Source: Aldersonia kunmingensis | GTDB taxonomy: Bacteria; Actinomycetota; Actinomycetes; Mycobacteriales; Mycobacteriaceae | DNA length: 64,000 bases | Assembly: GCF_001646865.1 (NCBI RefSeq) | Contig: NZ_LRRB01000270.1 | Coordinates: 1 to 64,000 of the forward strand | Reading direction: 5' to 3' | Part shown: positions 1 to 64,000 of the stretch, one piece after another | Layout: each line of letters starts with the position of its first letter | How positions within the stretch are numbered: position 1 is the first letter of the stretch | Notes under the pieces: generated by a model | What the model saw: the letters and a program-made list of their open reading frames with translations, nothing else | Databases searched by the model: none | Told to the model about the DNA's origin: nothing | Position numbers and translations under genes: made by a program

Positions 1-1944
1 ACACCCAATGCCGCCCTCGCCGGCACTGCGCTGATGCTCGCGCACGGCCTGTTCAAGGCGACGCTTTTCATGGTCGTCGGCATCATCGACCACGCGACCG
101 GCACCCGCGACCTGCGCAAGCTCGCGCATCTGGGTGGTCGGCTACCGCTGCTTGCGGCGATAGCCGGATTGGCCGCGGCGAGCATGGCCGGGATACCGCC
201 ACTGCTCGGTTTCGTCGCGAAGGAGGCAGCGCTCGACGCGATCGCCACCACCGACGTGATCGGCCGTGGCTGGGCGATTGCCTTGCTCGTCGGTGTCGTG
301 GTCGGTTCGATGCTGACCGTCGCCTACAGCGTGCGGCTGATCTGGGACGGGTTCGGCGGCAAGGGCCGTCCGGAGCCGAGCCCGGCCGTGGAAGGGCTGC
401 ACGCCCCCGGCCCGCTGCTGCTGTCCGTCCCGGCGGCACTGGCGCTCGGCGGACTCGTCGGTGGTCTCGCCGCACCCGCGGTCGACCGACTTCTCGCGCC
501 CTACGCCGAGACCCTGCCCGGCCAGCTCGATTACCACCTCGCGCTGTGGCACGGATTCGGCCTGCCGCTCGCACTGACCGTCATCGTCATCGCCGGCGGT
601 GTGCTCGGGTACCTGCGCCTCGACCGGATTACGCACTGGCACCGCCGCGCCTGGCTCGGCAACGCCGACCGCGCCTACGACCGCGCGCTCGACGGCCTCG
701 ATGCGATGTCGGGTGTGTTGACCCGGTTCACCCAGCGCGGTTCGCTTCCGCTGACGCAGGCGATCATCCTCATCACATTCGCGCTGCTCCCGTCAGTGGT
801 GCTGCTGTTCGGCGCGCGCATCGATGTCGGCTTCCGGCTCTGGGATTCACCGATCCAACTCGTGGTGGGCGCGATCATCCTCGTCACCGCCGTCGGCACC
901 GCGGTGATGCGCAACCGGCTGGCGAGCGTGCTGCTCGTGGGGGTCACCGGGTACGGGTGCGGCGTGCTGTTCGCCGTACACGGCGCGCCCGACCTGGCAC
1001 TCACCCAGTTCCTGGTGGAAACCCTGACCCTGGTGATCTTCGTACTGGTACTGCGCAAGCTGCCCGCAGAGGTGGACGACCGCGGCGCCGCGAAGTACCG
1101 CCCTGTGCGTGTCGTGATTGCGATCGCTGTCGGCGCCATGGTGACTGCGATGGCCGCGTTCGCGGTCAACGCACGCAGTGCCGCGCCGATCTCGCTGCAA
1201 CTACCGGACCTCGCCTACAACGTCGGGCACGGCAAGAACGTGGTCAACGTGCTGCTCGTCGACATCCGCGCGTGGGACACACTCGGCGAGATATCCGTGC
1301 TGCTGGTGGCCGCCACCGGCGTGGCATCGCTGGTGTTCCGGAACCGCCGGTTCGGCCTCGCTCCCCGCGTCGCCGATGCATCGGCCGAAACCGTGTCGGG
1401 CGGCAGCGGTCACCCGGACGCCGTTACCTGGCTGCGCGGCGGCGACCTGATCCCCACCCGGCACCGACTGCTCATCCTCGAGGTGACGACGCGACTCGTC
1501 TTCCCCACGATCATGGTGCTGTCGGTGTACTTCTTCTTCAGCGGCCACAACGCACCCGGCGGCGGATTCGCCGGCGGTCTCACCGCCGGTCTCGCGCTGG
1601 TGCTGCGCTACCTCGCCGGCGGGCGGTACGAACTCGGCGAGGCGCTGCCCCTGGACGCCGGGCACATCCTCGGTGTCGGCCTGATTTTCTCCGCGGGCAC
1701 CGCGGTGGTGTCGATGCTGCTCGGCGCGCCGGCGCTGTCGTCCGCAACGCTCGAGGCGACGCTGCCCTTGATCGGTGACGTCACGCTGGTCACCGCACTG
1801 TTCTTCGATTTCGGCGTGTATCTAATCGTCGTCGGCCTGGTTCTCGACGTCCTGCGCAGTCTCGGCGCCCGCCTGGACAGCCCCGAGGAGACGGGCGCCA
1901 GCACGGCCCGAACCGAAACGGCGCTGGAGGTGGAGCAGCGATGA
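1..1944 (+). CDS. mnhA: Mrp/Mnh Na+/H+ antiporter subunit A fused to subunit B (5' end outside window)
   Basis: Membrane subunit of the multi-subunit Mrp-type Na+/H+ antiporter. The reading frame is open at base 1, so only the C-terminal 647 residues are visible. The first residues are the end of the NuoL-like proton-channel domain (HGLFKATLFMVVGIIDH). MbhD/MbhE-like helices follow (about bases 910-1340), including the GAPDLALTQFLVET segment. From about base 1450 there is a complete MnhB-like domain (FFFSGHNAPGGGFAGGL). MnhB is a separate gene in many bacteria and no separate mnhB follows here, so this is an A-B fusion. The stop overlaps the mnhC start (ATGA). Confidence 0.93.
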   Translation, partial: TPNAALAGTALMLAHGLFKATLFMVVGIIDHATGTRDLRKLAHLGGRLPLLAAIAGLAAASMAGIPPLLGFVAKEAALDAIATTDVIGRGWAIALLVGVVVGSMLTVAYSVRLIWDGFGGKGRPEPSPAVEGLHAPGPLLLSVPAALALGGLVGGLAAPAVDRLLAPYAETLPGQLDYHLALWHGFGLPLALTVIVIAGGVLGYLRLDRITHWHRRAWLGNADRAYDRALDGLDAMSGVLTRFTQRGSLPLTQAIILITFALLPSVVLLFGARIDVGFRLWDSPIQLVVGAIILVTAVGTAVMRNRLASVLLVGVTGYGCGVLFAVHGAPDLALTQFLVETLTLVIFVLVLRKLPAEVDDRGAAKYRPVRVVIAIAVGAMVTAMAAFAVNARSAAPISLQLPDLAYNVGHGKNVVNVLLVDIRAWDTLGEISVLLVAATGVASLVFRNRRFGLAPRVADASAETVSGGSGHPDAVTWLRGGDLIPTRHRLLILEVTTRLVFPTIMVLSVYFFFSGHNAPGGGFAGGLTAGLALVLRYLAGGRYELGEALPLDAGHILGVGLIFSAGTAVVSMLLGAPALSSATLEATLPLIGDVTLVTALFFDFGVYLIVVGLVLDVLRSLGARLDSPEETGASTARTETALEVEQR

Positions 1945-2504
1945 GCGCGAATCTCGTTTTGCTCGTGGTCATCGGGGTGCTCGTGTCATGCGGTGTCTAC
2001 CTGATCCTCGAGCGCAGCGTGACGAAGATGCTGCTCGGGCTGGTGCTGTTCGGCAACGCGGTCAACCTGCTCATCCTCACCGTGGGCGGCGCCGACGGAG
2101 CGCCCGCGATCGTCGGACGCGAGTCCGAGGTATCGGAGCGGATGTCGGACCCACTCGCCCAGGCAATGATCCTCACCGCGATCGTCATCACGATGGGTGT
2201 GGCGGCGTTCGTGCTCGCACTCGGCTACCGCTCCTTCACGATGACCACGCAGGACACCGTCGAAGACGACCCCGAGGACCTCAAGGTCGCGTCGCGGCGA
2301 TCGCGTGCCGACGCTCCCGACCGGGACCGCTCCGACGACCCCGAGACGGGTGCGGCTACGCCGCTCGGCGACGCGTTCGATGCCCACGGCAACCCGATCC
2401 CGCTGGACCAGCTGCCCAGCCTGGAGGACATCGAGGGCTACGAGGAGTTGCACGGCGGAGTCGACCGCCGGGAGACCGCGCAACGCGGAGACCGGATCCC
2501 ATGA
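1941..2504 (+). CDS. mnhC: Mrp/Mnh antiporter subunit C with extended hydrophilic tail
   Basis: NuoK-like small membrane subunit of the Mrp antiporter. Three hydrophobic segments occupy roughly residues 1-95, with the typical early GVYLILERSVTKMLLGLVLFGNAVNLL stretch near residues 13-40 and the DPLAQAMILTAIVI segment. At 187 residues it is longer than the usual subunit of about 115. The extra 75-80 residues form a charged, probably cytoplasmic tail rich in Asp, Glu and Arg. The ATG overlaps the mnhA stop and the TGA overlaps the mnhD start, so translation is probably coupled on both sides. Confidence 0.93.
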   Translation: MSANLVLLVVIGVLVSCGVYLILERSVTKMLLGLVLFGNAVNLLILTVGGADGAPAIVGRESEVSERMSDPLAQAMILTAIVITMGVAAFVLALGYRSFTMTTQDTVEDDPEDLKVASRRSRADAPDRDRSDDPETGAATPLGDAFDAHGNPIPLDQLPSLEDIEGYEELHGGVDRRETAQRGDRIP

Positions 2505-4120
2505 CCCTGCCGCAGAGCCTGATCACCACACTGATGCCGCTGCCGGTGCTCGTCCCGCTGCTCGCCGCGGCGATCACCCTCGTGCTCGCCCGACGCCCGC
2601 GGGTGCAGCGCGTCGTGACTATCAGCGCGCTCACCATCGTGCTCGCGGTCTCCGGACTGCTGCTGTACCTCGCCGACCGGGACGGCACCACCGCGCTGCA
2701 GGTGGGTGGCTGGGATGCGCCGATCGGCATCACGCTGGTCGTCGACCGACTCGCGGCACTGATGCTGGTCGTGTCGTCGATCGTGCTGCTTGCCGTCATC
2801 GTCTACGCCGTCGGCCAGGGTGTGCGCGACGGCACCGAGCACCAGCCGGTGTCGATCTTCCTGCCCACCTACCTGGTGCTGACCGCGGGCGTGTGCAACG
2901 CGTTCCTCGCCGGCGACCTGTTCAACCTGTTCGTGGGCTTCGAGGTGCTGCTGGCCGCGTCGTTCGTGCTACTGACCCTCGGCGCCAGCATCGATCGGGT
3001 GCGGGCGGGCGTGTCGTACGTGATGGTCTCGATGGTGTCGTCGCTCGTGTTCCTGTGCGGCATCGCGTTTGCCTACGCGGCGACCGGCACGCTGAACTTG
3101 GCGCAGATGGCGGTGCGCATGGACGGGGTTCCGGTCGGCATCCGGACCGCGATCTTCGCGGTGCTGCTCGTCGCATTCGGCATCAAGGCAGCCATCTTCC
3201 CGCTGTCGAACTGGCTGCCCGACTCCTACCCGACCGCGCCCGCGCCGGTCACCGCGGTCTTCGCAGGCTTGCTCACCAAGGTCGGTGTGTACGCGATCAT
3301 GCGCACGCACACCCTGCTCTTTCCGGGCGGCGAGCTCGACAACGTGCTGATGATCGCCGGTCTGCTGACGATGATCGTCGGCATCCTCGGCGCGATCGCG
3401 CAGAACGACATCAAGCGTCTGCTGTCCTTCACCCTCGTCAGCCATATCGGCTACATGGTGTTCGGCATCGCACTGTCCACCACCGCCGGCTTGTCCGGCG
3501 CGGTGTACTACGTCGCGCACCACATCCTCGTGCAGACCACGCTGTTCCTGGTGGTCGGCCTGATCGAGCGGCAAGCCGGATCCTCGTCGTTGCGGCGCCT
3601 CGGCGGTCTCGCAGCCAGTCCCGTGCTTGCCGTGGTGTTCCTGCTTCCGGCGCTGAACCTGGGTGGTATACCGCCGTTCTCGGGATTCATCGGGAAGATC
3701 GCGCTGCTCGAGGCGGGCACCCAGCAGGCGAGTGTGCTCGCGTGGGTTCTTGTTGCCGGCGGCACCCTGACCAGCCTGCTCACGCTCTATGCCGTGGCCC
3801 GGGTGTGGACGAAGGCGTTCTGGCGGCCGCGCGCAGACGCACCCGAGGGCGATCGCGCCGACGCCGCGCCGTCGGCCCTGATCGACGAGTCCTTCGACAT
3901 TGCGTACGCCAAGCGGGCCGATGTCGGGCGGATGCCGGTGTTCATGCTCGTGCCGACGGGCGCGCTGATCGCGGTCGGCCTGGCGATGATGGTGTTCGCC
4001 GGGCAGATCATCGAGATAAGTGACCGGGCCGCGGTCGATCTGCAGGACCGTTCGATCTATATCGACGCGGTGCTCGGCCCGGGCTACGTCGAACAGGTCG
4101 AGGCAGGTGGAGCGCCATGA
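2501..4120 (+). CDS. mnhD: Mrp/Mnh antiporter subunit D
   Basis: NuoN/NuoM-like integral membrane subunit (539 residues, normal length) that forms a proton-translocating channel of the Mrp antiporter. The family core is visible: many transmembrane helices, FNLFVGFEVLLAASF, NWLPDSYPTAPAPVTAVFAGLLTKVGVYA and the NDIKRLLSFTLVSHIGYM segment around residues 300-325. The frame is open upstream, but the ATG at 2501 overlaps the mnhC stop and starts the first hydrophobic helix, so it is the natural start. Its stop overlaps mnhE. Confidence 0.95.
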   Translation: MTLPQSLITTLMPLPVLVPLLAAAITLVLARRPRVQRVVTISALTIVLAVSGLLLYLADRDGTTALQVGGWDAPIGITLVVDRLAALMLVVSSIVLLAVIVYAVGQGVRDGTEHQPVSIFLPTYLVLTAGVCNAFLAGDLFNLFVGFEVLLAASFVLLTLGASIDRVRAGVSYVMVSMVSSLVFLCGIAFAYAATGTLNLAQMAVRMDGVPVGIRTAIFAVLLVAFGIKAAIFPLSNWLPDSYPTAPAPVTAVFAGLLTKVGVYAIMRTHTLLFPGGELDNVLMIAGLLTMIVGILGAIAQNDIKRLLSFTLVSHIGYMVFGIALSTTAGLSGAVYYVAHHILVQTTLFLVVGLIERQAGSSSLRRLGGLAASPVLAVVFLLPALNLGGIPPFSGFIGKIALLEAGTQQASVLAWVLVAGGTLTSLLTLYAVARVWTKAFWRPRADAPEGDRADAAPSALIDESFDIAYAKRADVGRMPVFMLVPTGALIAVGLAMMVFAGQIIEISDRAAVDLQDRSIYIDAVLGPGYVEQVEAGGAP

Positions 4121-4677
4121 CCCGCACACGGCTCGTCCAATTCGGCGTCCTGGCCTGGCTGACACTCGTCTACTGCTGGCTGTGGGGCCACGTCAGTGTC
4201 GGCAATATTCTCGCCGGGCTCGCCGTCGGCGTCGTGATCATGGTGATGCTTCCGCTGCCGCGGGTCCCGGTCTCCGGCCGGTTGCATCCGGTGTCGTTCG
4301 TGAAGCTGGTCGGCCTGGTGATCTACCTGTCGCTGGAGTCGAGCCTGCAGGTTGCCTGGCTCGCGATTCGACCATCGCCCCCACCGGTCACCGGCGTGCT
4401 GCGGGTTCGGCTGAACATCCAGTCCGACCTGGTGCTTGTGCTGACCTGCGACGTACTCAACCTGATCCCCGGCACGATGGTGCTCGAACTCGACCGTGAT
4501 CGGCGCGTCGCCTATGTGCACGTGCTCGACGTGGGCAGCGAGAAGGCAGTCGACTACTTCTACAAGACGACCCGGCGCATCGAGGCGGCCTTCGTCGCCA
4601 CGTTCGAGCGGCCGAGCGAATGGCAGGGGCCTGATCCAGCCGAGATTTCAGGGCGGGACGAGGAGGCCGGATCATGA
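4117..4677 (+). CDS. mnhE: Mrp/Mnh antiporter subunit E
   Basis: Small membrane subunit of the Mrp Na+/H+ antiporter, 186 residues. Two N-terminal hydrophobic helices are followed by a third near residues 60-80, then a soluble C-terminal domain. The domain carries the family's LTCDVLNLIPGTMVLELDRD motif and HVLDVG segment. The ATG overlaps the mnhD stop. Its own TGA overlaps an ATG that opens a chain of mini-ORFs leading into mnhF. Confidence 0.93.
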   Translation: MTRTRLVQFGVLAWLTLVYCWLWGHVSVGNILAGLAVGVVIMVMLPLPRVPVSGRLHPVSFVKLVGLVIYLSLESSLQVAWLAIRPSPPPVTGVLRVRLNIQSDLVLVLTCDVLNLIPGTMVLELDRDRRVAYVHVLDVGSEKAVDYFYKTTRRIEAAFVATFERPSEWQGPDPAEISGRDEEAGS

Positions 4678-4756
4678 CGACCTTCGCCGGAGGTCGCGCA
4701 ATGACAACCTCGTCCGGAGGCGAGCAATGACAACCTCGTCCGGAGGCGAGCAATGA
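4674..4756 (+). other. Two overlapping mini-ORFs between mnhE and mnhF (possible termination-reinitiation relay)
   Basis: An ATG at 4674 overlaps the mnhE stop and opens an 18-codon ORF ending in TGA at 4728-4730. A second ATG at 4727 overlaps that stop and opens a 9-codon ORF (MTTSSGGEQ) ending at 4754-4756. The mnhF ATG at 4753 overlaps that stop in turn. Each ATG except the first is preceded by a GGAGG-type ribosome site inside the repeat unit. The arrangement is seen directly. That ribosomes hop along it into mnhF is inference; the peptides may have no function of their own. Confidence 0.6.
4701..4752 (+). repeat. Two tandem 26-bp repeats carrying ribosome site and start codon
   Basis: Two identical 26-bp units (4701-4726 and 4727-4752) each begin ATGACAACC, contain TCCGGAGG, and end just before the next ATGACAAC. 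A diverged 27-bp copy lies at 4674-4700. The unit is a duplication of the mnhF initiation region. Because 26 is not a multiple of three, each copy shifts the frame and creates an overlapping stop/start. Confidence 0.9.
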
Positions 4757-5034
4757 CAACAGTCGCGATCATCGCGGGCGCGATGCTGCTGGTCGCCGCC
4801 GTGCTGACCACCTACCGCGTCATGGCCGGCCCGAGCACGCTGGACCGGCTGATCGGCATCGACACCCTCATCGCCGTTTCCATCTGCGGTCTCGCGGTGT
4901 GGGCGACGTGGAGCCGCGACACCGCCGTGGTGCCGGCGATCGTGGCGCTGTCACTCGTCGGCTTCCTAGGTTCCGCCAGTGTCGCCCGGTTCCGGGTACC
5001 CGACAACAAGCAGAACGGGGAGGCCGGAAAGTGA
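4753..5034 (+). CDS. mnhF: Mrp/Mnh antiporter subunit F
   Basis: Small three-helix membrane subunit of the Mrp antiporter (93 residues, usual length). The sequence shows the family core: TYRVMAGPSTLDRLIGIDTLIAV followed by two further helices, ending in a short hydrophilic tail after GFLGSASVARF. The ATG at 4753 is the last of several near-identical starts produced by an upstream tandem repeat, and it has GGAGG about 8 bases upstream. The stop overlaps the GTG of mnhG. Confidence 0.93.
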   Translation: MTTVAIIAGAMLLVAAVLTTYRVMAGPSTLDRLIGIDTLIAVSICGLAVWATWSRDTAVVPAIVALSLVGFLGSASVARFRVPDNKQNGEAGK

Positions 5035-5369
5035 TTGTGCTCGACGTGATCTCCGGGACGCTGATCATTCTCGGCGCGCTGCTGGCGATGACGGCGGCGG
5101 TCGGAATCGTCCGGTTCGGCGACACCCTCTCGCGCATGCACCCCGCGACGAAACCACAGGTGGTCGGCATGGTTTTGGTGCTGACCGGTGCGGTAATCAA
5201 CCTGCGCGGCAATGTGGACATCTGGATGCTGGTCCTGGTCGGGCTGTTCACCTTGGTCACCGCGCCGGTGGTTGCCCATATGGTCGGCCGGGTCGCCTAT
5301 CGCGAGCAGCGCGACCAGGACGGACTGCTGGCAATCAACGAACTCGACGACGAGGTCGAACGCTTCTGA
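5031..5369 (+). CDS. mnhG: Mrp/Mnh antiporter subunit G
   Basis: Last subunit of the Mrp antiporter operon, 112 residues with three hydrophobic helices. The family signature GIVRFGDTLSRMHPATKPQVVG occupies about residues 24-45. The GTG at 5031 overlaps the mnhF stop (GTGA) and lies behind GGGGAGGCCGG, so I prefer it over a longer open frame upstream. The complete complex exports Na+ (and K+ in some hosts) in exchange for protons and usually serves pH and salt tolerance. Confidence 0.93.
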   Translation: MIVLDVISGTLIILGALLAMTAAVGIVRFGDTLSRMHPATKPQVVGMVLVLTGAVINLRGNVDIWMLVLVGLFTLVTAPVVAHMVGRVAYREQRDQDGLLAINELDDEVERF

Positions 5370-5418
5370 CGCTGCCTGCGCGCGAATACCTTCCTGACCA
5401 CCCAGTATTCTTCTCTCC

Positions 5419-5949
5419 ATGCAATCGCGCGGTGAAGCGGTCGCGCGACTGCGCGGTTGCGCTGTCGGCGCCCTATCCGGTGCTATTGCCATCGCTGCGC
5501 ACGGCGCCGCGGGCGGTGGCATGCCGCCCGGCCAAGCCGCGATCGTCGCCTTGCTCCTTGCGTGCACCGCGACCGGCGCAGCCGTAGCGAGCGCTCGGAT
5601 CACCGAGCTGGTGCTGCCGATCCTGATCGTCGTGGTCGCCGCAGGCCAACTCGTCGGCCACGCCACACTTGCCCTCACCAGCGTGCATTCGCACGGTCTG
5701 CAACTATCGCCCGCGATGCTCGGCGCCCACGCCGCCGCAACGGTCGTCGCGGCGATCCTGATCCGCGGCGGTGAACGTGCCTGTGCGGCAGCGTTTGCCG
5801 CAATCGCCCGGATCGCTGTCGCGATCCTGACTCCGCTGCGCGTTCACACCCCACTGTGGGTGCGTACGCCCGGTACTCGGCGCGCCCGTGCCCTGGAACT
5901 TTTGGTCGGTGCCGCCGACGGCACCCGCGGTCCACCCGTCCTCGCCTGA
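5419..5949 (+). CDS. Integral membrane protein of unknown function
   Basis: A 176-residue protein with about four hydrophobic segments (roughly residues 15-35, 40-60, 65-90 and 103-120). A short His-containing loop (TSVHSHGLQLSP) lies near residue 87, and a basic tail follows. I do not recognise a named family. It sits 50 bases after mnhG and is followed by a hairpin, then by a PepSY membrane protein. His-containing loops and a PepSY neighbour hint at a link to metal (copper or iron) handling, but that is inference from context only. Confidence 0.75.
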   Translation: MQSRGEAVARLRGCAVGALSGAIAIAAHGAAGGGMPPGQAAIVALLLACTATGAAVASARITELVLPILIVVVAAGQLVGHATLALTSVHSHGLQLSPAMLGAHAAATVVAAILIRGGERACAAAFAAIARIAVAILTPLRVHTPLWVRTPGTRRARALELLVGAADGTRGPPVLA

Positions 5950-5957
5950 TTCGCACA

Positions 5958-5979
5958 CCACCCCGCATTCGTGGGGTGG
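5958..5979 (+). terminator. Hairpin terminator after the membrane protein gene
   Basis: Seven-base perfect arms CCACCCC (5958-5964) and GGGGTGG (5973-5979) enclose an 8-base loop, nine bases after the stop codon. CTTCTC follows rather than a long T run, as is common in high-GC actinobacteria. Confidence 0.6.
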
Positions 5980-6080
5980 CTTCTCGCGCTGCGCTTTCCG
6001 AGCCGCCGCGCGTCCATTCGAGCCGACCCTTGCGCGTCGTGTGACCGCCGGCGGCTCGCCGAATCGAAACGAGACATTCG

Positions 6081-7526
6081 TTGACGACAACCGAAGTCGC
6101 GCGCGATGACGCCGACTCCAGACCTTCCGGCCAGCCCGCCCGGTCGCTGCGCCCGCTGATCCTGCGGTTGCACTTCTACGCCGGAATCCTGATCGCCCCA
6201 TTCCTCATCGTGGCCACCATCAGCGGTGGCCTCTACGCCCTGGCTCCGACCCTCGAGAAGGTTGTCTACCGCGAATACCTGCATGTCGACTCGACCGGAC
6301 CGGCGATGCCGATGGCCGAGCAGGTCCGCGCGGCCCAGCAGGTCCAGCCGGGGCTGGCACTGAATGCCGTGCGGCCCGCACCGCAGCCCGGTGACACGAC
6401 CCGCGTGCTTTTCACCGACCCGAGCCTGGGTGAGTCGGAGCGGCGGGCCGTGTTCATCGACCCGGTGACCGCGCAGCCGCTCGGCGATCTCGTCGTCTAC
6501 GGAAGCAGCAGCGCACTGCCAATACGCACCTGGATTTCGCAGCTGCACCGGCACCTGCACCTCGGCGAACCGGGCCGCATCTACAGCGAGCTCGCGGCGT
6601 CGTGGCTATGGGTGGTCGCACTCGGCGGCTGCTACCTGTGGTTCGCGCGCTACCGGACGTCCCGCGCACGCAAAGGGTCGACGGTTCGACTGTGGACACT
6701 GGACCGGACCAGCAAGGCCCGCGTTCGCACGCTGAACTGGCATGGCGTTGTCGGCCTCTGGCTAGCGGTGGGCCTGGTGTTCCTGTCCGCCACCGGGCTG
6801 ACCTGGTCGCGCTACGCCGGCGAGAACATCACCGACCTGCGCAGCGCGCTGAACTGGAAGACTCCGGCCGTCGAGACGGCACTCGGCGGAGCAGAGACCG
6901 CGCCGACCTCCGGCGGCGGGCACGATGGTCATGGTGCGGCGCAGCACCGGGTTGCGGACCCCGCCGAGCTAGCGAACCGGATCGACGAGCTCGATTCGGT
7001 GTTGGCTGTAGCCGCACGCAACGGCGTCAGCAATGCCGTCGAGTCGACAATTCCAGCCGATACGGCAACCGCTTTCAAGGTCACCGAGACGCGACAGCCC
7101 TGGCAGTTCGCCACTGACTCGATCGCCATCGATGGCGCGTCGGGCACCGTGGCCGATGTGGTTCGGTTCGCCGACTGGCCGTTCGCGGCAAAGCTGACCA
7201 CCTGGGGTATCGCGCTGCACATGGGCCTCTTGTTCGGCCTTGCCAATCAAATCGCCCTCGCGTTGCTCGCGGTTGGGTTGCTCACCGTGATCGTCCGGGG
7301 CTATGTCATGTGGTGGCAGCGACGTCCGGTCCGCGGACCGGGCCGGGTGGGACGCGCACCGGCACGCGGCGGTCTCCGCCGAATCGGCCCGGTGCCATTG
7401 ACCGCCGTGATCGTGGGAACGGTCTTCGTCGGCTGGTATGTTCCGCTGCTCGGCATCAGCGTCGCAGCGTTCCTGGCACTCGACCTTGTGGTCGGCCGCT
7501 GGCAGGCGCGTTCCGCCGCACGGTAA
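6081..7526 (+). CDS. PepSY-associated transmembrane protein (iron-regulated PiuB/FecR-region type)
   Basis: A 481-residue membrane protein of the PepSY_TM family. Helix 1 (LRLHFYAGILIAPFLIVATISGGLYAL, about residues 29-55) contains the family's H-x-Y-x-G core. Long periplasmic PepSY-type segments follow, with HRHLHLGE near residue 155 and helices at about 170-190, 220-240, 370-410 and 430-470. Members are usually linked to heme, siderophore or copper systems. The only start in frame is TTG at 6081 with a weak ribosome site. A charged, His-rich loop (GGGHDGHGAAQHR) near residues 276-290 could bind metal. Confidence 0.85.
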   Translation: MTTTEVARDDADSRPSGQPARSLRPLILRLHFYAGILIAPFLIVATISGGLYALAPTLEKVVYREYLHVDSTGPAMPMAEQVRAAQQVQPGLALNAVRPAPQPGDTTRVLFTDPSLGESERRAVFIDPVTAQPLGDLVVYGSSSALPIRTWISQLHRHLHLGEPGRIYSELAASWLWVVALGGCYLWFARYRTSRARKGSTVRLWTLDRTSKARVRTLNWHGVVGLWLAVGLVFLSATGLTWSRYAGENITDLRSALNWKTPAVETALGGAETAPTSGGGHDGHGAAQHRVADPAELANRIDELDSVLAVAARNGVSNAVESTIPADTATAFKVTETRQPWQFATDSIAIDGASGTVADVVRFADWPFAAKLTTWGIALHMGLLFGLANQIALALLAVGLLTVIVRGYVMWWQRRPVRGPGRVGRAPARGGLRRIGPVPLTAVIVGTVFVGWYVPLLGISVAAFLALDLVVGRWQARSAAR

Positions 7527-7564
7527 TTCGCGAGGCCGGACCGTGGTGAATCAGCCGGACTGGT

Positions 7565-8911
7565 TCACACGGCCCGGTCGACGAGTTCGCCCTGGGAGAG
7601 TTCCGGCGTGGACGAGGCATCGTCATCGCCCCGGCTCCACCAGGCCGGCGGGAAGAAGGTCACCCAGTACCCGGCGACCATCGCCGCAAGCACCCCGACG
7701 AGCAGGATGCCCGACGGCGCGGGGTGCTCCGCGAGAGTCTCGGCAAGCAATCGGTAGGACAACATGAGTCCGGCGAAGGCCAGGGCCCCACCGCCGACCA
7801 GGCGAATCCGGAACCAGCCCCAGCCGCGTTCCGGATCGCGCAGCGCGGACTCGACGGTCAGGCACAGCATCGCGCCGACGATGAGGTCGACGCCGTAGTG
7901 GTATCCGAAACCCAGTGTCGCGGTGAGGGTGCAGAGCAGCCAGACCGTGCCGCCCCACCGCAACCAGACCGGTCCGCGCCGGGAGTGCAGGAAAAGCGCA
8001 AGTGCCCAGGCGGTGTGCATCGAGGGCATGCAGTTGCGCGGGGTGAAGTCGTCGAACGGCATCGGCTGCGGTTGATCGATCGGCGGGTTCACATCCGGCC
8101 AGTAGTCGCCCATCGAGTAGGCGCCGCCCTCGGAGCCGAACGCGAAGATCGGTCCCACGACCGGGAACAGCATGTAGATCACCGGACCGATCAGGCCCAG
8201 TACGAGGAATGTGCGCACCAGGTAGTGCGTCGGCCAGATACCCGTCGAGGCGACGTTGCGCAGCTGCCAGATCGCGACCGCGATCGCCGCGACCGGCAAC
8301 TCGATGTAGACCCAGTGCAGAACGTTGTATCCGACCGGACCGGCCGCCTCCACCGCGCGGCCGAGCACCCACGACGGCGAGCCGAGTGCGCGGTCCGCGA
8401 CGAGCGCGTACTGGTCCCACACATTGGGCAGCGCGTTCGCAGTGAAGTGCAGCCAGGTGTCGCCGATCTTCGTGGCGAGGATCAACAGCGCGCCGAGGCC
8501 GGCGGCGTGTAATGCGTTGCGCCGGTCGGCGCCGCTCCACCGCAGCCAGGCGATCAGCACCAGACCGGTGAGCACGATGGTCGGACCGTTGCCGACGGTG
8601 AGCACGCCACCCCGGAATGCGCGAACCGCGGCGAAGACGATGTCGATGCCGACTGCCGCGGCGAGTGCGATCACTCGTCTGCGGGCGCTGATCCCGACCA
8701 GGGCGAGGGCCAGTCCGGCCCACGGCACCGACGCCGATTTCGGAGTCGCGACGAAGTCTCCGGCCAGGCTCGTGAGCGGTCCTTGGAATCCGGCCGCCAT
8801 CGCCACGATCTGCACCACGACGAGGAGAATCGCCACGCCGACAACCACGGCGGCCATCGCAAAAGGCAACGACGGCCGATTACCCGGCGTCCTTACCTTT
8901 TCGAGCAGCAT
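7565..8911 (-). CDS. PAP2-superfamily inositol-phosphotransferase-like membrane protein
   Basis: A polytopic membrane protein of 448 residues with the PAP2_3 (Aur1/Ipt1-like) active-site motifs. CMPSMHTAWALALF (about residues 293-306) is the Ser/His block, and GYHYGVDLIVG about 40 residues later carries the second His and Asp. Such enzymes transfer or remove phosphate groups on lipid or polyprenyl head groups. I chose the ATG at 8911; the open frame continues upstream but the extension is low-complexity and Arg-rich. It lies 83 bases downstream of the YbdK-type gene on the same strand. Confidence 0.85.
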   Translation of the reverse strand: MLLEKVRTPGNRPSLPFAMAAVVVGVAILLVVVQIVAMAAGFQGPLTSLAGDFVATPKSASVPWAGLALALVGISARRRVIALAAAVGIDIVFAAVRAFRGGVLTVGNGPTIVLTGLVLIAWLRWSGADRRNALHAAGLGALLILATKIGDTWLHFTANALPNVWDQYALVADRALGSPSWVLGRAVEAAGPVGYNVLHWVYIELPVAAIAVAIWQLRNVASTGIWPTHYLVRTFLVLGLIGPVIYMLFPVVGPIFAFGSEGGAYSMGDYWPDVNPPIDQPQPMPFDDFTPRNCMPSMHTAWALALFLHSRRGPVWLRWGGTVWLLCTLTATLGFGYHYGVDLIVGAMLCLTVESALRDPERGWGWFRIRLVGGGALAFAGLMLSYRLLAETLAEHPAPSGILLVGVLAAMVAGYWVTFFPPAWWSRGDDDASSTPELSQGELVDRAV

Positions 8912-8994
8912 GTGCCGATAGTAAACGGCAGCTGAACGGCCTCCGACGACCGCTCGACCGTAAGGTGACGAATCGACCTTCCTCGACGGGCAGG

Positions 8995-10143
8995 TTACGA
9001 ATCGAGTTCGTTGACCAGCGAGTCCACCACCGCGACGAGGTCGCCACCGTTGGCCTTGGCCACCGCGCGCTGCCGCTGATACGACGCGCCATGGCGCGGG
9101 ATTTCCGCCACCAAAGCGAGTTCGTCGGAGCAACCCAGGCGCTTCGCGGTCGGTTCGAGCTTGTTCAGCAGATCATCGAGATCCTCGGTCACAAGCCGCT
9201 CGTTGCTGTCAGCGTCCACAATCACGATCGCGTCGAGCCCGTACCGAGCCGCACGCCACTTGTTTTCCTGCACGTGCCACGGCGGGATGCTCGGTAGGTC
9301 CTCGCCTGCCTCGAGGCGGCGGTCGAGATCGACGACCAGGCAATGGGTAAACGCGGTCAAGGCCGCAAGTTCCGATCGAGTGGAGACGCCATCGCAAACG
9401 CGGATCTCGATGGTGCCCCACTTCGGCGCGGGCCGGATGTCCCAGTGCATCCCACCGAGTTGCTCAATGACGCCGGTCTTCATCTGGTCGCGCACGAACG
9501 CCTCGAACTCCGACCAATTCGCGAACTGGAACGGCAGCCCGGCCGTCGGCAATTGCTGGAACATCAGCGCGCGGTTGCTCGCATACCCGGTGTCCACCCC
9601 GGCCCATACCGGCGACGACGCGGACAGCGCAAGGAGGTGCGGGTACTGCAGCAGCAGCGAATTCAGGATCGGGAAGACCTTCTCGTGGTGTGAAAGCCCG
9701 ACGTGCACGTGCACGCCCCAGATCAGCATCTGCCGACCCCACCACTGCGTGCGTTCGATCAGCTCGTCGTAATGCGGCGACTGGGTCAGCTGCTGGCTCG
9801 ACCACTCGGCAAAGGGATGCGTGCCAGCACAGAACAAATCGACGCCGTGTTCCGATGCGGCCCTGCGCACGACGTCCATCGTCCCGTGCAGGTCGTCCAT
9901 GGCCTCGCCCACGGAATCGTGCACGCCGGTGACCAATTCGACGGTGTTGCGGAGCAACTCCTTGGTCACCGGCTGGATGCCGTCGCGCGGCGGAAGATCA
10001 CCGACCGCATCGAAAACCGCTGCCGCCGTGTTGGAGAGATCGCGGGTCTGCTTGTCGACGAGCGCGATCTCCCACTCCACACCGATGGTGTGGCGCGGCG
10101 ACGCGTTGAAGTCGAGTCGTGGAACCGCCGATGTCTCGGTCAT
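8995..10143 (-). CDS. YbdK-type carboxylate-amine ligase (glutamate-cysteine ligase family 2)
   Basis: ATP-dependent ligase of the GCS2 family (382 residues, usual length), corresponding to M. tuberculosis Rv0433. The N-terminus GVEWEIALVDKQTRDLS and the central WGVHVHVGL and GTIEIRVCDG motifs carry the metal/ATP-binding residues. The fold can make gamma-glutamyl-cysteine weakly, but mycothiol rather than glutathione is the actinobacterial thiol, so the true substrate is open. It starts 32 bases after sodC, in the order sodC-ybdK conserved in mycobacteria. Confidence 0.88.
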   Translation of the reverse strand: MTETSAVPRLDFNASPRHTIGVEWEIALVDKQTRDLSNTAAAVFDAVGDLPPRDGIQPVTKELLRNTVELVTGVHDSVGEAMDDLHGTMDVVRRAASEHGVDLFCAGTHPFAEWSSQQLTQSPHYDELIERTQWWGRQMLIWGVHVHVGLSHHEKVFPILNSLLLQYPHLLALSASSPVWAGVDTGYASNRALMFQQLPTAGLPFQFANWSEFEAFVRDQMKTGVIEQLGGMHWDIRPAPKWGTIEIRVCDGVSTRSELAALTAFTHCLVVDLDRRLEAGEDLPSIPPWHVQENKWRAARYGLDAIVIVDADSNERLVTEDLDDLLNKLEPTAKRLGCSDELALVAEIPRHGASYQRQRAVAKANGGDLVAVVDSLVNELDS

Positions 10144-10175
10144 GCGACTCCCGTCGCTCGGCTTGGCGCGGTGAA

Positions 10176-10874
10176 CTATTCGATGACGCCGCAGGCCACG
10201 CGTGCCCCGGCATCGCCCGTGTTCAGCGTGGTCTGATCCGGAACCGCCGCGTTGTCAGGGAGGGCGTAGCGGGTCGGGATGTTGGCGAAGTTGTCGGCCT
10301 TCTCGTGCACCATCACCGCGTGGCCGCCGTCGGCCTTCAGCTCTTCGATGGTGAAGGCGTCGGTGGTGGTGCTCAGCGAACCGAAGCCGTCCTCACGCAC
10401 GGAGAGCGAGGTCAGGTCACCGGTGGCCGGGTGGCCGGTGTGGCCCTCCACCTGCCAGTGCCCACCCGCGGACGCGAAGTTGGCGGGCGCACCACCGGAC
10501 GGCGCGACCGAATTCGGCTCGCACTTGGCGAATTCGTGAATGTGCAGGCCATGGAAGCCCCCCTCGAGGCCGCTCGCCTCAACCTCGATCGTGACGTAGC
10601 GGCCCGAGCTGGTGAACTTCACGGTTCCCGCGGCCCCGCCGGACGGGTCCTTCAGCGTCGCGACCAGGCTCTCGCCTTCCGCAGCGGTGCCCTCCTCCTC
10701 GCCGGCACCGGCCGGGGCGGGCGAACCGGTCCACACCGGCGGCGTCGTGCCTTCCACGTCGCTCGGCTCCTGGCCGTTGGAGCACGCTACGAGTCCGAGT
10801 GCCGCGACCGCGACGAGGGGCGCCGCAAGGCGAACGGTGTTGCGACGAACACTGGGCCGGGCCGGGGAAACCAT
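10176..10874 (-). CDS. sodC: Cu/Zn superoxide dismutase, lipoprotein
   Basis: Periplasmic superoxide dismutase of 232 residues. The signal peptide ends in a lipobox (GLVAC), so it is probably a lipoprotein. Copper ligands are in GLHIHEF, GGHW and MVHEKADN. A zinc-loop stretch EGHTGHPATGDL keeps two His and an Asp. As I recall, M. tuberculosis SodC is copper-only, so retention of apparent zinc ligands is notable. Low-complexity residues 35-65 follow the lipobox. The ATG at 10874 has AAGGAG six bases upstream, better than the adjacent TTG at 10877. Confidence 0.93.
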   Translation of the reverse strand: MVSPARPSVRRNTVRLAAPLVAVAALGLVACSNGQEPSDVEGTTPPVWTGSPAPAGAGEEEGTAAEGESLVATLKDPSGGAAGTVKFTSSGRYVTIEVEASGLEGGFHGLHIHEFAKCEPNSVAPSGGAPANFASAGGHWQVEGHTGHPATGDLTSLSVREDGFGSLSTTTDAFTIEELKADGGHAVMVHEKADNFANIPTRYALPDNAAVPDQTTLNTGDAGARVACGVIE

Positions 10875-10965
10875 CAACCGCTCCTTCGAAGGGTGGCAAG
10901 CAAGTCGGACTGATCATAGACGCGGGCAAATCCGGGATTCCCGGACGCCTGCGGGCAAGGGAGAA

Positions 10966-11646
10966 TCACTCTCCGGCCAGGATCACCGTCACGCCGTCGC
11001 TGGTCGCGGGAATCTCTGGAATGGCTGGTGCGACAGCCGCGCCGAGCTGCTTCGCGATCATCGCCGCCGCCTCTTTCGCGCCCGGCTCGTCGCTGTAATA
11101 CACCGTGGATTCGGTGAGGTTGCGGTCGGCGAAGTTGCCGGTCTCGGTGACCGTCCAACCATCCCCACGCAGTTCCGACGCGGTTTCGTTGGCCAATCCG
11201 GCGACCGCACTGTTGTTGAGCACGCGCACCGGCACCGCCGCGACCACGTCGGCGCTCACCGCGCCGGGCGTTGTGGTGACACCCGCACGGGCTGTCGTCG
11301 TCGCAGCAGCGGCCGCCGTCGTCGAGGCCCGCGCGACCGCGCTCGTTGTGGGTGCGGCAGAGGTCGTTCGCGTCGTCGTCGCAGACGGTGTGGTTGTCGG
11401 CGCCGCGGATGTCGTGCTGGTCGACGGTCTCGCGACAACCGCGGGAACCTTCGGCACGGTGGTAGTCGGCCGCGCCGCGACCGTCTGCGTGGTTGTGGCC
11501 GCAGCCGCCAGCGAAGCGTCGTCGGAGTCGGAATCAGATGACCAAGACAACGCGCCCAGACCTGCGAAAAGTATCGCGAGCGCGATCAACACCATCGCGA
11601 GCGCGCGAAGCGGGGGCCCTGAGGGCGCCGGATTCGGATTGCTCAC
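10966..11646 (-). CDS. virR: VirR-like LytR_C domain membrane protein
   Basis: A 226-residue protein matching the position and layout of M. tuberculosis Rv0431 (VirR), which affects cell-wall integrity and vesicle release. A single N-terminal helix ([19 protein letters not shown]) is followed by a long Ala/Thr-rich linker (about residues 45-135). A C-terminal LytR_C domain then runs from [19 protein letters not shown] to [10 protein letters not shown]. The domain should lie outside the membrane. It is 50 bases after a DUF3263 gene and upstream of sodC, as in mycobacteria. Confidence 0.88.
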
Positions 11647-11695
11647 AGTCGAGACCCTAGTCGACGCAATGGATACGGCAACGTTGCCGAACCGG

Positions 11696-12028
11696 CTATG
11701 TGACGTCGAATCCGAGTCGACGTGCCGCCCTTGCCTTCTGGCGGCTGGCGCGCAATCGGCGCAGCCGCTTGATCAGCATCGGGTCGGCTTCGAGGGCTTC
11801 CTGCCGGTCCACCAGCGTGTTCAGCACCTGGTAGTAGCGAGTCGCCGACATATCGAAGAGCTCCTTGATGGCCTCTTCTTTCGCGCCGGCGTACTTCCAC
11901 CATTGCCGCTCGAACGCGAGGATGTCGCGCTCGCGACGGCTCAGACCCCCCACTTCACGGTCATCGGCCTCCGCCGACAGCCCGTCCGGTCCAAGTTCAT
12001 TCCGACTATGCGCAGCTGCGCCGTCCAT
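11696..12028 (-). CDS. DUF3263 protein (Rv0430-like), putative HTH
   Basis: A 110-residue, basic, soluble protein of the DUF3263 family, equivalent to Rv0430. The core [48 protein letters not shown] is a compact helical region that resembles a helix-turn-helix. A DNA-binding role is suggested but not shown. It is divergent from def and probably heads the minus-strand group with virR. The ATG at 12028 is the start used. Confidence 0.88.
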
Positions 12029-12181
12029 CTCGCTCCCTCAGCCGACTGCACGGAGAAACTACACGGATGTGTTTCGTCGCCATTCAATCACGTAACGACC
12101 GGTCGGGCGGCGAAGTATGGGCGAGTCGCGAGGGCCCGTACGGGCAAATGCGTCCGAGGACGCCACAGTATTCTCTCGACC

Positions 12182-12778
12182 ATGGCTGTCCTCCCCATCC
12201 GCATCGTCGGCGATCCTGTTCTGCACAACCCGACCGAACAGGTCACCGCGTCACCGGAGGAGATCGCGCAGCTCATCTCCGACATGTACGAGACGCTCGA
12301 GGCGGCCAACGGTGTCGGCCTCGCCGCCAACCAGGTCGGCGTGCCACTGCGGCTGTTCATCTACGACTGCCCGGATATCGGCCCCGACGGCAAGCAGTAC
12401 TTCCGCAAGGGCGAGGTCATCAACCCCGTGCTGGAGACCTCGGAGATCCCCGAGACGATGCCCGACCCCGACGACAACGACGAGGGCTGCCTGTCCGTCC
12501 CCGGCGAGCAGTACCCGACTGGGCGTGCCGATTGGGCCCGCGTGACCGGCACCGATGCGAAGGGTGAACCGGTCGAGATCGAGGGCACTGGCTTCTTCGC
12601 CCGGATGCTGCAGCACGAGGTCGGTCACCTGGACGGTTTTCTGTATGTCGACGTGCTGATCGGCCGCAACGCCCGGGCGGCGAAGAAAGCGATCAAACGC
12701 GCTGGTTGGGGTGTGCCGGGCCTTTCCTGGGTACCGGGCGAAGGCCCCGACCCGTTCGGCCATGACGACGAGGACTGA
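12182..12778 (+). CDS. def: Peptide deformylase
   Basis: Removes the N-formyl group from nascent proteins. The three active-site motifs are intact: [10 protein letters not shown] (about residues 41-50), EGCLSVP (100-106) with the metal-binding Cys, and QHEVGHLDG (about 141-149) with the HExxH-type metal site. It has 198 residues, with the C-terminal extension seen in mycobacterial enzymes. The frame is open far upstream, but the ATG at 12182 begins the conserved [14 protein letters not shown] sequence. A small SH3-like gene follows 17 bases later. Confidence 0.96.
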
Positions 12779-12795
12779 TCCCCTCCGGCTCGGCC

Positions 12796-13020
12796 ATGAC
12801 GATGAATGACATCCCGCTGGGCACCCGGGTAGTCATCCGCTACCGGCGTCCCGACGGTTCGACACCGCCGCTGACCGACGTCATCGGCGAACTGCTCGGC
12901 CACGATCCGCTGATCGTCCTCAAGGCCGACGGCGAATCGGTTGAAGTCCCCCGCGACCGAGTGCTCCGCATGAAAGTGCTCGGCCCGCGACCGGAACGGC
13001 GGCCGTCCACTTCCGACTGA
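12796..13020 (+). CDS. Small SH3-like protein resembling the N-terminus of the Rv0428c acetyltransferase
   Basis: A 74-residue protein (IPLGTRVVIRYR...DVIGELLGHDPLIVLKADGESVEVPRDRVLRMKVL) with the beta-strand pattern of a small SH3-like barrel. Its place between def and xthA is where mycobacteria encode Rv0428c, a GNAT acetyltransferase of about 300 residues whose N-terminus is such a barrel. Here the frame stops after the barrel and no acetyltransferase domain follows before xthA. Start could be 12796 or 12802. The homology is inferred from pattern and position. Confidence 0.7.
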   Translation: MTMNDIPLGTRVVIRYRRPDGSTPPLTDVIGELLGHDPLIVLKADGESVEVPRDRVLRMKVLGPRPERRPSTSD

Positions 13021-13182
13021 GTCGCCGCCGGCCGCGACCCCGCCGCCACCAGTGACCACCCGGGCCCACCGCCCGCCACGTGACGGTCATACCGATCACC
13101 TGAAGCGCGAGCGGGCGTGCATGAATTGCCCGCGCTCCGGATACGCTCTCTGCGGTTCATCGCAGAGGAGATCGGAGCATTC

Positions 13183-13995
13183 GTGCGCGTCGCCACCTGG
13201 AACGTCAACTCCATTCGCACCCGCATCGACCGGGTGGTGAGCTGGCTGGACCACAACGACATCGACGTGCTCGCGATGCAGGAGACGAAGTGTCGCGACG
13301 AGCAGTTTCCGGCTGAGCGATTCGCGGACGCCGGTTACGACGTCACGCATGTCGGGATCAACCAGTGGAACGGCGTGGCGATCGCGTCCCGAGTCGGAAT
13401 CGACGACGTCGAGGTCGCTTTTCCCGGCCAGCCCGGATTCGACAAGAACGCAGCAGACTCCCTGATTCCCGCCCCGGTGGTGGAATCCCGCGCGATTGCT
13501 GCGACCTGTGACGGCGTCCGGATCTGGAGCCTGTACGTGCCGAATGGCCGTTCGCTGACCGATCCGCATTACGACTACAAGCTCGAATGGTTGCGGGTCC
13601 TGCGCAAGGAGGCCGAGCAGTGGCTCGCGGCCAATCCCGATGCGCAGATCGCCCTCGCCGGCGACTGGAACATCGCACCGACCGATGAAGACGTGTGGTC
13701 CCCGGAACTCTTCGTGGGCAAGACGCACACCTCGATCGCCGAGCGCGAGGCGTTCGAGTCGTTCATCGAATCCGGCTTCACCGATGTGGTGCGGCCACAC
13801 ACCCCCGGACCCGGGACCTACACGTACTGGGACTACACCCAGCTGCGCTTCCCGCGCCGAGAGGGCATGCGCATCGACTTCGTGCTCGGCTCACCGGCAT
13901 TCACGGAGCGCGTCGCGTCGGCCGGGATCGATCGCGAGGAGCGCAAGGGCACCGGCGCGAGCGACCACGCGCCGGTGTGGGTCGAGCTGAGCTGA
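13183..13995 (+). CDS. xthA: Exodeoxyribonuclease III / AP endonuclease
   Basis: Exonuclease III family DNA-repair enzyme acting at abasic sites. Motifs in order: WNVNSIRTR (residues 6-14), LAMQETKC with the metal-binding Glu (about 30-37), SLYVPNG (about 110), GDWNIAPTDEDV (about 160-171), and a C-terminal RIDFVLGS ... SDHAPVWVEL with the catalytic Asp-His. The GTG at 13183 lies five bases after GGAG and starts the family N-terminus (MRVATWNVN), giving 270 residues. It corresponds to Rv0427c in position. Confidence 0.95.
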   Translation: MRVATWNVNSIRTRIDRVVSWLDHNDIDVLAMQETKCRDEQFPAERFADAGYDVTHVGINQWNGVAIASRVGIDDVEVAFPGQPGFDKNAADSLIPAPVVESRAIAATCDGVRIWSLYVPNGRSLTDPHYDYKLEWLRVLRKEAEQWLAANPDAQIALAGDWNIAPTDEDVWSPELFVGKTHTSIAEREAFESFIESGFTDVVRPHTPGPGTYTYWDYTQLRFPRREGMRIDFVLGSPAFTERVASAGIDREERKGTGASDHAPVWVELS

Positions 13996-13998
13996 GCG

Positions 13999-14460
13999 CT
14001 ATTCGTCGAGTTCCTTCTCGAACGCGGCGAGCGAGGTGACAAGCGCGTCCCGCTGCGCGGCATCGAGCCGATCGAGTGCGGCGGCGACCTTGCGAATGCG
14101 CGCGGAGCGAAGCCCGGTCGCAAGCGATCGGCCCTGTTCGGACGGGGCGAGCAGCTGCGCCCGGCCGTCGGCGGGGTCTGGAGTGCGATCGACATAACCA
14201 TCGCGGTCGAGTCCGGCGACGATGCGCGACATTGTCGGCGCGGTAACGCGTTCCGCGGCCGCGAGATCACCCAGCCGCATCGGTCCGGACCACACCAGCG
14301 TCGCGAGCGCCGAGGCTGAGCCGGGGCTCAACGTGGCCGGATCGCCGAACCGGCGCAGCGTGCGAACAAGCCGGCCGATTGTCAGCGATACGTCGACGGC
14401 TTGTTTCAAGTCCTGCTCGGGCTCGGCCGGGTTCTGCACTGCCATGGATTGCGCGGTCAC
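13999..14460 (-). CDS. MarR family transcriptional regulator
   Basis: A 153-residue winged-helix repressor. The recognition region is RLGDLAAAERVTAPTMSRIVAGLDRDGYVDRTPDPADGRAQLLAPSEQG, with a typical D-x-R wing. The GTG at 14460 overlaps the stop of the upstream MFS exporter gene (GTGA), so the two are co-translated and the regulator probably controls the exporter. An internal ATG at 14445 is an alternative start. A 24-bp inverted repeat upstream of the exporter is the likely operator. Confidence 0.9.
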   Translation of the reverse strand: MTAQSMAVQNPAEPEQDLKQAVDVSLTIGRLVRTLRRFGDPATLSPGSASALATLVWSGPMRLGDLAAAERVTAPTMSRIVAGLDRDGYVDRTPDPADGRAQLLAPSEQGRSLATGLRSARIRKVAAALDRLDAAQRDALVTSLAAFEKELDE

Positions 14461-16235
14461 GACCGAGACTCCACCAGATCGGACTCCTCCACTTCAACCA
14501 CCTCTTCGTGTACGTACCGCCCACCGGCGAACCACGACGCGGCCGCGCCGATGAGCGTCATCACGATCGCGCCGAGGAACACCACGACAAGTCCGTTGTG
14601 GAATGGCCCAGTGATCAGGTTCGGGAAGAACTCCTGGCCGGTGAGTGTCGCCGAGTCGACGCCCTGCTGGTCGAGTTCGCCCGTCCTGCCGAGCAGTTCC
14701 TCGATGGGGTTGTAGCCGAGGAATGCCGCGAACAGGCTGCCGACCGGCGGCAGGTCCGCGACATGCCCCGCGACCTCGCCGGAGACTCCGTGGGTGGTCA
14801 ACCCCTTCTCGAGTGCGCCGGGCAGGCTGTTCGCGAGTCCGATGACCATCAGGGAGAAGAAGATTCCGATCGACAGCGCATTGCCACCGTTGAACAACGT
14901 GCCGCGCATGCCCGACGCGATACCGCGTTCGTTGGCGGGCACGCTCGACATGATCGCCGCGCTGTTCGGCGAGGAGAACAGACCCGATCCGATGCCGTTG
15001 ACAAACGTGATCAGTGCGAAGATCCAGTAGTCGAAGTTGACCGGGATGATCATAAGCGCGGCGAAGGTGGCAGCGACGACGAGCAGCCCGCCGGTGGCGA
15101 ACGGTCGCGCGCCGTACCGATCGGACAGGTAGCCGGAGATCGGACCCGCTACGAGGAAACCGATCGTCATCGGCAGCAGGTAGATGCCCGCCCAGAGCGG
15201 GGTCTGTTCGAAGTCGTAGCCGTGCAATGGAAGCCAGATGCCCTGCAGCCAGATAATGAGCATGAACTGCAGGCCGCCGCGCCCGATCGAGGCCATCAAT
15301 CCGGCGACGTTGCTGAGCGTGAAGGCCCTGATCTTGAACAGCGCAAGGTTGAACATCGGCTCTGCGACGCGCGATTCCACCACCCAGAACAACGCGAGTA
15401 GTGCGAGGCCGCCGAACACAGAACCGAGCACCCAGGGGCTGGTCCACCCGGTGGGCGAATCGCCATAGGGCTGAATGCCGTAGGTGATACCGGTGAGCAG
15501 CACGGTGAGCCCGAGCCCGAAGGTAATCGTGCCGGCCCAGTCCAGCTTGCCGCTGGAACGTTGGCCGAGCTCCTGCAACGACCGGTAGGACCACACCGTG
15601 CCGATCACGGCGAACGGCACGCTCACCCAGAACACCGCGCGCCAGTCCCACTCCGACAGCACGCCGCCGATGATCAAGCCCAGGAACGAGCCTGCGATCG
15701 CGGCCACCTGGTTGATGCCGAGGGCCACGCCGCGCTGATTCGCCGGGAAGGCGTCGGTGAGGATCGCGGCCGAGTTCGCCAGGATCATCGCACCGCCCAC
15801 GCCCTGGATGACCCGCCAGGCGATCAGCCAGATTGCGCCGGATCCGCCGTGCAACGGATCGAACGACACCGCCACCGCCGCAACGGCGAACACCATGAAA
15901 CCCATGTTGTAGATCCGCACCCGGCCGTACATATCGCCGAGCCGGCCGAACATGACGACGAGCACCGCGGACGAGAGCATGAAACCCATGAGCAGCCACA
16001 GCAGGTAACTCACGTTGGCCGGTTCGAGCGGATTGAGATCGATGCCGCGGAAGATCGCCGGCATCGAGATGATCACGATCGACGAGTTGATCGCGACCAT
16101 GAGCATGCCGAGGGTGGTGTTGGACAGCGCGATCCACTTGTAGCCCGGGTGGTCCTTTTCGAACCTGAACCGCCGGCGATTGGTCGCGACGTCGCCGTCG
16201 TCCACGCTCCCGGGCGTGTTCTGCGTGGAAGTCAA
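14457..16235 (-). CDS. MFS multidrug exporter, DHA2 (14-helix) type
   Basis: Proton-driven drug efflux protein of about 592 residues with 14 predicted helices. The N-terminal domain shows the MFS motif FGRLGDMYGRVRIYNMGF after helix 2 and a motif C-like region GGAMILANSAAI. The start is judged to be TTG at 16235, which has AGGAG seven bases upstream; the open frame runs on to 16286 without a better site. An insertion of about 70 residues between the last helices (LPGALEKGLTTHGVSGEVAG...) forms an external loop. Coupled to marR. Confidence 0.9.
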   Translation of the reverse strand: MTSTQNTPGSVDDGDVATNRRRFRFEKDHPGYKWIALSNTTLGMLMVAINSSIVIISMPAIFRGIDLNPLEPANVSYLLWLLMGFMLSSAVLVVMFGRLGDMYGRVRIYNMGFMVFAVAAVAVSFDPLHGGSGAIWLIAWRVIQGVGGAMILANSAAILTDAFPANQRGVALGINQVAAIAGSFLGLIIGGVLSEWDWRAVFWVSVPFAVIGTVWSYRSLQELGQRSSGKLDWAGTITFGLGLTVLLTGITYGIQPYGDSPTGWTSPWVLGSVFGGLALLALFWVVESRVAEPMFNLALFKIRAFTLSNVAGLMASIGRGGLQFMLIIWLQGIWLPLHGYDFEQTPLWAGIYLLPMTIGFLVAGPISGYLSDRYGARPFATGGLLVVAATFAALMIIPVNFDYWIFALITFVNGIGSGLFSSPNSAAIMSSVPANERGIASGMRGTLFNGGNALSIGIFFSLMVIGLANSLPGALEKGLTTHGVSGEVAGHVADLPPVGSLFAAFLGYNPIEELLGRTGELDQQGVDSATLTGQEFFPNLITGPFHNGLVVVFLGAIVMTLIGAAASWFAGGRYVHEEVVEVEESDLVESRS

Positions 16236-16290
16236 GGAGGCTCCTATTGAGGAATGCGATCGTGCGACCAGACGCTCGCGCACCAAAATA

Positions 16291-16314
16291 ATTAGTTGAT
16301 TGCTACTAACTAAT
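16291..16314. promoter_or_regulatory. Probable MarR operator (inverted repeat)
   Basis: Perfect 7-bp arms ATTAGTT (16291-16297) and AACTAAT (16308-16314) lie about 55 bp upstream of the exporter start. AT-rich palindromes of this size are typical MarR sites, and the locus encodes a MarR protein coupled to the exporter. The site is seen in the sequence; that this regulator binds it is inference. Confidence 0.7.
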
Positions 16315-16476
16315 CACCAATTCGTGTATCTGCGCAAGCCGGGGACGCTGGGCAACCACCCACTCGGTTCGCGAACGGGATTCCGTCGATACACGACGCC
16401 AGCGGTCAGCGGGCACCCCTTGGCCGATTGGGGATAGCGAGAAAGTTGTCCACATTCGGCGCACATCGGTCGATCG

Positions 16477-17352
16477 ATGCCCACAGAGTCGACACGCTCC
16501 GACTGTGTACGACTTCGGGGTACGAACGAGAGCACAGCTACGAATGGAAGGTCTCACGGATACGACCTCGACAAGCGCTGCCGCCGCGGGCGCTACCACC
16601 GACTACTTCCGTCGGTCTACAGCATCCGCGAACCCAACGCGCTCACTCGATGTGCCGCGATCCTCGCGTGGGAACCGGCGGCGGTATTCAGTCACCGCAC
16701 CGCGGCCTGGTTGTGGCACATGCTGCCCGAGGCGCGACTATTCGAAGAAACCGTGCCCCCGAACCTGCACAAGTCGACGCCGGGGTGGCTTCGCCTGTAC
16801 CGACGAGACCTGCCGCCCGAAGAGGTGGTCAAATCGTGGGACATGCCCACCGTCGGACCGGAGCAAGCACTGATCGACTGCCTTGCTGTATTGCCGAAGG
16901 CGGAGGCCGACCGCCTGATCGATGCGGAACTGTCTCGCACCGTGAACATCGAGGCCCTGCGCTTGCTGCACAAGAAGCACCCCGGACGTGTTGGGAACGG
17001 CGAGGTTCTCCGCCAGATCCGGACCGCTGCGCCGGCTGCCGCGTCCGAACCCGAGCACCTCCTCGCCCGCGAATTTGCCCGCCGAGACTTCACGATGGCA
17101 CCCAACGCGCCGGTCGGCCCCTTCTACGCGGACTTCCTCGACGCTCGCGCCCGGTTGGTCGTCGAAGTCGACGGACTCGCGTTCCACAACGATCCCGCGG
17201 TATTTCGGAGGGATCGCCGCCGACAGAACTGGATGGTGCTGCAGGGCTTCCTCGTCCTGCGCTATGCCGCGGCAGACGTATTCGAGAGCGTTTCGGGTGT
17301 TGCGGACGAGGTGATTGCGGTGGCGCGGCGACGGCGCAAGTCGCTCGGCTGA
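16477..17352 (+). CDS. DUF559/Vsr-like endonuclease-domain protein with probable N-terminal frameshift
   Basis: From YDLDKRCRRGRYHRLLPSVYS onward this reads as an actinobacterial DUF559-type protein. A winged-helix, AbiEi-like N-terminal region is followed by a C-terminal Vsr-like nuclease fold (DFLDARARLVVEVDGLAFHN...RRDRRRQNWMVLQGFLVLRY). The first 28 residues of this frame do not resemble the family. The expected N-terminus (GVRTRAQLRMEGLTD) is instead encoded in another frame from GTG 16505, and joins if about two bases near 16562 are skipped. It may be a recent pseudogene, a sequence error, or a gene with a novel N-terminus. Confidence 0.6.
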   Translation: MPTESTRSDCVRLRGTNESTATNGRSHGYDLDKRCRRGRYHRLLPSVYSIREPNALTRCAAILAWEPAAVFSHRTAAWLWHMLPEARLFEETVPPNLHKSTPGWLRLYRRDLPPEEVVKSWDMPTVGPEQALIDCLAVLPKAEADRLIDAELSRTVNIEALRLLHKKHPGRVGNGEVLRQIRTAAPAAASEPEHLLAREFARRDFTMAPNAPVGPFYADFLDARARLVVEVDGLAFHNDPAVFRRDRRRQNWMVLQGFLVLRYAAADVFESVSGVADEVIAVARRRRKSLG

Positions 17353-17444
17353 CGCTGTCCAACCACTAGGACGCCTACCAGGCGGGATACCGGCAGAATC
17401 GGCCGCAACCGGTTACAGAGCGTCCCCCAAGTAGGGTCTGCGGA

Positions 17445-18293
17445 ATGGATCTGCTGCCGCTCGCTCCGTCCGGAACAACCCCTGTCCGGGCGCTGACGAT
17501 CGCAGGAACCGACTCGGGTGGCGGCGCCGGCATCCAGGCCGACAGCCGCACGATGGCCATGTGCGGCGTACACGCATGCGTCGCCGTTGCCGCCGTGACC
17601 GTGCAGAACTCGCTCGGTGTCAGCGGGTTCCACGAGATCCCGCCGCAGATCGTGGCCGACCAGGTCCGCTCCGTGGTGAGCGATATCGGCGTGGGTGCCG
17701 CCAAGACCGGCATGCTCGCCTCCTCCGCGATCATCAATGCCGTCGCCGAGGTCTGCGACGAGGTTGGCATCGGCAAAGGCCACGCGATTCCGCTCGTGGT
17801 CGACCCCGTGTGCGCGTCGATGCACGGCGATCCGCTGCTGCACCCCGAGGCGCTCGACGCCGTGCGCAACACGCTGATCCCGCGTGCGACCGTGGTGACC
17901 CCCAATCTCGACGAAGTACGGCTCATCACCGGAATCGACGTGGTCGACGACGCCACCGCACGCCGCGCCGCCGAGACCCTCCACCAACTCGGCGCGCAGT
18001 GGGCTGTCGTAAAGGGCGGGCACCTGCGCAGTTCGACCGAGAGCACCGACCTGCTCTTCGACGGCAACGAGTTCCACGAGTTCACCGCACCGCGCATCGA
18101 CACCGGCAACGATCACGGCGGTGGCGACACACTCGCCGCTGCCATCGCTTCCGCACTCGCACACGGGTATTCGGTCCCGGATGCGTTCGGGTTCGCGAAG
18201 GAATGGGTGACGCGCTGCCTCGCCGCCGCCTACGACCTCGGTGGTGGGCATGGGCCGGTGTCGCCACTGTGGCGACTGGAAGAGCCGAACTGA
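17445..18293 (+). CDS. thiD: Hydroxymethylpyrimidine/phosphomethylpyrimidine kinase
   Basis: Phosphorylates HMP and HMP-P in thiamine pyrophosphate synthesis. It is a ribokinase-like protein of 282 residues with GTDSGGGAGIQAD (about residues 21-33), KTGMLAS (about 87), VVDPVCASMHGDPL, and the C-terminal anion-hole region NDHGGGDTLAAAIAS with the catalytic Asp. The usual G-x-G-C/D pattern reads GGGD. Its 3' end overlaps the convergent sigma-factor gene by 64 bases. Corresponds to Rv0422c; thiC is not in this window. Confidence 0.94.
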   Translation: MDLLPLAPSGTTPVRALTIAGTDSGGGAGIQADSRTMAMCGVHACVAVAAVTVQNSLGVSGFHEIPPQIVADQVRSVVSDIGVGAAKTGMLASSAIINAVAEVCDEVGIGKGHAIPLVVDPVCASMHGDPLLHPEALDAVRNTLIPRATVVTPNLDEVRLITGIDVVDDATARRAAETLHQLGAQWAVVKGGHLRSSTESTDLLFDGNEFHEFTAPRIDTGNDHGGGDTLAAAIASALAHGYSVPDAFGFAKEWVTRCLAAAYDLGGGHGPVSPLWRLEEPN

Positions 18294-19537
18294 CCCGTCA
18301 TCTCCGCTGCCGCCGCCGCCCGCTCGAGCAACAGACTCCGCTCGTGCTTCGTCGGCGCTACCTCCGCCGCGGCCTCCAAAACTCTTGCGGCATCCCCAAA
18401 CCGGCCCAGCTTCGTGAGCACGTCACCACGCACCGCGCCGAACAGGTGGAACCCGGCCATCCGCGGGTCCTCCCCCACCTCGTCGAGAGCGATCAGCGCG
18501 ACTTCCGGACCGTCGGCGTGCAGGAGGGCGACTGCACGATTGAGCGCCACGACGGGCGACGGGGCCAGCTGACCGAGCGCGTCGTAGAGCGAAACGATTG
18601 CCTCCCAATCAGTTTCATCGAAGCTTTTGGCCCGCGAATGGCAGCCGGCGATTGCGGCCTGCACGGTGTACGGGCCGAGTGGGCGGCGCAGGGTGATCGC
18701 GCGGTCGAGCGCGGCGAGGCCGTGCCGGATCAGTGTGCGATCCCAGCGCGAGCGGTCCTGATCGGGTAACAGGATCGGTGCACCGTTCGCGTCCACGCGC
18801 GTGGCGAACCGGGAAGCATTGAGTTCCATCAGTGCGAGCAACCCATGCACCTCCGGCTGATTCGGCAGCAGACCGGCGAGGACGCGTCCGAGTCGCATCG
18901 CCTCCTCGGCAAGGTCGCGGCGCACCCACGCATCGCCCGAGGTGGCCGAGTAGCCCTCGTTGAACACGAGGTAGATCACCTCGAGCACCGCGGAAACCCG
19001 CTCGGGTAGTTCGTCGGGCTGTGGCACCTCGAACGGCACATGGGCCTCGGCAAGCGTGCGCTTGGCCCGAGAGATCCGCTGCCCGAGCGTCGTCGACGAC
19101 ACCAGGAAGGCCCGCGCGATCTCCTCGGTGCGCAGACCGGCCACCACTCGCAGGGTCAGTGCGACCCGTGCCTCGCGAGGCAGCACGGGGTGACATGCGG
19201 TGAAGATCAGTGCGAGCACGTCGTCCCGCAGCGCCGCTGCCGCCGGTTCCGGGTCCGGGTTTTGGGCGAGATCGCGCGCGATCTCCGCGTACCTCTCGTC
19301 CCGGGCATGCTCGCGGCGAATGCGGTCGATTGCCTTGAATTTGGCGGTCTTGGTCAGCCAGGCCCCCGGGTTCGCAGGAACGCCGCGCTCGGGCCACTGC
19401 TCGAGCGCGGCGAGGAACGCATCCTGCGCAACCTCTTCCGCCAGGCCGAGGTCACGAACCATCCGGGTGAGCGACGCGATGATCTGCGCCGACTCCATCC
19501 GCCAGATCGCCTCGATGGTGCGGGTGACGTCCGGCAT
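18230..19537 (-). CDS. ECF42-type RNA polymerase sigma factor with DUF6596 domain
   Basis: A 435-residue sigma factor. Sigma-70 region 2 lies near residues 5-70 (DLGLAEEVAQDAFLAALEQWP) and region 4 near residues 110-160 (RTEEIARAFLVSSTTLGQRISRAKRTL). A long C-terminal DUF6596/TPR-like extension follows. The class, ECF42, is normally encoded beside a DGPF/YciI-like protein, as here: the partner ends 11 bases upstream. There is no anti-sigma gene; in this class the C-terminal domain is thought to control activity. The last 64 bases overlap thiD on the other strand. Confidence 0.92.
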   Translation of the reverse strand: MPDVTRTIEAIWRMESAQIIASLTRMVRDLGLAEEVAQDAFLAALEQWPERGVPANPGAWLTKTAKFKAIDRIRREHARDERYAEIARDLAQNPDPEPAAAALRDDVLALIFTACHPVLPREARVALTLRVVAGLRTEEIARAFLVSSTTLGQRISRAKRTLAEAHVPFEVPQPDELPERVSAVLEVIYLVFNEGYSATSGDAWVRRDLAEEAMRLGRVLAGLLPNQPEVHGLLALMELNASRFATRVDANGAPILLPDQDRSRWDRTLIRHGLAALDRAITLRRPLGPYTVQAAIAGCHSRAKSFDETDWEAIVSLYDALGQLAPSPVVALNRAVALLHADGPEVALIALDEVGEDPRMAGFHLFGAVRGDVLTKLGRFGDAARVLEAAAEVAPTKHERSLLLERAAAAAEMTGQFGSSSRHSGDTGPCPPPRS

Positions 19538-19548
19538 GTCGTTGCCCG

Positions 19549-19995
19549 CTAGCTCGTCGGATGCTGTTCGCGAATTCGCTCGTTGAGCTGCTCTTCACGC
19601 TCGCGCAACTCGGGGGTGTACACATCGGGGTCGACGTCGTTCATGTCATAGATCGGCCGGATCTCGAGCAGCTGCCGACCGGTCGCATCTGCCGGAGGCG
19701 AAGGGCACCGCTTGGCCCACTCGATTGCCTCCTCGAGCGAGCTGACCTCCCAGAGCCAGTACCCCGCGATGATCTCCTTCGATTCGACGAACGGGCCGTC
19801 CACCACCGATGTGGTGCCGCCCTGCCACACGATCCGCGCACCGTCCGAGGTGGGCCGCAGACCCTCGCCGTCGAGCATGATGCCGGCGCTGACCAGCTGC
19901 TCGTTGTACGTGGTCATCTCGGCCATCATCGCCTCGGTCGGGGCGATCTTGTCCTCGTCGACGCCGTCTCCCTGAATCATCACCATTACGCGCAT
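19549..19995 (-). CDS. DGPF-domain (YciI-like) protein, ECF42 partner
   Basis: A 148-residue protein of the YCII-related/DGPF family. The motif reads VVDGPFVESKEIIAGYWLWEVSSLEEAIEWAKRCP (about residues 66-99), with the DGPF signature that names the family. These proteins form an alpha/beta barrel and are nearly always linked to ECF42 sigma factors. Their function is not known. The ATG at 19995 has GGAGGCAG just upstream. Two palindromic repeats lie 130-185 bases upstream. Confidence 0.92.
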   Translation of the reverse strand: MRVMVMIQGDGVDEDKIAPTEAMMAEMTTYNEQLVSAGIMLDGEGLRPTSDGARIVWQGGTTSVVDGPFVESKEIIAGYWLWEVSSLEEAIEWAKRCPSPPADATGRQLLEIRPIYDMNDVDPDVYTPELREREEQLNERIREQHPTS

Positions 19996-20127
19996 GACTG
20001 CCTCCTGATCGGTTCGCCGTGCGGCGGTCTTGCCGCCCGGTCACCAAACCTTCGAATGAGGTTGCCCGTTTTCGACCGACGCCGAAAAGAAACTTGCACC
20101 ACCTGCGATCGGCCCCCATTTCCGCGG

Positions 20128-20174
20128 GTGAACGGATCGTTCACTGCGCTCAGCGGGGTGAACGGATCGTTCAC
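20128..20174. repeat. Two copies of the palindrome GTGAACGGATCGTTCAC
   Basis: Identical 17-bp inverted repeats (7-bp arms, 3-bp centre) at 20128-20144 and 20158-20174, spaced exactly 30 bp, about three helical turns. The identity extends a few bases outward (GGGTG... and ...TGCG). A further palindrome CGGAACTTCCG lies at 20189-20199. They sit between the luciferase-like gene and the DGPF/ECF42 operon. They could be operator sites for a helically phased regulator, or a dispersed intergenic repeat. Confidence 0.75.
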
Positions 20175-20213
20175 TGCGTTGAACGCAACGGAACTTCCGT
20201 TCACACCTTGCGA

Positions 20214-21131
20214 TCAGCCCCGCTCGCGAGCCACCGCTTCCCGCACGGCAGGGACCACCTCGGCCGCAAACTTACGGATCTGATCTAGATCGTCGCCCTC
20301 GGTCCCAAAGATGAAGGTGTCCATGCCGCCATCGACGACGAGTTCGGTCAGCTCGTCGATCCACTGCCCCACGGGACCGTTGAGGAACCCCTTGGAACCG
20401 GTGGTGGGGATCGAACCGAACACGTTGTACACGCGGCGGATCTCACTCGGCTCGCGCCCGGCAGCGGCGGCGCCGTCATCGATGCGCGCATGCCCGGCGG
20501 CCAGCTTCTCGGGCGGGAAGTAGCTCGCCGACGGCACCCAGCCATCCGCGTGGCGCCCGGTTTCGCTGAGCATGCGCGGGCCGAGCACGCCCCACCAGAT
20601 CGGAACGCCGTGTTCCGGCGGTGGACCGGGGTGGATACCGGCGAGTTGGTAGACCTGGCCGTCGTATGTGACGGATCGCTCGGTCGACCAGATCGCACGA
20701 GCCACATCGGTGGCCTCGATGAGCGCGGTTGCCGCGTCGCCGGGCGATCGCCGCGGCCCGCCGAATCCCTCGATCGCATCCCAGAATCCGCCTGCCCCGA
20801 GGCCGAGGATGAACCGTCCACCGGACAGGATGTCGAGCGTCGCAGCGGTTTTCGCCATCACCGCGGGCGGGCGCAGCGGAAGGCACGCGACATCGGGGAA
20901 CACACTGATCCGCTCGGTGCGCGCGAGCAGCGTGGTCATCAATGCGAACGCGTCGAGAAATCGGCGCTGATACGGGTGGTCCTGCACACCGATCAGGTCG
21001 AGTCCGGCGCCGTCTGCCACCTCGGCGACCTGCACAACGTGCCGCGCGGATTCGGCTGCGGGATTGGCGAACACCCCGAACCGTGGTTCATGTCCGTAAT
21101 CGCCCACGATCGCCTCCGATCGGCTCGGCAT
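20214..21131 (-). CDS. Luciferase-like (LLM class) flavin/F420-dependent oxidoreductase
   Basis: A TIM-barrel oxidoreductase of 305 residues. Typical segments are GLDLIGVQDHPYQRRFLDAF (about residues 37-56), RISVFPDVACLPLRPPAVMAKTAATLDILSGGRFILGLGAG, and the C-terminal GGMDTFIFG region. Neither substrate nor cofactor can be read from the sequence; many actinobacterial members use F420, and fgd1, which makes reduced F420, is encoded at 42-43 kb. Start ATG 21131 is preferred, with GTG 21146 possible. Confidence 0.88.
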   Translation of the reverse strand: MPSRSEAIVGDYGHEPRFGVFANPAAESARHVVQVAEVADGAGLDLIGVQDHPYQRRFLDAFALMTTLLARTERISVFPDVACLPLRPPAVMAKTAATLDILSGGRFILGLGAGGFWDAIEGFGGPRRSPGDAATALIEATDVARAIWSTERSVTYDGQVYQLAGIHPGPPPEHGVPIWWGVLGPRMLSETGRHADGWVPSASYFPPEKLAAGHARIDDGAAAAGREPSEIRRVYNVFGSIPTTGSKGFLNGPVGQWIDELTELVVDGGMDTFIFGTEGDDLDQIRKFAAEVVPAVREAVARERG

Positions 21132-21167
21132 TACCCCTCGAACCACCCTAACGAGCGCGTGCCGGTC

Positions 21168-22616
21168 TCAGGCCTGATCGCCGCGCAACCGCTCCCGATC
21201 CGCCCGCGCGGGCACCCCGTTCGGTCCGTCGATAGCGGCCGCATAGTGCGCGACCGCCTCTGCCACCGCCGCGGCCTCGATGGTGAGCACGTCCCGGTTC
21301 ACGTTCGCGGCGGTATCCCCCGGCCCGTGATAGTTCGGGTCGTAGGGCTGCCCGGCGGTGCCGCCCCACAACTGCACCTCGGGCTCGGTCTTGTTTTCCT
21401 CCGCGCCGGTATCGGTGCCACCCACCGGGATTCCGTGGTTAAGGAACCCGCTGTAGTCCGAGCGCCCGTCGAGATCCGTCGCGCGCGGGTCGAACCCCCG
21501 GGACTGCAGGTACTCCGTCAACGTGCGCTCGATGGCCGCCGACCCCTCGGGTCCCGCGGGCTCACCGGCATGCTCGGAGTCATCACCGTCGTAGACGAAA
21601 TGCCCGGCGTTGGGCGAGCCGAGCATGTCGAAGTTGAGGTACAGCGCGATATCGAGTCGCTGCTCGGGTTTCAGCGCATCCAGGTACTCGTACGACCCGA
21701 GCAACCCTTCCTCCTCGGCACCCCAGAATGCGAAGCGGACAGCGTTCGTCACCTGCGGCGAATCCCCGAGTTGCAGCGCCGTCTCGAGCACCGCCGCGGT
21801 ACCGCTGCCGTTGTCGTTGATCCCGGGGCCTTCCCGGACGCTGTCGAGATGCGCGCCGACCAGCACCACGTTGTCGGTTGCGCCGGTTCGGGTCTGGGCG
21901 ATCACGTTGCGCGTCGTGATGGCGCGGGAGCTCGCATCCACCAGCACCGTCACCGGGCCCGTTGTGCCCGCGACATCCGCGCCGGTGTTGTTGTCCACCA
22001 CCAGGATCGGAATGGTGCCATCCGACGCCTCACCCAGCGTCGCGCCCGGAATCGGGCCGTCCTCGACATTGGCCACGATCACCGCAAGCGCGCCCTGGTC
22101 CGCCGCAATGCGGGCCTTGTCCGCGAATGGGCACACCCCGCGCGGGATCAGCACGATCGATCCCCGAGCGGACTTGCCGTCGTAATCCTCCGGCTCGCAA
22201 CCGGGTCCGTCCTCGTCCGGCAGGGCCAGCAGTGGCGCGGTGATACCACCCGGTGGCGTGGCCGGTGAGTACTCGGCCACGTCCGAGCCGAGTTCGCGCT
22301 CATCCACCGTCAGCCGATGTGCCACGACGTCGTAGGTGTCGAAAGTGAACTCCGGCGTGTCGACGTCGAATCCGCGATCGCGCAGCGCGCCCGCGACGTA
22401 GTCGGCGCTCGCGTCATAGCCCGGCGTGCCGGCGGAACGATTGCCGCCGTGCTCGTCGGCGGCGCGCTGCAGGTGGTCCAGATGCGCGACGAGTGCGTCC
22501 GCGTCTATCGCACTTGCCAGGTCGCGCAGTGGTTGCGGCGGTCGGCTCGGTTCCTCACCGCCGCAACCGCACAACACCAGCACGAGTGCTGTCAGACCGG
22601 CGAGCGCGAACCGCAT
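21168..22616 (-). CDS. lpqL: LpqL-like lipoprotein aminopeptidase (M28 family)
   Basis: Exported zinc aminopeptidase of 482 residues. The N-terminal lipoprotein signal ends at LCGCGG (about residues 15-20). A protease-associated domain (about 130-230) is followed by an M28 peptidase domain with the metal ligands GAHLDSV, GINDNGSG, EEEGLLGS and, near the C-terminus, the YHGPGDT His. It corresponds to Rv0418. The ATG at 22616 is five bases after the permease stop, and the signal peptide confirms this start over the longer open frame. The C-terminal tail is charged. Confidence 0.92.
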   Translation of the reverse strand: MRFALAGLTALVLVLCGCGGEEPSRPPQPLRDLASAIDADALVAHLDHLQRAADEHGGNRSAGTPGYDASADYVAGALRDRGFDVDTPEFTFDTYDVVAHRLTVDERELGSDVAEYSPATPPGGITAPLLALPDEDGPGCEPEDYDGKSARGSIVLIPRGVCPFADKARIAADQGALAVIVANVEDGPIPGATLGEASDGTIPILVVDNNTGADVAGTTGPVTVLVDASSRAITTRNVIAQTRTGATDNVVLVGAHLDSVREGPGINDNGSGTAAVLETALQLGDSPQVTNAVRFAFWGAEEEGLLGSYEYLDALKPEQRLDIALYLNFDMLGSPNAGHFVYDGDDSEHAGEPAGPEGSAAIERTLTEYLQSRGFDPRATDLDGRSDYSGFLNHGIPVGGTDTGAEENKTEPEVQLWGGTAGQPYDPNYHGPGDTAANVNRDVLTIEAAAVAEAVAHYAAAIDGPNGVPARADRERLRGDQA

Positions 22617-22621
22617 CGTCG

Positions 22622-23395
22622 TCAGGCGTCGCGCTTGTTCACCACGTAGGCCGCTGCCCCGAACACAACAGCGACGAATGCGACGAAGTACAGCAGTGCG
22701 CCCCACGGACCCCAGTGGAAATCGATGCCCTGATCCGAACCGAGGAACAGCTGCGCGTTGGTGAACGGCAGGAACGGCTGGACGGTCCTGCCGAACGAAC
22801 CGAACAGCCCGAACAGGCTCTCGATCAACAACGGCCACAGCAGAAGCAACGCAATCGCGGCTGCGGACTGACGCAGCAGGGCACCCACGGCGATCGACAG
22901 GAACGCGCACAGGGCCGCGTAGACCGGAATGGCGTACATCTTGCGCCAATCGTCAGCGCTGGACAGCACCAACTCCGCGCTGCCGTCGCCACCCGCGATC
23001 GCCTTGGCCAGGTAGTAGGCCACAAAGGCGAGCACGAACGTCAGCACGGCACCGTAAACACCCGTCAGAAGACCCTTGGCGACAAGCACTTTCGCGCGAG
23101 AAGGCATCGCCTGGAAGGTCGTGCGGATGACGCCGAAGCGGTACTCACTGGTGACGGTGAGTGCCGCGAGGATCATCAACACCAGCACGCCGAAACCGCT
23201 CACCCCGCCTGCCGCGACATCGACGGTCAGCCCCGGAAAGCCCTCGGCATTCTCGGGATCCGCGGCCGCCTGCTTGCCGACCCAGCCCATCAGTGCACCG
23301 AAGCCGAGCCCGATCGCGATGATGATGACGGTGCACCACCACGGCGAGCGCACCGAGGTTAACTTGATTCGTTCGGCCGTCAATACGCTGATCAC
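22622..23395 (-). CDS. ABC transporter permease (ABC-2 type)
   Basis: A 257-residue membrane protein with about six helices, preceded by the typical N-terminus ISVLTAERIKLTSVRSPWW. The segment TVTSEYRFGVIRTTFQAMPSRAKVLVAKGL near residue 80 is characteristic of ABC-2 permeases. It pairs with the ATPase whose stop overlaps its ATG. The substrate is unknown. Confidence 0.9.
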   Translation of the reverse strand: MISVLTAERIKLTSVRSPWWCTVIIIAIGLGFGALMGWVGKQAAADPENAEGFPGLTVDVAAGGVSGFGVLVLMILAALTVTSEYRFGVIRTTFQAMPSRAKVLVAKGLLTGVYGAVLTFVLAFVAYYLAKAIAGGDGSAELVLSSADDWRKMYAIPVYAALCAFLSIAVGALLRQSAAAIALLLLWPLLIESLFGLFGSFGRTVQPFLPFTNAQLFLGSDQGIDFHWGPWGALLYFVAFVAVVFGAAAYVVNKRDA

Positions 23396-24327
23396 AGCGT
23401 TCCTCCCATGACCTCGTCGAGCCCCTGGCCGTGGTACTGAACCTCACCGCCGGTCAGTTTCATGAATGCGTCCTCGAGCGAGCCGCGTTGCGCGGCAAGC
23501 TCGAACAGCGTGATGCCGTTGTCGGCGGCGAGCTGACCCACCGCGTCGGTGGTCGAGCCGGTCACCAGTAGCGCACCGGCCGCTCCGTCGTCGCGCACCT
23601 GCACGCCGTTTGTGCTCAGCGCGCTGCGGAGCTGGTCGAGCTGGGGGCTGCGCACGCGAACCGTCGACTCGGAGGACCGGTCGATGAACTCCTGCACGGT
23701 CGACTCGGAGATGAGCTTGCCCCGGCCGATCACGACCAGGTGGGCTGCCGTCTGCGCCATCTCGGCGAGCAGGTGGCTCGACACGAGCACGGTGCGTCCC
23801 TCGGCAGCGAGACGCTGCATGAAGCGCCGGATCCAGGCGATGCCCTCGGGATCGAGTCCGTTGACCGGCTCGTCGAACATCAGCACAGGCGGGTCGCCGA
23901 GCAACGCGGCAGCGAGCCCGAGCCGCTGGCTCATGCCGAGCGAGAAGCCGCCAGCCTTCTTGCCTGCCACCTCGGTGAGCCCGACCAGATTGAGCACCTC
24001 GTCAACGCGGCTCTTCGCGATGCCGTTCGAGGCGGCCATCCACTGCAGGTGCGCCCGCGCCGAACGGTTCGGGTGTACCCACTTGGCGTCGAGCAGGGCG
24101 CCCACGCTGCGCAGCGGATGCTCGAGATCCGCGTAGCGCTTGCCAAGGATCAGCGCCTCACCCGACGTCGGGCGGTCCAGCCCGAGGATCATGCGCATCG
24201 TGGTGGACTTGCCTGCGCCATTCGGGCCGAGGAAGCCGGTCACCTGCCCGGGCGGCACGGTGAAGCTCAGATCCTCGACCGCCTTGGTGGCGCCGAAGTG
24301 TTTGGTCAGACCCCTGACTTCGATCAT
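23392..24327 (-). CDS. ABC transporter ATP-binding protein
   Basis: A DRA-type ABC ATPase of 311 residues. Walker A GPNGAGKSTT (about residues 37-46), signature FSLGMSQRLGLAAAL (about 134-148) and Walker B VLMFDEPVNGLDPEG (about 155-169) are followed by the H-loop SSHLL. ATG 24327 starts the conserved MIEVRGLTKHFG; an in-frame GTG at 24336 is possible. It couples to the downstream permease through an ATGA overlap, and may be read through from the thiO-thiS-thiG operon 68 bases upstream. Confidence 0.92.
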   Translation of the reverse strand: MIEVRGLTKHFGATKAVEDLSFTVPPGQVTGFLGPNGAGKSTTMRMILGLDRPTSGEALILGKRYADLEHPLRSVGALLDAKWVHPNRSARAHLQWMAASNGIAKSRVDEVLNLVGLTEVAGKKAGGFSLGMSQRLGLAAALLGDPPVLMFDEPVNGLDPEGIAWIRRFMQRLAAEGRTVLVSSHLLAEMAQTAAHLVVIGRGKLISESTVQEFIDRSSESTVRVRSPQLDQLRSALSTNGVQVRDDGAAGALLVTGSTTDAVGQLAADNGITLFELAAQRGSLEDAFMKLTGGEVQYHGQGLDEVMGGTL

Positions 24328-24394
24328 GGGCTCCACCGTATAGGCGCGCGGAAAGTGCCGGTCGGGGGCAGCCCCGCCCTCGCGCGAGAGTTCG

Positions 24395-25366
<972 letters not shown>

Positions 25367-25370
<4 letters not shown>

Positions 25371-26428
25371 CGCTTCCCTCCGGCAAATCGATCGTGTCGT
25401 GCGTGTTTTGCTTCGGCGAGATGCTCGCCGCCGAGTTCGGCGAGCACCGCGTCCACGGTCAGCGGGGTGGTGAGCATCCCGTTGCGGCCGTGCCCGGTGG
25501 CGACCACAACGCGGTCGCTCACCCGGCCGATCAGCGGCAGGTTGTCCGGGGTCATCGGCCGCAGACCGGCGATCGCCTCGTGCAGTTCGTACTCGCCGAT
25601 GCCGGGGACAAGTGCCTCCGCGTCCGCGATCAGGTCGCGCACCCCGGCGACGGTGACCGCGGTGTCGGCAGCCTCGTACTGCGTGGCACCGATGACGATC
25701 CCGTCCTCACGGGGCACCAGGTACAGCGGCCTGCCGTGCACGCGCGCACGAACCACCTTCTCCGGCGGCGGCGCGACGCCCGGGCGTGCGCGCAGACGCA
25801 GGATCTCGCCCTTCACCGGGCGCACCGGCAGCCCGGCCCACAGCTTGGGCGAGCCGTGTCCCGCCGCGACGACGATCTGATCGGACCGCAGCGAACTGAG
25901 GCTGGTCACTTCCTCTGCGACGAACGTGACACCGGCGGCCACCGCAGCGGCACGCAGGGCGCCGACGAGCGCGCGGTTGTCGATGGCGAGTTCGTTGGGC
26001 GCGAACAACCCGAGGCGAGCACCGCGGCTGAGTGCCGGCTCGATCTCGCGCACTCCGGCCCGGTCCAGCAGCCACATGTCGAAGCCTTGCCTGCCCACCC
26101 ATTCCGCGATGGTGCGCAGGTCGGCGGCGTCCGCGGTGTCGAGCGCGACGGTCAGCACACCCTCGGCGGCGAAGACGGAAATGCCGGTGACAGTCTCGAG
26201 TCGGCGGGCGAACTCGGGCCAGCGGGCCAGCGACGCGGCGCCGAATTCGAGCGCCTGTTCCTCGCCGGGCCAGCCTTCCGAGAGTGGCGCAAGCATGCCG
26301 CCGGCCACCCACGAGGCACCACGGCCCAGATCGGGGTCGTACAGGGTGACCGACCAACCGGCCTCGGCGGCGCGCCAAGCGATCCCGAGCCCGACGACGC
26401 CACCGCCGACGATCCCGAGATTGCGCAT
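25367..26428 (-). CDS. thiO: Glycine oxidase ThiO
   Basis: FAD-dependent amine oxidase (353 residues) that makes the glycine imine used by ThiG. The N-terminal dinucleotide-binding motif is [20 protein letters not shown] (residues 4-23). The C-terminal [15 protein letters not shown] and [17 protein letters not shown] are the flavin-binding DAO-family blocks. The ATG at 26428 has AAAGGTGG upstream, directly after the end of a TPP riboswitch, so the enzyme and the thiS-thiG genes behind it should be repressed by thiamine pyrophosphate. Confidence 0.95.
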
Positions 26429-26440
26429 CGATTCCACCTT

Positions 26441-26513
26441 TACTCCCCGCGCCGGCATGATCCGGATCAGGTCCTGACGGTCGGGGCTTCCGCCCCCTCT
26501 CAGCCCCACTCGA
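26441..26513 (-). promoter_or_regulatory. TPP riboswitch (THI element)
   Basis: On the minus strand the conserved blocks occur in order: GGCTGAGAGGG (near 26505-26495), then ACCTGATCCGGATCATGCC and GGCGCGGGGAGTA ending at 26441. These are the diagnostic CUGAGA and ACCUGAUC...GGAUNAUGCC cores. The usual optional P3 stem is short, as in many actinobacteria. The 3' end lies directly before the thiO ribosome site (26440-26433), which suggests control of translation initiation. Confidence 0.93.
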
Positions 26514-26602
26514 CGCAATCACCGAAACGCTCATTCGCGTCATCGAGCGCCGCTGCGGGACTCCCGTGTTGTCCTCCCACGGTAGCCGCTAACGTCGAGA
26601 CC

Positions 26603-27295
26603 GTGCATTCCACCCGGTTCACGCCGCGCGACCGCCTTGCCAGCGCGCGCCTGTATCTCTGTACCGACGCTCGCCGTGAACGTGGCGACCTCGCCCAGTT
26701 CGTCGATGCCGCACTCGCGGGTGGCGTGGACATCGTCCAGCTGCGTGACAAGGGATCCGCAGGCGAGAAGAAGTTCGGCCCGCTCGACACCGGCGCCGAG
26801 CTCGGCGCACTTGCCGAGCTGCGCGCCGTGACCCGGCGGCACGGTGCCCTGCTGTCGGTGAACGACCGGGCCGACATCGCGCTCGCGGCTTCCGCCGACG
26901 TCCTGCACCTCGGCCAGGACGACCTCCCGGTGCACTATGCCCGCAAGATCCTGGGCGACGACATCGTCATCGGCCGGTCGACGCACAGTCGCGCGCAAGC
27001 CGGGCTCGCCGCGGTGGAGGAGCACACCGACTACTTCTGCACCGGGCCGGTCTGGGCGACGCCCACCAAGCCGGGTCGGGCCGCCGCGGGAATCGAACTG
27101 GTCCGCTCCACCGCCGACGCGTCACCCCACCGGCCGTGGTTCGCCATCGGCGGTATCGACGCCGGCAACGTAACCGAAGTGCTCGCCGCCGGTGCCAGCC
27201 GGATCGTCGTCGTCCGGGCAATTACCGAGGCCGAGGACCCCGAGCGCGCGGCGCGGGAACTCAAGGACGCGATCACGTCGTACGGCGCACAATGA
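26603..27295 (+). CDS. thiE: Thiamine phosphate synthase
   Basis: Joins HMP-PP and thiazole phosphate to thiamine phosphate. The TIM barrel has 230 residues, with [11 protein letters not shown] (about 36-46), [26 protein letters not shown] (about 88-113), and IGRSTHS...[15 protein letters not shown] with the phosphate-binding loop. The frame is open far upstream across the riboswitch, but GTG 26603 fits the family N-terminus and length. It is divergent from thiO, as in M. tuberculosis. Confidence 0.95.
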
Positions 27296-27299
27296 CCGC

Positions 27300-28178
27300 A
27301 TGAGCAGCAACCTGCGAGGCAAGGTCGTTTTCGTCACGGGTGGAGCTCGCGGGATCGGCGCCGCGACCGCGCGTGCGCTGGTCCGGGAGGGCGCGTCGGT
27401 GATCCTCGTCGATCTCGACGAGGAACCACTGCGCGCAGTCGCGAACGAACTCGGTGACAACGCGCTAGGTGTGGTCGCGGACGTATCCGACCTGGATGCG
27501 ATGACCAAGGCCGCTTCGTCGGGCATCGAGCGCTTCGGCGGCATCGATCTGGTGCTCGCGAATGCCGGTATCGCCAGCTACGGCAGCGTCGCGCAGGTCG
27601 ATCCGCAGATGTTCAAACGCGTCATCGACGTCAACATCCTGGGCGCTTTCCACACCGTCCGCGCCACCCTGCCGTCAGTCACCGAGCGCAAGGGGTACTA
27701 CCTCATCGTGTCCTCGCTCGCCGCATTCGCGGCGGCACCGGGAATGGCGTCCTACGACGCCAGCAAGGCCGGTGTCGAGCATTTCGCCAACGCGCTGCGA
27801 GGCGAGATGGCCGAGCACGGCGTCGGTGTCGGGTCCGCACACATGTCCTGGATCGACACCCCGCTCGTTCAGGACGCGAAATCGGATCTGCCCTCGTTCC
27901 AGGAGATGCTCGCCAAGCTGCCCGGCCCACTGGGCAAGACTGCGCCCGTGCAGGACTGCGTCGACGCGTTCGTCGCCGGGCTCGCCGAACGCAAGCGCCG
28001 CGTGTACGTCCCGCGCTGGGTCGGGGTTATTGGCTGGCTGCGCATGCTGCTCACCACCGGCCCGCTCGAGCGCAGTACCTTGAAGCGCTCGCCGGGCGTA
28101 GTCGACCAAATGGATGCCGAGGTCGTGCAACTCGGTCGCTACACCAGCGCTCGGAACGAACGCATGAGCGGCCATTGA
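27300..28178 (+). CDS. Short-chain dehydrogenase/reductase
   Basis: A classical SDR of 292 residues. [12 protein letters not shown] (about residues 13-24) is the NAD(P) site, [12 protein letters not shown] the structural NAG motif, and IVSSLAAF and YDASK supply the catalytic Ser, Tyr and Lys. The C-terminal 45 residues ([18 protein letters not shown]...) are a hydrophobic/basic extension seen in actinobacterial members. It begins four bases after thiE and is followed 17 bases later by a Baeyer-Villiger monooxygenase, so the pair may act on one ketone/alcohol or lipid substrate. Confidence 0.9.
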
Positions 28179-28195
28179 TCGACGGGAGAACAAGC

Positions 28196-29701
28196 GTGAC
28201 CGACCACGTGGATGTGCTGATCATCGGAGCCGGACTGTCCGGTATCGGCGCCGCGTGCCACATCCGGACAGCGTTCCCGAACCGCACGTTCATGCTGCTG
28301 GAAAGCCGCGGCGCGATGGGCGGCACGTGGGATCTGTTCCGCTATCCAGGCATCCGCTCGGACTCGGACATGTACACGCTCGGTTACCGGTTCCGGCCGT
28401 GGACCGGCGAGGAGGCCATCGCCGATGGCGCGTCGATTCTCGAGTACGTCCGCGACACCGCGCACGAGTACGACGTCGACGAGCACATCCGCTTCCATCA
28501 CCGTGCGGTCCGGATGGAATGGTCGAGTGCGAATTCGCAGTGGACGGTGACGGTGCATCGCACCGATACCGACGAGACGCTGCAGATCACCGCGAACTTC
28601 GTGATGGCGAGCACCGGTTACTACCGCTACGACGAGGGCTACACGCCCGACTTTCCGGGCATCGATTCCTTCGCCGGCGAGGTCGTGCACCCGCAGCATT
28701 GGCCTGCGGACCTGGACTACGCGGACAAGCGGGTGGTGATCATCGGCAGCGGCGCAACCGCGGTGACGCTCGCGCCGAATATGGCGGAGGAAGCGGAGCA
28801 TGTGACCGTGCTGCAGCGCTCGCCTTCCTACATCCTGTCGCTGCCCGGCAAGGATCCACTCGCGCAGCGACTGCGCGGCAAGGTTTCCGAGAAGGTCGCC
28901 TATCAGGTGATCCGCGCCAAGAACGTGCTCACCTCGACCGCGCTGTATCAACTGTGCCAGCGCTACCCGACGATGATGCGCGGGCGCATCCGGGCGCTCC
29001 AGCAGCGGTGGCTCCCGCCCGGGTACGACATCGATACGCACTTCAACCCGCGCTACAACCCGTGGGACCAGCGGCTGTGCCTGGCTCCGGGCGGCGACAT
29101 TTTCCGAGCGATCCGCAAGGGCACGGTGACGTTCGAGACCGACACCATCAACTCCTTCACCGAGTCGGGCATCACGCTCACGTCGGGTAAGGAACTCCAG
29201 GCCGATGTCGTCATCACCGCTACCGGCCTCAACCTGCTGGTCTTCGGTGGCATCACGATCTCGGTCGACGGCCGCGACGTTGACCTCAACCAGACGATGG
29301 CGTACCGCGCGATGATGCTGTCCGGCATCCCGAACTTCAGCTTCATCGTCGGATACACGAACGCCTCGTGGACGCTCAAGGCCGACCTGGTGTGCGAGTA
29401 CACCTGCCGCCTGCTGGCGCATATGGACGAGCAGGGTTTCAGCTGGGCCGCGCCACAACGCGACCCATCGGTCGAGGAAGTGCCCTTCATGGACTTCAGC
29501 GCCGGGTACGTGCTGCGCTCGATGGACGAGTTCCCGAAGCAGGGCACGCGCGCGCCGTGGAAGCTGCGGATGAACTACATGCGCGACATCCTGTCGCTGC
29601 GGCACGGCAAGATCGGGACCGCGATGGCGTTCGGCCGGACTGACGTGGTGCCGCTCTCCGCAGGGACCGGATCGCGGACACCACGTCGACAGACCGGGTA
29701 A
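28196..29701 (+). CDS. EthA-like Baeyer-Villiger flavin monooxygenase
   Basis: A 501-residue FAD/NADPH monooxygenase closely resembling M. tuberculosis EthA. The FAD motif is GAGLSGIGAACH (about 11-22). The Baeyer-Villiger fingerprint FAGEVVHPQHWP is intact (F-x-G-x3-H-x3-W-P, about 158-169), and the NADPH motif is GSGATAVT. The stretch GGTWDLFRYPGIRSDSDMYTLG is nearly EthA's. It converts ketones to esters or oxidises sulfur compounds. GTG 28196 has GGGAG upstream and is preferred to TTG 28175. The stop directly abuts the convergent glycosyltransferase stop. Confidence 0.9.
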   Translation: MTDHVDVLIIGAGLSGIGAACHIRTAFPNRTFMLLESRGAMGGTWDLFRYPGIRSDSDMYTLGYRFRPWTGEEAIADGASILEYVRDTAHEYDVDEHIRFHHRAVRMEWSSANSQWTVTVHRTDTDETLQITANFVMASTGYYRYDEGYTPDFPGIDSFAGEVVHPQHWPADLDYADKRVVIIGSGATAVTLAPNMAEEAEHVTVLQRSPSYILSLPGKDPLAQRLRGKVSEKVAYQVIRAKNVLTSTALYQLCQRYPTMMRGRIRALQQRWLPPGYDIDTHFNPRYNPWDQRLCLAPGGDIFRAIRKGTVTFETDTINSFTESGITLTSGKELQADVVITATGLNLLVFGGITISVDGRDVDLNQTMAYRAMMLSGIPNFSFIVGYTNASWTLKADLVCEYTCRLLAHMDEQGFSWAAPQRDPSVEEVPFMDFSAGYVLRSMDEFPKQGTRAPWKLRMNYMRDILSLRHGKIGTAMAFGRTDVVPLSAGTGSRTPRRQTG

Positions 29702-30967
29702 TTACGAGCCGACGACCTGTGGAAGGTCTTCGAGTTCGCCGATGAGCGCATCGCCCGCCGCGTCACGTCGGATGCTCGCGCCGAGGCGGCCGGCCGACGC
29801 CCGGTATGCATCGCCGGTCACGACTTTCTGCACAGCTGCGGCGATCTTCTTCGGTGCTGCCTTGCGCGCCAACATGACTCCCGCGCCGCGGGTGGTCACG
29901 CGAACGGCATTGTCAGCCTGATCGCGGCCATGCGGCAGGATCACCAGCGGCACACCGGCGGCGAGCGCGCGGACCACCGTGCCATGCCCGCCGTGGGTGA
30001 TAACCGCGGCGGCCTGGGTGAGAATCTGCGAATGTGGTGCTGCCGCAACGACAGTGACGTTGTCCGGTGCGGTGATGGTCGCCGGATCCAGCGCCGGTCC
30101 GGTGGTGACCACCGCACGGACCGGTAGCGTCGCGAGCCCGTCGACGATGCGCTGCAGTGTCGCGGCCTGGTCCTGGAAGGTCGAGGACAGCGAGACGAGA
30201 ACGAGCGGGTCATCGCCGTCCGGCGCCGACCAGGGTTCGGTCGCGGCCCACGCCGGATCATCGAGCACCGCACCGACGTAGCGCACGTTGGCGGGCGGTT
30301 CGGTGGTGAAGTCGAACTCGGGCGAGGTGAGCACGAGATGGCGTCGGGCACCGCGAATGTGGTCGAAGAAGGCGTCGACGGGGGCGAGACCGAGCGAGGT
30401 GCGCAACGCGTTGATCCCCTCGACGCCCTTGGCCCACTGCCTGCCGACGACGGCGTTGATAGTGGTGTCGCGCAGTCGGCCGAGTGGTCCGCGTGCCGGC
30501 TTCAACCCGAGGCCAATCGGCGGTTGGCCGGTCGCCGGCAGGAGGTAGATGTTGGGGAGCAGCACGTCGAACGGGAGCCCCGCGGCCTCGGCGGCGGCCA
30601 TCGCACCCATCGCGAACATCGAGCACACCACGAGGTCCGGTTCGATCTCGGCGATCGCGGTCGCAGTGTCCTGGGCGTATGCCGGTGCCGGACCAACGAA
30701 TTGGAGGTCGAGCAACAGGGCGAACATTTGCAGCGGATTTGTGCACTCCCAGTCGCGGTACGGGTCGTCCTCGGGGAGACGGCTCGCACGGTTGGTGGCG
30801 TGCGTCCATGGCCGGAAGGTCGCGCCCGTCGCGTCGACGTCGGCGCGCATCGAATCCTCGGCGAGCACCACAACCCGGTGCCCGCGTTCGTGGAGCAGGC
30901 GTGCGACGGCGAGTTCGGGTGGCACGGTGCCGCCGCCGTCGACCAGCGCAAAAAGGTATGTGTTCAT
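29702..30967 (-). CDS. UDP-glycosyltransferase (GT1/MGT family)
   Basis: A 421-residue GT-B glycosyltransferase of the macrolide/UGT type. The N-terminus YLFALVDGGGTVPPELAVARLLHERGHRVVVL is the acceptor domain. The C-terminal block ILTQAAAVITHGGHGTVVRALAAGVPLVILPHGRDQADNA (about 315-355) is the nucleotide-sugar site. It probably attaches sugar to a lipid or small hydrophobic compound. It starts one base after the TetR gene stop, so the two are transcribed together. Confidence 0.9.
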   Translation of the reverse strand: MNTYLFALVDGGGTVPPELAVARLLHERGHRVVVLAEDSMRADVDATGATFRPWTHATNRASRLPEDDPYRDWECTNPLQMFALLLDLQFVGPAPAYAQDTATAIAEIEPDLVVCSMFAMGAMAAAEAAGLPFDVLLPNIYLLPATGQPPIGLGLKPARGPLGRLRDTTINAVVGRQWAKGVEGINALRTSLGLAPVDAFFDHIRGARRHLVLTSPEFDFTTEPPANVRYVGAVLDDPAWAATEPWSAPDGDDPLVLVSLSSTFQDQAATLQRIVDGLATLPVRAVVTTGPALDPATITAPDNVTVVAAAPHSQILTQAAAVITHGGHGTVVRALAAGVPLVILPHGRDQADNAVRVTTRGAGVMLARKAAPKKIAAAVQKVVTGDAYRASAGRLGASIRRDAAGDALIGELEDLPQVVGS

Positions 30968-30968
30968 T

Positions 30969-31553
30969 TCACTGTCCTTTCAGAACGCCGGCCACCAGGT
31001 CGACGATTGTGGATTCGGTTTCGGAACGGCTTAGCTTCAGGTCGCGGCGCAACAGCTTCCAGACGTAAACGTCGGTCGCGGCATGCAGGGCGCCGATGGC
31101 GTGGCGGCGCGCGGTCGCCTCGGTGGGCAGTCGGTCACCGAACATGTCGACGATCCACTGCTGATGACCGACCCGAGCGCCGTCGAGCACCTGCGCGAGC
31201 TCGGGAATCCGGTCGGCGGAGGCAGCCCACCGGAAGTTGGCGTCGCCCATCCGCTCGTAGTCGGAGACCAGCGCATGTACCGCGGCCTCGATGTCACCGG
31301 GTTGGGCGTAACGCACCGAGGTGGTCTGTGCGCCGATCAATTCGGCGACGGCTAGCACCACGCCGAGCTTTGACTCGAAGTGGTTGAGCACCGTCTGGTG
31401 CGACACCCCGGCGGCGCGGGCGATGCCGGCGAGAGTGACTTCCTCGTAGGTGTTCTCGAGAAAAAGCTCGCTCGCGGTCTGCGTGATCCGCTCCCGGGTG
31501 GCGATCTTGCTGTCGGCCCGGGTGGTCTGCGTGTAGCTGCGTGTCGTTTTCAT
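30969..31553 (-). CDS. TetR family transcriptional regulator
   Basis: A 194-residue regulator. The N-terminal helix-turn-helix is RITQTASELFLENTYEEVTLAGIARAAGVSHQTVLNHFESKLGVV (about residues 22-67), and the C-terminal ligand domain is not similar to any I can name. ATG 31553 is preferred; an upstream TTG at 31568 falls inside the operator. It probably represses its own operon with the glycosyltransferase. I do not call it EthR: it lies beside a glycosyltransferase, not directly beside the EthA-like gene. Confidence 0.9.
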   Translation of the reverse strand: MKTTRSYTQTTRADSKIATRERITQTASELFLENTYEEVTLAGIARAAGVSHQTVLNHFESKLGVVLAVAELIGAQTTSVRYAQPGDIEAAVHALVSDYERMGDANFRWAASADRIPELAQVLDGARVGHQQWIVDMFGDRLPTEATARRHAIGALHAATDVYVWKLLRRDLKLSRSETESTIVDLVAGVLKGQ

Positions 31554-31591
31554 TTGACTGACACTCAAACACTAATTTGAGCACCAGTCAA
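31554..31591. promoter_or_regulatory. Long palindromic TetR operator
   Basis: Nested inverted repeats: outer arms TTGACTG (31554-31560) and CAGTCAA (31585-31591), inner arms CTCAAA (31564-31569) and TTTGAG (31576-31581). The two half-sites match at nearly every position over 38 bp. The site touches the regulator's start codon, so binding would block initiation of the tetR-glycosyltransferase operon. Binding is inferred from position and symmetry. Confidence 0.8.
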
Positions 31592-31644
31592 GCGAAATGT
31601 TTCGACGGCTGTTCCCCCATCACCAAACGTGGGTTGTCGATACG

Positions 31645-31859
31645 GTCACCGCGCACGTTTCAGGGCCAGCGCGCAGGCCTGGGCGTGCGCGATCACAGGA
31701 AACGGTGCGCGGCGAAGCACCCCCGCTGGAACTGCGCGGCGAAGCCCCAGCGAACGGCGCACTGCTGGACAGCGCCGATCCCCGGGCTCATCGCGCACAC
31801 TTTGCAGTCACCGCGCACGCCTGGGCGTGCGCGGTGGGGCCAAAAGGTGCGCGGCGAAG
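31645..31859. repeat. Imperfect direct repeats in the gap between TetR and Nudix genes
   Basis: The 284-base gene-free stretch 31592-31875 contains two copies of a modular unit: 31645-31717 and 31807-31859. Both share GTCACCGCGCACG, CCTGGGCGTGCGCG and TGCGCGGCGAAG in the same order; the first has about 20 extra bases between modules one and two. TGCGCGGCGAAG also occurs alone at 31733-31744. No convincing coding frame was seen. It resembles a dispersed REP-like element. Confidence 0.65.
31809..31836. terminator. Strong GC hairpin downstream of the Nudix gene
   Basis: Twelve-base perfect arms CACCGCGCACGC (31809-31820) and GCGTGCGCGGTG (31825-31836) around a CTGG loop, 40 bases after the stop of the minus-strand Nudix gene. 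No T run is present. It is likely to end transcription, or forms part of the local repeat element. Confidence 0.55.
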
Positions 31860-31875
31860 GCTCGCGCCGCGAGAC

Positions 31876-32565
31876 TCAGCTCGCGAACATCTCCTCGACG
31901 GAGAGGGTGAAGACGTCACCGACGAGCCCGGCGGCGCTGGCTCCGGCAGTAATCACGGCGGTGATCTGCGCAGACTCTGCATGCAGGGATTCGGATAGTT
32001 CGAGGGCAAGCAGCCAGGCAAATCCCTCGCCGGGCAGGGCGACAGTCCGGGGCAGCGCAGCCTCGAGCACCGCGACGTCCGCGATGCCGTCGAGCACAAC
32101 GCGCGCCGACGTGGTGCGCAGCGACGGCCAGGCCAGTTCGAAGCCCGGGTGCAACGGCAGCGTGTCGACGTCGTCCTCGGGCACCCAGCGCAGCTCGGCG
32201 CTTTCCATGTTCAGGCTCGTGGCCAGCGGCTCCGCCGTGTCGGCGATGACGGTGGTGTACGTCCAGCCGCCCTGCGCGCGAGCGGTGACGACCTCGGCAC
32301 GGACCCGGATCAGACTCTGATCGATCCCGGCTTCCTCCCACGCCTCGCGTACCGCGGCGTGCTCCGTGGTCTCGTGGCTGTCCCGGGCCCCGCCGGGCAA
32401 CGCCCAGGTGCCGCCTTGATGGCTCCACACCGCGCGATGCTGTAGCAAAACCCCAGGACGCCCGTCATCGAGCGGGGCACGCAGCAGTAGCCCCGCGGCA
32501 CCGTGCTTTCCCCAGTTCCGGGTGCCGTCCGGACTGAACCACCAGCCGTCGCCGTCTCCGCGCAT
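31876..32565 (-). CDS. mutT3: Nudix hydrolase, MutT3-like
   Basis: A 229-residue Nudix pyrophosphohydrolase. The Nudix box GGARDSHETTEHAAVREAWEEAGI (about residues 58-81) matches G-x5-E-x7-R-E-x2-E-E-x-G. It corresponds in position to Rv0413 beside the glnX operon. The family hydrolyses oxidised or modified nucleoside phosphates; the exact substrate here is unknown. The C-terminal 75 residues beyond the Nudix fold are typical of the MutT3 group. Confidence 0.9.
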   Translation of the reverse strand: MRGDGDGWWFSPDGTRNWGKHGAAGLLLRAPLDDGRPGVLLQHRAVWSHQGGTWALPGGARDSHETTEHAAVREAWEEAGIDQSLIRVRAEVVTARAQGGWTYTTVIADTAEPLATSLNMESAELRWVPEDDVDTLPLHPGFELAWPSLRTTSARVVLDGIADVAVLEAALPRTVALPGEGFAWLLALELSESLHAESAQITAVITAGASAAGLVGDVFTLSVEEMFAS

Positions 32566-32719
32566 GGTGTCGATCCACCTGTTCGTCGTTGCGCCGTTTC
32601 ACATCGGCGTCACTTATCGCCTCCGACGCACTGTATTCGCTGTCCGCGCGTACGAGAATGGTTAGTGTCGGGGACGATGCGGCTTGCCGCACGGCGAGCC
32701 CTGTCCGTCGGAGGTGAAC

Positions 32720-34072
32720 TTGGCTGCGCCTGCGGAGGCACGTCCAATAGGCCCGACCCTGGACAACCTCACGCCCCGGGCGGCCGCGGCGCTGGTTCGT
32801 CAGCACCTCGATCCGGCCGATACCAGGGAGTTTCTCCGATCTTCACCGGCAAAACTGGCCGGTGTCGGGATCATCGCGATGGTCCTGTGCGTCATCGCCG
32901 GGGTGGTGACAGCGTTGACCGCGGCGGAGCGCAGCGCCGGGCTCGACGAGATGCTCACCGAGACCGAGCCCTTCTCGGTTTCCGCGCAGCAGCTCTACAG
33001 CGCGCTGTCTGTTGCCGATGCCGCTGCAAGCACCGCCTTCATCTCGGGCGGCATCGAACCACCGGCGGTGCGCGCGGCGTATCTGCAGGCGCTCGGGTCC
33101 GCGGCCGCGTCGACCACTGGCAGCGCAGCCGGAGATGAGCCGCCCGGCAGTCCGGCGCGCGTCGAGCTCTCCTCGATCGCGGCGCAGCTCCCCACCTACG
33201 CCGGACTGGTGGAGACCGCGCGCGCCGACAACCGGATCGGGCTACCCGTCGGCGCGTCCTATCTCGGCGAGGCATCGCACCTGATGCAGGCCACGGTGCT
33301 GCCGCTGGCCGAGCAGCTGTACGAGCAACGGTCCGAAGCGGTCGAGGAAACGCTGAACCGGTTCGATCAGCCTCCGTGGCTGGCCCTGACCCTGCTCGCG
33401 CTGTCGCTGATCACGCTCGCCTTCGCGCAGTTCTATCTGCTCCGGCGATGGCGGCGGGTGTTCAATCCGGGGCTCGTGGTGGCCTCGCTCGCCATGCTGA
33501 TCATGGTGCTGTGGGTAGGACTGGCAACGTCGCTCGCGGCCGCGGACACCCACGAAGCGCTCGACGACGGCGCCATCCCGACCGACATGCTCACAAGCGC
33601 ACGCATCTACGCCCAGCAAGCTCGGTCGGCTGAGACACTGAAACTCTCCCGCCGCGATACCAGCGGCCAATACGACCAGGCCTTCGACCAGAAGATCGAC
33701 GCGCTGCGCGGGGTCCTCGCCAACTACCCGTCGGATGCCAGCGGAAGCGGGATTCTCTCCGATGCGCGGCAGCAGATCGATGCGTGGGTGGCCGCGCACA
33801 ACCGGATGAATGACGCCTTCGCCCGCACCGATTACTCGACTGCCGTCGCGATCGCCGTCGGCCCCGGAGACGACGACTCGATGGCCCATTTCGAGGCGCT
33901 CGACGACGATCTCGAACAGGGCATCGCGGAGACGCGCGACGAACTGCGTGCGGATACCTCCCGCGCCGCGCGCGCGCTCCAGGGTGTCGTGCCAGGTGCG
34001 TTCGGGCTCGCCGCGATCGCCGTGCTATGTGTCGTAGTCGGAATGATCCCTCGACTGAGGGAATACCGATGA
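32720..34072 (+). CDS. glnX: GlnX-like membrane sensor protein
   Basis: First gene of the glnX-glnH-pknG operon, 450 residues, matching Rv0412c. Helices lie at about residues 45-68, 215-237, 243-268 and 420-445, with two extracytoplasmic helical domains between them. In mycobacteria GlnX relays the amino-acid signal from lipoprotein GlnH across the membrane to PknG. The TTG at 32720 lies five bases after GGAGG and is my preferred start; the open frame goes to 32684. The stop overlaps the first of three glnH start codons. Confidence 0.85.
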   Translation: MAAPAEARPIGPTLDNLTPRAAAALVRQHLDPADTREFLRSSPAKLAGVGIIAMVLCVIAGVVTALTAAERSAGLDEMLTETEPFSVSAQQLYSALSVADAAASTAFISGGIEPPAVRAAYLQALGSAAASTTGSAAGDEPPGSPARVELSSIAAQLPTYAGLVETARADNRIGLPVGASYLGEASHLMQATVLPLAEQLYEQRSEAVEETLNRFDQPPWLALTLLALSLITLAFAQFYLLRRWRRVFNPGLVVASLAMLIMVLWVGLATSLAAADTHEALDDGAIPTDMLTSARIYAQQARSAETLKLSRRDTSGQYDQAFDQKIDALRGVLANYPSDASGSGILSDARQQIDAWVAAHNRMNDAFARTDYSTAVAIAVGPGDDDSMAHFEALDDDLEQGIAETRDELRADTSRAARALQGVVPGAFGLAAIAVLCVVVGMIPRLREYR

Positions 34073-34116
34073 CCCATCGGCTGGGAATACCGATGACCCA
34101 TCGGCTGGGAGTACCG
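34069..34116 (+). repeat. Two tandem 24-bp repeats triplicating the glnH start region
   Basis: Units 34069-34092 and 34093-34116 are near identical (ATGACCCATCGG, then CTGGGAATACCG or CTGGGAGTACCG). They give three ATGs at 34069, 34093 and 34117, each preceded by GGGAATACCG or GGGAGTACCG. Since 24 is a multiple of three, all are in frame and would add eight residues per copy (MTHRLGIP or MTHRLGVP) before the signal peptide. Confidence 0.9.
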
Positions 34117-35094
34117 ATGAACCGCCGGGGATTCGCGGCGGGGACGCTGATTGTGCTCGCACTGCTGGTGGGCTGCGGCAACTACGAACCACCGCCGGTT
34201 CCCGGCACTGATTCGACGTCGTTCGGTCCACCCCTGCCGCCGGATGCAACCGCGATTCCTGCGGGGGTACCAACCACCGATGCCGCGGGGCCCAATTGCG
34301 ATGACCCGACAGCGAGCCTGCGCCCGGTACCCAACCCTGAGGATCGCGTGGGACCGACGATCGATGCGATCCGTGCGCGCGGACGGCTGCTGGTCGGCTT
34401 GGACACCGGCAGCAACCTGTTCAGCTTCCGTGACCCGCAGACCGGCACGATCCAGGGTTTCGACGTCGATATTGCGCGGGAGATCGCGCGCGACCTGCTC
34501 GGCGACCCGAACCTGATCGAGTTCCGGATGCTCGGCTCCGCGGAACGCGAGAAAGCCTTGCAGGACAACACGGTTGACATCGTGGCGAAGACAATGACGA
34601 TCACGTGCGCCCGCCGCCAGAAGATCGATTTCTCCAGCGTCTACTTCGAAGCCAGCCAACGGATTCTGGCCCTCGACGACTCTGGCATCGCCGGGATCGC
34701 AGACCTCGCGGGGCGCCGGGTGTGCGTCGTCAACGGCACCACATCGATGCAACACATCCAGCAGATCCAGCCTGCGGCCGACCTGCTCACCGTCACGAAC
34801 TGGGCGGATTGCCTGCTCGCACTGCAGCAGGGACAGGTCGACGCAATCAGCACCGACGATTCGATCCTGGCCGGGCTCGCGGTACAGGACCCGTACACGC
34901 GCGTGGTCGGCGATCCCATCAGCGCCGAGCCTTACGGGATTGGAATTGCCCAGAACAAAACCGATCTGGTCCGCTCCGTCAACGCCACATTGGATCGCAT
35001 CCGGGCCGACGGGACCTGGATTTCGCTCTACGATCGGTGGTTGACGGTCCTCGGGCCTTCGCCCGGACCGCCCGCGCCGACCTATCAGGATTGA
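34117..35094 (+). CDS. glnH: GlnH-like amino-acid-binding lipoprotein
   Basis: Extracytoplasmic solute-binding protein of SBP family 3. In mycobacteria it senses aspartate/glutamate-type amino acids for PknG signalling. From ATG 34117 the signal peptide runs MNRRGFAAGTLIVLALLVGC with a lipobox Cys at residue 20. The mature domain begins after a Pro-rich linker, with GRLLVGLDTGSNLFSFRDPQTGTIQGFDVDIAREIA and the TMTITCARRQKIDFSSVYFEA block. Two upstream in-frame ATGs (34069, 34093) lie in a tandem repeat; the third has the best spaced GGGAG. No transporter permease is present, consistent with sensing rather than uptake. Confidence 0.9.
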   Translation: MNRRGFAAGTLIVLALLVGCGNYEPPPVPGTDSTSFGPPLPPDATAIPAGVPTTDAAGPNCDDPTASLRPVPNPEDRVGPTIDAIRARGRLLVGLDTGSNLFSFRDPQTGTIQGFDVDIAREIARDLLGDPNLIEFRMLGSAEREKALQDNTVDIVAKTMTITCARRQKIDFSSVYFEASQRILALDDSGIAGIADLAGRRVCVVNGTTSMQHIQQIQPAADLLTVTNWADCLLALQQGQVDAISTDDSILAGLAVQDPYTRVVGDPISAEPYGIGIAQNKTDLVRSVNATLDRIRADGTWISLYDRWLTVLGPSPGPPAPTYQD

Positions 35095-37392
<2,298 letters not shown>

Positions 37393-37625
37393 CCTTTCGC
37401 AGGGCAAGCACCGACCCGCCGTCAAGAAATCGAGTCCGGGCGTAGGCCGGTTACCCCATCCACACCTGCCCGTCTGCTTCGTCCGGCTGACGCATGCAGC
37501 ACCCGAGACCTCAGAGTATTGCCAAATTTCGCACAGACTCCCGAGTGGAAAGCGGTGCCAGACTACGCATCGCCGGTGATCAAGTACAGCACCGACGCCA
37601 CGAATAGCGAAAGAAGGGGCTACTC

Positions 37626-37724
37626 ATGAATCCGCTCATTCACGACGTCAGGTTCCATCATCATCATCATCACCACCACCACCCGCTTCTCGCCCTCCTA
37701 GCACTCCTGGCCTTCGGGTCGTAA
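37626..37724 (+). CDS. Histidine-rich micro-protein (His9 plus hydrophobic tail)
   Basis: A 32-codon ORF with a strong ribosome site (AAGGGG, six bases before the ATG). It encodes MNPLIHDVRF, then nine consecutive histidines (five CAT, four CAC), then the hydrophobic tail PLLALLALLAFGS, ending TAATAA. The His run is coded by two codons in blocks, so it looks like a slippage-expanded tract. I know no family for it. The layout suggests a tiny membrane-anchored metal-binding peptide, which is inference. It fills the 421-base gap between pknG and ackA; the rest of that gap, apart from a terminator, shows nothing recognisable. Confidence 0.65.
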   Translation: MNPLIHDVRFHHHHHHHHHPLLALLALLAFGS

Positions 37725-37763
37725 TAATCCACACCAGCTCAACTGACGAGAGCACTTGATTCC

Positions 37764-37795
37764 TCTGCCCGGGTCGCTGCTGCGGCCCGGGCAGA
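37764..37795. terminator. Bidirectional hairpin terminator between the His9 gene and ackA
   Basis: Ten-base perfect arms TCTGCCCGGG (37764-37773) and CCCGGGCAGA (37786-37795) with a 12-base loop. It lies between convergent units: 39 bases after the micro-gene stop and 18 bases after the end of the minus-strand ackA gene. No poly-T tract follows. Confidence 0.75.
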
Positions 37796-37813
37796 CGCAT
37801 CTGCGCGCCGACG

Positions 37814-39022
37814 CTATGACGGCCCCGGATTTCTGACTAGGCGCAGCGCGGCGCGCGCGATGGCGAGTTCCTCGTTGGTCGGGACAACAAATACGATAAC
37901 CGGGCTGGCGACGGGCGAAATAACTCTGGCTACTTTGCTTTTCGCATTGTTCCGAGCCTCGTCAACGCTGATGCCATAGCCTTCCAGACCGGCCAGGGCT
38001 GCGGCGCGCACAACCGCATCGTTCTCGCCGACTCCGGCCGTGAAGGTGATCGTGTCCACCCTGCCGAGTTCCACCATGTACGCACCGATATAGCGGCGCA
38101 GTCGGTGGATGTAGACGTCGAACGCGAGTTTGGCGGCAACGTCGCCGAGCTCGACCAGTTCGCCGAGTTCCCGGAAGTCGTTGACCCCGCTCAGTCCTTT
38201 GATACCTGAGTTGCGGTTCAGGAGGTCGTCGACAGAGTCGGTGTCCATACTGGCGACCCGCTGGAGGTAGCCGAATATCGCTGGGTCGATATCGCCGGAC
38301 CGGGTACCCATCACCAGGCCTTCGAGCGGCGTCAGCCCCATCGTCGTGTCGACAGCGCGCCCACCACGGATTGCCGACGCGGATGCGCCGTTGCCGAGGT
38401 GCAGCACGATCTGGTTGAGCTCGGCTGGATCCTTGCCGAGGATCTCCGCTACGCGGCCGGACACGAACTCGTGCGACGTCCCGTGGAACCCATAGCGCCG
38501 GATGCCATGCTCGCGCGCGACTTTCGCGTCGATCGCGTAGGTGCGTGCGGCCGCTGGCAGGCCGTTGAAGAATGCGGTGTCGAATACCGCCACCTGCGGC
38601 ACGTCCGGCAGGAGTTCCCGCGCACTCTCGATTCCAGCGGCATTCGCAGGCATGTGCAGCGGCGCAAGCTCACGGAGGCGGTGGATTTCGGCGAGCACGT
38701 CGTCATCGATCAGCGTCGGGGCATTGAACTCCTCGCCGCCGTGTACCACGCGATGCCCGACGGCCCCGACACCTGCGGAAGCGAGGTCCTGCCCTGTCTC
38801 GGCGAACAGGTCGAATACCTGACGCAGGCCCTCGGTGTGGTCGGCGATCCTGCCCCGGCGCTCGACAGTGCGCTCGCCGACCTTGTGGCGGATGTGCCCC
38901 TCGGGTTCTCCGATTCGCTCCACCAGTCCGCTGGCAACCGCATCGCCACCGACAGGATCCACGAGCTGATATTTGATCGAGGACGACCCCGAGTTGATGA
39001 CCAGGACCAGCGTCGCGGTCAT
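37814..39022 (-). CDS. ackA: Acetate kinase
   Basis: Interconverts acetate + ATP and acetyl phosphate, with pta linking to acetyl-CoA. It has 402 residues of the ASKHA fold: [16 protein letters not shown] (about 6-21), [23 protein letters not shown] (about 142-154), [51 protein letters not shown] and [10 protein letters not shown]. The ATG at 39022 overlaps the pta stop (ATGA). The order pta-ackA downstream of fgd1 matches mycobacteria. Confidence 0.96.
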
Positions 39023-41115
39023 GCGTGTTCCTCCGCCATCCCCTGTGCCTGAATCGCGGTGATGGCCACCGTATTGACGATGTCGGTGACGAGCGCCCCG
39101 CGCGATAGGTCGTTGACAGGTTTGCGCAGGCCCTGCAGCACCGGACCCACCGCGACCGCGCCGGCGCTGCGCTGTACCGCCTTGTAGGTGTTATTGCCGG
39201 TGTTCAGGTCCGGGAAGATGAATACGGTTGCCTGCCCCGCGACGGGCGATCCAGGCAACTTGGTGCTGGCGACGCTGGGTTCGATGGCGGCATCGTACTG
39301 GATCGGGCCCTCTACGAGCAGGTCCGCACGACGCTTGTGCACGAGTGCGGTTGCAGCGCGGACCTTGTCGACATCGGCACCCGTACCCGATTCACCTGTC
39401 GAGTACGACAGCATCGCAATGCGCGGCTCGATACCGAACTGGGCCGCGGTAGCCGCCGAGGAGATGGCGATATCGGCCAATTGCTGTGACGTCGGATCCG
39501 GCACGACCGCGCAGTCGCCGTAGACCAGTACCCGATCGGCAAGGCACATCAGGAACACGCTCGACACCGTCGATACCCCGGTCTGGGTTTTGATGATCTC
39601 GAACGACGGCCGGATGGTGTGCGCAGTGGTGTGCGCTGCGCCGGAAACCATGCCATCCGCGATCCCGAGGTGCACCATCATCGTGCCGAAATACGATATA
39701 TCCGTGACGAATTCGTGCGCCCGCTCTTCGGTCATGCCCTTGTGCGCGCGCAGCCGGGTGTATTCGCGGGCGAACTCATCGACGTGCTCCGACGTGACCG
39801 GATCGACGACACGCGCCTCGTCGAGATCGACGCCGAGTTCTGCAGCACGGCTGCGCACCGCCGACTCGTTGCCCAGCAATGTCAGATCGGCGACGCCTCG
39901 GCGCAGCACCCGTCCCGCCGCGCGCAGCACGCGATCGTCCGAACCTTCGGGCAGCACAATGTGTTTGCGGTCCTGCCGGGCGCGGTCGATCAATTGGAAC
40001 TCGAACAACTGCGGGGTCATCACCGATGGAATCGGTACCTCGATGTGGCGCAACAGTTCTGCCGCATCGATGTGCTGCTCCACCAGATTCAGCGCCGTAT
40101 CGATCTTGCGCTGCGATCCGGCCGCCACCCGGCCGCGGGTCGTCGCGGCGGCCCGTGCGGTGGCATAGGTATTGAGGTGCGTGGTGAGAATCGGCAGCCG
40201 CGGCTTGATCCCCTCGACCAACCGGGCCACCGACTTATGCGGCAACAGACCGCCGTTCAGGATGATTCCGGCCAGCGACGGAAAGCCCTCGGCCTCATGG
40301 GCATTCACCAGAGCGAGCAGCACATCGGAGCGGTCTGCGGGTGCGATCACGGCCAGGCCGTCGGTAAGCCGTTCCAGGATATGTTCGGAAGTCATCCCGC
40401 CGACCATCACGTCGAGCACCTCGCGCTGCAGCAGTTCCGGGTCACCGCTGTACAGTTCGCCGTCGATCGCGTCGCTCAGTTCGGCCATCGTCGGCGCGGT
40501 AAGCAAAGGAACTTCCGGCAGCACCCAGGACGGTTCCGCGAGACCGGCGAGTGCCGACCTGACCTGTTCGAGATCCGACAGCTCGCACCTGTTCACGGCG
40601 ACAGCCATGAGATGAGCCTTTTCCACGGCGAGTTCGGCGCGGCACAACTCCACGAGTTGCAGGATCTCGTCGGGCGTCCGGTGCAGTCCGCGCACGGTGA
40701 GTAGTACTGGCGCACCGAGGTTCACCGCGATGCGCGCGTTGAAGTTCAATTCGCTCGGGCTCGCGATATCGGTGTAGTCGCTGCCCACGATCACCACGGC
40801 GTCGCATTCTTCGGCGACGGAGTGGTAGCGCATCACGATCTCGGCGATCGCGGCTTCCGGGTCGGCGTGCACCTGGTCGTACCCAACGCCGATCGCGTCC
40901 TCGTAGCTCTGGTCTGCGGTGACGTGGGCGAGCAGGAGTTCGACAACGAAGTCGGGCTTGTCCGCGGAGCGCGCGATGGGCCGGAAGACGCCCACCCTGG
41001 CCGCGTGCGTGCACAACATCTGCAGCACACCGAGAGCCACGGTGGACTTACCGGTATCGCCCTCCGGTGCGGCGATGTAGACACTCGATGTGTGGTGCGC
41101 GGTCCCGGCAGCCAT
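39019..41115 (-). CDS. pta: Phosphate acetyltransferase (long form)
   Basis: Converts acetyl-CoA and phosphate to acetyl phosphate. It is the three-domain form of 698 residues: an N-terminal P-loop, BioD-like domain ([16 protein letters not shown], about 13-28), a DRTGG-type middle domain (about 215-320), and the C-terminal catalytic PTA domain from about 370. The C-terminal part has [29 protein letters not shown] and [23 protein letters not shown]. It is coupled to ackA by an overlapping stop/start. Confidence 0.96.
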
Positions 41116-41185
41116 AGGGGAAGCCTAGCCCGCCATAAGAGAGCCGACCGATGAAGCGAGCACCGGTCGGCTCAGCGCGGGTGTG

Positions 41186-41788
41186 CTATCCGGAGATGAG
41201 CTTGGGCTGGTGCAGGTCGTAGTAGGTGATGTCACCCATCAGACGCTGCTCTTCCTCGAAAAGCGATCGGAGGTCGTCGGGGATCTCGATCTTCTCCGCC
41301 TCGCGAGCCGCTTCCTCCGAGGTGAAGTAGGCAACTTCCACGACGTCGTCGTTGCCATTGGTGCAGATCGTTCCGCCGATGATCTCCGGGCGCACTTCGT
41401 GCAGCCGGTCTGCGGTCTCATCGAGAATCTCGCGGAGCCGGCCCGCATCGGTTGTGTGGCCTTCCATTACCTGGACGAAGCCGGCCTCGTCGGAGCCACC
41501 GCCCATCCATTCCGTGACGTTCGGGCAATCCATGAACGACACCGGACCGTCGAAACACCGTTCCGTCTCGGCCCACCACGCACCCTGTTCCGGGCGTTCG
41601 CTGTTGCGGCGGGCCGCTTCCTCAGACTCGAATCGGGCGAGCGCGACGAACGTGCCGTCGTCGCACATGCCCATGGTGCTCCCGAGGAAGCCGCTCGCGC
41701 CGGGCCTCAAATCACGATCCCAACGGTCCATACAGCGCTGTAGTCCGTCCGAATCGGAAACCTTGCCGTGAAAGCATTGAACAAACAT
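41186..41788 (-). CDS. Uncharacterised two-domain protein (possible alpha/beta-barrel)
   Basis: A 200-residue soluble acidic protein. It appears to contain two related halves: each starts with a short beta-strand (MFVQCFHGKVSD / GFVQVMEGHTTD), then a helix, then a strand-helix block with E-S/T-E-E-A-A-R (ALARFESEEAARRN / EVAYFTSEEAAREA). That pattern suggests a duplicated dimeric alpha/beta-barrel (ABM/EthD-like) fold. The ATG at 41788 has AAGGAGG upstream. It lies between fgd1 and pta, where M. tuberculosis, as I recall, has no gene. Function unknown. Confidence 0.8.
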   Translation of the reverse strand: MFVQCFHGKVSDSDGLQRCMDRWDRDLRPGASGFLGSTMGMCDDGTFVALARFESEEAARRNSERPEQGAWWAETERCFDGPVSFMDCPNVTEWMGGGSDEAGFVQVMEGHTTDAGRLREILDETADRLHEVRPEIIGGTICTNGNDDVVEVAYFTSEEAAREAEKIEIPDDLRSLFEEEQRLMGDITYYDLHQPKLISG

Positions 41789-42032
41789 CGATTGCCTCCT
41801 TGCGGGGATCACCCGCAGTGAAACAACGGCGGTGGCCGACCCGTCGCGGGTCTTCGTCGCCTCAAATCGACGGCCCACGGCCGCGGCCACTCCGAAACAA
41901 TCGTCCGCCAGGGGTTTGCTACGACGCAAGGGTGCGCAGGAGCAGAGCCTGCGGAGCGACCAAATAGCTCGGCGTTCCGTACCGGTCGGTTCGGCTCGCC
42001 GAGCGCTCTGGTGTTGTTGGATGCGGCGGTGC

Positions 42033-43043
42033 TCAGCCCAGCGCGCGCAGGCGCGGTGCGAGGTCGCGCTCGAACAGGTCGAGGAACCGGCGCTGGTCAT
42101 GCCCGGGAGCGTGGAAGACAAGGTGGTTGAGGCCGGCGTCGAGGTAGGGCTTGACGCGGGCGACGACATCGTCCGGGTCCGAGCCGACGATCCAGCGCTT
42201 GGCGACCTGCTCGATCGGCAGTTCGTCGGCCGCGCGCTCCATCTCGATCGGGTCCTCGATGCTGTGCTTCTGCTCCGGCGTGAGCGAAAGCGGCGCCCAG
42301 AAGCGCGTATTCTCCAGCGCCAGTTCGGGATCCGTGTCGTAGGAGATCTTGATCTCGATCATCTTGTCGACGTCGTCGAGGTTGCGCTCCGCCTTCTCCG
42401 CGCCCTCGGCGACCGCCGGCATGAGCTTGTCGTTGTAGAGCTCCATGCCCTTGCCGGAGGTGCAGATAAAGCCGTCGCCCGCCCGGCCGGCGTAGCGCGC
42501 GACCACCGGGCCACCTGCCGCGATGTAGACCGGAATGCCGCCGTCGGGAACGTCGTAGATCGAGGCGCCCTTGGTGTTGTAGAACTCGCCCTCGAAGTCG
42601 ACCCGGCCACCGGTCCAGAGTTCACGCATGAGTGCGACGGATTCGCGCAGCCGCGCGAAGCGCTCCTTGAATTCCGGCCATTCGCCGGCGTAGCCGGTGG
42701 CGATCTCGTTGAGCGCCTCACCGGTGCCGACACCGAGCATGACACGGCCCGGGTACAGGCAGCCCATGGTCGCGAACGCCTGGGCGATGACCGCGGGGTT
42801 GTACCGGAAGGTCGGGGTAAGCACGGAGGTGCCGAGCAGAATCCGCTCGGTGCGCTCACCCACCGCCGTCATCCATGCGAGCGAGAACGGGGCATGTCCG
42901 CCCTTGTGACGCCACGGCTGGAAGTGGTCGCTCACGGTGGCGCTGTCGAGCCCGTGCTCCTCCGCGGCGACTGCCAATTCGACGAGTTCACGGGGTCCGA
43001 ACTGTTCCGCCGAGGCTTTGTATCCGAGCTTGAGTTCCGGCAC
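42033..43043 (-). CDS. fgd1: F420-dependent glucose-6-phosphate dehydrogenase
   Basis: Oxidises glucose-6-phosphate and supplies reduced F420 to F420-dependent enzymes. From GTG 43043 (GGAG six bases upstream) it has 336 residues, the length of M. tuberculosis Fgd1, and near-identical blocks: [44 protein letters not shown] (with the active-site Asp/His/Trp), [39 protein letters not shown] and [15 protein letters not shown]. It is the head of the fgd1-hypothetical-pta-ackA minus-strand group. Confidence 0.96.
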
Positions 43044-43241
43044 GTCTGCTCCTTCGATCACGGCTGTGTCTCGCAACACTCACCACGACATTAGTTTGGG
43101 CAACAATTTCGCTATCGAACGGGTGAAGTTCGTCGCCACAATTTCCCGTCATTTCACATCGGGCACACCACTAACAGCAGTAATCTTCTTGCGACCTTCC
43201 CGGCCACGCGCATAACAACCGCAGAACGAAGGGCGGTCGTC

Positions 43242-43766
43242 ATGTCCGATCCCAAAATGCGCAAAATTCTCACCACCGCCGCGGTAATAGCCGCGACCGT
43301 GATTCTCCCCGCCGCCCCGGCGCTTGCTCAATCCACCGGGAGCGGTGGCTCCGGGTCGGGCGGCAGCAGCGGGTCGGGCAGCGCCGGATCATCCGATGGG
43401 TTCGCACTACCTGTGCCGAGCCCTGCGGGACTCGGCGCCCTCGCAGCAGCGACCACCCAGACCGGCAAGCCCTACCTGTGGGGCGGCACCGGGCCGAATG
43501 CCTGGGACTGCTCAGGGCTGGTGCAATGGGCTTTCCGCCAGGTAGGCGTCAGCCTCCCGCGCACCACTTGGGAACAGGCGGAAGTCGGTCAGAAGGTACC
43601 GCTCTGGGCTTTGATGCCGGGTGACGTCATCATCCTCAACCGCGACGCCTCACACGTGGGCATTTACACAGGCTTCGGCCAGGTGTTCAACGCCTACGGT
43701 CGCGGGGTTCCGGTCGGGCTCACCCCATTGTCGAATTTCGAGATCAACACAATCCGGCGGTTCTGA
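43242..43766 (+). CDS. Secreted NlpC/P60 peptidoglycan hydrolase
   Basis: A 174-residue exported endopeptidase. The signal peptide (residues 7-29, ending APALAQ) is followed by a Gly/Ser-rich linker (about 30-52). The NlpC/P60 domain then shows GKPYLWGGTGPNAWDCSGLVQWAF with the catalytic Cys, LMPGDVIILNRDASHVGIYTG with the His, and VFNAYG with the third polar residue (Asn). It resembles the small Rip-type enzymes of mycobacteria; the catalytic pair is intact, unlike RipD. A 198-base gene-free region precedes it. Confidence 0.9.
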   Translation: MSDPKMRKILTTAAVIAATVILPAAPALAQSTGSGGSGSGGSSGSGSAGSSDGFALPVPSPAGLGALAAATTQTGKPYLWGGTGPNAWDCSGLVQWAFRQVGVSLPRTTWEQAEVGQKVPLWALMPGDVIILNRDASHVGIYTGFGQVFNAYGRGVPVGLTPLSNFEINTIRRF

Positions 43767-43775
43767 GCGTTCGGA

Positions 43776-43809
43776 CGAGCACTCGACCTAGCGCGATATC
43801 GCGTGCTCG
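43776..43809. terminator. Hairpin between NlpC/P60 gene and lipase remnant
   Basis: Arms CGAGCAC (43776-43782) and GTGCTCG (43803-43809), with an inner 12-bp palindrome CGCGATATCGCG at 43792-43803. It lies 10 bases after the NlpC/P60 stop, between two converging reading frames. Confidence 0.5.
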
Positions 43810-43811
43810 GA

Positions 43812-44090
43812 TCAGCCCGTGGGCAGGCCTGGTATCGCTCCGATGATCGGCAGCACCAAACTGCATTCGACCGGTTGTGCATGTTCGGGGTCGAGGGCGT
43901 TGCGCACGAGTTGGCGTGCGTTGTGGTCGCCGAGGATCGAGAGGTGGTCGGCGAAGTCCTGGGCACACACATCCTGGAGTGTGTGGTTGGTTGCGCCGGG
44001 TTCATCCACAATGCCGCTGGTGTAGGGCACGACGATGTTGTCGAACCGCGTGACGATCCACCGTCCTGGGTCAACGGCTGCCTGGGTTAG
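43812..44090 (-). pseudogene. C-terminal remnant of a secreted lipase/esterase
   Basis: On the minus strand about 90 codons read as the C-terminal end of a class 2-type actinobacterial lipase (RFDNIVVPYTSG ... TNHTLQDVCAQDFADHLSILGDHNARQLVRNALDPEHAQPVECS), ending in TGA at 43812. No start, signal peptide or catalytic Ser motif is present: the sequence runs straight into the 3' end of metZ in another frame. I read it as a 5'-truncated gene. It differs from the intact secretory lipase at 49-50 kb. Confidence 0.6.
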
Positions 44091-45310
44091 CTGAGCGCCT
44101 GATCCAGATCCGCGAGCAGATCCTCGACGTCCTCGAGCCCGACCGAGATCCGCACCGTTCCGTCGGTGAGCCCAATCGCGGCGCGCCCCTCGGGTCCCAT
44201 CGCGCGGTGCGTGGTGGTCGCCGGGTGGGTGATCAGCGACTTGGCGTCGCCGAGGTTGTTGGAGATATCGACGATGCGCAGTGCGTCGAGCACCTCGAAG
44301 GCGCGCTTCTTGGCCTGATCCTCCGGTGCGTCGAGCTCGAACGTCACCACGGTGCCGCCGCCGCTCATCTGCCGACGGGCGAGGTCGTACTGCGGATGCG
44401 ATTCGAGGAAGGGGTACTTGACCCACTTCACAGCCTCGTTCGATTCGAGGAACTTGGCGATCTCGAATGCCGACGACACCGATTGCCGCACGCGCAGCGG
44501 CATGGTCTCGAGTCCCTTGAGCAGCGTCCAGGCATTGAACGGGCTCAGCGCCGGGCCGGTGTGCCGCATCAGGTTCTTCACCGGGCCGTCGATGTAGTCC
44601 TTCTCGCCGAGGATCGCACCGCCGAGCACACGACCCTGGCCGTCGATGTGCTTGGTTCCGGAGTAGACCACGACGTCCGCACCGAGCGCGAAGCTGTCCT
44701 GCAGCAGCGGCGTGGCAAAGACGTTGTCCAGCACCACCTTTGCGCCAGCTGCATGCGCGAGCTCGACCACCCGAGGCACATCCACGAGAGTCTGCATCGG
44801 GTTGGAGGGAGTCTCGAAGAACACCGCGGTGGTGGGCTTCGAGAGGGCTTCCTCCCATTGGTCGGGATCCTCGCCGTCGACGAAGACGGTCTCCACGCCC
44901 CAGCGCGGCAGGATCTCATTGCACACGACGAAACACGAACCGAACAGGCTGCGCGCTGCGACCAGCCGGTCGCCCGCACCGAGCAGCGCGCCGAGCGCGG
45001 TGAACACCGCGCTCATGCCGCTCGCGGTGGCGAAGCACGCCTCGGCGCCGTCGAGCAGCCGCATGCGCTCCTCGAACATCGCCACGGTCGGGTTGCCGTA
45101 ACGCGAGTAGACGAAGTGCTCGACCTCACCGGTGAAGGCGGCCTCAGCGGCGCCGGCGCTCTCGTAAACGAAGCCGGAGGTCAGGTACAGCGCCTCGGAC
45201 GTCTCCTCGAAACCAGAGCGCTTCACGCCGCCGCGCACGGCCAGCGTGCCGGGGCCGACGTTATTGGGCAGCTTCTTCTCGAACGCGCCGCCGGTGGGGC
45301 CGCCGCTCAT
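44087..45310 (-). CDS. metZ: O-succinylhomoserine sulfhydrylase
   Basis: PLP enzyme of the Cys/Met metabolism family (407 residues) that makes homocysteine by direct sulfhydrylation. YSRYGNPTVAMFEER (about 68-82), FETPSNPMQTLVDVP and VYSGTKHIDGQGRVLGG, with the PLP-binding Lys in SGTKH, are intact. It corresponds to Rv0391. Its ATG overlaps the stop of the rhodanese gene upstream (ATGA), and the pair lies behind a SAM-IV riboswitch. Confidence 0.94.
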   Translation of the reverse strand: MSGGPTGGAFEKKLPNNVGPGTLAVRGGVKRSGFEETSEALYLTSGFVYESAGAAEAAFTGEVEHFVYSRYGNPTVAMFEERMRLLDGAEACFATASGMSAVFTALGALLGAGDRLVAARSLFGSCFVVCNEILPRWGVETVFVDGEDPDQWEEALSKPTTAVFFETPSNPMQTLVDVPRVVELAHAAGAKVVLDNVFATPLLQDSFALGADVVVYSGTKHIDGQGRVLGGAILGEKDYIDGPVKNLMRHTGPALSPFNAWTLLKGLETMPLRVRQSVSSAFEIAKFLESNEAVKWVKYPFLESHPQYDLARRQMSGGGTVVTFELDAPEDQAKKRAFEVLDALRIVDISNNLGDAKSLITHPATTTHRAMGPEGRAAIGLTDGTVRISVGLEDVEDLLADLDQALS

Positions 45311-45720
45311 GACTGCCGCCACGGGAGGCCGATCGCGCGCCAACCCTCGGCGCCACGGTGGCCGTTCTCGTCGAGCGCACCCTCGAAACCCTCGAGGACG
45401 TTGTAGGACGGGCCGATGCCCGCCGCGGTCGCGGCCTTGGCAGCGCCGATCGAGCGCTGGCCGGAGCGGCAAAGGAACACCACCGGCCGCTCGCCGGAAA
45501 TGCCCGCCTCCTTCAACTGGTCCACGAAATTGTCATTGCGCGAACCGGTGGGATAACTCACCCATTCGATGAGGACTGTCGGCCGACTGATCGAAGAAGT
45601 GTCGGGCACGCCCACGTACCGCCACTCGGCGTCCGTGCGCACGTCCACCAGGACCGAGTCTGGATGCTCGCACAGCAGGTCCCACGCCTGCTTCGGAGAA
45701 ATATCGCCCGCGTAACTCAC
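45307..45720 (-). CDS. Rhodanese-domain sulfurtransferase
   Basis: A single-domain rhodanese of 137 residues, equivalent to Rv0390. VLVDVRTDAEWRYVGVPD (about 21-38) and the active-site loop VVFLCRSGQRS (about 90-100) with catalytic Cys are clear. It may deliver sulfide or persulfide for MetZ, encoded next in the operon. GTG 45720 is chosen because it starts the conserved fold and has AAAGG upstream; the open frame extends into the riboswitch. Confidence 0.9.
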   Translation of the reverse strand: MSYAGDISPKQAWDLLCEHPDSVLVDVRTDAEWRYVGVPDTSSISRPTVLIEWVSYPTGSRNDNFVDQLKEAGISGERPVVFLCRSGQRSIGAAKAATAAGIGPSYNVLEGFEGALDENGHRGAEGWRAIGLPWRQS

Positions 45721-45772
45721 GTTCGATTGCCTTTCACGTGCCAGGGACTCGTTTGGCACTACGAATTGCCAT

Positions 45773-45890
45773 GGAGTCCGCGCTTGCCGGGTCCACTTCG
45801 AACACGGCCTGGTCGTCACCCGGAGCACCCCACCGCGGAGGAGGGTTGCCGATCAGCGAGCCGGGGCTTGCCGCTGATGCTCTTGACCTG
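45773..45890 (-). promoter_or_regulatory. SAM-IV riboswitch
   Basis: On the minus strand the conserved SAM-IV blocks occur in order: GGTCAAGAG (from 45890), AGCGGCAAGCCCCGGCT, TCGGCAACCCTCC, CCGCGGTGGGGTGC, CCGGGTGACGACCAGG, and the 3' GGCAAGCGCGGACTCC ending near 45773. This matches the actinobacterial SAM-IV pattern known from mycobacteria. It lies 52 bases before the rhodanese start, so S-adenosylmethionine should repress the rhodanese-metZ operon. Confidence 0.92.
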
Positions 45891-45937
45891 ACCTGGTATT
45901 TACCGGCTGAGCAGTGGGTTTGTCAAACCGAGCGGGG

Positions 45938-46357
45938 TCAGCTGCACACCACCCAGTGCCCGTTCACGCGGGTGAATTGCCACGCCGACGCCGTCTCGTT
46001 GCCATCGACTGAGACGGTCACGTCCGCTGTCGCCTTATCGCCATCGACCTGGACGTTTTCAATCTTGTTGATCTCACCGCCATTTGCGATAGGCGAGGAG
46101 TCGATCGCGAACCCGGCACAGGTAGCCGACTTGATGCGGTCCTCGTTGTCGTCACGCTTCGCAGCGGCGAGGCTCTGCGCCGCGGTGCCGATCAGGTCGA
46201 CGTCGGTGACGTTGTCCTCGGCCGGCGAGGTCAGGTTGGCGACGACGATGAAGACGACGACGAGCAGGATCGCCGCAGCGGCCGCCAGGAAGGGGACGAT
46301 CGTGCGCAAATCGCGCTGATTGTCGTAGCCGGAGGGCTCGGCCTCGTCGTCACTCAT
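45938..46357 (-). CDS. Single-pass membrane protein with extracytoplasmic NTF2-like domain
   Basis: A 139-residue protein with a short acidic N-terminus, one helix (TIVPFLAAAAAILLVVVFIVVANL, about 18-41), and a C-terminal domain with two Cys residues (SATCAGFA ... WVVCS) that could form a disulfide. The fold pattern, ending DGNETASAWQFTRVNGHWVVCS, resembles the NTF2/DUF4878-like secreted domains of mycobacteria. Function unknown. Starts at 46369 or 46378 are possible. The gene ends 48 bases before the SAM-IV element. Confidence 0.78.
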   Translation of the reverse strand: MSDDEAEPSGYDNQRDLRTIVPFLAAAAAILLVVVFIVVANLTSPAEDNVTDVDLIGTAAQSLAAAKRDDNEDRIKSATCAGFAIDSSPIANGGEINKIENVQVDGDKATADVTVSVDGNETASAWQFTRVNGHWVVCS

Positions 46358-46480
46358 GACGGAGATCATTCCTTGCATGCGGCATGCGGCATGACTCGGG
46401 GCCGATAGAATTGGGCATTCGCAGCATGGCTCGTACCGCCGCAGATTTGCACCGCGACTCGCGGGGAGGAGGCCATCAGG

Positions 46481-46499
46481 TAAGGTAAAGCTACCCTAA
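46481..46499. promoter_or_regulatory. Probable IdeR/DtxR iron box upstream of fprA
   Basis: TAAGGTAAAGCTACCCTAA matches the 19-bp consensus TWAGGTWAGSCTWACCTWA at 17 positions. It ends 46 bases before the fprA ATG, in promoter position. IdeR with iron represses most genes with such a site. The match is read by eye; binding is inference. Confidence 0.75.
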
Positions 46500-46545
46500 G
46501 TTATTCGATTGACGACCCCCTATCGAGTTAGGTCCGAAAACACAG

Positions 46546-47925
46546 ATGACTGATCAGACCCGCCCGCTTCGTGTTGCCATCGTCGGCGCCGGCCCTGCCG
46601 GTATTTACGCCGCGGACGCCCTGATGAAGTCCGATGCATCCGTCAGCGTCGATCTGTTCGAGCGGATGCCTGCGCCCTTCGGCCTGATTCGCTACGGCGT
46701 CGCGCCCGACCATCCCCGGATCAAGGGAATCGTCACCGCCCTGCACAAGGTGCTCGACAAGCCCGAGGTGCGCCTGCTCGGCAATATCGACTACGGCACC
46801 GACATCACGATCGAAGACATGCGCCGCTTCTACGACGCGGTGATCTTCTCCACCGGCGCGAACGCCGACCGCGCGCTCGAGATCCCCGGCATCGAACTCG
46901 AAGGTAGCTACGGCGCCGCGGACTTCGTGTCCTGGTACGACGGCCACCCCGATGTGCCGCGCGAGTGGCCGCTCGAGGCGGAGAAGGTCGCAGTGCTCGG
47001 TGTCGGCAACGTCGCACTGGACGTCGCCCGGGTGCTCGCCAAGACCGGCGACGAACTGCTGCCCACCGAGATCCCGCCAAACGTCTACGCCGGCTTGAAG
47101 ACCAACCGGGCCGTCGAGGTGCACGTGTTCGGCCGCCGCGGACCGGCCCAGGCCAAGTTCACCCCGCTCGAACTGCGCGAACTCGACCACTCCCCCACCA
47201 TCGAAGTCATCGTGGATCCCGAGGACATCGACTACGACGCAGGCTCCGAGGCTGCGCGGCGCCATTCCAAGCAGGTCGACATGGTCGCGAACACCTTGCA
47301 GGACTGGGCAATTCGCGACGCGGGCGACCGTCCGCACAAACTGTTCCTGCACTTCTTCGAGTCACCGACCGAAATCGTCGGTGCGGATGGCAAGGTCGTC
47401 GGACTGCGCACCGAGCGCACCGAACTCGATGGCACCGGCAATGTGCGCGGCACCGGCCGGTTCAGGGACTGGGATGTGCAGGCGGTCTACCGCGCCGTCG
47501 GCTACCTGTCGCAGAACATCCCCGGACTGCCTTTCGACGATCAGGCCGGCACCGTGCCGAACGAGGGCGGCCGCGTCTTGATTGACGAAGACGCCGACGA
47601 CGCGGATCGGTTCATGACCGCCACGTACGTCACCGGGTGGATCAAGCGCGGTCCGATCGGCCTGATCGGCCACACCAAGGGCGACGCGAACGAGACCATC
47701 GCGTGCCTGCTCGAAGATCGGGAGCGCTTCGCCGGAGCCGCGGAACCCGGCGAGCAAGCCATCGTCGAGTTCCTGGAGAGCAAGCAGGTGCCCTACACCA
47801 CGTGGGACGGCTGGTACCGCCTCGACGCGCACGAGCGGTCGCTGGGCGAGCCCGAGGGACGCGAGCGGGTCAAGGTCGTCGAGCGCGACGAGATGTTCCG
47901 CGCGAGCGAACCACACAAGGCTTAG
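46546..47925 (+). CDS. fprA: NADPH-ferredoxin reductase FprA
   Basis: Adrenodoxin-reductase-type flavoprotein (459 residues) passing electrons from NADPH to ferredoxins, for example for cytochromes P450. FAD motif VAIVGAGPAGIYAADAL (about 10-26), MPAPFGLIRYGVAPDHPRIK, NADPH motif VLGVGNVALDVARVLAK (about 149-165), and the C-terminal TGWIKRGPIGLIGHTKGDANET block are all intact. It corresponds to Rv3106 by sequence, although that gene lies elsewhere in M. tuberculosis. Preceded by a likely IdeR box, so probably iron-responsive. Confidence 0.94.
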   Translation: MTDQTRPLRVAIVGAGPAGIYAADALMKSDASVSVDLFERMPAPFGLIRYGVAPDHPRIKGIVTALHKVLDKPEVRLLGNIDYGTDITIEDMRRFYDAVIFSTGANADRALEIPGIELEGSYGAADFVSWYDGHPDVPREWPLEAEKVAVLGVGNVALDVARVLAKTGDELLPTEIPPNVYAGLKTNRAVEVHVFGRRGPAQAKFTPLELRELDHSPTIEVIVDPEDIDYDAGSEAARRHSKQVDMVANTLQDWAIRDAGDRPHKLFLHFFESPTEIVGADGKVVGLRTERTELDGTGNVRGTGRFRDWDVQAVYRAVGYLSQNIPGLPFDDQAGTVPNEGGRVLIDEDADDADRFMTATYVTGWIKRGPIGLIGHTKGDANETIACLLEDRERFAGAAEPGEQAIVEFLESKQVPYTTWDGWYRLDAHERSLGEPEGRERVKVVERDEMFRASEPHKA

Positions 47926-47953
47926 CGGGCCGCGAAGTCACCCAATCCGGACA

Positions 47954-47973
47954 TCCGCCCGGTTCCGGGCGGA
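47954..47973. terminator. Hairpin after fprA
   Basis: Arms TCCGCCC (47954-47960) and GGGCGGA (47967-47973) around GGTTCC, 28 bases past the fprA stop. Followed by CTTGTCC, without a T run. Confidence 0.55.
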
Positions 47974-48000
47974 CTTGTCCCGTACGGCATTCTGGTAGAC

Positions 48001-48855
48001 GTGTTCGACGCCCATCTGCACATCATCGATCCACGATTCCCACTCGTCGAGAACGACGGCTTCCTACCGGCACCGTTCACGATTGCGGACTATCGCGCAC
48101 GCATGTCCGGGTTCGGCGTCGACGGCGGTGCCGTGGTGAGCGGGTCGTTCCAGGGCACCGACCAAAGCTATCTGGTGGCGGCGCTGCGCGAGCTCGGACC
48201 GGGCTGGGTCGGCGTCACCCAGCTCGACGCCGACGCCACCGATGACGACATCATCTCGCTCGATCGGCTCGGCGTGCGCGCGATTCGCTTCAACCTCAAA
48301 CGGGGTGCCACCGATATCGGGCGGCTCACCGAGCAGGCGTTGCGCGCACACGAGCTCGCCGGCTGGCATGCCGAGTTCTACACCGACGGACAGATTCTCG
48401 GCTCGCTCGAACCGGTTTTGGTGAAGCTGCCCGCGCTGAGCATCGACCACGTCGGCATGTCCCGTAACGCCATGCGGTACGTGCTCAACCTCGTCGACCG
48501 CGGTGTCCGGGTGAAGGCCAGTGGCTTCGGCCGGGTCAATCTCGATGTCTCCCAAGCGCTTCGGCAGATCCACCGGGTCAATCCCGAGGCGCTCATGTTC
48601 GGCTCCGACCTGCCCGGCACCAGGGCGCGGCGTGCGTTCGAGGAGGCCGATATCGATCTGATCGCGGACTGCGTCGGCGACGATCTCGAGGCGGTTCTTC
48701 GCACGAACGCCCGGAAGTTCTACCGGTTGCCTGTCGAGCCGACCCCGCCACCTGGTGGCGATCGCACGCTCGAGATGCCCGCGGTTGCCGCGCGGGCCGG
48801 CGGCGATACCAAGCCGCTGCCCGCCATCGACCCGGAGCCGGGCACGCCCGGATAA
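48001..48855 (+). CDS. Amidohydrolase-family TIM-barrel hydrolase
   Basis: A 284-residue protein of the amidohydrolase 2 (PDC lactonase-like) family. The N-terminal FDAHLHIIDPRFP carries the H-x-H metal site. Further family positions are LSIDHVGMSR (about 145), VRVKASGFGR and LMFGSDLPGTRARRAF with the catalytic Asp (about 200). The last 40 residues are a Pro-rich tail. Start GTG 48001 opens directly on the metal motif. The substrate cannot be assigned; relatives act on lactones or decarboxylate aromatic acids. Confidence 0.85.
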   Translation: MFDAHLHIIDPRFPLVENDGFLPAPFTIADYRARMSGFGVDGGAVVSGSFQGTDQSYLVAALRELGPGWVGVTQLDADATDDDIISLDRLGVRAIRFNLKRGATDIGRLTEQALRAHELAGWHAEFYTDGQILGSLEPVLVKLPALSIDHVGMSRNAMRYVLNLVDRGVRVKASGFGRVNLDVSQALRQIHRVNPEALMFGSDLPGTRARRAFEEADIDLIADCVGDDLEAVLRTNARKFYRLPVEPTPPPGGDRTLEMPAVAARAGGDTKPLPAIDPEPGTPG

Positions 48856-48936
48856 CTCGCCCGATCGTCAACTCACTTGGTGCGGAACGGGTTCGCGCTG
48901 CCCGGCACAAGCGCGATGCACCGCCAAGCGATAGAC

Positions 48937-48975
48937 CTGCGCGGCGTGGAGTTCAGTGAACTCCACGCCGCGCAG
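48937..48975. terminator. Large bidirectional hairpin terminator
   Basis: A perfect inverted repeat with 19-base arms: CTGCGCGGCGTGGAGTTCA (48937-48955), one base, then its exact complement (48957-48975). It sits between the convergent amidohydrolase and lipase genes. The near-zero loop means three or so bases must open at the tip. It could end transcription from both sides. Confidence 0.8.
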
Positions 48976-48992
48976 TCGGAGCGCAGTCCGAC

Positions 48993-50318
48993 TCAGGCGA
49001 TACTGCAGCCACCAATAGGCTTGTCGCCCAAGCGATCCATGAGGTATGGGACGACATTGTTGGCGACGTAAGCGTCAACGATCTCGGGCCCGAAGTGGCC
49101 GGGGATCGTGGTACCCGGCGCGAGCGGCGGGAAGTGGTTGGTGCGGAAGGTGACCGGGGCACCCTTATCGCACCAATCCACGGCAAGCTGACGAGCCTGC
49201 GGATACGGCACCGTGTCGTCGTTGATGCCGCTGGTGATCAGCACCGGACTGGTCGGGGTCAGGCGGCCGATGCGCTGGTCGGCAATGGCGCGCATGGCGG
49301 CGGGATCCGATGCCAAATGCTCGAAGAGCGGTCGGTGATCGGCAGTCAGGCTGGTGGTCTTCATGAACGGGTGCTTGAAGATGACGTCACCGATGCACTC
49401 GTTGCCGAGCGTCGCCAGCAAGGCCTGGCCCTCGGGCGAAGCGATCCGGTCCACCGACCCCTGCAACTCCGGATAGCGCGCGACAAGTCCGTTGATGGCG
49501 AACCCGATCGCGCCGCCGATGAGAGCGCCGTCCACCTTCCGGAGCACCGCGCCGATATCGGCCGTCGGCGCGCCGGCCCAGGTGCCCTTCAGATTCAGTT
49601 CCGGGGCATACGTGGGCTGCAACTCGGCTGCCGCGGCGGTCGCACCGCCACCCTGCGAGTATCCCCAGAACAGCAGGGGCGTTTCCGGTCCCGTGTTCGA
49701 GAGACGGTTCGCGGCGCGAGCCGCGTCGAGCACCGCGTGAGCACCCTCGGCGCGGTTGACGTAGGTATGAACGCCGGGCGTGCCGAGTCCGATGTGGTCG
49801 GTGATGAATACCCGCGCACCCATCAGATTCCAGAGCGCCGCCCCCGGCAGTTCCTGATTCGCAGACAGCGAAAGCCCGCCCGGGTCGACGATCATGCCGG
49901 TGGGTAGCGCCACCGAGATCGCACACTGGTCACCCTGCCCTTGCGTACCCGGGGCGATGACGACGGTCGGGCGGGGACCCGGCCCGTTCCACGGCGCGCT
50001 CGAGTCGATGAACGTTCCGGTCACCGCGGTCGGCGTCCCGTCCTGCAGGCGCGAGGTGTACATCACCTTCTGCGCCGGGACCGGCCAGCCCGTGCGCACC
50101 GGCACCGCGGCGAGAACGCCCACCGATTCGGTCTTGATGACCGCGCCCTGCTCGGTCGAGTACTGCGCCGGCGGGGTGTAGAAGGGACCGACCGGTGCTG
50201 CTGCGGCCGGCGTCACGCCGAGCGTCGCTCCGCCAACGACGCCAAGCAACGCGATCGCAGCGACGCGGCGAAGCCTGGACATGGCCCGCCGACTGGCTGA
50301 CTGACTACCTGGTTGCAT
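48993..50318 (-). CDS. Secreted lipase (LIP family)
   Basis: A 441-residue exported alpha/beta-hydrolase of the secretory lipase family (PF03583-like). The signal peptide spans about residues 13-40 (VAAIALLGVVGGATLGVTPAAAAP). The nucleophile elbow is LFWGYSQGGGAT (about residue 200); the acid is probably in LITSGINDDTVPY and the His in FRTNHFPPLAPG. It probably hydrolyses acylglycerols or esters outside the cell. ATG 50318 has GGAG five bases upstream and is preferred to ATG 50342 or the open frame from 50351. Confidence 0.9.
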   Translation of the reverse strand: MQPGSQSASRRAMSRLRRVAAIALLGVVGGATLGVTPAAAAPVGPFYTPPAQYSTEQGAVIKTESVGVLAAVPVRTGWPVPAQKVMYTSRLQDGTPTAVTGTFIDSSAPWNGPGPRPTVVIAPGTQGQGDQCAISVALPTGMIVDPGGLSLSANQELPGAALWNLMGARVFITDHIGLGTPGVHTYVNRAEGAHAVLDAARAANRLSNTGPETPLLFWGYSQGGGATAAAAELQPTYAPELNLKGTWAGAPTADIGAVLRKVDGALIGGAIGFAINGLVARYPELQGSVDRIASPEGQALLATLGNECIGDVIFKHPFMKTTSLTADHRPLFEHLASDPAAMRAIADQRIGRLTPTSPVLITSGINDDTVPYPQARQLAVDWCDKGAPVTFRTNHFPPLAPGTTIPGHFGPEIVDAYVANNVVPYLMDRLGDKPIGGCSIA

Positions 50319-50543
50319 TTTGTCTCCGTGTTCATTGCCCATGCGCGCCATCGCGCGAGCACTTCACCGGGAGTCGAGAACGGTATTCCCCCGACGTTCC
50401 TCCCCCGAGCTACCGAACAGTAACAACGAGTGAGTGCTTCACACCTCTCGGCCCGGCAAGTGTGAGGGCCCTCACCGCAAGGACGGGCCCGGCCACGCCT
50501 TGCCAACTGGGCAAATGTCGAAAATCGAACCGCCGCAACCGGT

Positions 50544-51017
50544 TTAACTACCAGCCACCGCGCCGAGCCAGATCCCCGCAGCGCACAGCGCGCCGAAGAG
50601 CTCGATCAACATCGACAGCCCAACGGCTTTCATCGCGTGCATCGTCGCGGGCCAGGCGAGGCGAGCATCGCGGCGGCGCTGGGCCTCGGAAAGGTACGTG
50701 CCGAGCACGAACCCGGCAAACAGCCCGACCACCGGGATGATGAAGAAGCCGACGATGCCGAGCAGTCCCCCGATGATGATCGAGCGGTTCGGCACACCGG
50801 CATCGCGCAGCCGCCGTCCCGGCCAGGTGTACTTGATCACCCCGCTCACGAGAAGCAGCACCAGACCGATGCCGCACACCAGCCAGGCAGCGCCGGTGCC
50901 CTCGACAACCGCCCACACCACCAGTGCCGCCGCGATCAACACCGTGCCCGGCAGAATCGGCACTACGACGCCGACCAGACCGACGGCGATCGCGAGCCCA
51001 ACCAAGAGTTCACCCAT
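50544..51017 (-). CDS. DUF456 membrane protein
   Basis: A 157-residue protein with about four helices: Gly-rich N-terminal VGLAIAVGLVGVVVPILPGTVLIAAALVVWAVVEG, then WPGRRLRDAGVPNRSIIIGGLLGIVGFFIIPVVGLFAGFVLGTYLSE and a final C-terminal helix. This layout is the DUF456 family, of unknown function. Start 51017 (ATG) or 51026 (GTG). It is divergent from the racemase-like gene and downstream of nothing obvious. Confidence 0.85.
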   Translation of the reverse strand: MGELLVGLAIAVGLVGVVVPILPGTVLIAAALVVWAVVEGTGAAWLVCGIGLVLLLVSGVIKYTWPGRRLRDAGVPNRSIIIGGLLGIVGFFIIPVVGLFAGFVLGTYLSEAQRRRDARLAWPATMHAMKAVGLSMLIELFGALCAAGIWLGAVAGS

Positions 51018-51145
51018 AACACCCACGTTGAGGATTGTGACCGAGTGACGCCGAGAACTCTTGGCCGAGCCGCGGCGACCTAGCGAGCGCTAGTAATGTC
51101 CGGGTTATTGTCATCCCGTCAACTTGATCTACCCGAGGGAGCACC

Positions 51146-52234
51146 GTGACCAGCAAGCAAGGTCCACTCGCAGGCATCCGCGTCGTTGAACTCGCCGGCA
51201 TCGGACCCGGTCCGCACGCCGCGCTGCTCCTCGCCGATCTCGGCGCCGACGTGGTTCGCGTCCAGCGGGCCGGCGGCCTCCGCCCCGAGGGTGTCCCGAC
51301 CGACGCCCAGCTACGCAGCCGGACCATCGTCGAGGCGAACCTCAAGGATCCGGCCGATATCGAGAAGGTGCTCGGCCTCATCGATCGCGCCGACATCCTG
51401 ATCGAGGGCTTCCGCCCGGGAGTCACCGAGCGCATGGGCCTGGGCCCGGATGTCACGCTCGAGCGCAACCCGCGTCTGGTCTACGGCCGGATGACCGGTT
51501 GGGGCCAGGAAGGCCCGCTCGCGCCCGTGGCCGGCCACGACATCAACTACATCTCGCTGACCGGCGTGCTGCACGCAATCGGCCGCAAGGGTGAGCGCCC
51601 GGTGCCGCCGCTCAACATGGTCGGCGACTTCGGCGGCGGCTCGATGTTCCTGATCTTCGGCCTGCTCGCCGCGCTGATCGAGCGCCAGAGCTCGGGCAAG
51701 GGCCAGGTTGTCGACGCCGCGATGGTGGACGGCGCCCTCGCGCTGTCGCACATGATCTGGGGCTTCCGCGGCCAGGGCATGTGGAACGACGAGCGCGGCA
51801 ACAACCTGCTCGACACCGGTATGGCGTTCTACGACACCTACGAGACCTCCGACGGCAAGTACATGGCCGTGGGCGCGATCGAGCCGCAGTTCTACGCCGA
51901 GCTGCTGCGTCTGCTCGAGCTCGATGCCGCTGATCTGCCGGGTCAGCTCGACCCGGCCGGCCAGGACACGCTGCGCAAGATCTTCACCGAGAAGTTCAAG
52001 TCGAAGACCCGCGACGAGTGGGCGGCGATCTTCGAGGGCACCGACGCCTGCACGTCGCCGATCCTCACCTTCGCAGAGGCTCCGCAGAACGCGCACATCG
52101 CGGCCCGCGGTGCCCTGATCGACGTGGACGGTGTCACTCAGCACCTCCCTGCACCGCGCTTCTCGCGCACGCCGAACGGCGTGCCGACCGCTCCCCCGCG
52201 CGTCGCCACCCCGATCGATGAGGTCTGGAAGTAA
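51146..52234 (+). CDS. mcr: Alpha-methylacyl-CoA racemase-like CoA-transferase family III protein
   Basis: A 362-residue family III CoA-transferase of the AMACR/MCR type, which epimerises 2-methylacyl-CoA esters in branched lipid or sterol side-chain breakdown. [32 protein letters not shown] (about 8-39) opens the fold. [18 protein letters not shown] (about 131-148) has the proposed catalytic His, [19 protein letters not shown] the catalytic Asp, and [15 protein letters not shown] the Glu. GTG 51146 has GAGGGAGC upstream. Confidence 0.9.
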
Positions 52235-52246
52235 GGCAGTAAATCG

Positions 52247-53710
52247 TTAGACCACCAGCGGCGGCGCAGTCGCCGCCGCTGGTGTTCGCGGCGCGACCAC
52301 CTGATAGGCCGCCGCGATCCCGCTGATCGCAAGCCGCAGATCCGCTTCGGACTGGGCATAGGGCAGCCGGATGAACCGCTCGAATGCGCCCTCGATCCCG
52401 AAGCGCGGACCCGCGGCAAGCGTCACGCCGAAGTTGGGTGCCGTCGCGGCCAGCGCGCTCGACATCGGACCCGGCAGCTTCACCCACAACGACAATCCGC
52501 CGGGTCCCGGCGCGACCCGCCAATCAGGCAATTGCTCGGACAGCGCATCGAGCAGCGCTGACCGCCGCCCGCGGATCAATTCCCGCCGACGCTCCAGCGG
52601 GCCGTCGGGATCGGCGAGCAGATCCGCCGCCGCGAGCTGATCCATAACCGGAGTGCCGAGGTCCATCGAGGCGCGGCTGCCCAAGAGCCGATCGATCACT
52701 GTGCGATTCGCGCGAATCCAGCCGACCCGTAGCCCACCCCAGAAGGATTTCGACATCGACCCGACCGTGATGACCTCCGGCCCCCGCGCAAACGACGCCA
52801 CCGGCGGAGGCGGGGTCATATCGAGTCCGAGATCGACCATCGACTCGTCGATCACCATCGTCATCCGGGTATCCCGCGCGATCGAGGCGAGCTCCGCGCG
52901 GCCCTCGACGCCAAGGCACAGCCCGGTTGGGTTCTGGAAGTCCGGCACCAGATATGCCAGCCGTGCCGCGGTTTGCCTTGCCGCGCTGCGGATTCCATCG
53001 AGATCCCAGCCCTCGCGCTCCGGCCGCAGCGGCAGCGGGACCGGCCGCGCGCCCACATCACGGATCGCCTGGATGGCATTGGGGTAGGTCGGATGTTCGA
53101 TCAGCACCCGCTCGCCGGGTGCGGTGAGCATGGTGAACAACAGCCGCAGCGCGTGCTGCGCGCCGAGGGTGACAAGGATCTGCGTCGGATCGGTTGGCAG
53201 GCCGCGCTCTGTGTAGCGCGCTGCAATTGTCTCGCGCAGCAACGGGATCCCGAGCGGATCCATACCGTGCGTGGGCAGGTACGACGGAAGTTGTTCGAGT
53301 GCAGCCGAATACGCGCCGTGCACCTCCTCCGGTGCGGGTAGCGCCGCATAGGTCAGATCGACCAAGGGAAGATCTGGCGCGACCTTCGGCGCGGGCAGTC
53401 CCACGCCCACCGGGGTTGTGGACGACGGCAGGGCGACCACGCCGCGCGCACCCTGGCGACTGAGCAGGTAACCCTCCTCGCGCAGCATTGCGTAGCACGA
53501 GGTGACGGTGGTCCGGCTCAGTTCGAGCGCACTCGCAAGGTCACGCTCGCTCGGCAGTGCTGCGCCGAGCGGGATCCGCCCATCGTGGATGAGCATCCGG
53601 ATTCCCTCGGCGAGAGCCACGTAGGTGGGACGGGCGCCGCGGCCACCGTCGGGTCGCCACAAACCCAGATCGCGGACCAGTGTTGTCACGCCGAGCACTC
53701 GTGCAGCCAT
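52247..53710 (-). CDS. MocR-type regulator (GntR HTH fused to aminotransferase-like domain)
   Basis: A 487-residue fusion. The N-terminal GntR winged helix (about 28-95) contains GRIPLGAALPSERDLASALELSRTTVTSCYAMLREEGYL. The C-terminal fold-type I aminotransferase domain has VPDFQNPTGLCL and the PLP-Lys in TVGSMSKSFWGGLRVGW. MocR proteins sense PLP or amino-acid derivatives. It starts two bases from a 22-bp palindrome and is divergent from a small membrane protein gene, the likely target. No PLP-synthesis gene lies next to it. Confidence 0.92.
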   Translation of the reverse strand: MAARVLGVTTLVRDLGLWRPDGGRGARPTYVALAEGIRMLIHDGRIPLGAALPSERDLASALELSRTTVTSCYAMLREEGYLLSRQGARGVVALPSSTTPVGVGLPAPKVAPDLPLVDLTYAALPAPEEVHGAYSAALEQLPSYLPTHGMDPLGIPLLRETIAARYTERGLPTDPTQILVTLGAQHALRLLFTMLTAPGERVLIEHPTYPNAIQAIRDVGARPVPLPLRPEREGWDLDGIRSAARQTAARLAYLVPDFQNPTGLCLGVEGRAELASIARDTRMTMVIDESMVDLGLDMTPPPPVASFARGPEVITVGSMSKSFWGGLRVGWIRANRTVIDRLLGSRASMDLGTPVMDQLAAADLLADPDGPLERRRELIRGRRSALLDALSEQLPDWRVAPGPGGLSLWVKLPGPMSSALAATAPNFGVTLAAGPRFGIEGAFERFIRLPYAQSEADLRLAISGIAAAYQVVAPRTPAAATAPPLVV

Positions 53711-53712
53711 AA

Positions 53713-53734
53713 AGCCAGTATGTCGCTACTGGCT
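53713..53734. promoter_or_regulatory. Probable MocR operator
   Basis: Perfect 8-bp arms AGCCAGTA (53713-53720) and TACTGGCT (53727-53734) with a 6-base centre, in the 52-base gap between the divergent mocR and membrane-protein genes. Two bases from the mocR start codon. Binding is inferred. Confidence 0.72.
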
Positions 53735-53762
53735 ATTTAATCAAAGTCCAGATTTCTGCAGC

Positions 53763-54029
53763 ATGGTTGTCATGACAGCACTGGCAACGCTGATCGTGCT
53801 GGCCCTGTTCGCCACCGCGATCTTCTCCTTCGCACCCCGTTCCACCAGTAGAAAGGTGTTTCGCCTGGATCAGTTCCGGCCGGCCGCACCGCTCGCAGGC
53901 CTGCTTCCGGCCGACCACGACAAGGAACGGCTCTACGCCGATCTTCTCGCCGTGCACGCTCGGGAGCCGGAATCCAGCATCCTGAGCACGCCAACCAGTC
54001 CAGTTCGACGCAACTGGACTGGTCAATAG
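53763..54029 (+). CDS. Small single-pass membrane protein divergent from mocR
   Basis: An 88-residue protein: one N-terminal helix (MTALATLIVLALFATAIFSFA), then a basic/hydrophilic region (RSTSRKVFRLDQFRPAAPLAG) and a soluble tail. I recognise no family. The ATG at 53763, or 53772, follows the operator region. The last codons overlap a 12-bp-arm inverted repeat. Its position makes it the probable target of the MocR regulator. Function unknown. Confidence 0.6.
   Translation: MVVMTALATLIVLALFATAIFSFAPRSTSRKVFRLDQFRPAAPLAGLLPADHDKERLYADLLAVHAREPESSILSTPTSPVRRNWTGQ
53994..54023. terminator. Inverted repeat at the end of the small membrane gene
   Basis: Twelve-base perfect arms ACCAGTCCAGTT (53994-54005) and AACTGGACTGGT (54012-54023) around CGACGC, ending four bases before the stop codon's TAG. 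It may be a terminator. It also repeats the CCAGT/ACTGG half-sites seen in the MocR operator 280 bases upstream. Confidence 0.55.
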
Positions 54030-54065
54030 GACAGGTCTGTCGGTCCCAGCGCGCACACTGACGAT

Positions 54066-54593
54066 GTGCTGGCCTACACGTTGTTCGATACCGCGATCGG
54101 GCGGTGCGGCCTCGCCTGGAAGGGCGACCGCATCGCCCGTCTGCAATTGCCCGAATCGGACGACGAGACCACCCGGATCCGCATCGGACGCAGCGGCGCC
54201 GTGGAAGGTTCGCCGCCGCAGGCCGTGCAGACCGCACTCGATGGGGTTCGCGCGCACCTGGAGGGCGAACTCGACGACCTGTGCTGGATCGAATTGGACC
54301 TCGGCGGCGTCAGCGAATTCGACGCGAAGGTGTACGCGATTGCCCGCGCGATCGAACCGGGCCACACGCTGCGCTACGGCGACGTCGCACAGCGGATGCG
54401 CGCGCCCGGCGCCGCCCAGGCGGTTGGGCAGGCACTCGGGCGAAACCCGATCCCGATCATCGTGCCGTGCCACCGCGTCCTGGCCTCCGGCGCGAACCTC
54501 GGCGGGTTCTCTGCCTTCGGTGGTGCGGTGACCAAAACGACGCTGCTCGCGATCGAGCGCACGCCGGGCTTCGGCGAGCCCGTCCTATTTTGA
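54066..54593 (+). CDS. ogt: Methylated-DNA-protein-cysteine methyltransferase
   Basis: Repairs O6-alkylguanine by transferring the alkyl group to its own Cys. A 175-residue protein with an N-terminal ribonuclease-like domain, then the DNA-binding/active-site domain: TLRYGDVAQRMRAPGAAQAVGQALGRNPIPIIVPCHRVLAS, with the acceptor Cys in PCHRV (about residue 138), and NLGGFSAFGG. The tail ERTPGFGEPVLF is usual. Start is GTG 54066. Confidence 0.93.
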   Translation: MLAYTLFDTAIGRCGLAWKGDRIARLQLPESDDETTRIRIGRSGAVEGSPPQAVQTALDGVRAHLEGELDDLCWIELDLGGVSEFDAKVYAIARAIEPGHTLRYGDVAQRMRAPGAAQAVGQALGRNPIPIIVPCHRVLASGANLGGFSAFGGAVTKTTLLAIERTPGFGEPVLF

Positions 54594-54621
54594 GCGCTCG
54601 GCGCCCGTGTTGTTCTGATTC

Positions 54622-57240
54622 CTACCGCGCGCCGGGCGGCTTCTGCTCGCCCGCCTTGATCAGCGCGGCAAGCCCTTCCCGATCGGCGACATCAAGCTTC
54701 CCGCCCGCCCGATAGATATGCCCCTCGACCGTCCGAACGGAGACGTAGAGACGTTCGGCGATCTGCTTGTTCGATAAGCCTGCGGCGACGAGGTTCGCAA
54801 TCTCGCGTTCTCGAACCGTGAGCGGCAGCGGCTGCGCGGAGGTCCGCAGCGCGGGCGTCATCGCGCCGCCGCACTCGGCGGCATTGCGGTTTGCGGCCGC
54901 AGCGGATTCTGCCGTGGCGCGCTTGTTGCCGGCCCGCTCGTGCGCGCTCGCCGCCTGCGCGGACGCATCGGCCGACGACAGCAGCGCACCGATTCGCTCG
55001 TATTCGGCTGCCGCGGCATCCAATTCGGCTCCGTTGTCCGCAGCCACCGCCGCGGCATGACGGGCGTGTATGCCGATCAGCCGGGTGCCCAGTTGCGCGG
55101 CCAGCGCCCCAAGGCGCTCGGCGACTGTGCGGTCCCCGAACCGAGCGGCGGAATGAAGGGCGTCGGCCTCAACCGCGAACTGATGCGCGCTTGCCGCCGA
55201 ATCCGCTGCGGCGTGGCAGGTCTCGATACCGCCTGTCACGGCACCTTCCGCGGCGCGCAGCCATGCCTCGGCTAGCTTCAGCTTCGGTGCGAAGATGGCA
55301 AGATGCCGCCCGGCCCGATGTTCGGCCTCGGACAGGTTGCGTGTCGCGTCATCGCAACGCCCCAGTGCCGCGTAAGCCTGCACGAGCTCCGCCAGCGCGG
55401 GATAGGTCCAGGTTGTCTGCGCATCGGACACCGTGGCGGCGAGGCCCTGCTCAATCCGAGTTGCCGCGTCCAGGCATCGGCCCGAGGCGAGGTCGACGGT
55501 GGCAATCAGGAAATTCGCCATCCCCCAGGCCAAATACTGTCCGGCCGAGGAGAAATCGAGACCCCGTTCCGCCTGCGATCGAGCTCTTGCGAAATCACCG
55601 CAGTAAGTCATGGAAAGGATCTCGCCCATTTCCGTCGGGAATCGCAACAGGGCATCCGACTTCGCCACCGACCGGTGGAACCGCTGGGCGATCGGCGCAA
55701 CATCGGCGCACCGGCCCATGAGCGCGAGCGACCACATCGCCCCGAACGATGCCCACTCGACAGCAGCGGGCAGCGCCCTGTCGTTAGCCAGCACCGTTTG
55801 AGCCTGACTCAATGCGTCGTCGAGCCGGTTCTCGAATGCCGCGCAAGCAGAACCTAGCCCAGCGATGATCTCGGCGAGCGCTGGGTTGTCTATGCGTGGC
55901 TGCACGAGCGCGAGCACCTCGTCGGCACGCTCGGAATCACACATCGACCAGAACAGATTCGACACTCGGGCACTGCCCCAGCGGACCAACTGCACCTGAT
56001 CGAGTGTGTCCGGATCGAAGAAGGCCAGGATCCGCTCGCACTCGTTCGGCTGCCCCTGCCACAGCAGAGTGCGGGCCAGCACCTCTGCGGCATCGAAGCC
56101 ACCGCCGGTATCGAACGCTGCGCGGGCGAGGCGTTCGCCGAGTGGGTGGTCCGCGAGCAACGTCGCATCTACCGCCGCGCTCGTGAAAAGTTCCGCGTCC
56201 GCCTGCTGGTCGCTGTCGAGTGCCAACTCCGCCAGTCGAATTCGGGCCGAAGCGGTGTCCAGCGGACGCGTCCGCAGCGCACTGACCAACTGCCCGCGCA
56301 GGCGTCGCGACGAGGCGAGCCCGACACGGCGACGAATCACATCGCCGAACAGCGGGTGATTGAAGCTGACGTTCAGCGTCGCACCGTCTGGCTCGATCTT
56401 CACCAGATGCCGCGCCTCGGCCTCCTCGACGGCCTCCTCACCGGCGAGTTCGCACAGCACATCGAGATCGAGTGGCTCGCAGAAGGTCAGCAGCTTGAGC
56501 ACCTGCAGGACCTCGCTCGGCAACTGGTCGACCCGGCTTTCCAGCAGCGAGGCGAGTTCGGAGGTGATCTCGGTGCGGCCGCGGAGTTGCCAGATGCCAC
56601 GCACCTGTCGCAGCGCGCCGGACTCCTGAGCGCCCTCGACCAGATGGTGCAGGAACAGCGCATTGCCGCCCGAGGACTCCCACATCACATCCGCGGAGAG
56701 CCCTTCGAGCTGGCCACCGAGCACCTTCTCCACGAATCCGATGCTCTGCTCCTTGGTGAATGGCGACAGGTCCAGACGGACGAGGTGTCCGTCCTTCCAT
56801 AACGAAGTGACCGCGTCGGGCACCGTTTCGCCGCTGCGCACCGTTGCGACAATGCGCACAGCCCGGTCGATCGCCAGTTGATGCAGCAGCGTTGCGGAGA
56901 GCTGGTCGAGCAAGTGCGCGTCGTCGACGCCGATCACCGAGTGATCGCCGGTGAGCAGCGACTCGCGGGCCGCTGACATGAAGGTGACCGGATCACGCGA
57001 CGTCGAGGAACTCACCAGATGGGCGAATACGCCAAGTGGGATGCTGCGCGCGGACTCGGTGCCGGCGACCCAGCGGACTTCGGAGCCGAGCGACTTCGTG
57101 ACCGTGCGCGCGAGGGTTGTTTTGCCAACCCCGGCGTCACCGGTCAGCACGACGCCACACCGATCCGCACGCGAGGACAGTGCCGATTTTATGACGTCGA
57201 ATTCGGTGCGTCGCTCGACCAAGGGCCAGCTGATCGCCAT
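54622..57240 (-). CDS. Large ATP-binding LuxR (LAL) regulator, paralogue 1
   Basis: An 872-residue LAL-type regulator: N-terminal STAND/AAA ATPase with Walker A VVLTGDAGVGKTTLAR (about 31-46) and Walker B HSVIGVDDAHLL (about 100-111), a long helical TPR-like middle, and a C-terminal LuxR helix-turn-helix (PLTVREREIANLVAAGLSNKQIAERLYVSVRTVEGHIYRAGGKLDVADREGLAALI). ATG 57240 (MAISWPLVERR) aligns with the start of the neighbouring paralogue (MPTAWPTVVRQ), so I prefer it to ATG 57267. The inducer is unknown. Confidence 0.9.
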   Translation of the reverse strand: MAISWPLVERRTEFDVIKSALSSRADRCGVVLTGDAGVGKTTLARTVTKSLGSEVRWVAGTESARSIPLGVFAHLVSSSTSRDPVTFMSAARESLLTGDHSVIGVDDAHLLDQLSATLLHQLAIDRAVRIVATVRSGETVPDAVTSLWKDGHLVRLDLSPFTKEQSIGFVEKVLGGQLEGLSADVMWESSGGNALFLHHLVEGAQESGALRQVRGIWQLRGRTEITSELASLLESRVDQLPSEVLQVLKLLTFCEPLDLDVLCELAGEEAVEEAEARHLVKIEPDGATLNVSFNHPLFGDVIRRRVGLASSRRLRGQLVSALRTRPLDTASARIRLAELALDSDQQADAELFTSAAVDATLLADHPLGERLARAAFDTGGGFDAAEVLARTLLWQGQPNECERILAFFDPDTLDQVQLVRWGSARVSNLFWSMCDSERADEVLALVQPRIDNPALAEIIAGLGSACAAFENRLDDALSQAQTVLANDRALPAAVEWASFGAMWSLALMGRCADVAPIAQRFHRSVAKSDALLRFPTEMGEILSMTYCGDFARARSQAERGLDFSSAGQYLAWGMANFLIATVDLASGRCLDAATRIEQGLAATVSDAQTTWTYPALAELVQAYAALGRCDDATRNLSEAEHRAGRHLAIFAPKLKLAEAWLRAAEGAVTGGIETCHAAADSAASAHQFAVEADALHSAARFGDRTVAERLGALAAQLGTRLIGIHARHAAAVAADNGAELDAAAAEYERIGALLSSADASAQAASAHERAGNKRATAESAAAANRNAAECGGAMTPALRTSAQPLPLTVREREIANLVAAGLSNKQIAERLYVSVRTVEGHIYRAGGKLDVADREGLAALIKAGEQKPPGAR

Positions 57241-57415
57241 ATCTTGTGATTCTAGAGTCAGTGGCATCGAAATTCAGTCCAATAGTTCGCCGCGCGCTAG
57301 CGCGGAATCCTGTGGATCGGGCGACGATGCCCGATCGCCTTTGCACTGAGCCTGTTCCCGCGGACATCGCGGCCGGTTCAGGACTCGAGCATGACCCCGT
57401 ACGCACGCACATTCA

Positions 57416-57433
57416 CGAGTAGTCGACTACTCG
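57416..57433. promoter_or_regulatory. Palindrome CGAGTAGTCGACTACTCG, putative LuxR/LAL operator
   Basis: A perfect 18-bp palindrome, 176 bases upstream of the 57240 start, in the 264-base gap between the two LAL genes. A half-site GACTACTCG recurs at 57489-57497. A related site precedes the other paralogue at 60153-60170. LuxR-type HTH proteins usually bind palindromes near 18-20 bp, so an autoregulatory or cross-regulatory site is plausible. Confidence 0.65.
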
Positions 57434-57504
57434 AATCACGCACAATCCCGCAGTGAAAACCGAACGAGCCACAGCGAATACGCGTTCGGACTACTCGTGC
57501 CGAC

Positions 57505-60093
57505 CTACCCTGCGCGCTTGATGACCTCCGCCAAACCGTCACGGTCGGAGACATTGAGCTTGCTGCACGCACGGTAGATATGGCCCTCGACTGTGCGGAC
57601 CGAAACGTAGAGCTTCTCCGCGATCTTCTTGTTGGACAAACCCTGTGCCACCATCGACGCGATCTCTCGCTCCCTGCCCGTGAGCGGTAACGGTTGCGCC
57701 ACCTCGCGCAGCGCCGGCGTCCGCGCGTCATCGCATGCCGCGGCGAGCCGGAAAGCGATACCGGACTGATTGGTCTTCGAACGGCGATCGTGCGCGCGGT
57801 CGTAGGCAGCGGCGGACTGCGCGGCGGCATCGGCGGCACAGACGAGCACGCCGAGCTCCTCCCAGCGGGTCGCGACCGCAGCCAATGCGAGCCCATCCTG
57901 CTCGGCCACTCCCACGGCATGCGCCGCAGCCACCCGCACCGTCTCCCCGTCGAGTTCGGCGGCGAGCTCGGACAGCCGTTCGGCGACCGTGCGGTCGCCG
58001 AATCGCGCCGCGGTGAGCAAGGCATCCGTCTCAACGGTGAACCGGGATGACGCGGACGCTAGCTCGGCAGCCGAGCGGGCGTGCGCGATCGCGGCGCTCG
58101 TCTCACCGCGCGTCACCGCGAGCCATCCCCGGGCCAGTTCGACGTCGGGTGCGAACAATCCGCGAACACCCCCGACCAACCGCTCGGCCCTGACGAGCGC
58201 CTCCTCGGCTCCATCCGCATCCCCGAGCGCGGCGCACGTGATGCACAGATAGCTCGATGCGAGGAACTCCCAGACGTACCCGACGCCGCGCAGCGCGGCG
58301 ATGGCCTGGGTGAACTCAGCCTTCGCCGCGCGCAATCGGCCGCGCCGCGACAGCACAAACCCGAGCAGCACACCGGCCTTGGCCCGCGCCGGCTGCTGCC
58401 CGATCGCAAAATCGAGGTAGCGCCGGGCGGCCTGCTCGGCGTCGTCGCACGGGCCGAGCGCGAGGTACATCGGGACCTCCGCGAGCCCGACGTTGAACCG
58501 CAGCAGCCCTGATGCACCCTGCGCAGCGGCTTCGAGGCCGTCGTCGACGAGCGCGCTCACCTCGCCGAGATCGCCCATCTGGCTCAGCGCCGATGCGGCG
58601 ATGAACGAGGCCCACCCGCGCACAACCGGAAGGCGCAGCTGCGAATCCAGCACCGCCCGAGCGGCACGTAGTGAATCCGGCAGCCGCCCGATAAATTGCG
58701 ACTCCAGCATCTCCACCAGATCGGCGCCGGCCTGGAAGGTCAGCCGCGGCCGCAGTTCCTCGAGGACGGCGGTCGCCCGTTCCGAATCAGCGAGTCCCCA
58801 AAAGAGATTCGAGGCGCGCACGGTACCGAGGATCACGAGTTCGAAATCGTTCATCGTTTCCGTGTCAACCTGCGCGAGCACGGCCTCCGCTTCCGCGGCC
58901 TTGCCCTGCCAGGCGGTCGACACCGCAAGCAACAGCTGTGCCGGCAGTCCCGCGCCATCGGCCCAGGCATGCCGGGCGAACCGCTCGGCCACCACGACGT
59001 CGCCCAGCGTGAGGGCGTCCGCAGCAGACACCGTCAGTGCCTCTACCGACGGTGGGGTGTCGCTACCGATCGCGAGATCGACGATGCGGATCCTGTCGCT
59101 CACGTGATCCGCAGATCGGCGCGAAAGCTCTTGTACCAGTTCGCTTCTGATCCGCCGGGCCTCCAGCACCCCGGTGGCCGAGCGCACCACCTCGCCGTAG
59201 ATGGGATGACTCGCGGTGACGCTCAGGCGATTCGGCGGTCCGCCGAGCTGCACCATGCCCACCCGTTCGGCCGCCTCGACGGCCTCACGCCCGCGCAGTG
59301 CGACGAGCACATCCAAATCCAGGCTCCCGCCGAAAGCCAGCGTCTCCATCACCTGCAGCACGCCCTCCGGCATAACGTCGAGCCGCGCGGAAACCAGTGC
59401 GGACAGTTCACCGGTAATCACCGTCTCACCGCGCAACTGCCAGACCCCGGCCACCTCGCGCAGCTGGCCCGCTTGCTGAGCGCCTTCCACCAGATGCCGC
59501 AGGAACAACGGGTTCCCACCCGAGGTTTCGAAGATCCGGTCGGCGCTCACCGACTCCACTGGGCCGCCGAGCGCGGACTCCACGACCGAACCAACCTCCG
59601 CGCGAGTGAACGGCATGAGATCGACGCGGGTTAGCAGATCGTCCTTCCACAGCGCGCTGATCGCGTCCGGAATCTGTTGGCCGCTGCGGACGGTGACGAT
59701 GAACGCCGCGGCATGTTCCATCGCGAGTTGGTGCACGAGCGTCGCGGACAGCTCGTCGAGCATGTGCGCGTCATCGACGCCGATGACTATTTCCTTGTTG
59801 TCCCCGAGCAGCTGCGAACGGGCAGCACGGAGAACGGTGTGCGGTTCGGCGGCACCCGTGACGTCGACGAGATGGGTGAGCGCACCAAGCGGAATCCCGC
59901 GCGCCGTTTCGGTTCCGGCCACCCAGCGTGCCTGCGCCCGCGCGGCCTTGACCACGCTGCGCGCCAGAGTCGTCTTCCCGACACCGGGTCCGCCGACCAG
60001 GACCACGCCGGTATGACCGTTGCGGGTACGAAGTTGTGCGGCAACCGTCTCGACGTGCCGCTGTCTCACCACTGTCGGCCATGCGGTCGGCAT
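57505..60093 (-). CDS. Large ATP-binding LuxR (LAL) regulator, paralogue 2
   Basis: An 862-residue regulator, clearly paralogous to its neighbour. It has the same architecture: Walker A VVLVGGPGVGKTTLAR (about 30-45), Walker B IVIGVDDAHML (about 99-109), an alpha-helical repeat region, and a LuxR HTH (PLTGREREIASMVAQGLSNKKIAEKLYVSVRTVEGHIYRACSKLNVSDRDGLAEVI). The C-terminal HTHs of the pair differ at few positions, so both may read the same DNA site. Divergent from the secreted-protein gene at 60249. Confidence 0.9.
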   Translation of the reverse strand: MPTAWPTVVRQRHVETVAAQLRTRNGHTGVVLVGGPGVGKTTLARSVVKAARAQARWVAGTETARGIPLGALTHLVDVTGAAEPHTVLRAARSQLLGDNKEIVIGVDDAHMLDELSATLVHQLAMEHAAAFIVTVRSGQQIPDAISALWKDDLLTRVDLMPFTRAEVGSVVESALGGPVESVSADRIFETSGGNPLFLRHLVEGAQQAGQLREVAGVWQLRGETVITGELSALVSARLDVMPEGVLQVMETLAFGGSLDLDVLVALRGREAVEAAERVGMVQLGGPPNRLSVTASHPIYGEVVRSATGVLEARRIRSELVQELSRRSADHVSDRIRIVDLAIGSDTPPSVEALTVSAADALTLGDVVVAERFARHAWADGAGLPAQLLLAVSTAWQGKAAEAEAVLAQVDTETMNDFELVILGTVRASNLFWGLADSERATAVLEELRPRLTFQAGADLVEMLESQFIGRLPDSLRAARAVLDSQLRLPVVRGWASFIAASALSQMGDLGEVSALVDDGLEAAAQGASGLLRFNVGLAEVPMYLALGPCDDAEQAARRYLDFAIGQQPARAKAGVLLGFVLSRRGRLRAAKAEFTQAIAALRGVGYVWEFLASSYLCITCAALGDADGAEEALVRAERLVGGVRGLFAPDVELARGWLAVTRGETSAAIAHARSAAELASASSRFTVETDALLTAARFGDRTVAERLSELAAELDGETVRVAAAHAVGVAEQDGLALAAVATRWEELGVLVCAADAAAQSAAAYDRAHDRRSKTNQSGIAFRLAAACDDARTPALREVAQPLPLTGREREIASMVAQGLSNKKIAEKLYVSVRTVEGHIYRACSKLNVSDRDGLAEVIKRAG

Positions 60094-60152
60094 GCGGCGA
60101 GTGTATTTCCCGAGTACACGTCATGCCGGGCTTCGCCGCGATCGGGAAATAA

Positions 60153-60170
60153 CGAGTGTCGCGCTACTCG
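60153..60170. promoter_or_regulatory. Imperfect copy of the LAL-linked palindrome
   Basis: CGAGTGTCGCGCTACTCG keeps both ends (CGAGT/ACTCG) of the perfect palindrome at 57416-57433 and the same 18-bp length. It lies 60 bases upstream of the 60093 start and 79 bases before the divergent gene at 60249, so one site could serve both promoters. Confidence 0.6.
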
Positions 60171-60248
60171 CGACCATTCATTCCAACGCGCGCACTCTCG
60201 ATTCATCGATGCGGCCACAAGCCGCACCCGAGTGGTCGGGGAGGCGAG

Positions 60249-61118
60249 ATGAAGATCGATACGAACCGAATGATCGGCGCGGTGCTCATAGGCCTCGCGG
60301 TGGCGATACTGGTGTCGCCGGGGTGGGCTGGGGGGCAGTCATACCCCGGGGAAGACTGCTCGACCGCAACCGTCCCGACGACAACGACCGCCGGTTCGGA
60401 TCCCGACGCCACGGGTGGCGGCGAAACTTCCGGTGGCGGCGAGAACTGCGGGACCACCGACCCGCCACTCACCTACAACCCGGTCCTGAGTGCGCCCGCA
60501 ACGGCCGCGCAGGGGCAGAGCTTTGCCGTCTCCGGGTTCGGCTGGCCGCTGTGCACCGTCACGATCACCGCCGATTCCCTTGGCTATTCGGACTCGGCAC
60601 CGGGCGGGGGCTTCACAGTCACCGTTCCCGTCAACGACACCGCAACGATCGGATTCCACACCCTCACTGCGACGTCCTCGTGCCCCAACTACCAGTCTTC
60701 GGATTCGTCCGCCGTCGATTACTCGCGCGAGAGTGACGTGCGAATCGTGGCAGCGACCACCTCGACGACAACGACGACCTCAACCCGACCGGTCGAGACG
60801 ACCACGCCGGTCGAGACGACCACACCGATCGTGACACCAACAACAACGACGACATCACAGAAGGTGGACCCAGGCGACCGAAGCCTGCCGTGGATCGCCG
60901 CGGCGGTGCTCGTCGCACTCGGGGCCGGCGCCCTGCTCCGCCATCAGATTCGCCGCGGCAAGCGACCGGTCGATAGCAGGATCGCCGCCCTGCCCCAAGT
61001 TGATTCGGCGCCGGTCGTCAGCACAACCCCAGATCCGAATTCGGACCCTGGGCCAACCATTCGCATTGACGCCTTCCCGGGCGAAGTCACCACAACGGTC
61101 AAGGAGGTGGACCGATGA
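60249..61118 (+). CDS. Secreted, membrane-anchored protein with Ig-like region
   Basis: A 289-residue protein with signal peptide (residues 8-27, AVLIGLAVAILVSPGWAGG). An extracytoplasmic part follows with two pairs of Cys (DC/NC and LC/SC) and a beta-rich region (PVLSAPATAAQGQSFAVSGFGWPLCTVTITADSL...GFTVTVPVNDTATIGFHTLTATSSC) like a bacterial Ig-like/CARDB domain. A Thr-rich linker (about 170-205), a C-terminal helix (LPWIAAAVLVALGAGALL) and a basic cytoplasmic tail complete it. It resembles surface-protein layout without a sortase motif. ATG 60249 has GGGGAGGCGAG upstream. Confidence 0.82.
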   Translation: MKIDTNRMIGAVLIGLAVAILVSPGWAGGQSYPGEDCSTATVPTTTTAGSDPDATGGGETSGGGENCGTTDPPLTYNPVLSAPATAAQGQSFAVSGFGWPLCTVTITADSLGYSDSAPGGGFTVTVPVNDTATIGFHTLTATSSCPNYQSSDSSAVDYSRESDVRIVAATTSTTTTTSTRPVETTTPVETTTPIVTPTTTTTSQKVDPGDRSLPWIAAAVLVALGAGALLRHQIRRGKRPVDSRIAALPQVDSAPVVSTTPDPNSDPGPTIRIDAFPGEVTTTVKEVDR

Positions 61119-61717
61119 GTACCGAATCGAGAACCACAGCTGCGGACGTCATGTTCGGTTCCGGCGAACACGCAACAGCGCTCGCAGATCTGCTCGGTCC
61201 GCAGGATCTGGCCGGTTTTGCGGGACGCGCAACGCGGACGCTCAGCGACGGCGCCCGCAATATGGTTGAACGCGAAATCAATTCAGCCGCTTCGAGTCTT
61301 CTCGATATCGACCTGAGCGACGTGCTGATCGGCGGTTGGCTGCGCTACGACCAGCTACGAAGAGCTGCCGCGAACACCCTTCACGGCGGGTGCGAGTGCG
61401 TTCCCCTTGCACGGCATCGCGTCGAGGCCACCCACCGGCCGTGGATCGAGTTGCGTTCGAACGGCGTCCCGATTGGCCGCATCGATTTCGAAATCAGAAC
61501 GACGCTCGAGGTCGATGGTGTCAATATGGTTGTCGAAAACGCCGCCTTGCAGAAATTGCGGTTCGGCGAATGCGTGGCCACGGTCTCGCTTGCGGTGACC
61601 CCGCGCGGGCAGGTCGCCCAGCGCAGTCGAAAGCTACCGGTGTGGCAGGTGATCCAACTACGCCAGCCGATCCCACTGCTCGGAAGCGCCCGGCGAGGAA
61701 CCATGCCGGTTCGCTGA
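61115..61717 (+). CDS. Hypothetical protein coupled to the secreted-protein gene
   Basis: A 200-residue soluble protein whose ATG overlaps the preceding stop (ATGA). The N-terminal half is helical (LADLLGPQDLAGFAGRATRTLSDGARN). The C-terminal half is beta-rich (LARHRVEATHRPWIELRSNGVPIGRIDFEIRTTLEVDGVNMVVENAALQKLRFGECVATVSL), suggesting a membrane-associated or cytoplasmic partner of the upstream protein. No family recognised. Confidence 0.78.
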   Translation: MSTESRTTAADVMFGSGEHATALADLLGPQDLAGFAGRATRTLSDGARNMVEREINSAASSLLDIDLSDVLIGGWLRYDQLRRAAANTLHGGCECVPLARHRVEATHRPWIELRSNGVPIGRIDFEIRTTLEVDGVNMVVENAALQKLRFGECVATVSLAVTPRGQVAQRSRKLPVWQVIQLRQPIPLLGSARRGTMPVR

Positions 61718-61728
61718 TCTACGCCGGC

Positions 61729-63150
<1,422 letters not shown>

Positions 63151-63324
63151 TCACCCCCGCGGGCCGGGCCTGATCGTCGGTCGCCACATCCCGCAGCCGC
63201 CGGGTCGAGCGCGTCGTGCCTTGGCGTTCGGCTGCCCCGATTCGTCGACGGCTAAGGTGGCTGTCGAGCCCGGCGCGATCGGAACTGTGTCGTTGCGACC
63301 GGCTTGTCGGAGGAGGGAGAGCGC

Positions 63325-63987
63325 TTGACCAGGTTCGTACTCCGCTGCGGAGACGTGCCGGTGCCGATCACGCTCGCCTCACTGTCCACCGCATCGGCTG
63401 CACCGATCCCGCTCGACGACGAGATCGACGAAACGCTTGTACCCCTCGACACCGACTCCGCTCCTCGGCTCATCGTGCTTGGTCGTGATGCTGCGCTCGC
63501 CGCGGTCCTCACCCGCCTCATGCGCCTGGAACGACTCGATATCGAAATCGCCTACGTCCCGGTGGAGCGATCGGCCGGGTCCGCGATTTACCGCACCGGC
63601 ACCGGAGCTGCGGCGGCCAAGCGGGCCGTGAGCGGCAAGGCGACCGATGTCCCGTTGATTCGCGACGATATGGGCATCGTGCTCGTCGGCAAGGCCCGCA
63701 TCGACGGCCCGGACGGGGACACCCTGTTCGGCGAGGGTTTTGTTGACGACACAAAAATCTTCGAGGGCAAAGCGAACTCGGTACATATTTCCCCGACCGG
63801 CGAGTTTCCAGGTCTTCGCGCCTGCGCGGTGCGCGGGCAGTTGCGCCGGCTCAGGTGGGTGCCTGGCCGGGCGGCGCAGGTTGGCGCGGAGGGGATCGTG
63901 GTCACGCGGGACGGCGTTTCCAGCGATCGGACCGTTCGCCGCTCGACGTTCTATCGGCACACCGAACCGTGGAAGCTGGTCCGCTGA
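63325..63987 (+). CDS. Rv0358-like conserved hypothetical protein
   Basis: A 220-residue protein divergent from purA, as Rv0358 is from purA in M. tuberculosis. It begins LTRFVLRCGDVPVPITL and has a Rossmann-like centre (PRLIVLGRDAALAAVLTRLMRLERLDIEIAYVPVERS) and a basic C-terminal part (RGQLRRLRWVPGRAAQVGAEGIVVTRDGV). The central pattern is weakly like a diacylglycerol-kinase/NAD-kinase nucleotide fold. Function unknown. TTG 63325 lies after GGAGGAGGGAGAG and gives a length close to Rv0358. Confidence 0.85.
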   Translation: MTRFVLRCGDVPVPITLASLSTASAAPIPLDDEIDETLVPLDTDSAPRLIVLGRDAALAAVLTRLMRLERLDIEIAYVPVERSAGSAIYRTGTGAAAAKRAVSGKATDVPLIRDDMGIVLVGKARIDGPDGDTLFGEGFVDDTKIFEGKANSVHISPTGEFPGLRACAVRGQLRRLRWVPGRAAQVGAEGIVVTRDGVSSDRTVRRSTFYRHTEPWKLVR

Positions 63988-64000
63988 GTACTGCGCGAAT

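Follow-up and report, generated by a model that had tools for sequence, protein, structure and literature searches.

Short palindromes lie upstream of an operon in Aldersonia kunmingensis that encodes a YCII-related protein and an ECF sigma factor, which, after the label in the initial annotation, we take to be of the ECF42 type. The question raised by this locus is whether these palindromes serve the operon as operators or are part of something dispersed more widely. The window analyzed here is a whole stretch of 64,000 nucleotides, and three of its genes, all on the minus strand, bear on the question: the sigma factor gene, with a DUF6596 C-terminal extension (18230 to 19537; Pfam PF04542, PF08281, and PF20239), the YCII-related gene, termed DGPF type in the initial annotation (19549 to 19995; PF03795), and a gene for a luciferase-like monooxygenase (20214 to 21146; assigned from PF00296, the open reading frame [ORF], and context). 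A gene for a DUF559 (PF04480) protein is also located in the window (16477 to 17352, plus strand).

Two exact copies of the 17-mer GTGAACGGATCGTTCAC are present at 20128 to 20144 and 20158 to 20174, and a third palindrome, CGGAACTTCCG, is present at 20189 to 20199. Their earlier description as helically phased holds for the 30-bp spacing but only loosely for the phase, 30 bp being 2.86 turns at 10.5 bp per turn. Matches to the 17-mer with ≤3 mismatches number five in the window, compared to 0.27 expected, and five was reached in none of 100 shuffles. Each 17-mer consists of perfect 7-bp arms (GTGAACG and CGTTCAC) flanking a 3-nt center, and because the arms are perfect it matches its own reverse complement with three mismatches, which explains two of these five matches. 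In a genome search, the exact 17-mer was found at four places, two of them here.

The three sites are parts of one 77-bp element (20128 to 20204, plus strand), recognized by blastn and covariance-model matches to dispersed copies. Its left arm (20128 to 20153), delimited by comparison with other long copies and possessed by 15 of 58 copies, is the source of the first 17-mer; the core hairpin, CGGGGTGAACG-GAT-CGTTCACTGCG (20154 to 20178), contains the second; and the tail, TTGAACGCAACGGAACTTCCGTTCAC (20179 to 20204), includes the third palindrome and is mostly complementary to the left arm. The two identical 17-mers arise because the left arm of this copy is identical over 21 bp to the core (inner hairpin) region. 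The whole element could form one long hairpin or cruciform: as RNA, each strand of the region folds into a single long hairpin (−49.2 and −52.7 kcal/mol; z of ∼−6.3), and folding as DNA gives a z of −6.8. A short coding role had also been considered, as the repeats encode AVNDPFT twice in the minus direction, but it is not supported: no minus-strand ORF of ≥80 amino acids spans the element, and the repeat is in frame because the spacing is 30 bp. Plus-strand ORFs of 89 and 240 amino acids span the element mechanically, and neither was picked by our gene caller.

One possibility raised in the initial annotation was that the sites could be operators of an unseen repressor, here one that controls the ECF42/YCII operon. 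Paired palindromes resemble operators in general, and the element does occupy part of the intergenic gap that precedes the YCII gene, but it is ∼130 bp from the YCII start, only 9 nt behind the stop codon of the monooxygenase gene and ∼35 bp upstream of a promoter-like block on the minus strand (20050 to 20093; TCGGTCGAAAACGGG...TTCGAAG). A congener, Aldersonia sp. NBC_00410, retains the sigma factor/YCII pair and the monooxygenase gene (and, by eye, the peptidase gene that follows), with ∼2.9 kb of other ORFs separating YCII from the monooxygenase gene. Searches of this region of the congener with nhmmer and with the core pattern detected no element. The stretch upstream of YCII is recognizably conserved between the two species (alignment score of 94 for the whole stretch, compared to ≤73 in 500 shuffles), and its best-kept block, TCGGTNGAAAACGGG...TTCGAAG, at ∼20050 to 20093 of the window (minus strand), is a putative promoter. 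Conservation of the element together with the operon was therefore not found in the congener, which keeps both genes and their upstream sequence without it, and dozens of other copies adjoin different genes. An operator function is thus not supported, and we regard it as highly improbable. The accessible part of one review describes ECF42 factors as controlled via the C-terminal extension through protein interaction (PMC8999054).

The alternative that had been offered, a dispersed repeat family, is borne out. At least 58 distinct copies occur at 52 sites in the A. kunmingensis genome (>30 bits with R1, a covariance model of the 52-nt core, together with nhmmer on fetched neighborhoods), and 57 have their midpoint outside called genes. 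Hundreds of copies in unrelated intergenic regions had been expected of such a family; the copies are dispersed and intergenic, but dozens were found, 58 being a lower bound because 150 of 3,179 first-look candidates were scored. This count was obtained from 62 rows by dropping two duplicates from overlapping loci (L064/L108) and two rows scoring <20 bits, and an alignment of 77 copies (A2) leaves out the second copy at L103, which is identical to the first, as well as the L064/L108 copy that had been deleted. A blastn search of the genome with the element stretch gave 71 matches, counting both strands of palindromic copies.

Two forms can be distinguished. The short form (43 copies, 52 nt) consists of an 11-bp hairpin, CGGAGTGAACG-GAAG-CGTTCACTCCG, followed by a 26-nt tail like TCTAACGCAACGAATCTTCCGTTCAC. 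The long form (15 copies, 77 to 78 bp), to which the window copy belongs, adds a left arm like GTGAACGGAAGTTCAGTTGCGCTCAG, which renders the whole self-complementary. The long form was called at a left-arm score of ≥17, flank controls reaching at most 13, and one copy counted as short has a score of 14.5, between the two groups. Six sites carry two copies, with a spacing of 75 to 78 bp at five and 100 bp at L103. Comparison with Rfam gave four weak matches (17 to 20 bits, compared to gathering scores of 50 to 100), and identity with an Rfam family was rejected.

Of the 58 copies, 30 have their midpoint in convergent, 20 in codirectional, and 5 in divergent gaps, 2 are at contig edges, and 1 is within a called gene, genes having been called with our own simple codon-usage caller. 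In a test on 49 of the 52 sites (omitting two at contig edges and one within a called gene), with background gaps taken from the window and the element neighborhoods, convergent gaps made up 26 of the 49 with an element and 10 of the 105 without one (Fisher P = 1e-8), while divergent gaps were avoided (4 of 49 versus 41 of 105; P = 5e-5). Among the 53 copies facing a gene 3′ end, 43 have the nearest one ≤51 nt away. The congener shows the same convergent excess (8 of 20 element gaps versus 41 of 365; P = 0.0015) and no significant avoidance of divergent gaps (2 of 20 versus 99 of 365; P = 0.12). Orientation is not preferred in codirectional gaps (10 sense and 10 antisense, counted by eye). The neighbors themselves differ, with seven paralogous pairs between loci among 101 neighbor proteins, and a large recurrent neighbor gene family was rejected. 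From the strong hairpin and its proximity to gene ends, we infer a role as a 3′ hairpin; the placement between convergent genes could, however, be mere tolerance of neutral insertions.

Pairing within the copies bears on the level at which such a hairpin would act. Pairing of the core hairpin is retained in 98.8% of 671 cells, and changes on both sides of a pair occur in 16 cells, compared to 4.5 in shuffles. The number of pairs with both-side changes (two) and of further pair types (seven) is not above that of shuffles, 349 of 500 of which reach them, and evidence from covariation is consequently modest. One-sided changes are mostly G-U on the tail strand (31 cells versus 8 unpaired), an excess that hints at an RNA-level role, against which stands the even orientation in codirectional gaps. 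A fold in which the tail instead pairs with the 5′ arm was rejected, being retained less well than the core hairpin (94.9% versus 98.8% of cells). Counting against a 3′-end role, no U-tract intrinsic terminator was called between 19300 and 21300 of the window.

The flanks of the copies contain a further motif, ATCCACA/TGTGGAT, which we take to be DnaA-box-like. Within 60 nt of copies it is ∼8-fold denser than in other intergenic DNA (2.6 versus 0.33 per kb), with 18 matches at 11 of 58 copies; at L069 it forms, by eye, an inverted repeat around the element, and L062, L067, and L108 are among the other loci with the motif in their flanks. The full TTATCCACA is close by in 3 of 58 copies. This density, the preference for convergent genes, the lack of preferred orientation, and the strong DNA hairpin would all suit a DNA-level site that organizes the chromosome through gyrase, a nucleoid protein, or a replication protein, comparable to some roles proposed for the REPs of Escherichia coli. 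The accessible part of one article gives DNA polymerase I, gyrase, and IHF as reported binding partners of REPs (PMC1525189). Nevertheless, copies number only dozens and are patchy in relatives, and the full motif accompanies very few of them; we consider a chromosome-organizing function improbable.

The distribution among relatives is patchy. Among the genome contigs searched, those of Aldersonia sp. NBC_00410 alone gave matches to the exact 22-mer GTGAACGGAAGCGTTCACTCCG (15, spread over 13 stretches), the A. kunmingensis genome having possibly been excluded from that search. With filters stricter than those above, so that weak matches may be lost, R1 gave matches in 9 of 201 family genomes; these were strong only for the two Aldersonia genomes and moderate for G089. 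A looser core pattern (TGAACGG-N0-3-CGTTCA), counted in both directions, occurs 45, 159, 45, and 93 times in G000, the congener (G001), G058, and G106, respectively, compared to 0 to 11 times (nearly all 0 to 5) in the other 147 of 151 genomes, and the reversed pattern occurs in none of these four. In G106 and G058 (another genus), the 93 and 45 matches represent bursts of the core pattern, and the single copies read have spacers of their own. In two copies of the congener (L138 and L143), a GC-rich insert, GGAGCGGAGCCTGCGGAGCGACCCGAC, interrupts the element behind its core hairpin, and a similar string lies near a copy at L068 of A. kunmingensis.

A second family of palindromes, ATCGACTGAACGGAACCGTTCAGTCGAT, is also present in the congener; the copies read are mostly doubled, and 23 of the 24 palindromes within the 785 kb fetched lie outside called genes. 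At the congener loci L135, L136, L142, L146, and L188 to L190, this palindrome occupies gaps orthologous to element sites of A. kunmingensis. Correspondence of sites was assessed from 24 paired loci: L110 was omitted, as it is not an accepted copy, and among the remaining 23, mapping succeeded on both flanks for 18 and failed for 3, while 2 lay at an edge. The 18 mapped gaps of the congener comprise 11 with the element, 5 with only the second palindrome, and 2 with neither. Chance would give 1.4 of 18, as 30 of 395 fetched gaps carry either palindrome (hypergeometric P = 2e-18), in a sample of 785 kb of ∼5.7 Mb whose stretches were mostly chosen around the congener's own copies of either palindrome. 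The two species agree in orientation at 9 of 11 common sites, among them all five at which both copies are short (L058, L067, L068, L091, and L101), and have opposite orientations at two (L076 and L097).

Orthologous copies are nonetheless no more similar to each other than other copies are. In 8 of 11 pairs the orthologous copy is less similar to the A. kunmingensis copy than is the average paralogue within A. kunmingensis, and in only 6 of 11 is it more similar than the average of the other congener copies, with mean similarity scores of 44.6, 46.9, and 45.3 for orthologues, A. kunmingensis paralogues, and other congener copies, differences that are small (∼2 in 52). This fits either homogenization within species or reinsertion at favored sites. 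A further reading would be that these are concertedly evolving gene-end palindromes lacking a RAYT, that is, functional 3′ hairpins of which the positions and mostly the orientation persist between species, with the sequences being repeatedly overwritten by the current consensus of the species or even by a different palindrome family. We put this forward tentatively and consider it doubtful.

A means of mobility was sought in several ways. First, no Y1/RAYT transposase (PF01797) was detected in the A. kunmingensis genome or in G001, G058, G089, and G106, in a search whose control matched in 6 of 14 genomes. Second, none of the 70 tail matches is a solo tail, all being at element copies, and no other element with matching ends was seen: besides 80 end matches with 2 to 3 mismatches there are 10 with 0 to 1 mismatch, and these 10, traced individually, all lie at or ≤40 bp from copies. 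Third, blastn of plasmid and phage collections with one long copy as the query gave no match. Fourth, the only two informative target-site comparisons (L065/L114 and L101/L150, by eye) revealed no clear duplication.

These results bear directly on the possibility that the repeat is a purely selfish, nonautonomous miniature palindrome, which an unknown transposase or copying linked to replication would have spread and which would persist solely at harmless insertion sites behind gene ends. Such a nature would be in keeping with the patchy spread among family genomes and the high core-pattern counts in four genomes, with the six double sites, and with the extra A. kunmingensis copy relative to the congener at L101/L150. 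Some long copies also carry TCCCACA further left or TGTGGGA further right, with both present in three congener copies (L125, L127, and L128). Conversely, no Y1 transposase was found in the five genomes searched, the ends were found on no other element (as judged from tail matches and end matches with 0 to 1 mismatch), and positions are widely common to A. kunmingensis and the congener. A selfish element is consequently a credible reading, but one that we think will probably not prove correct.

Comparison with known repeat systems places the family near the REPs. Classical REPs occur in more copies than the Aldersonia repeat. REPIN/RAYT systems consist of paired inverted palindromes that form within-genome sequence families, as in the Aldersonia repeat, but membership was rejected, no cognate Y1 transposase having been found in the five genomes tested. 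The long form, with its complementary ends and location in gaps, resembles a MITE, a classification rejected because no autonomous parent with matching ends was found among the tail matches and the end matches with 0 to 1 mismatch. Letters that we presume to be like those of integron attC sites are present in reverse order, and this resemblance was set aside. As characterized in the accessible part of PMC1525189, REPs are palindromic, extragenic, repeated, frequent between convergent genes, and ∼21 to 65 bases long; the article also notes later statements that they do not act as specific terminators, a point against the terminator function of such hairpins. The Aldersonia repeat is likewise palindromic, repeated, extragenic (57 of 58 copies), and frequent in convergent gaps, and the 52-nt short form is within the length range, whereas the long form exceeds it, has two nested palindromes, and is found without a RAYT. 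CGTC-tagged REPs are hairpin repeats apparently without a dedicated transposase, according to the accessible part of PMC3733652. CGTC is found at the stem end in 39 of 58 A. kunmingensis copies, with likewise no Y1 transposase found, but in 0 of 22 copies of the congener; the stem includes the first two letters of CGTC, unlike the unpaired tag, and is 11 bp rather than 8 to 9 bp. No GTAG was seen in the flank census, and membership in the GTAG/CGTC-tagged superfamilies was rejected. Stem-loop repeat families of Mycobacterium tuberculosis, Mycobacterium leprae, and Corynebacterium diphtheriae (PMC2267715, accessible part) are similar in description, being repeated stem-loops of related actinobacteria. 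In term searches of the accessible text, neither Rhodococcus nor Nocardia turned up in PMC3733652 and neither Rhodococcus nor Mycobacteri- in PMC12306157, and no paper on palindromic repeats of Aldersonia was among the matches listed.

We favor, with guarded confidence, an interpretation of the window feature as a long-form copy of a REP-like dispersed palindrome of Aldersonia (Nocardiaceae) that is retained as a 3′-end hairpin and has been spread or homogenized within the species. The reason for retention would be the presence of a strong hairpin at transcript 3′ ends that works on either strand and may limit read-through between convergent genes, protect mRNA 3′ ends, or both. Gene conversion, or mobilization by some enzyme, could spread and homogenize the sequence within each species. 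The window copy would then act on the 3′ end of the monooxygenase gene rather than serve the ECF42/YCII operon as an operator.

For the ECF42 sigma factors, this removes a false lead on their missing input. If the concerted-evolution reading is true, it would imply an unknown mechanism of copying or conversion directed at hairpins that lie behind genes. The family is small and well bounded within the Nocardiaceae and has a congener for comparison, and it thus offers a test bed for REP-like spread without a RAYT transposase and for whether hairpins define transcript 3′ ends between convergent genes.
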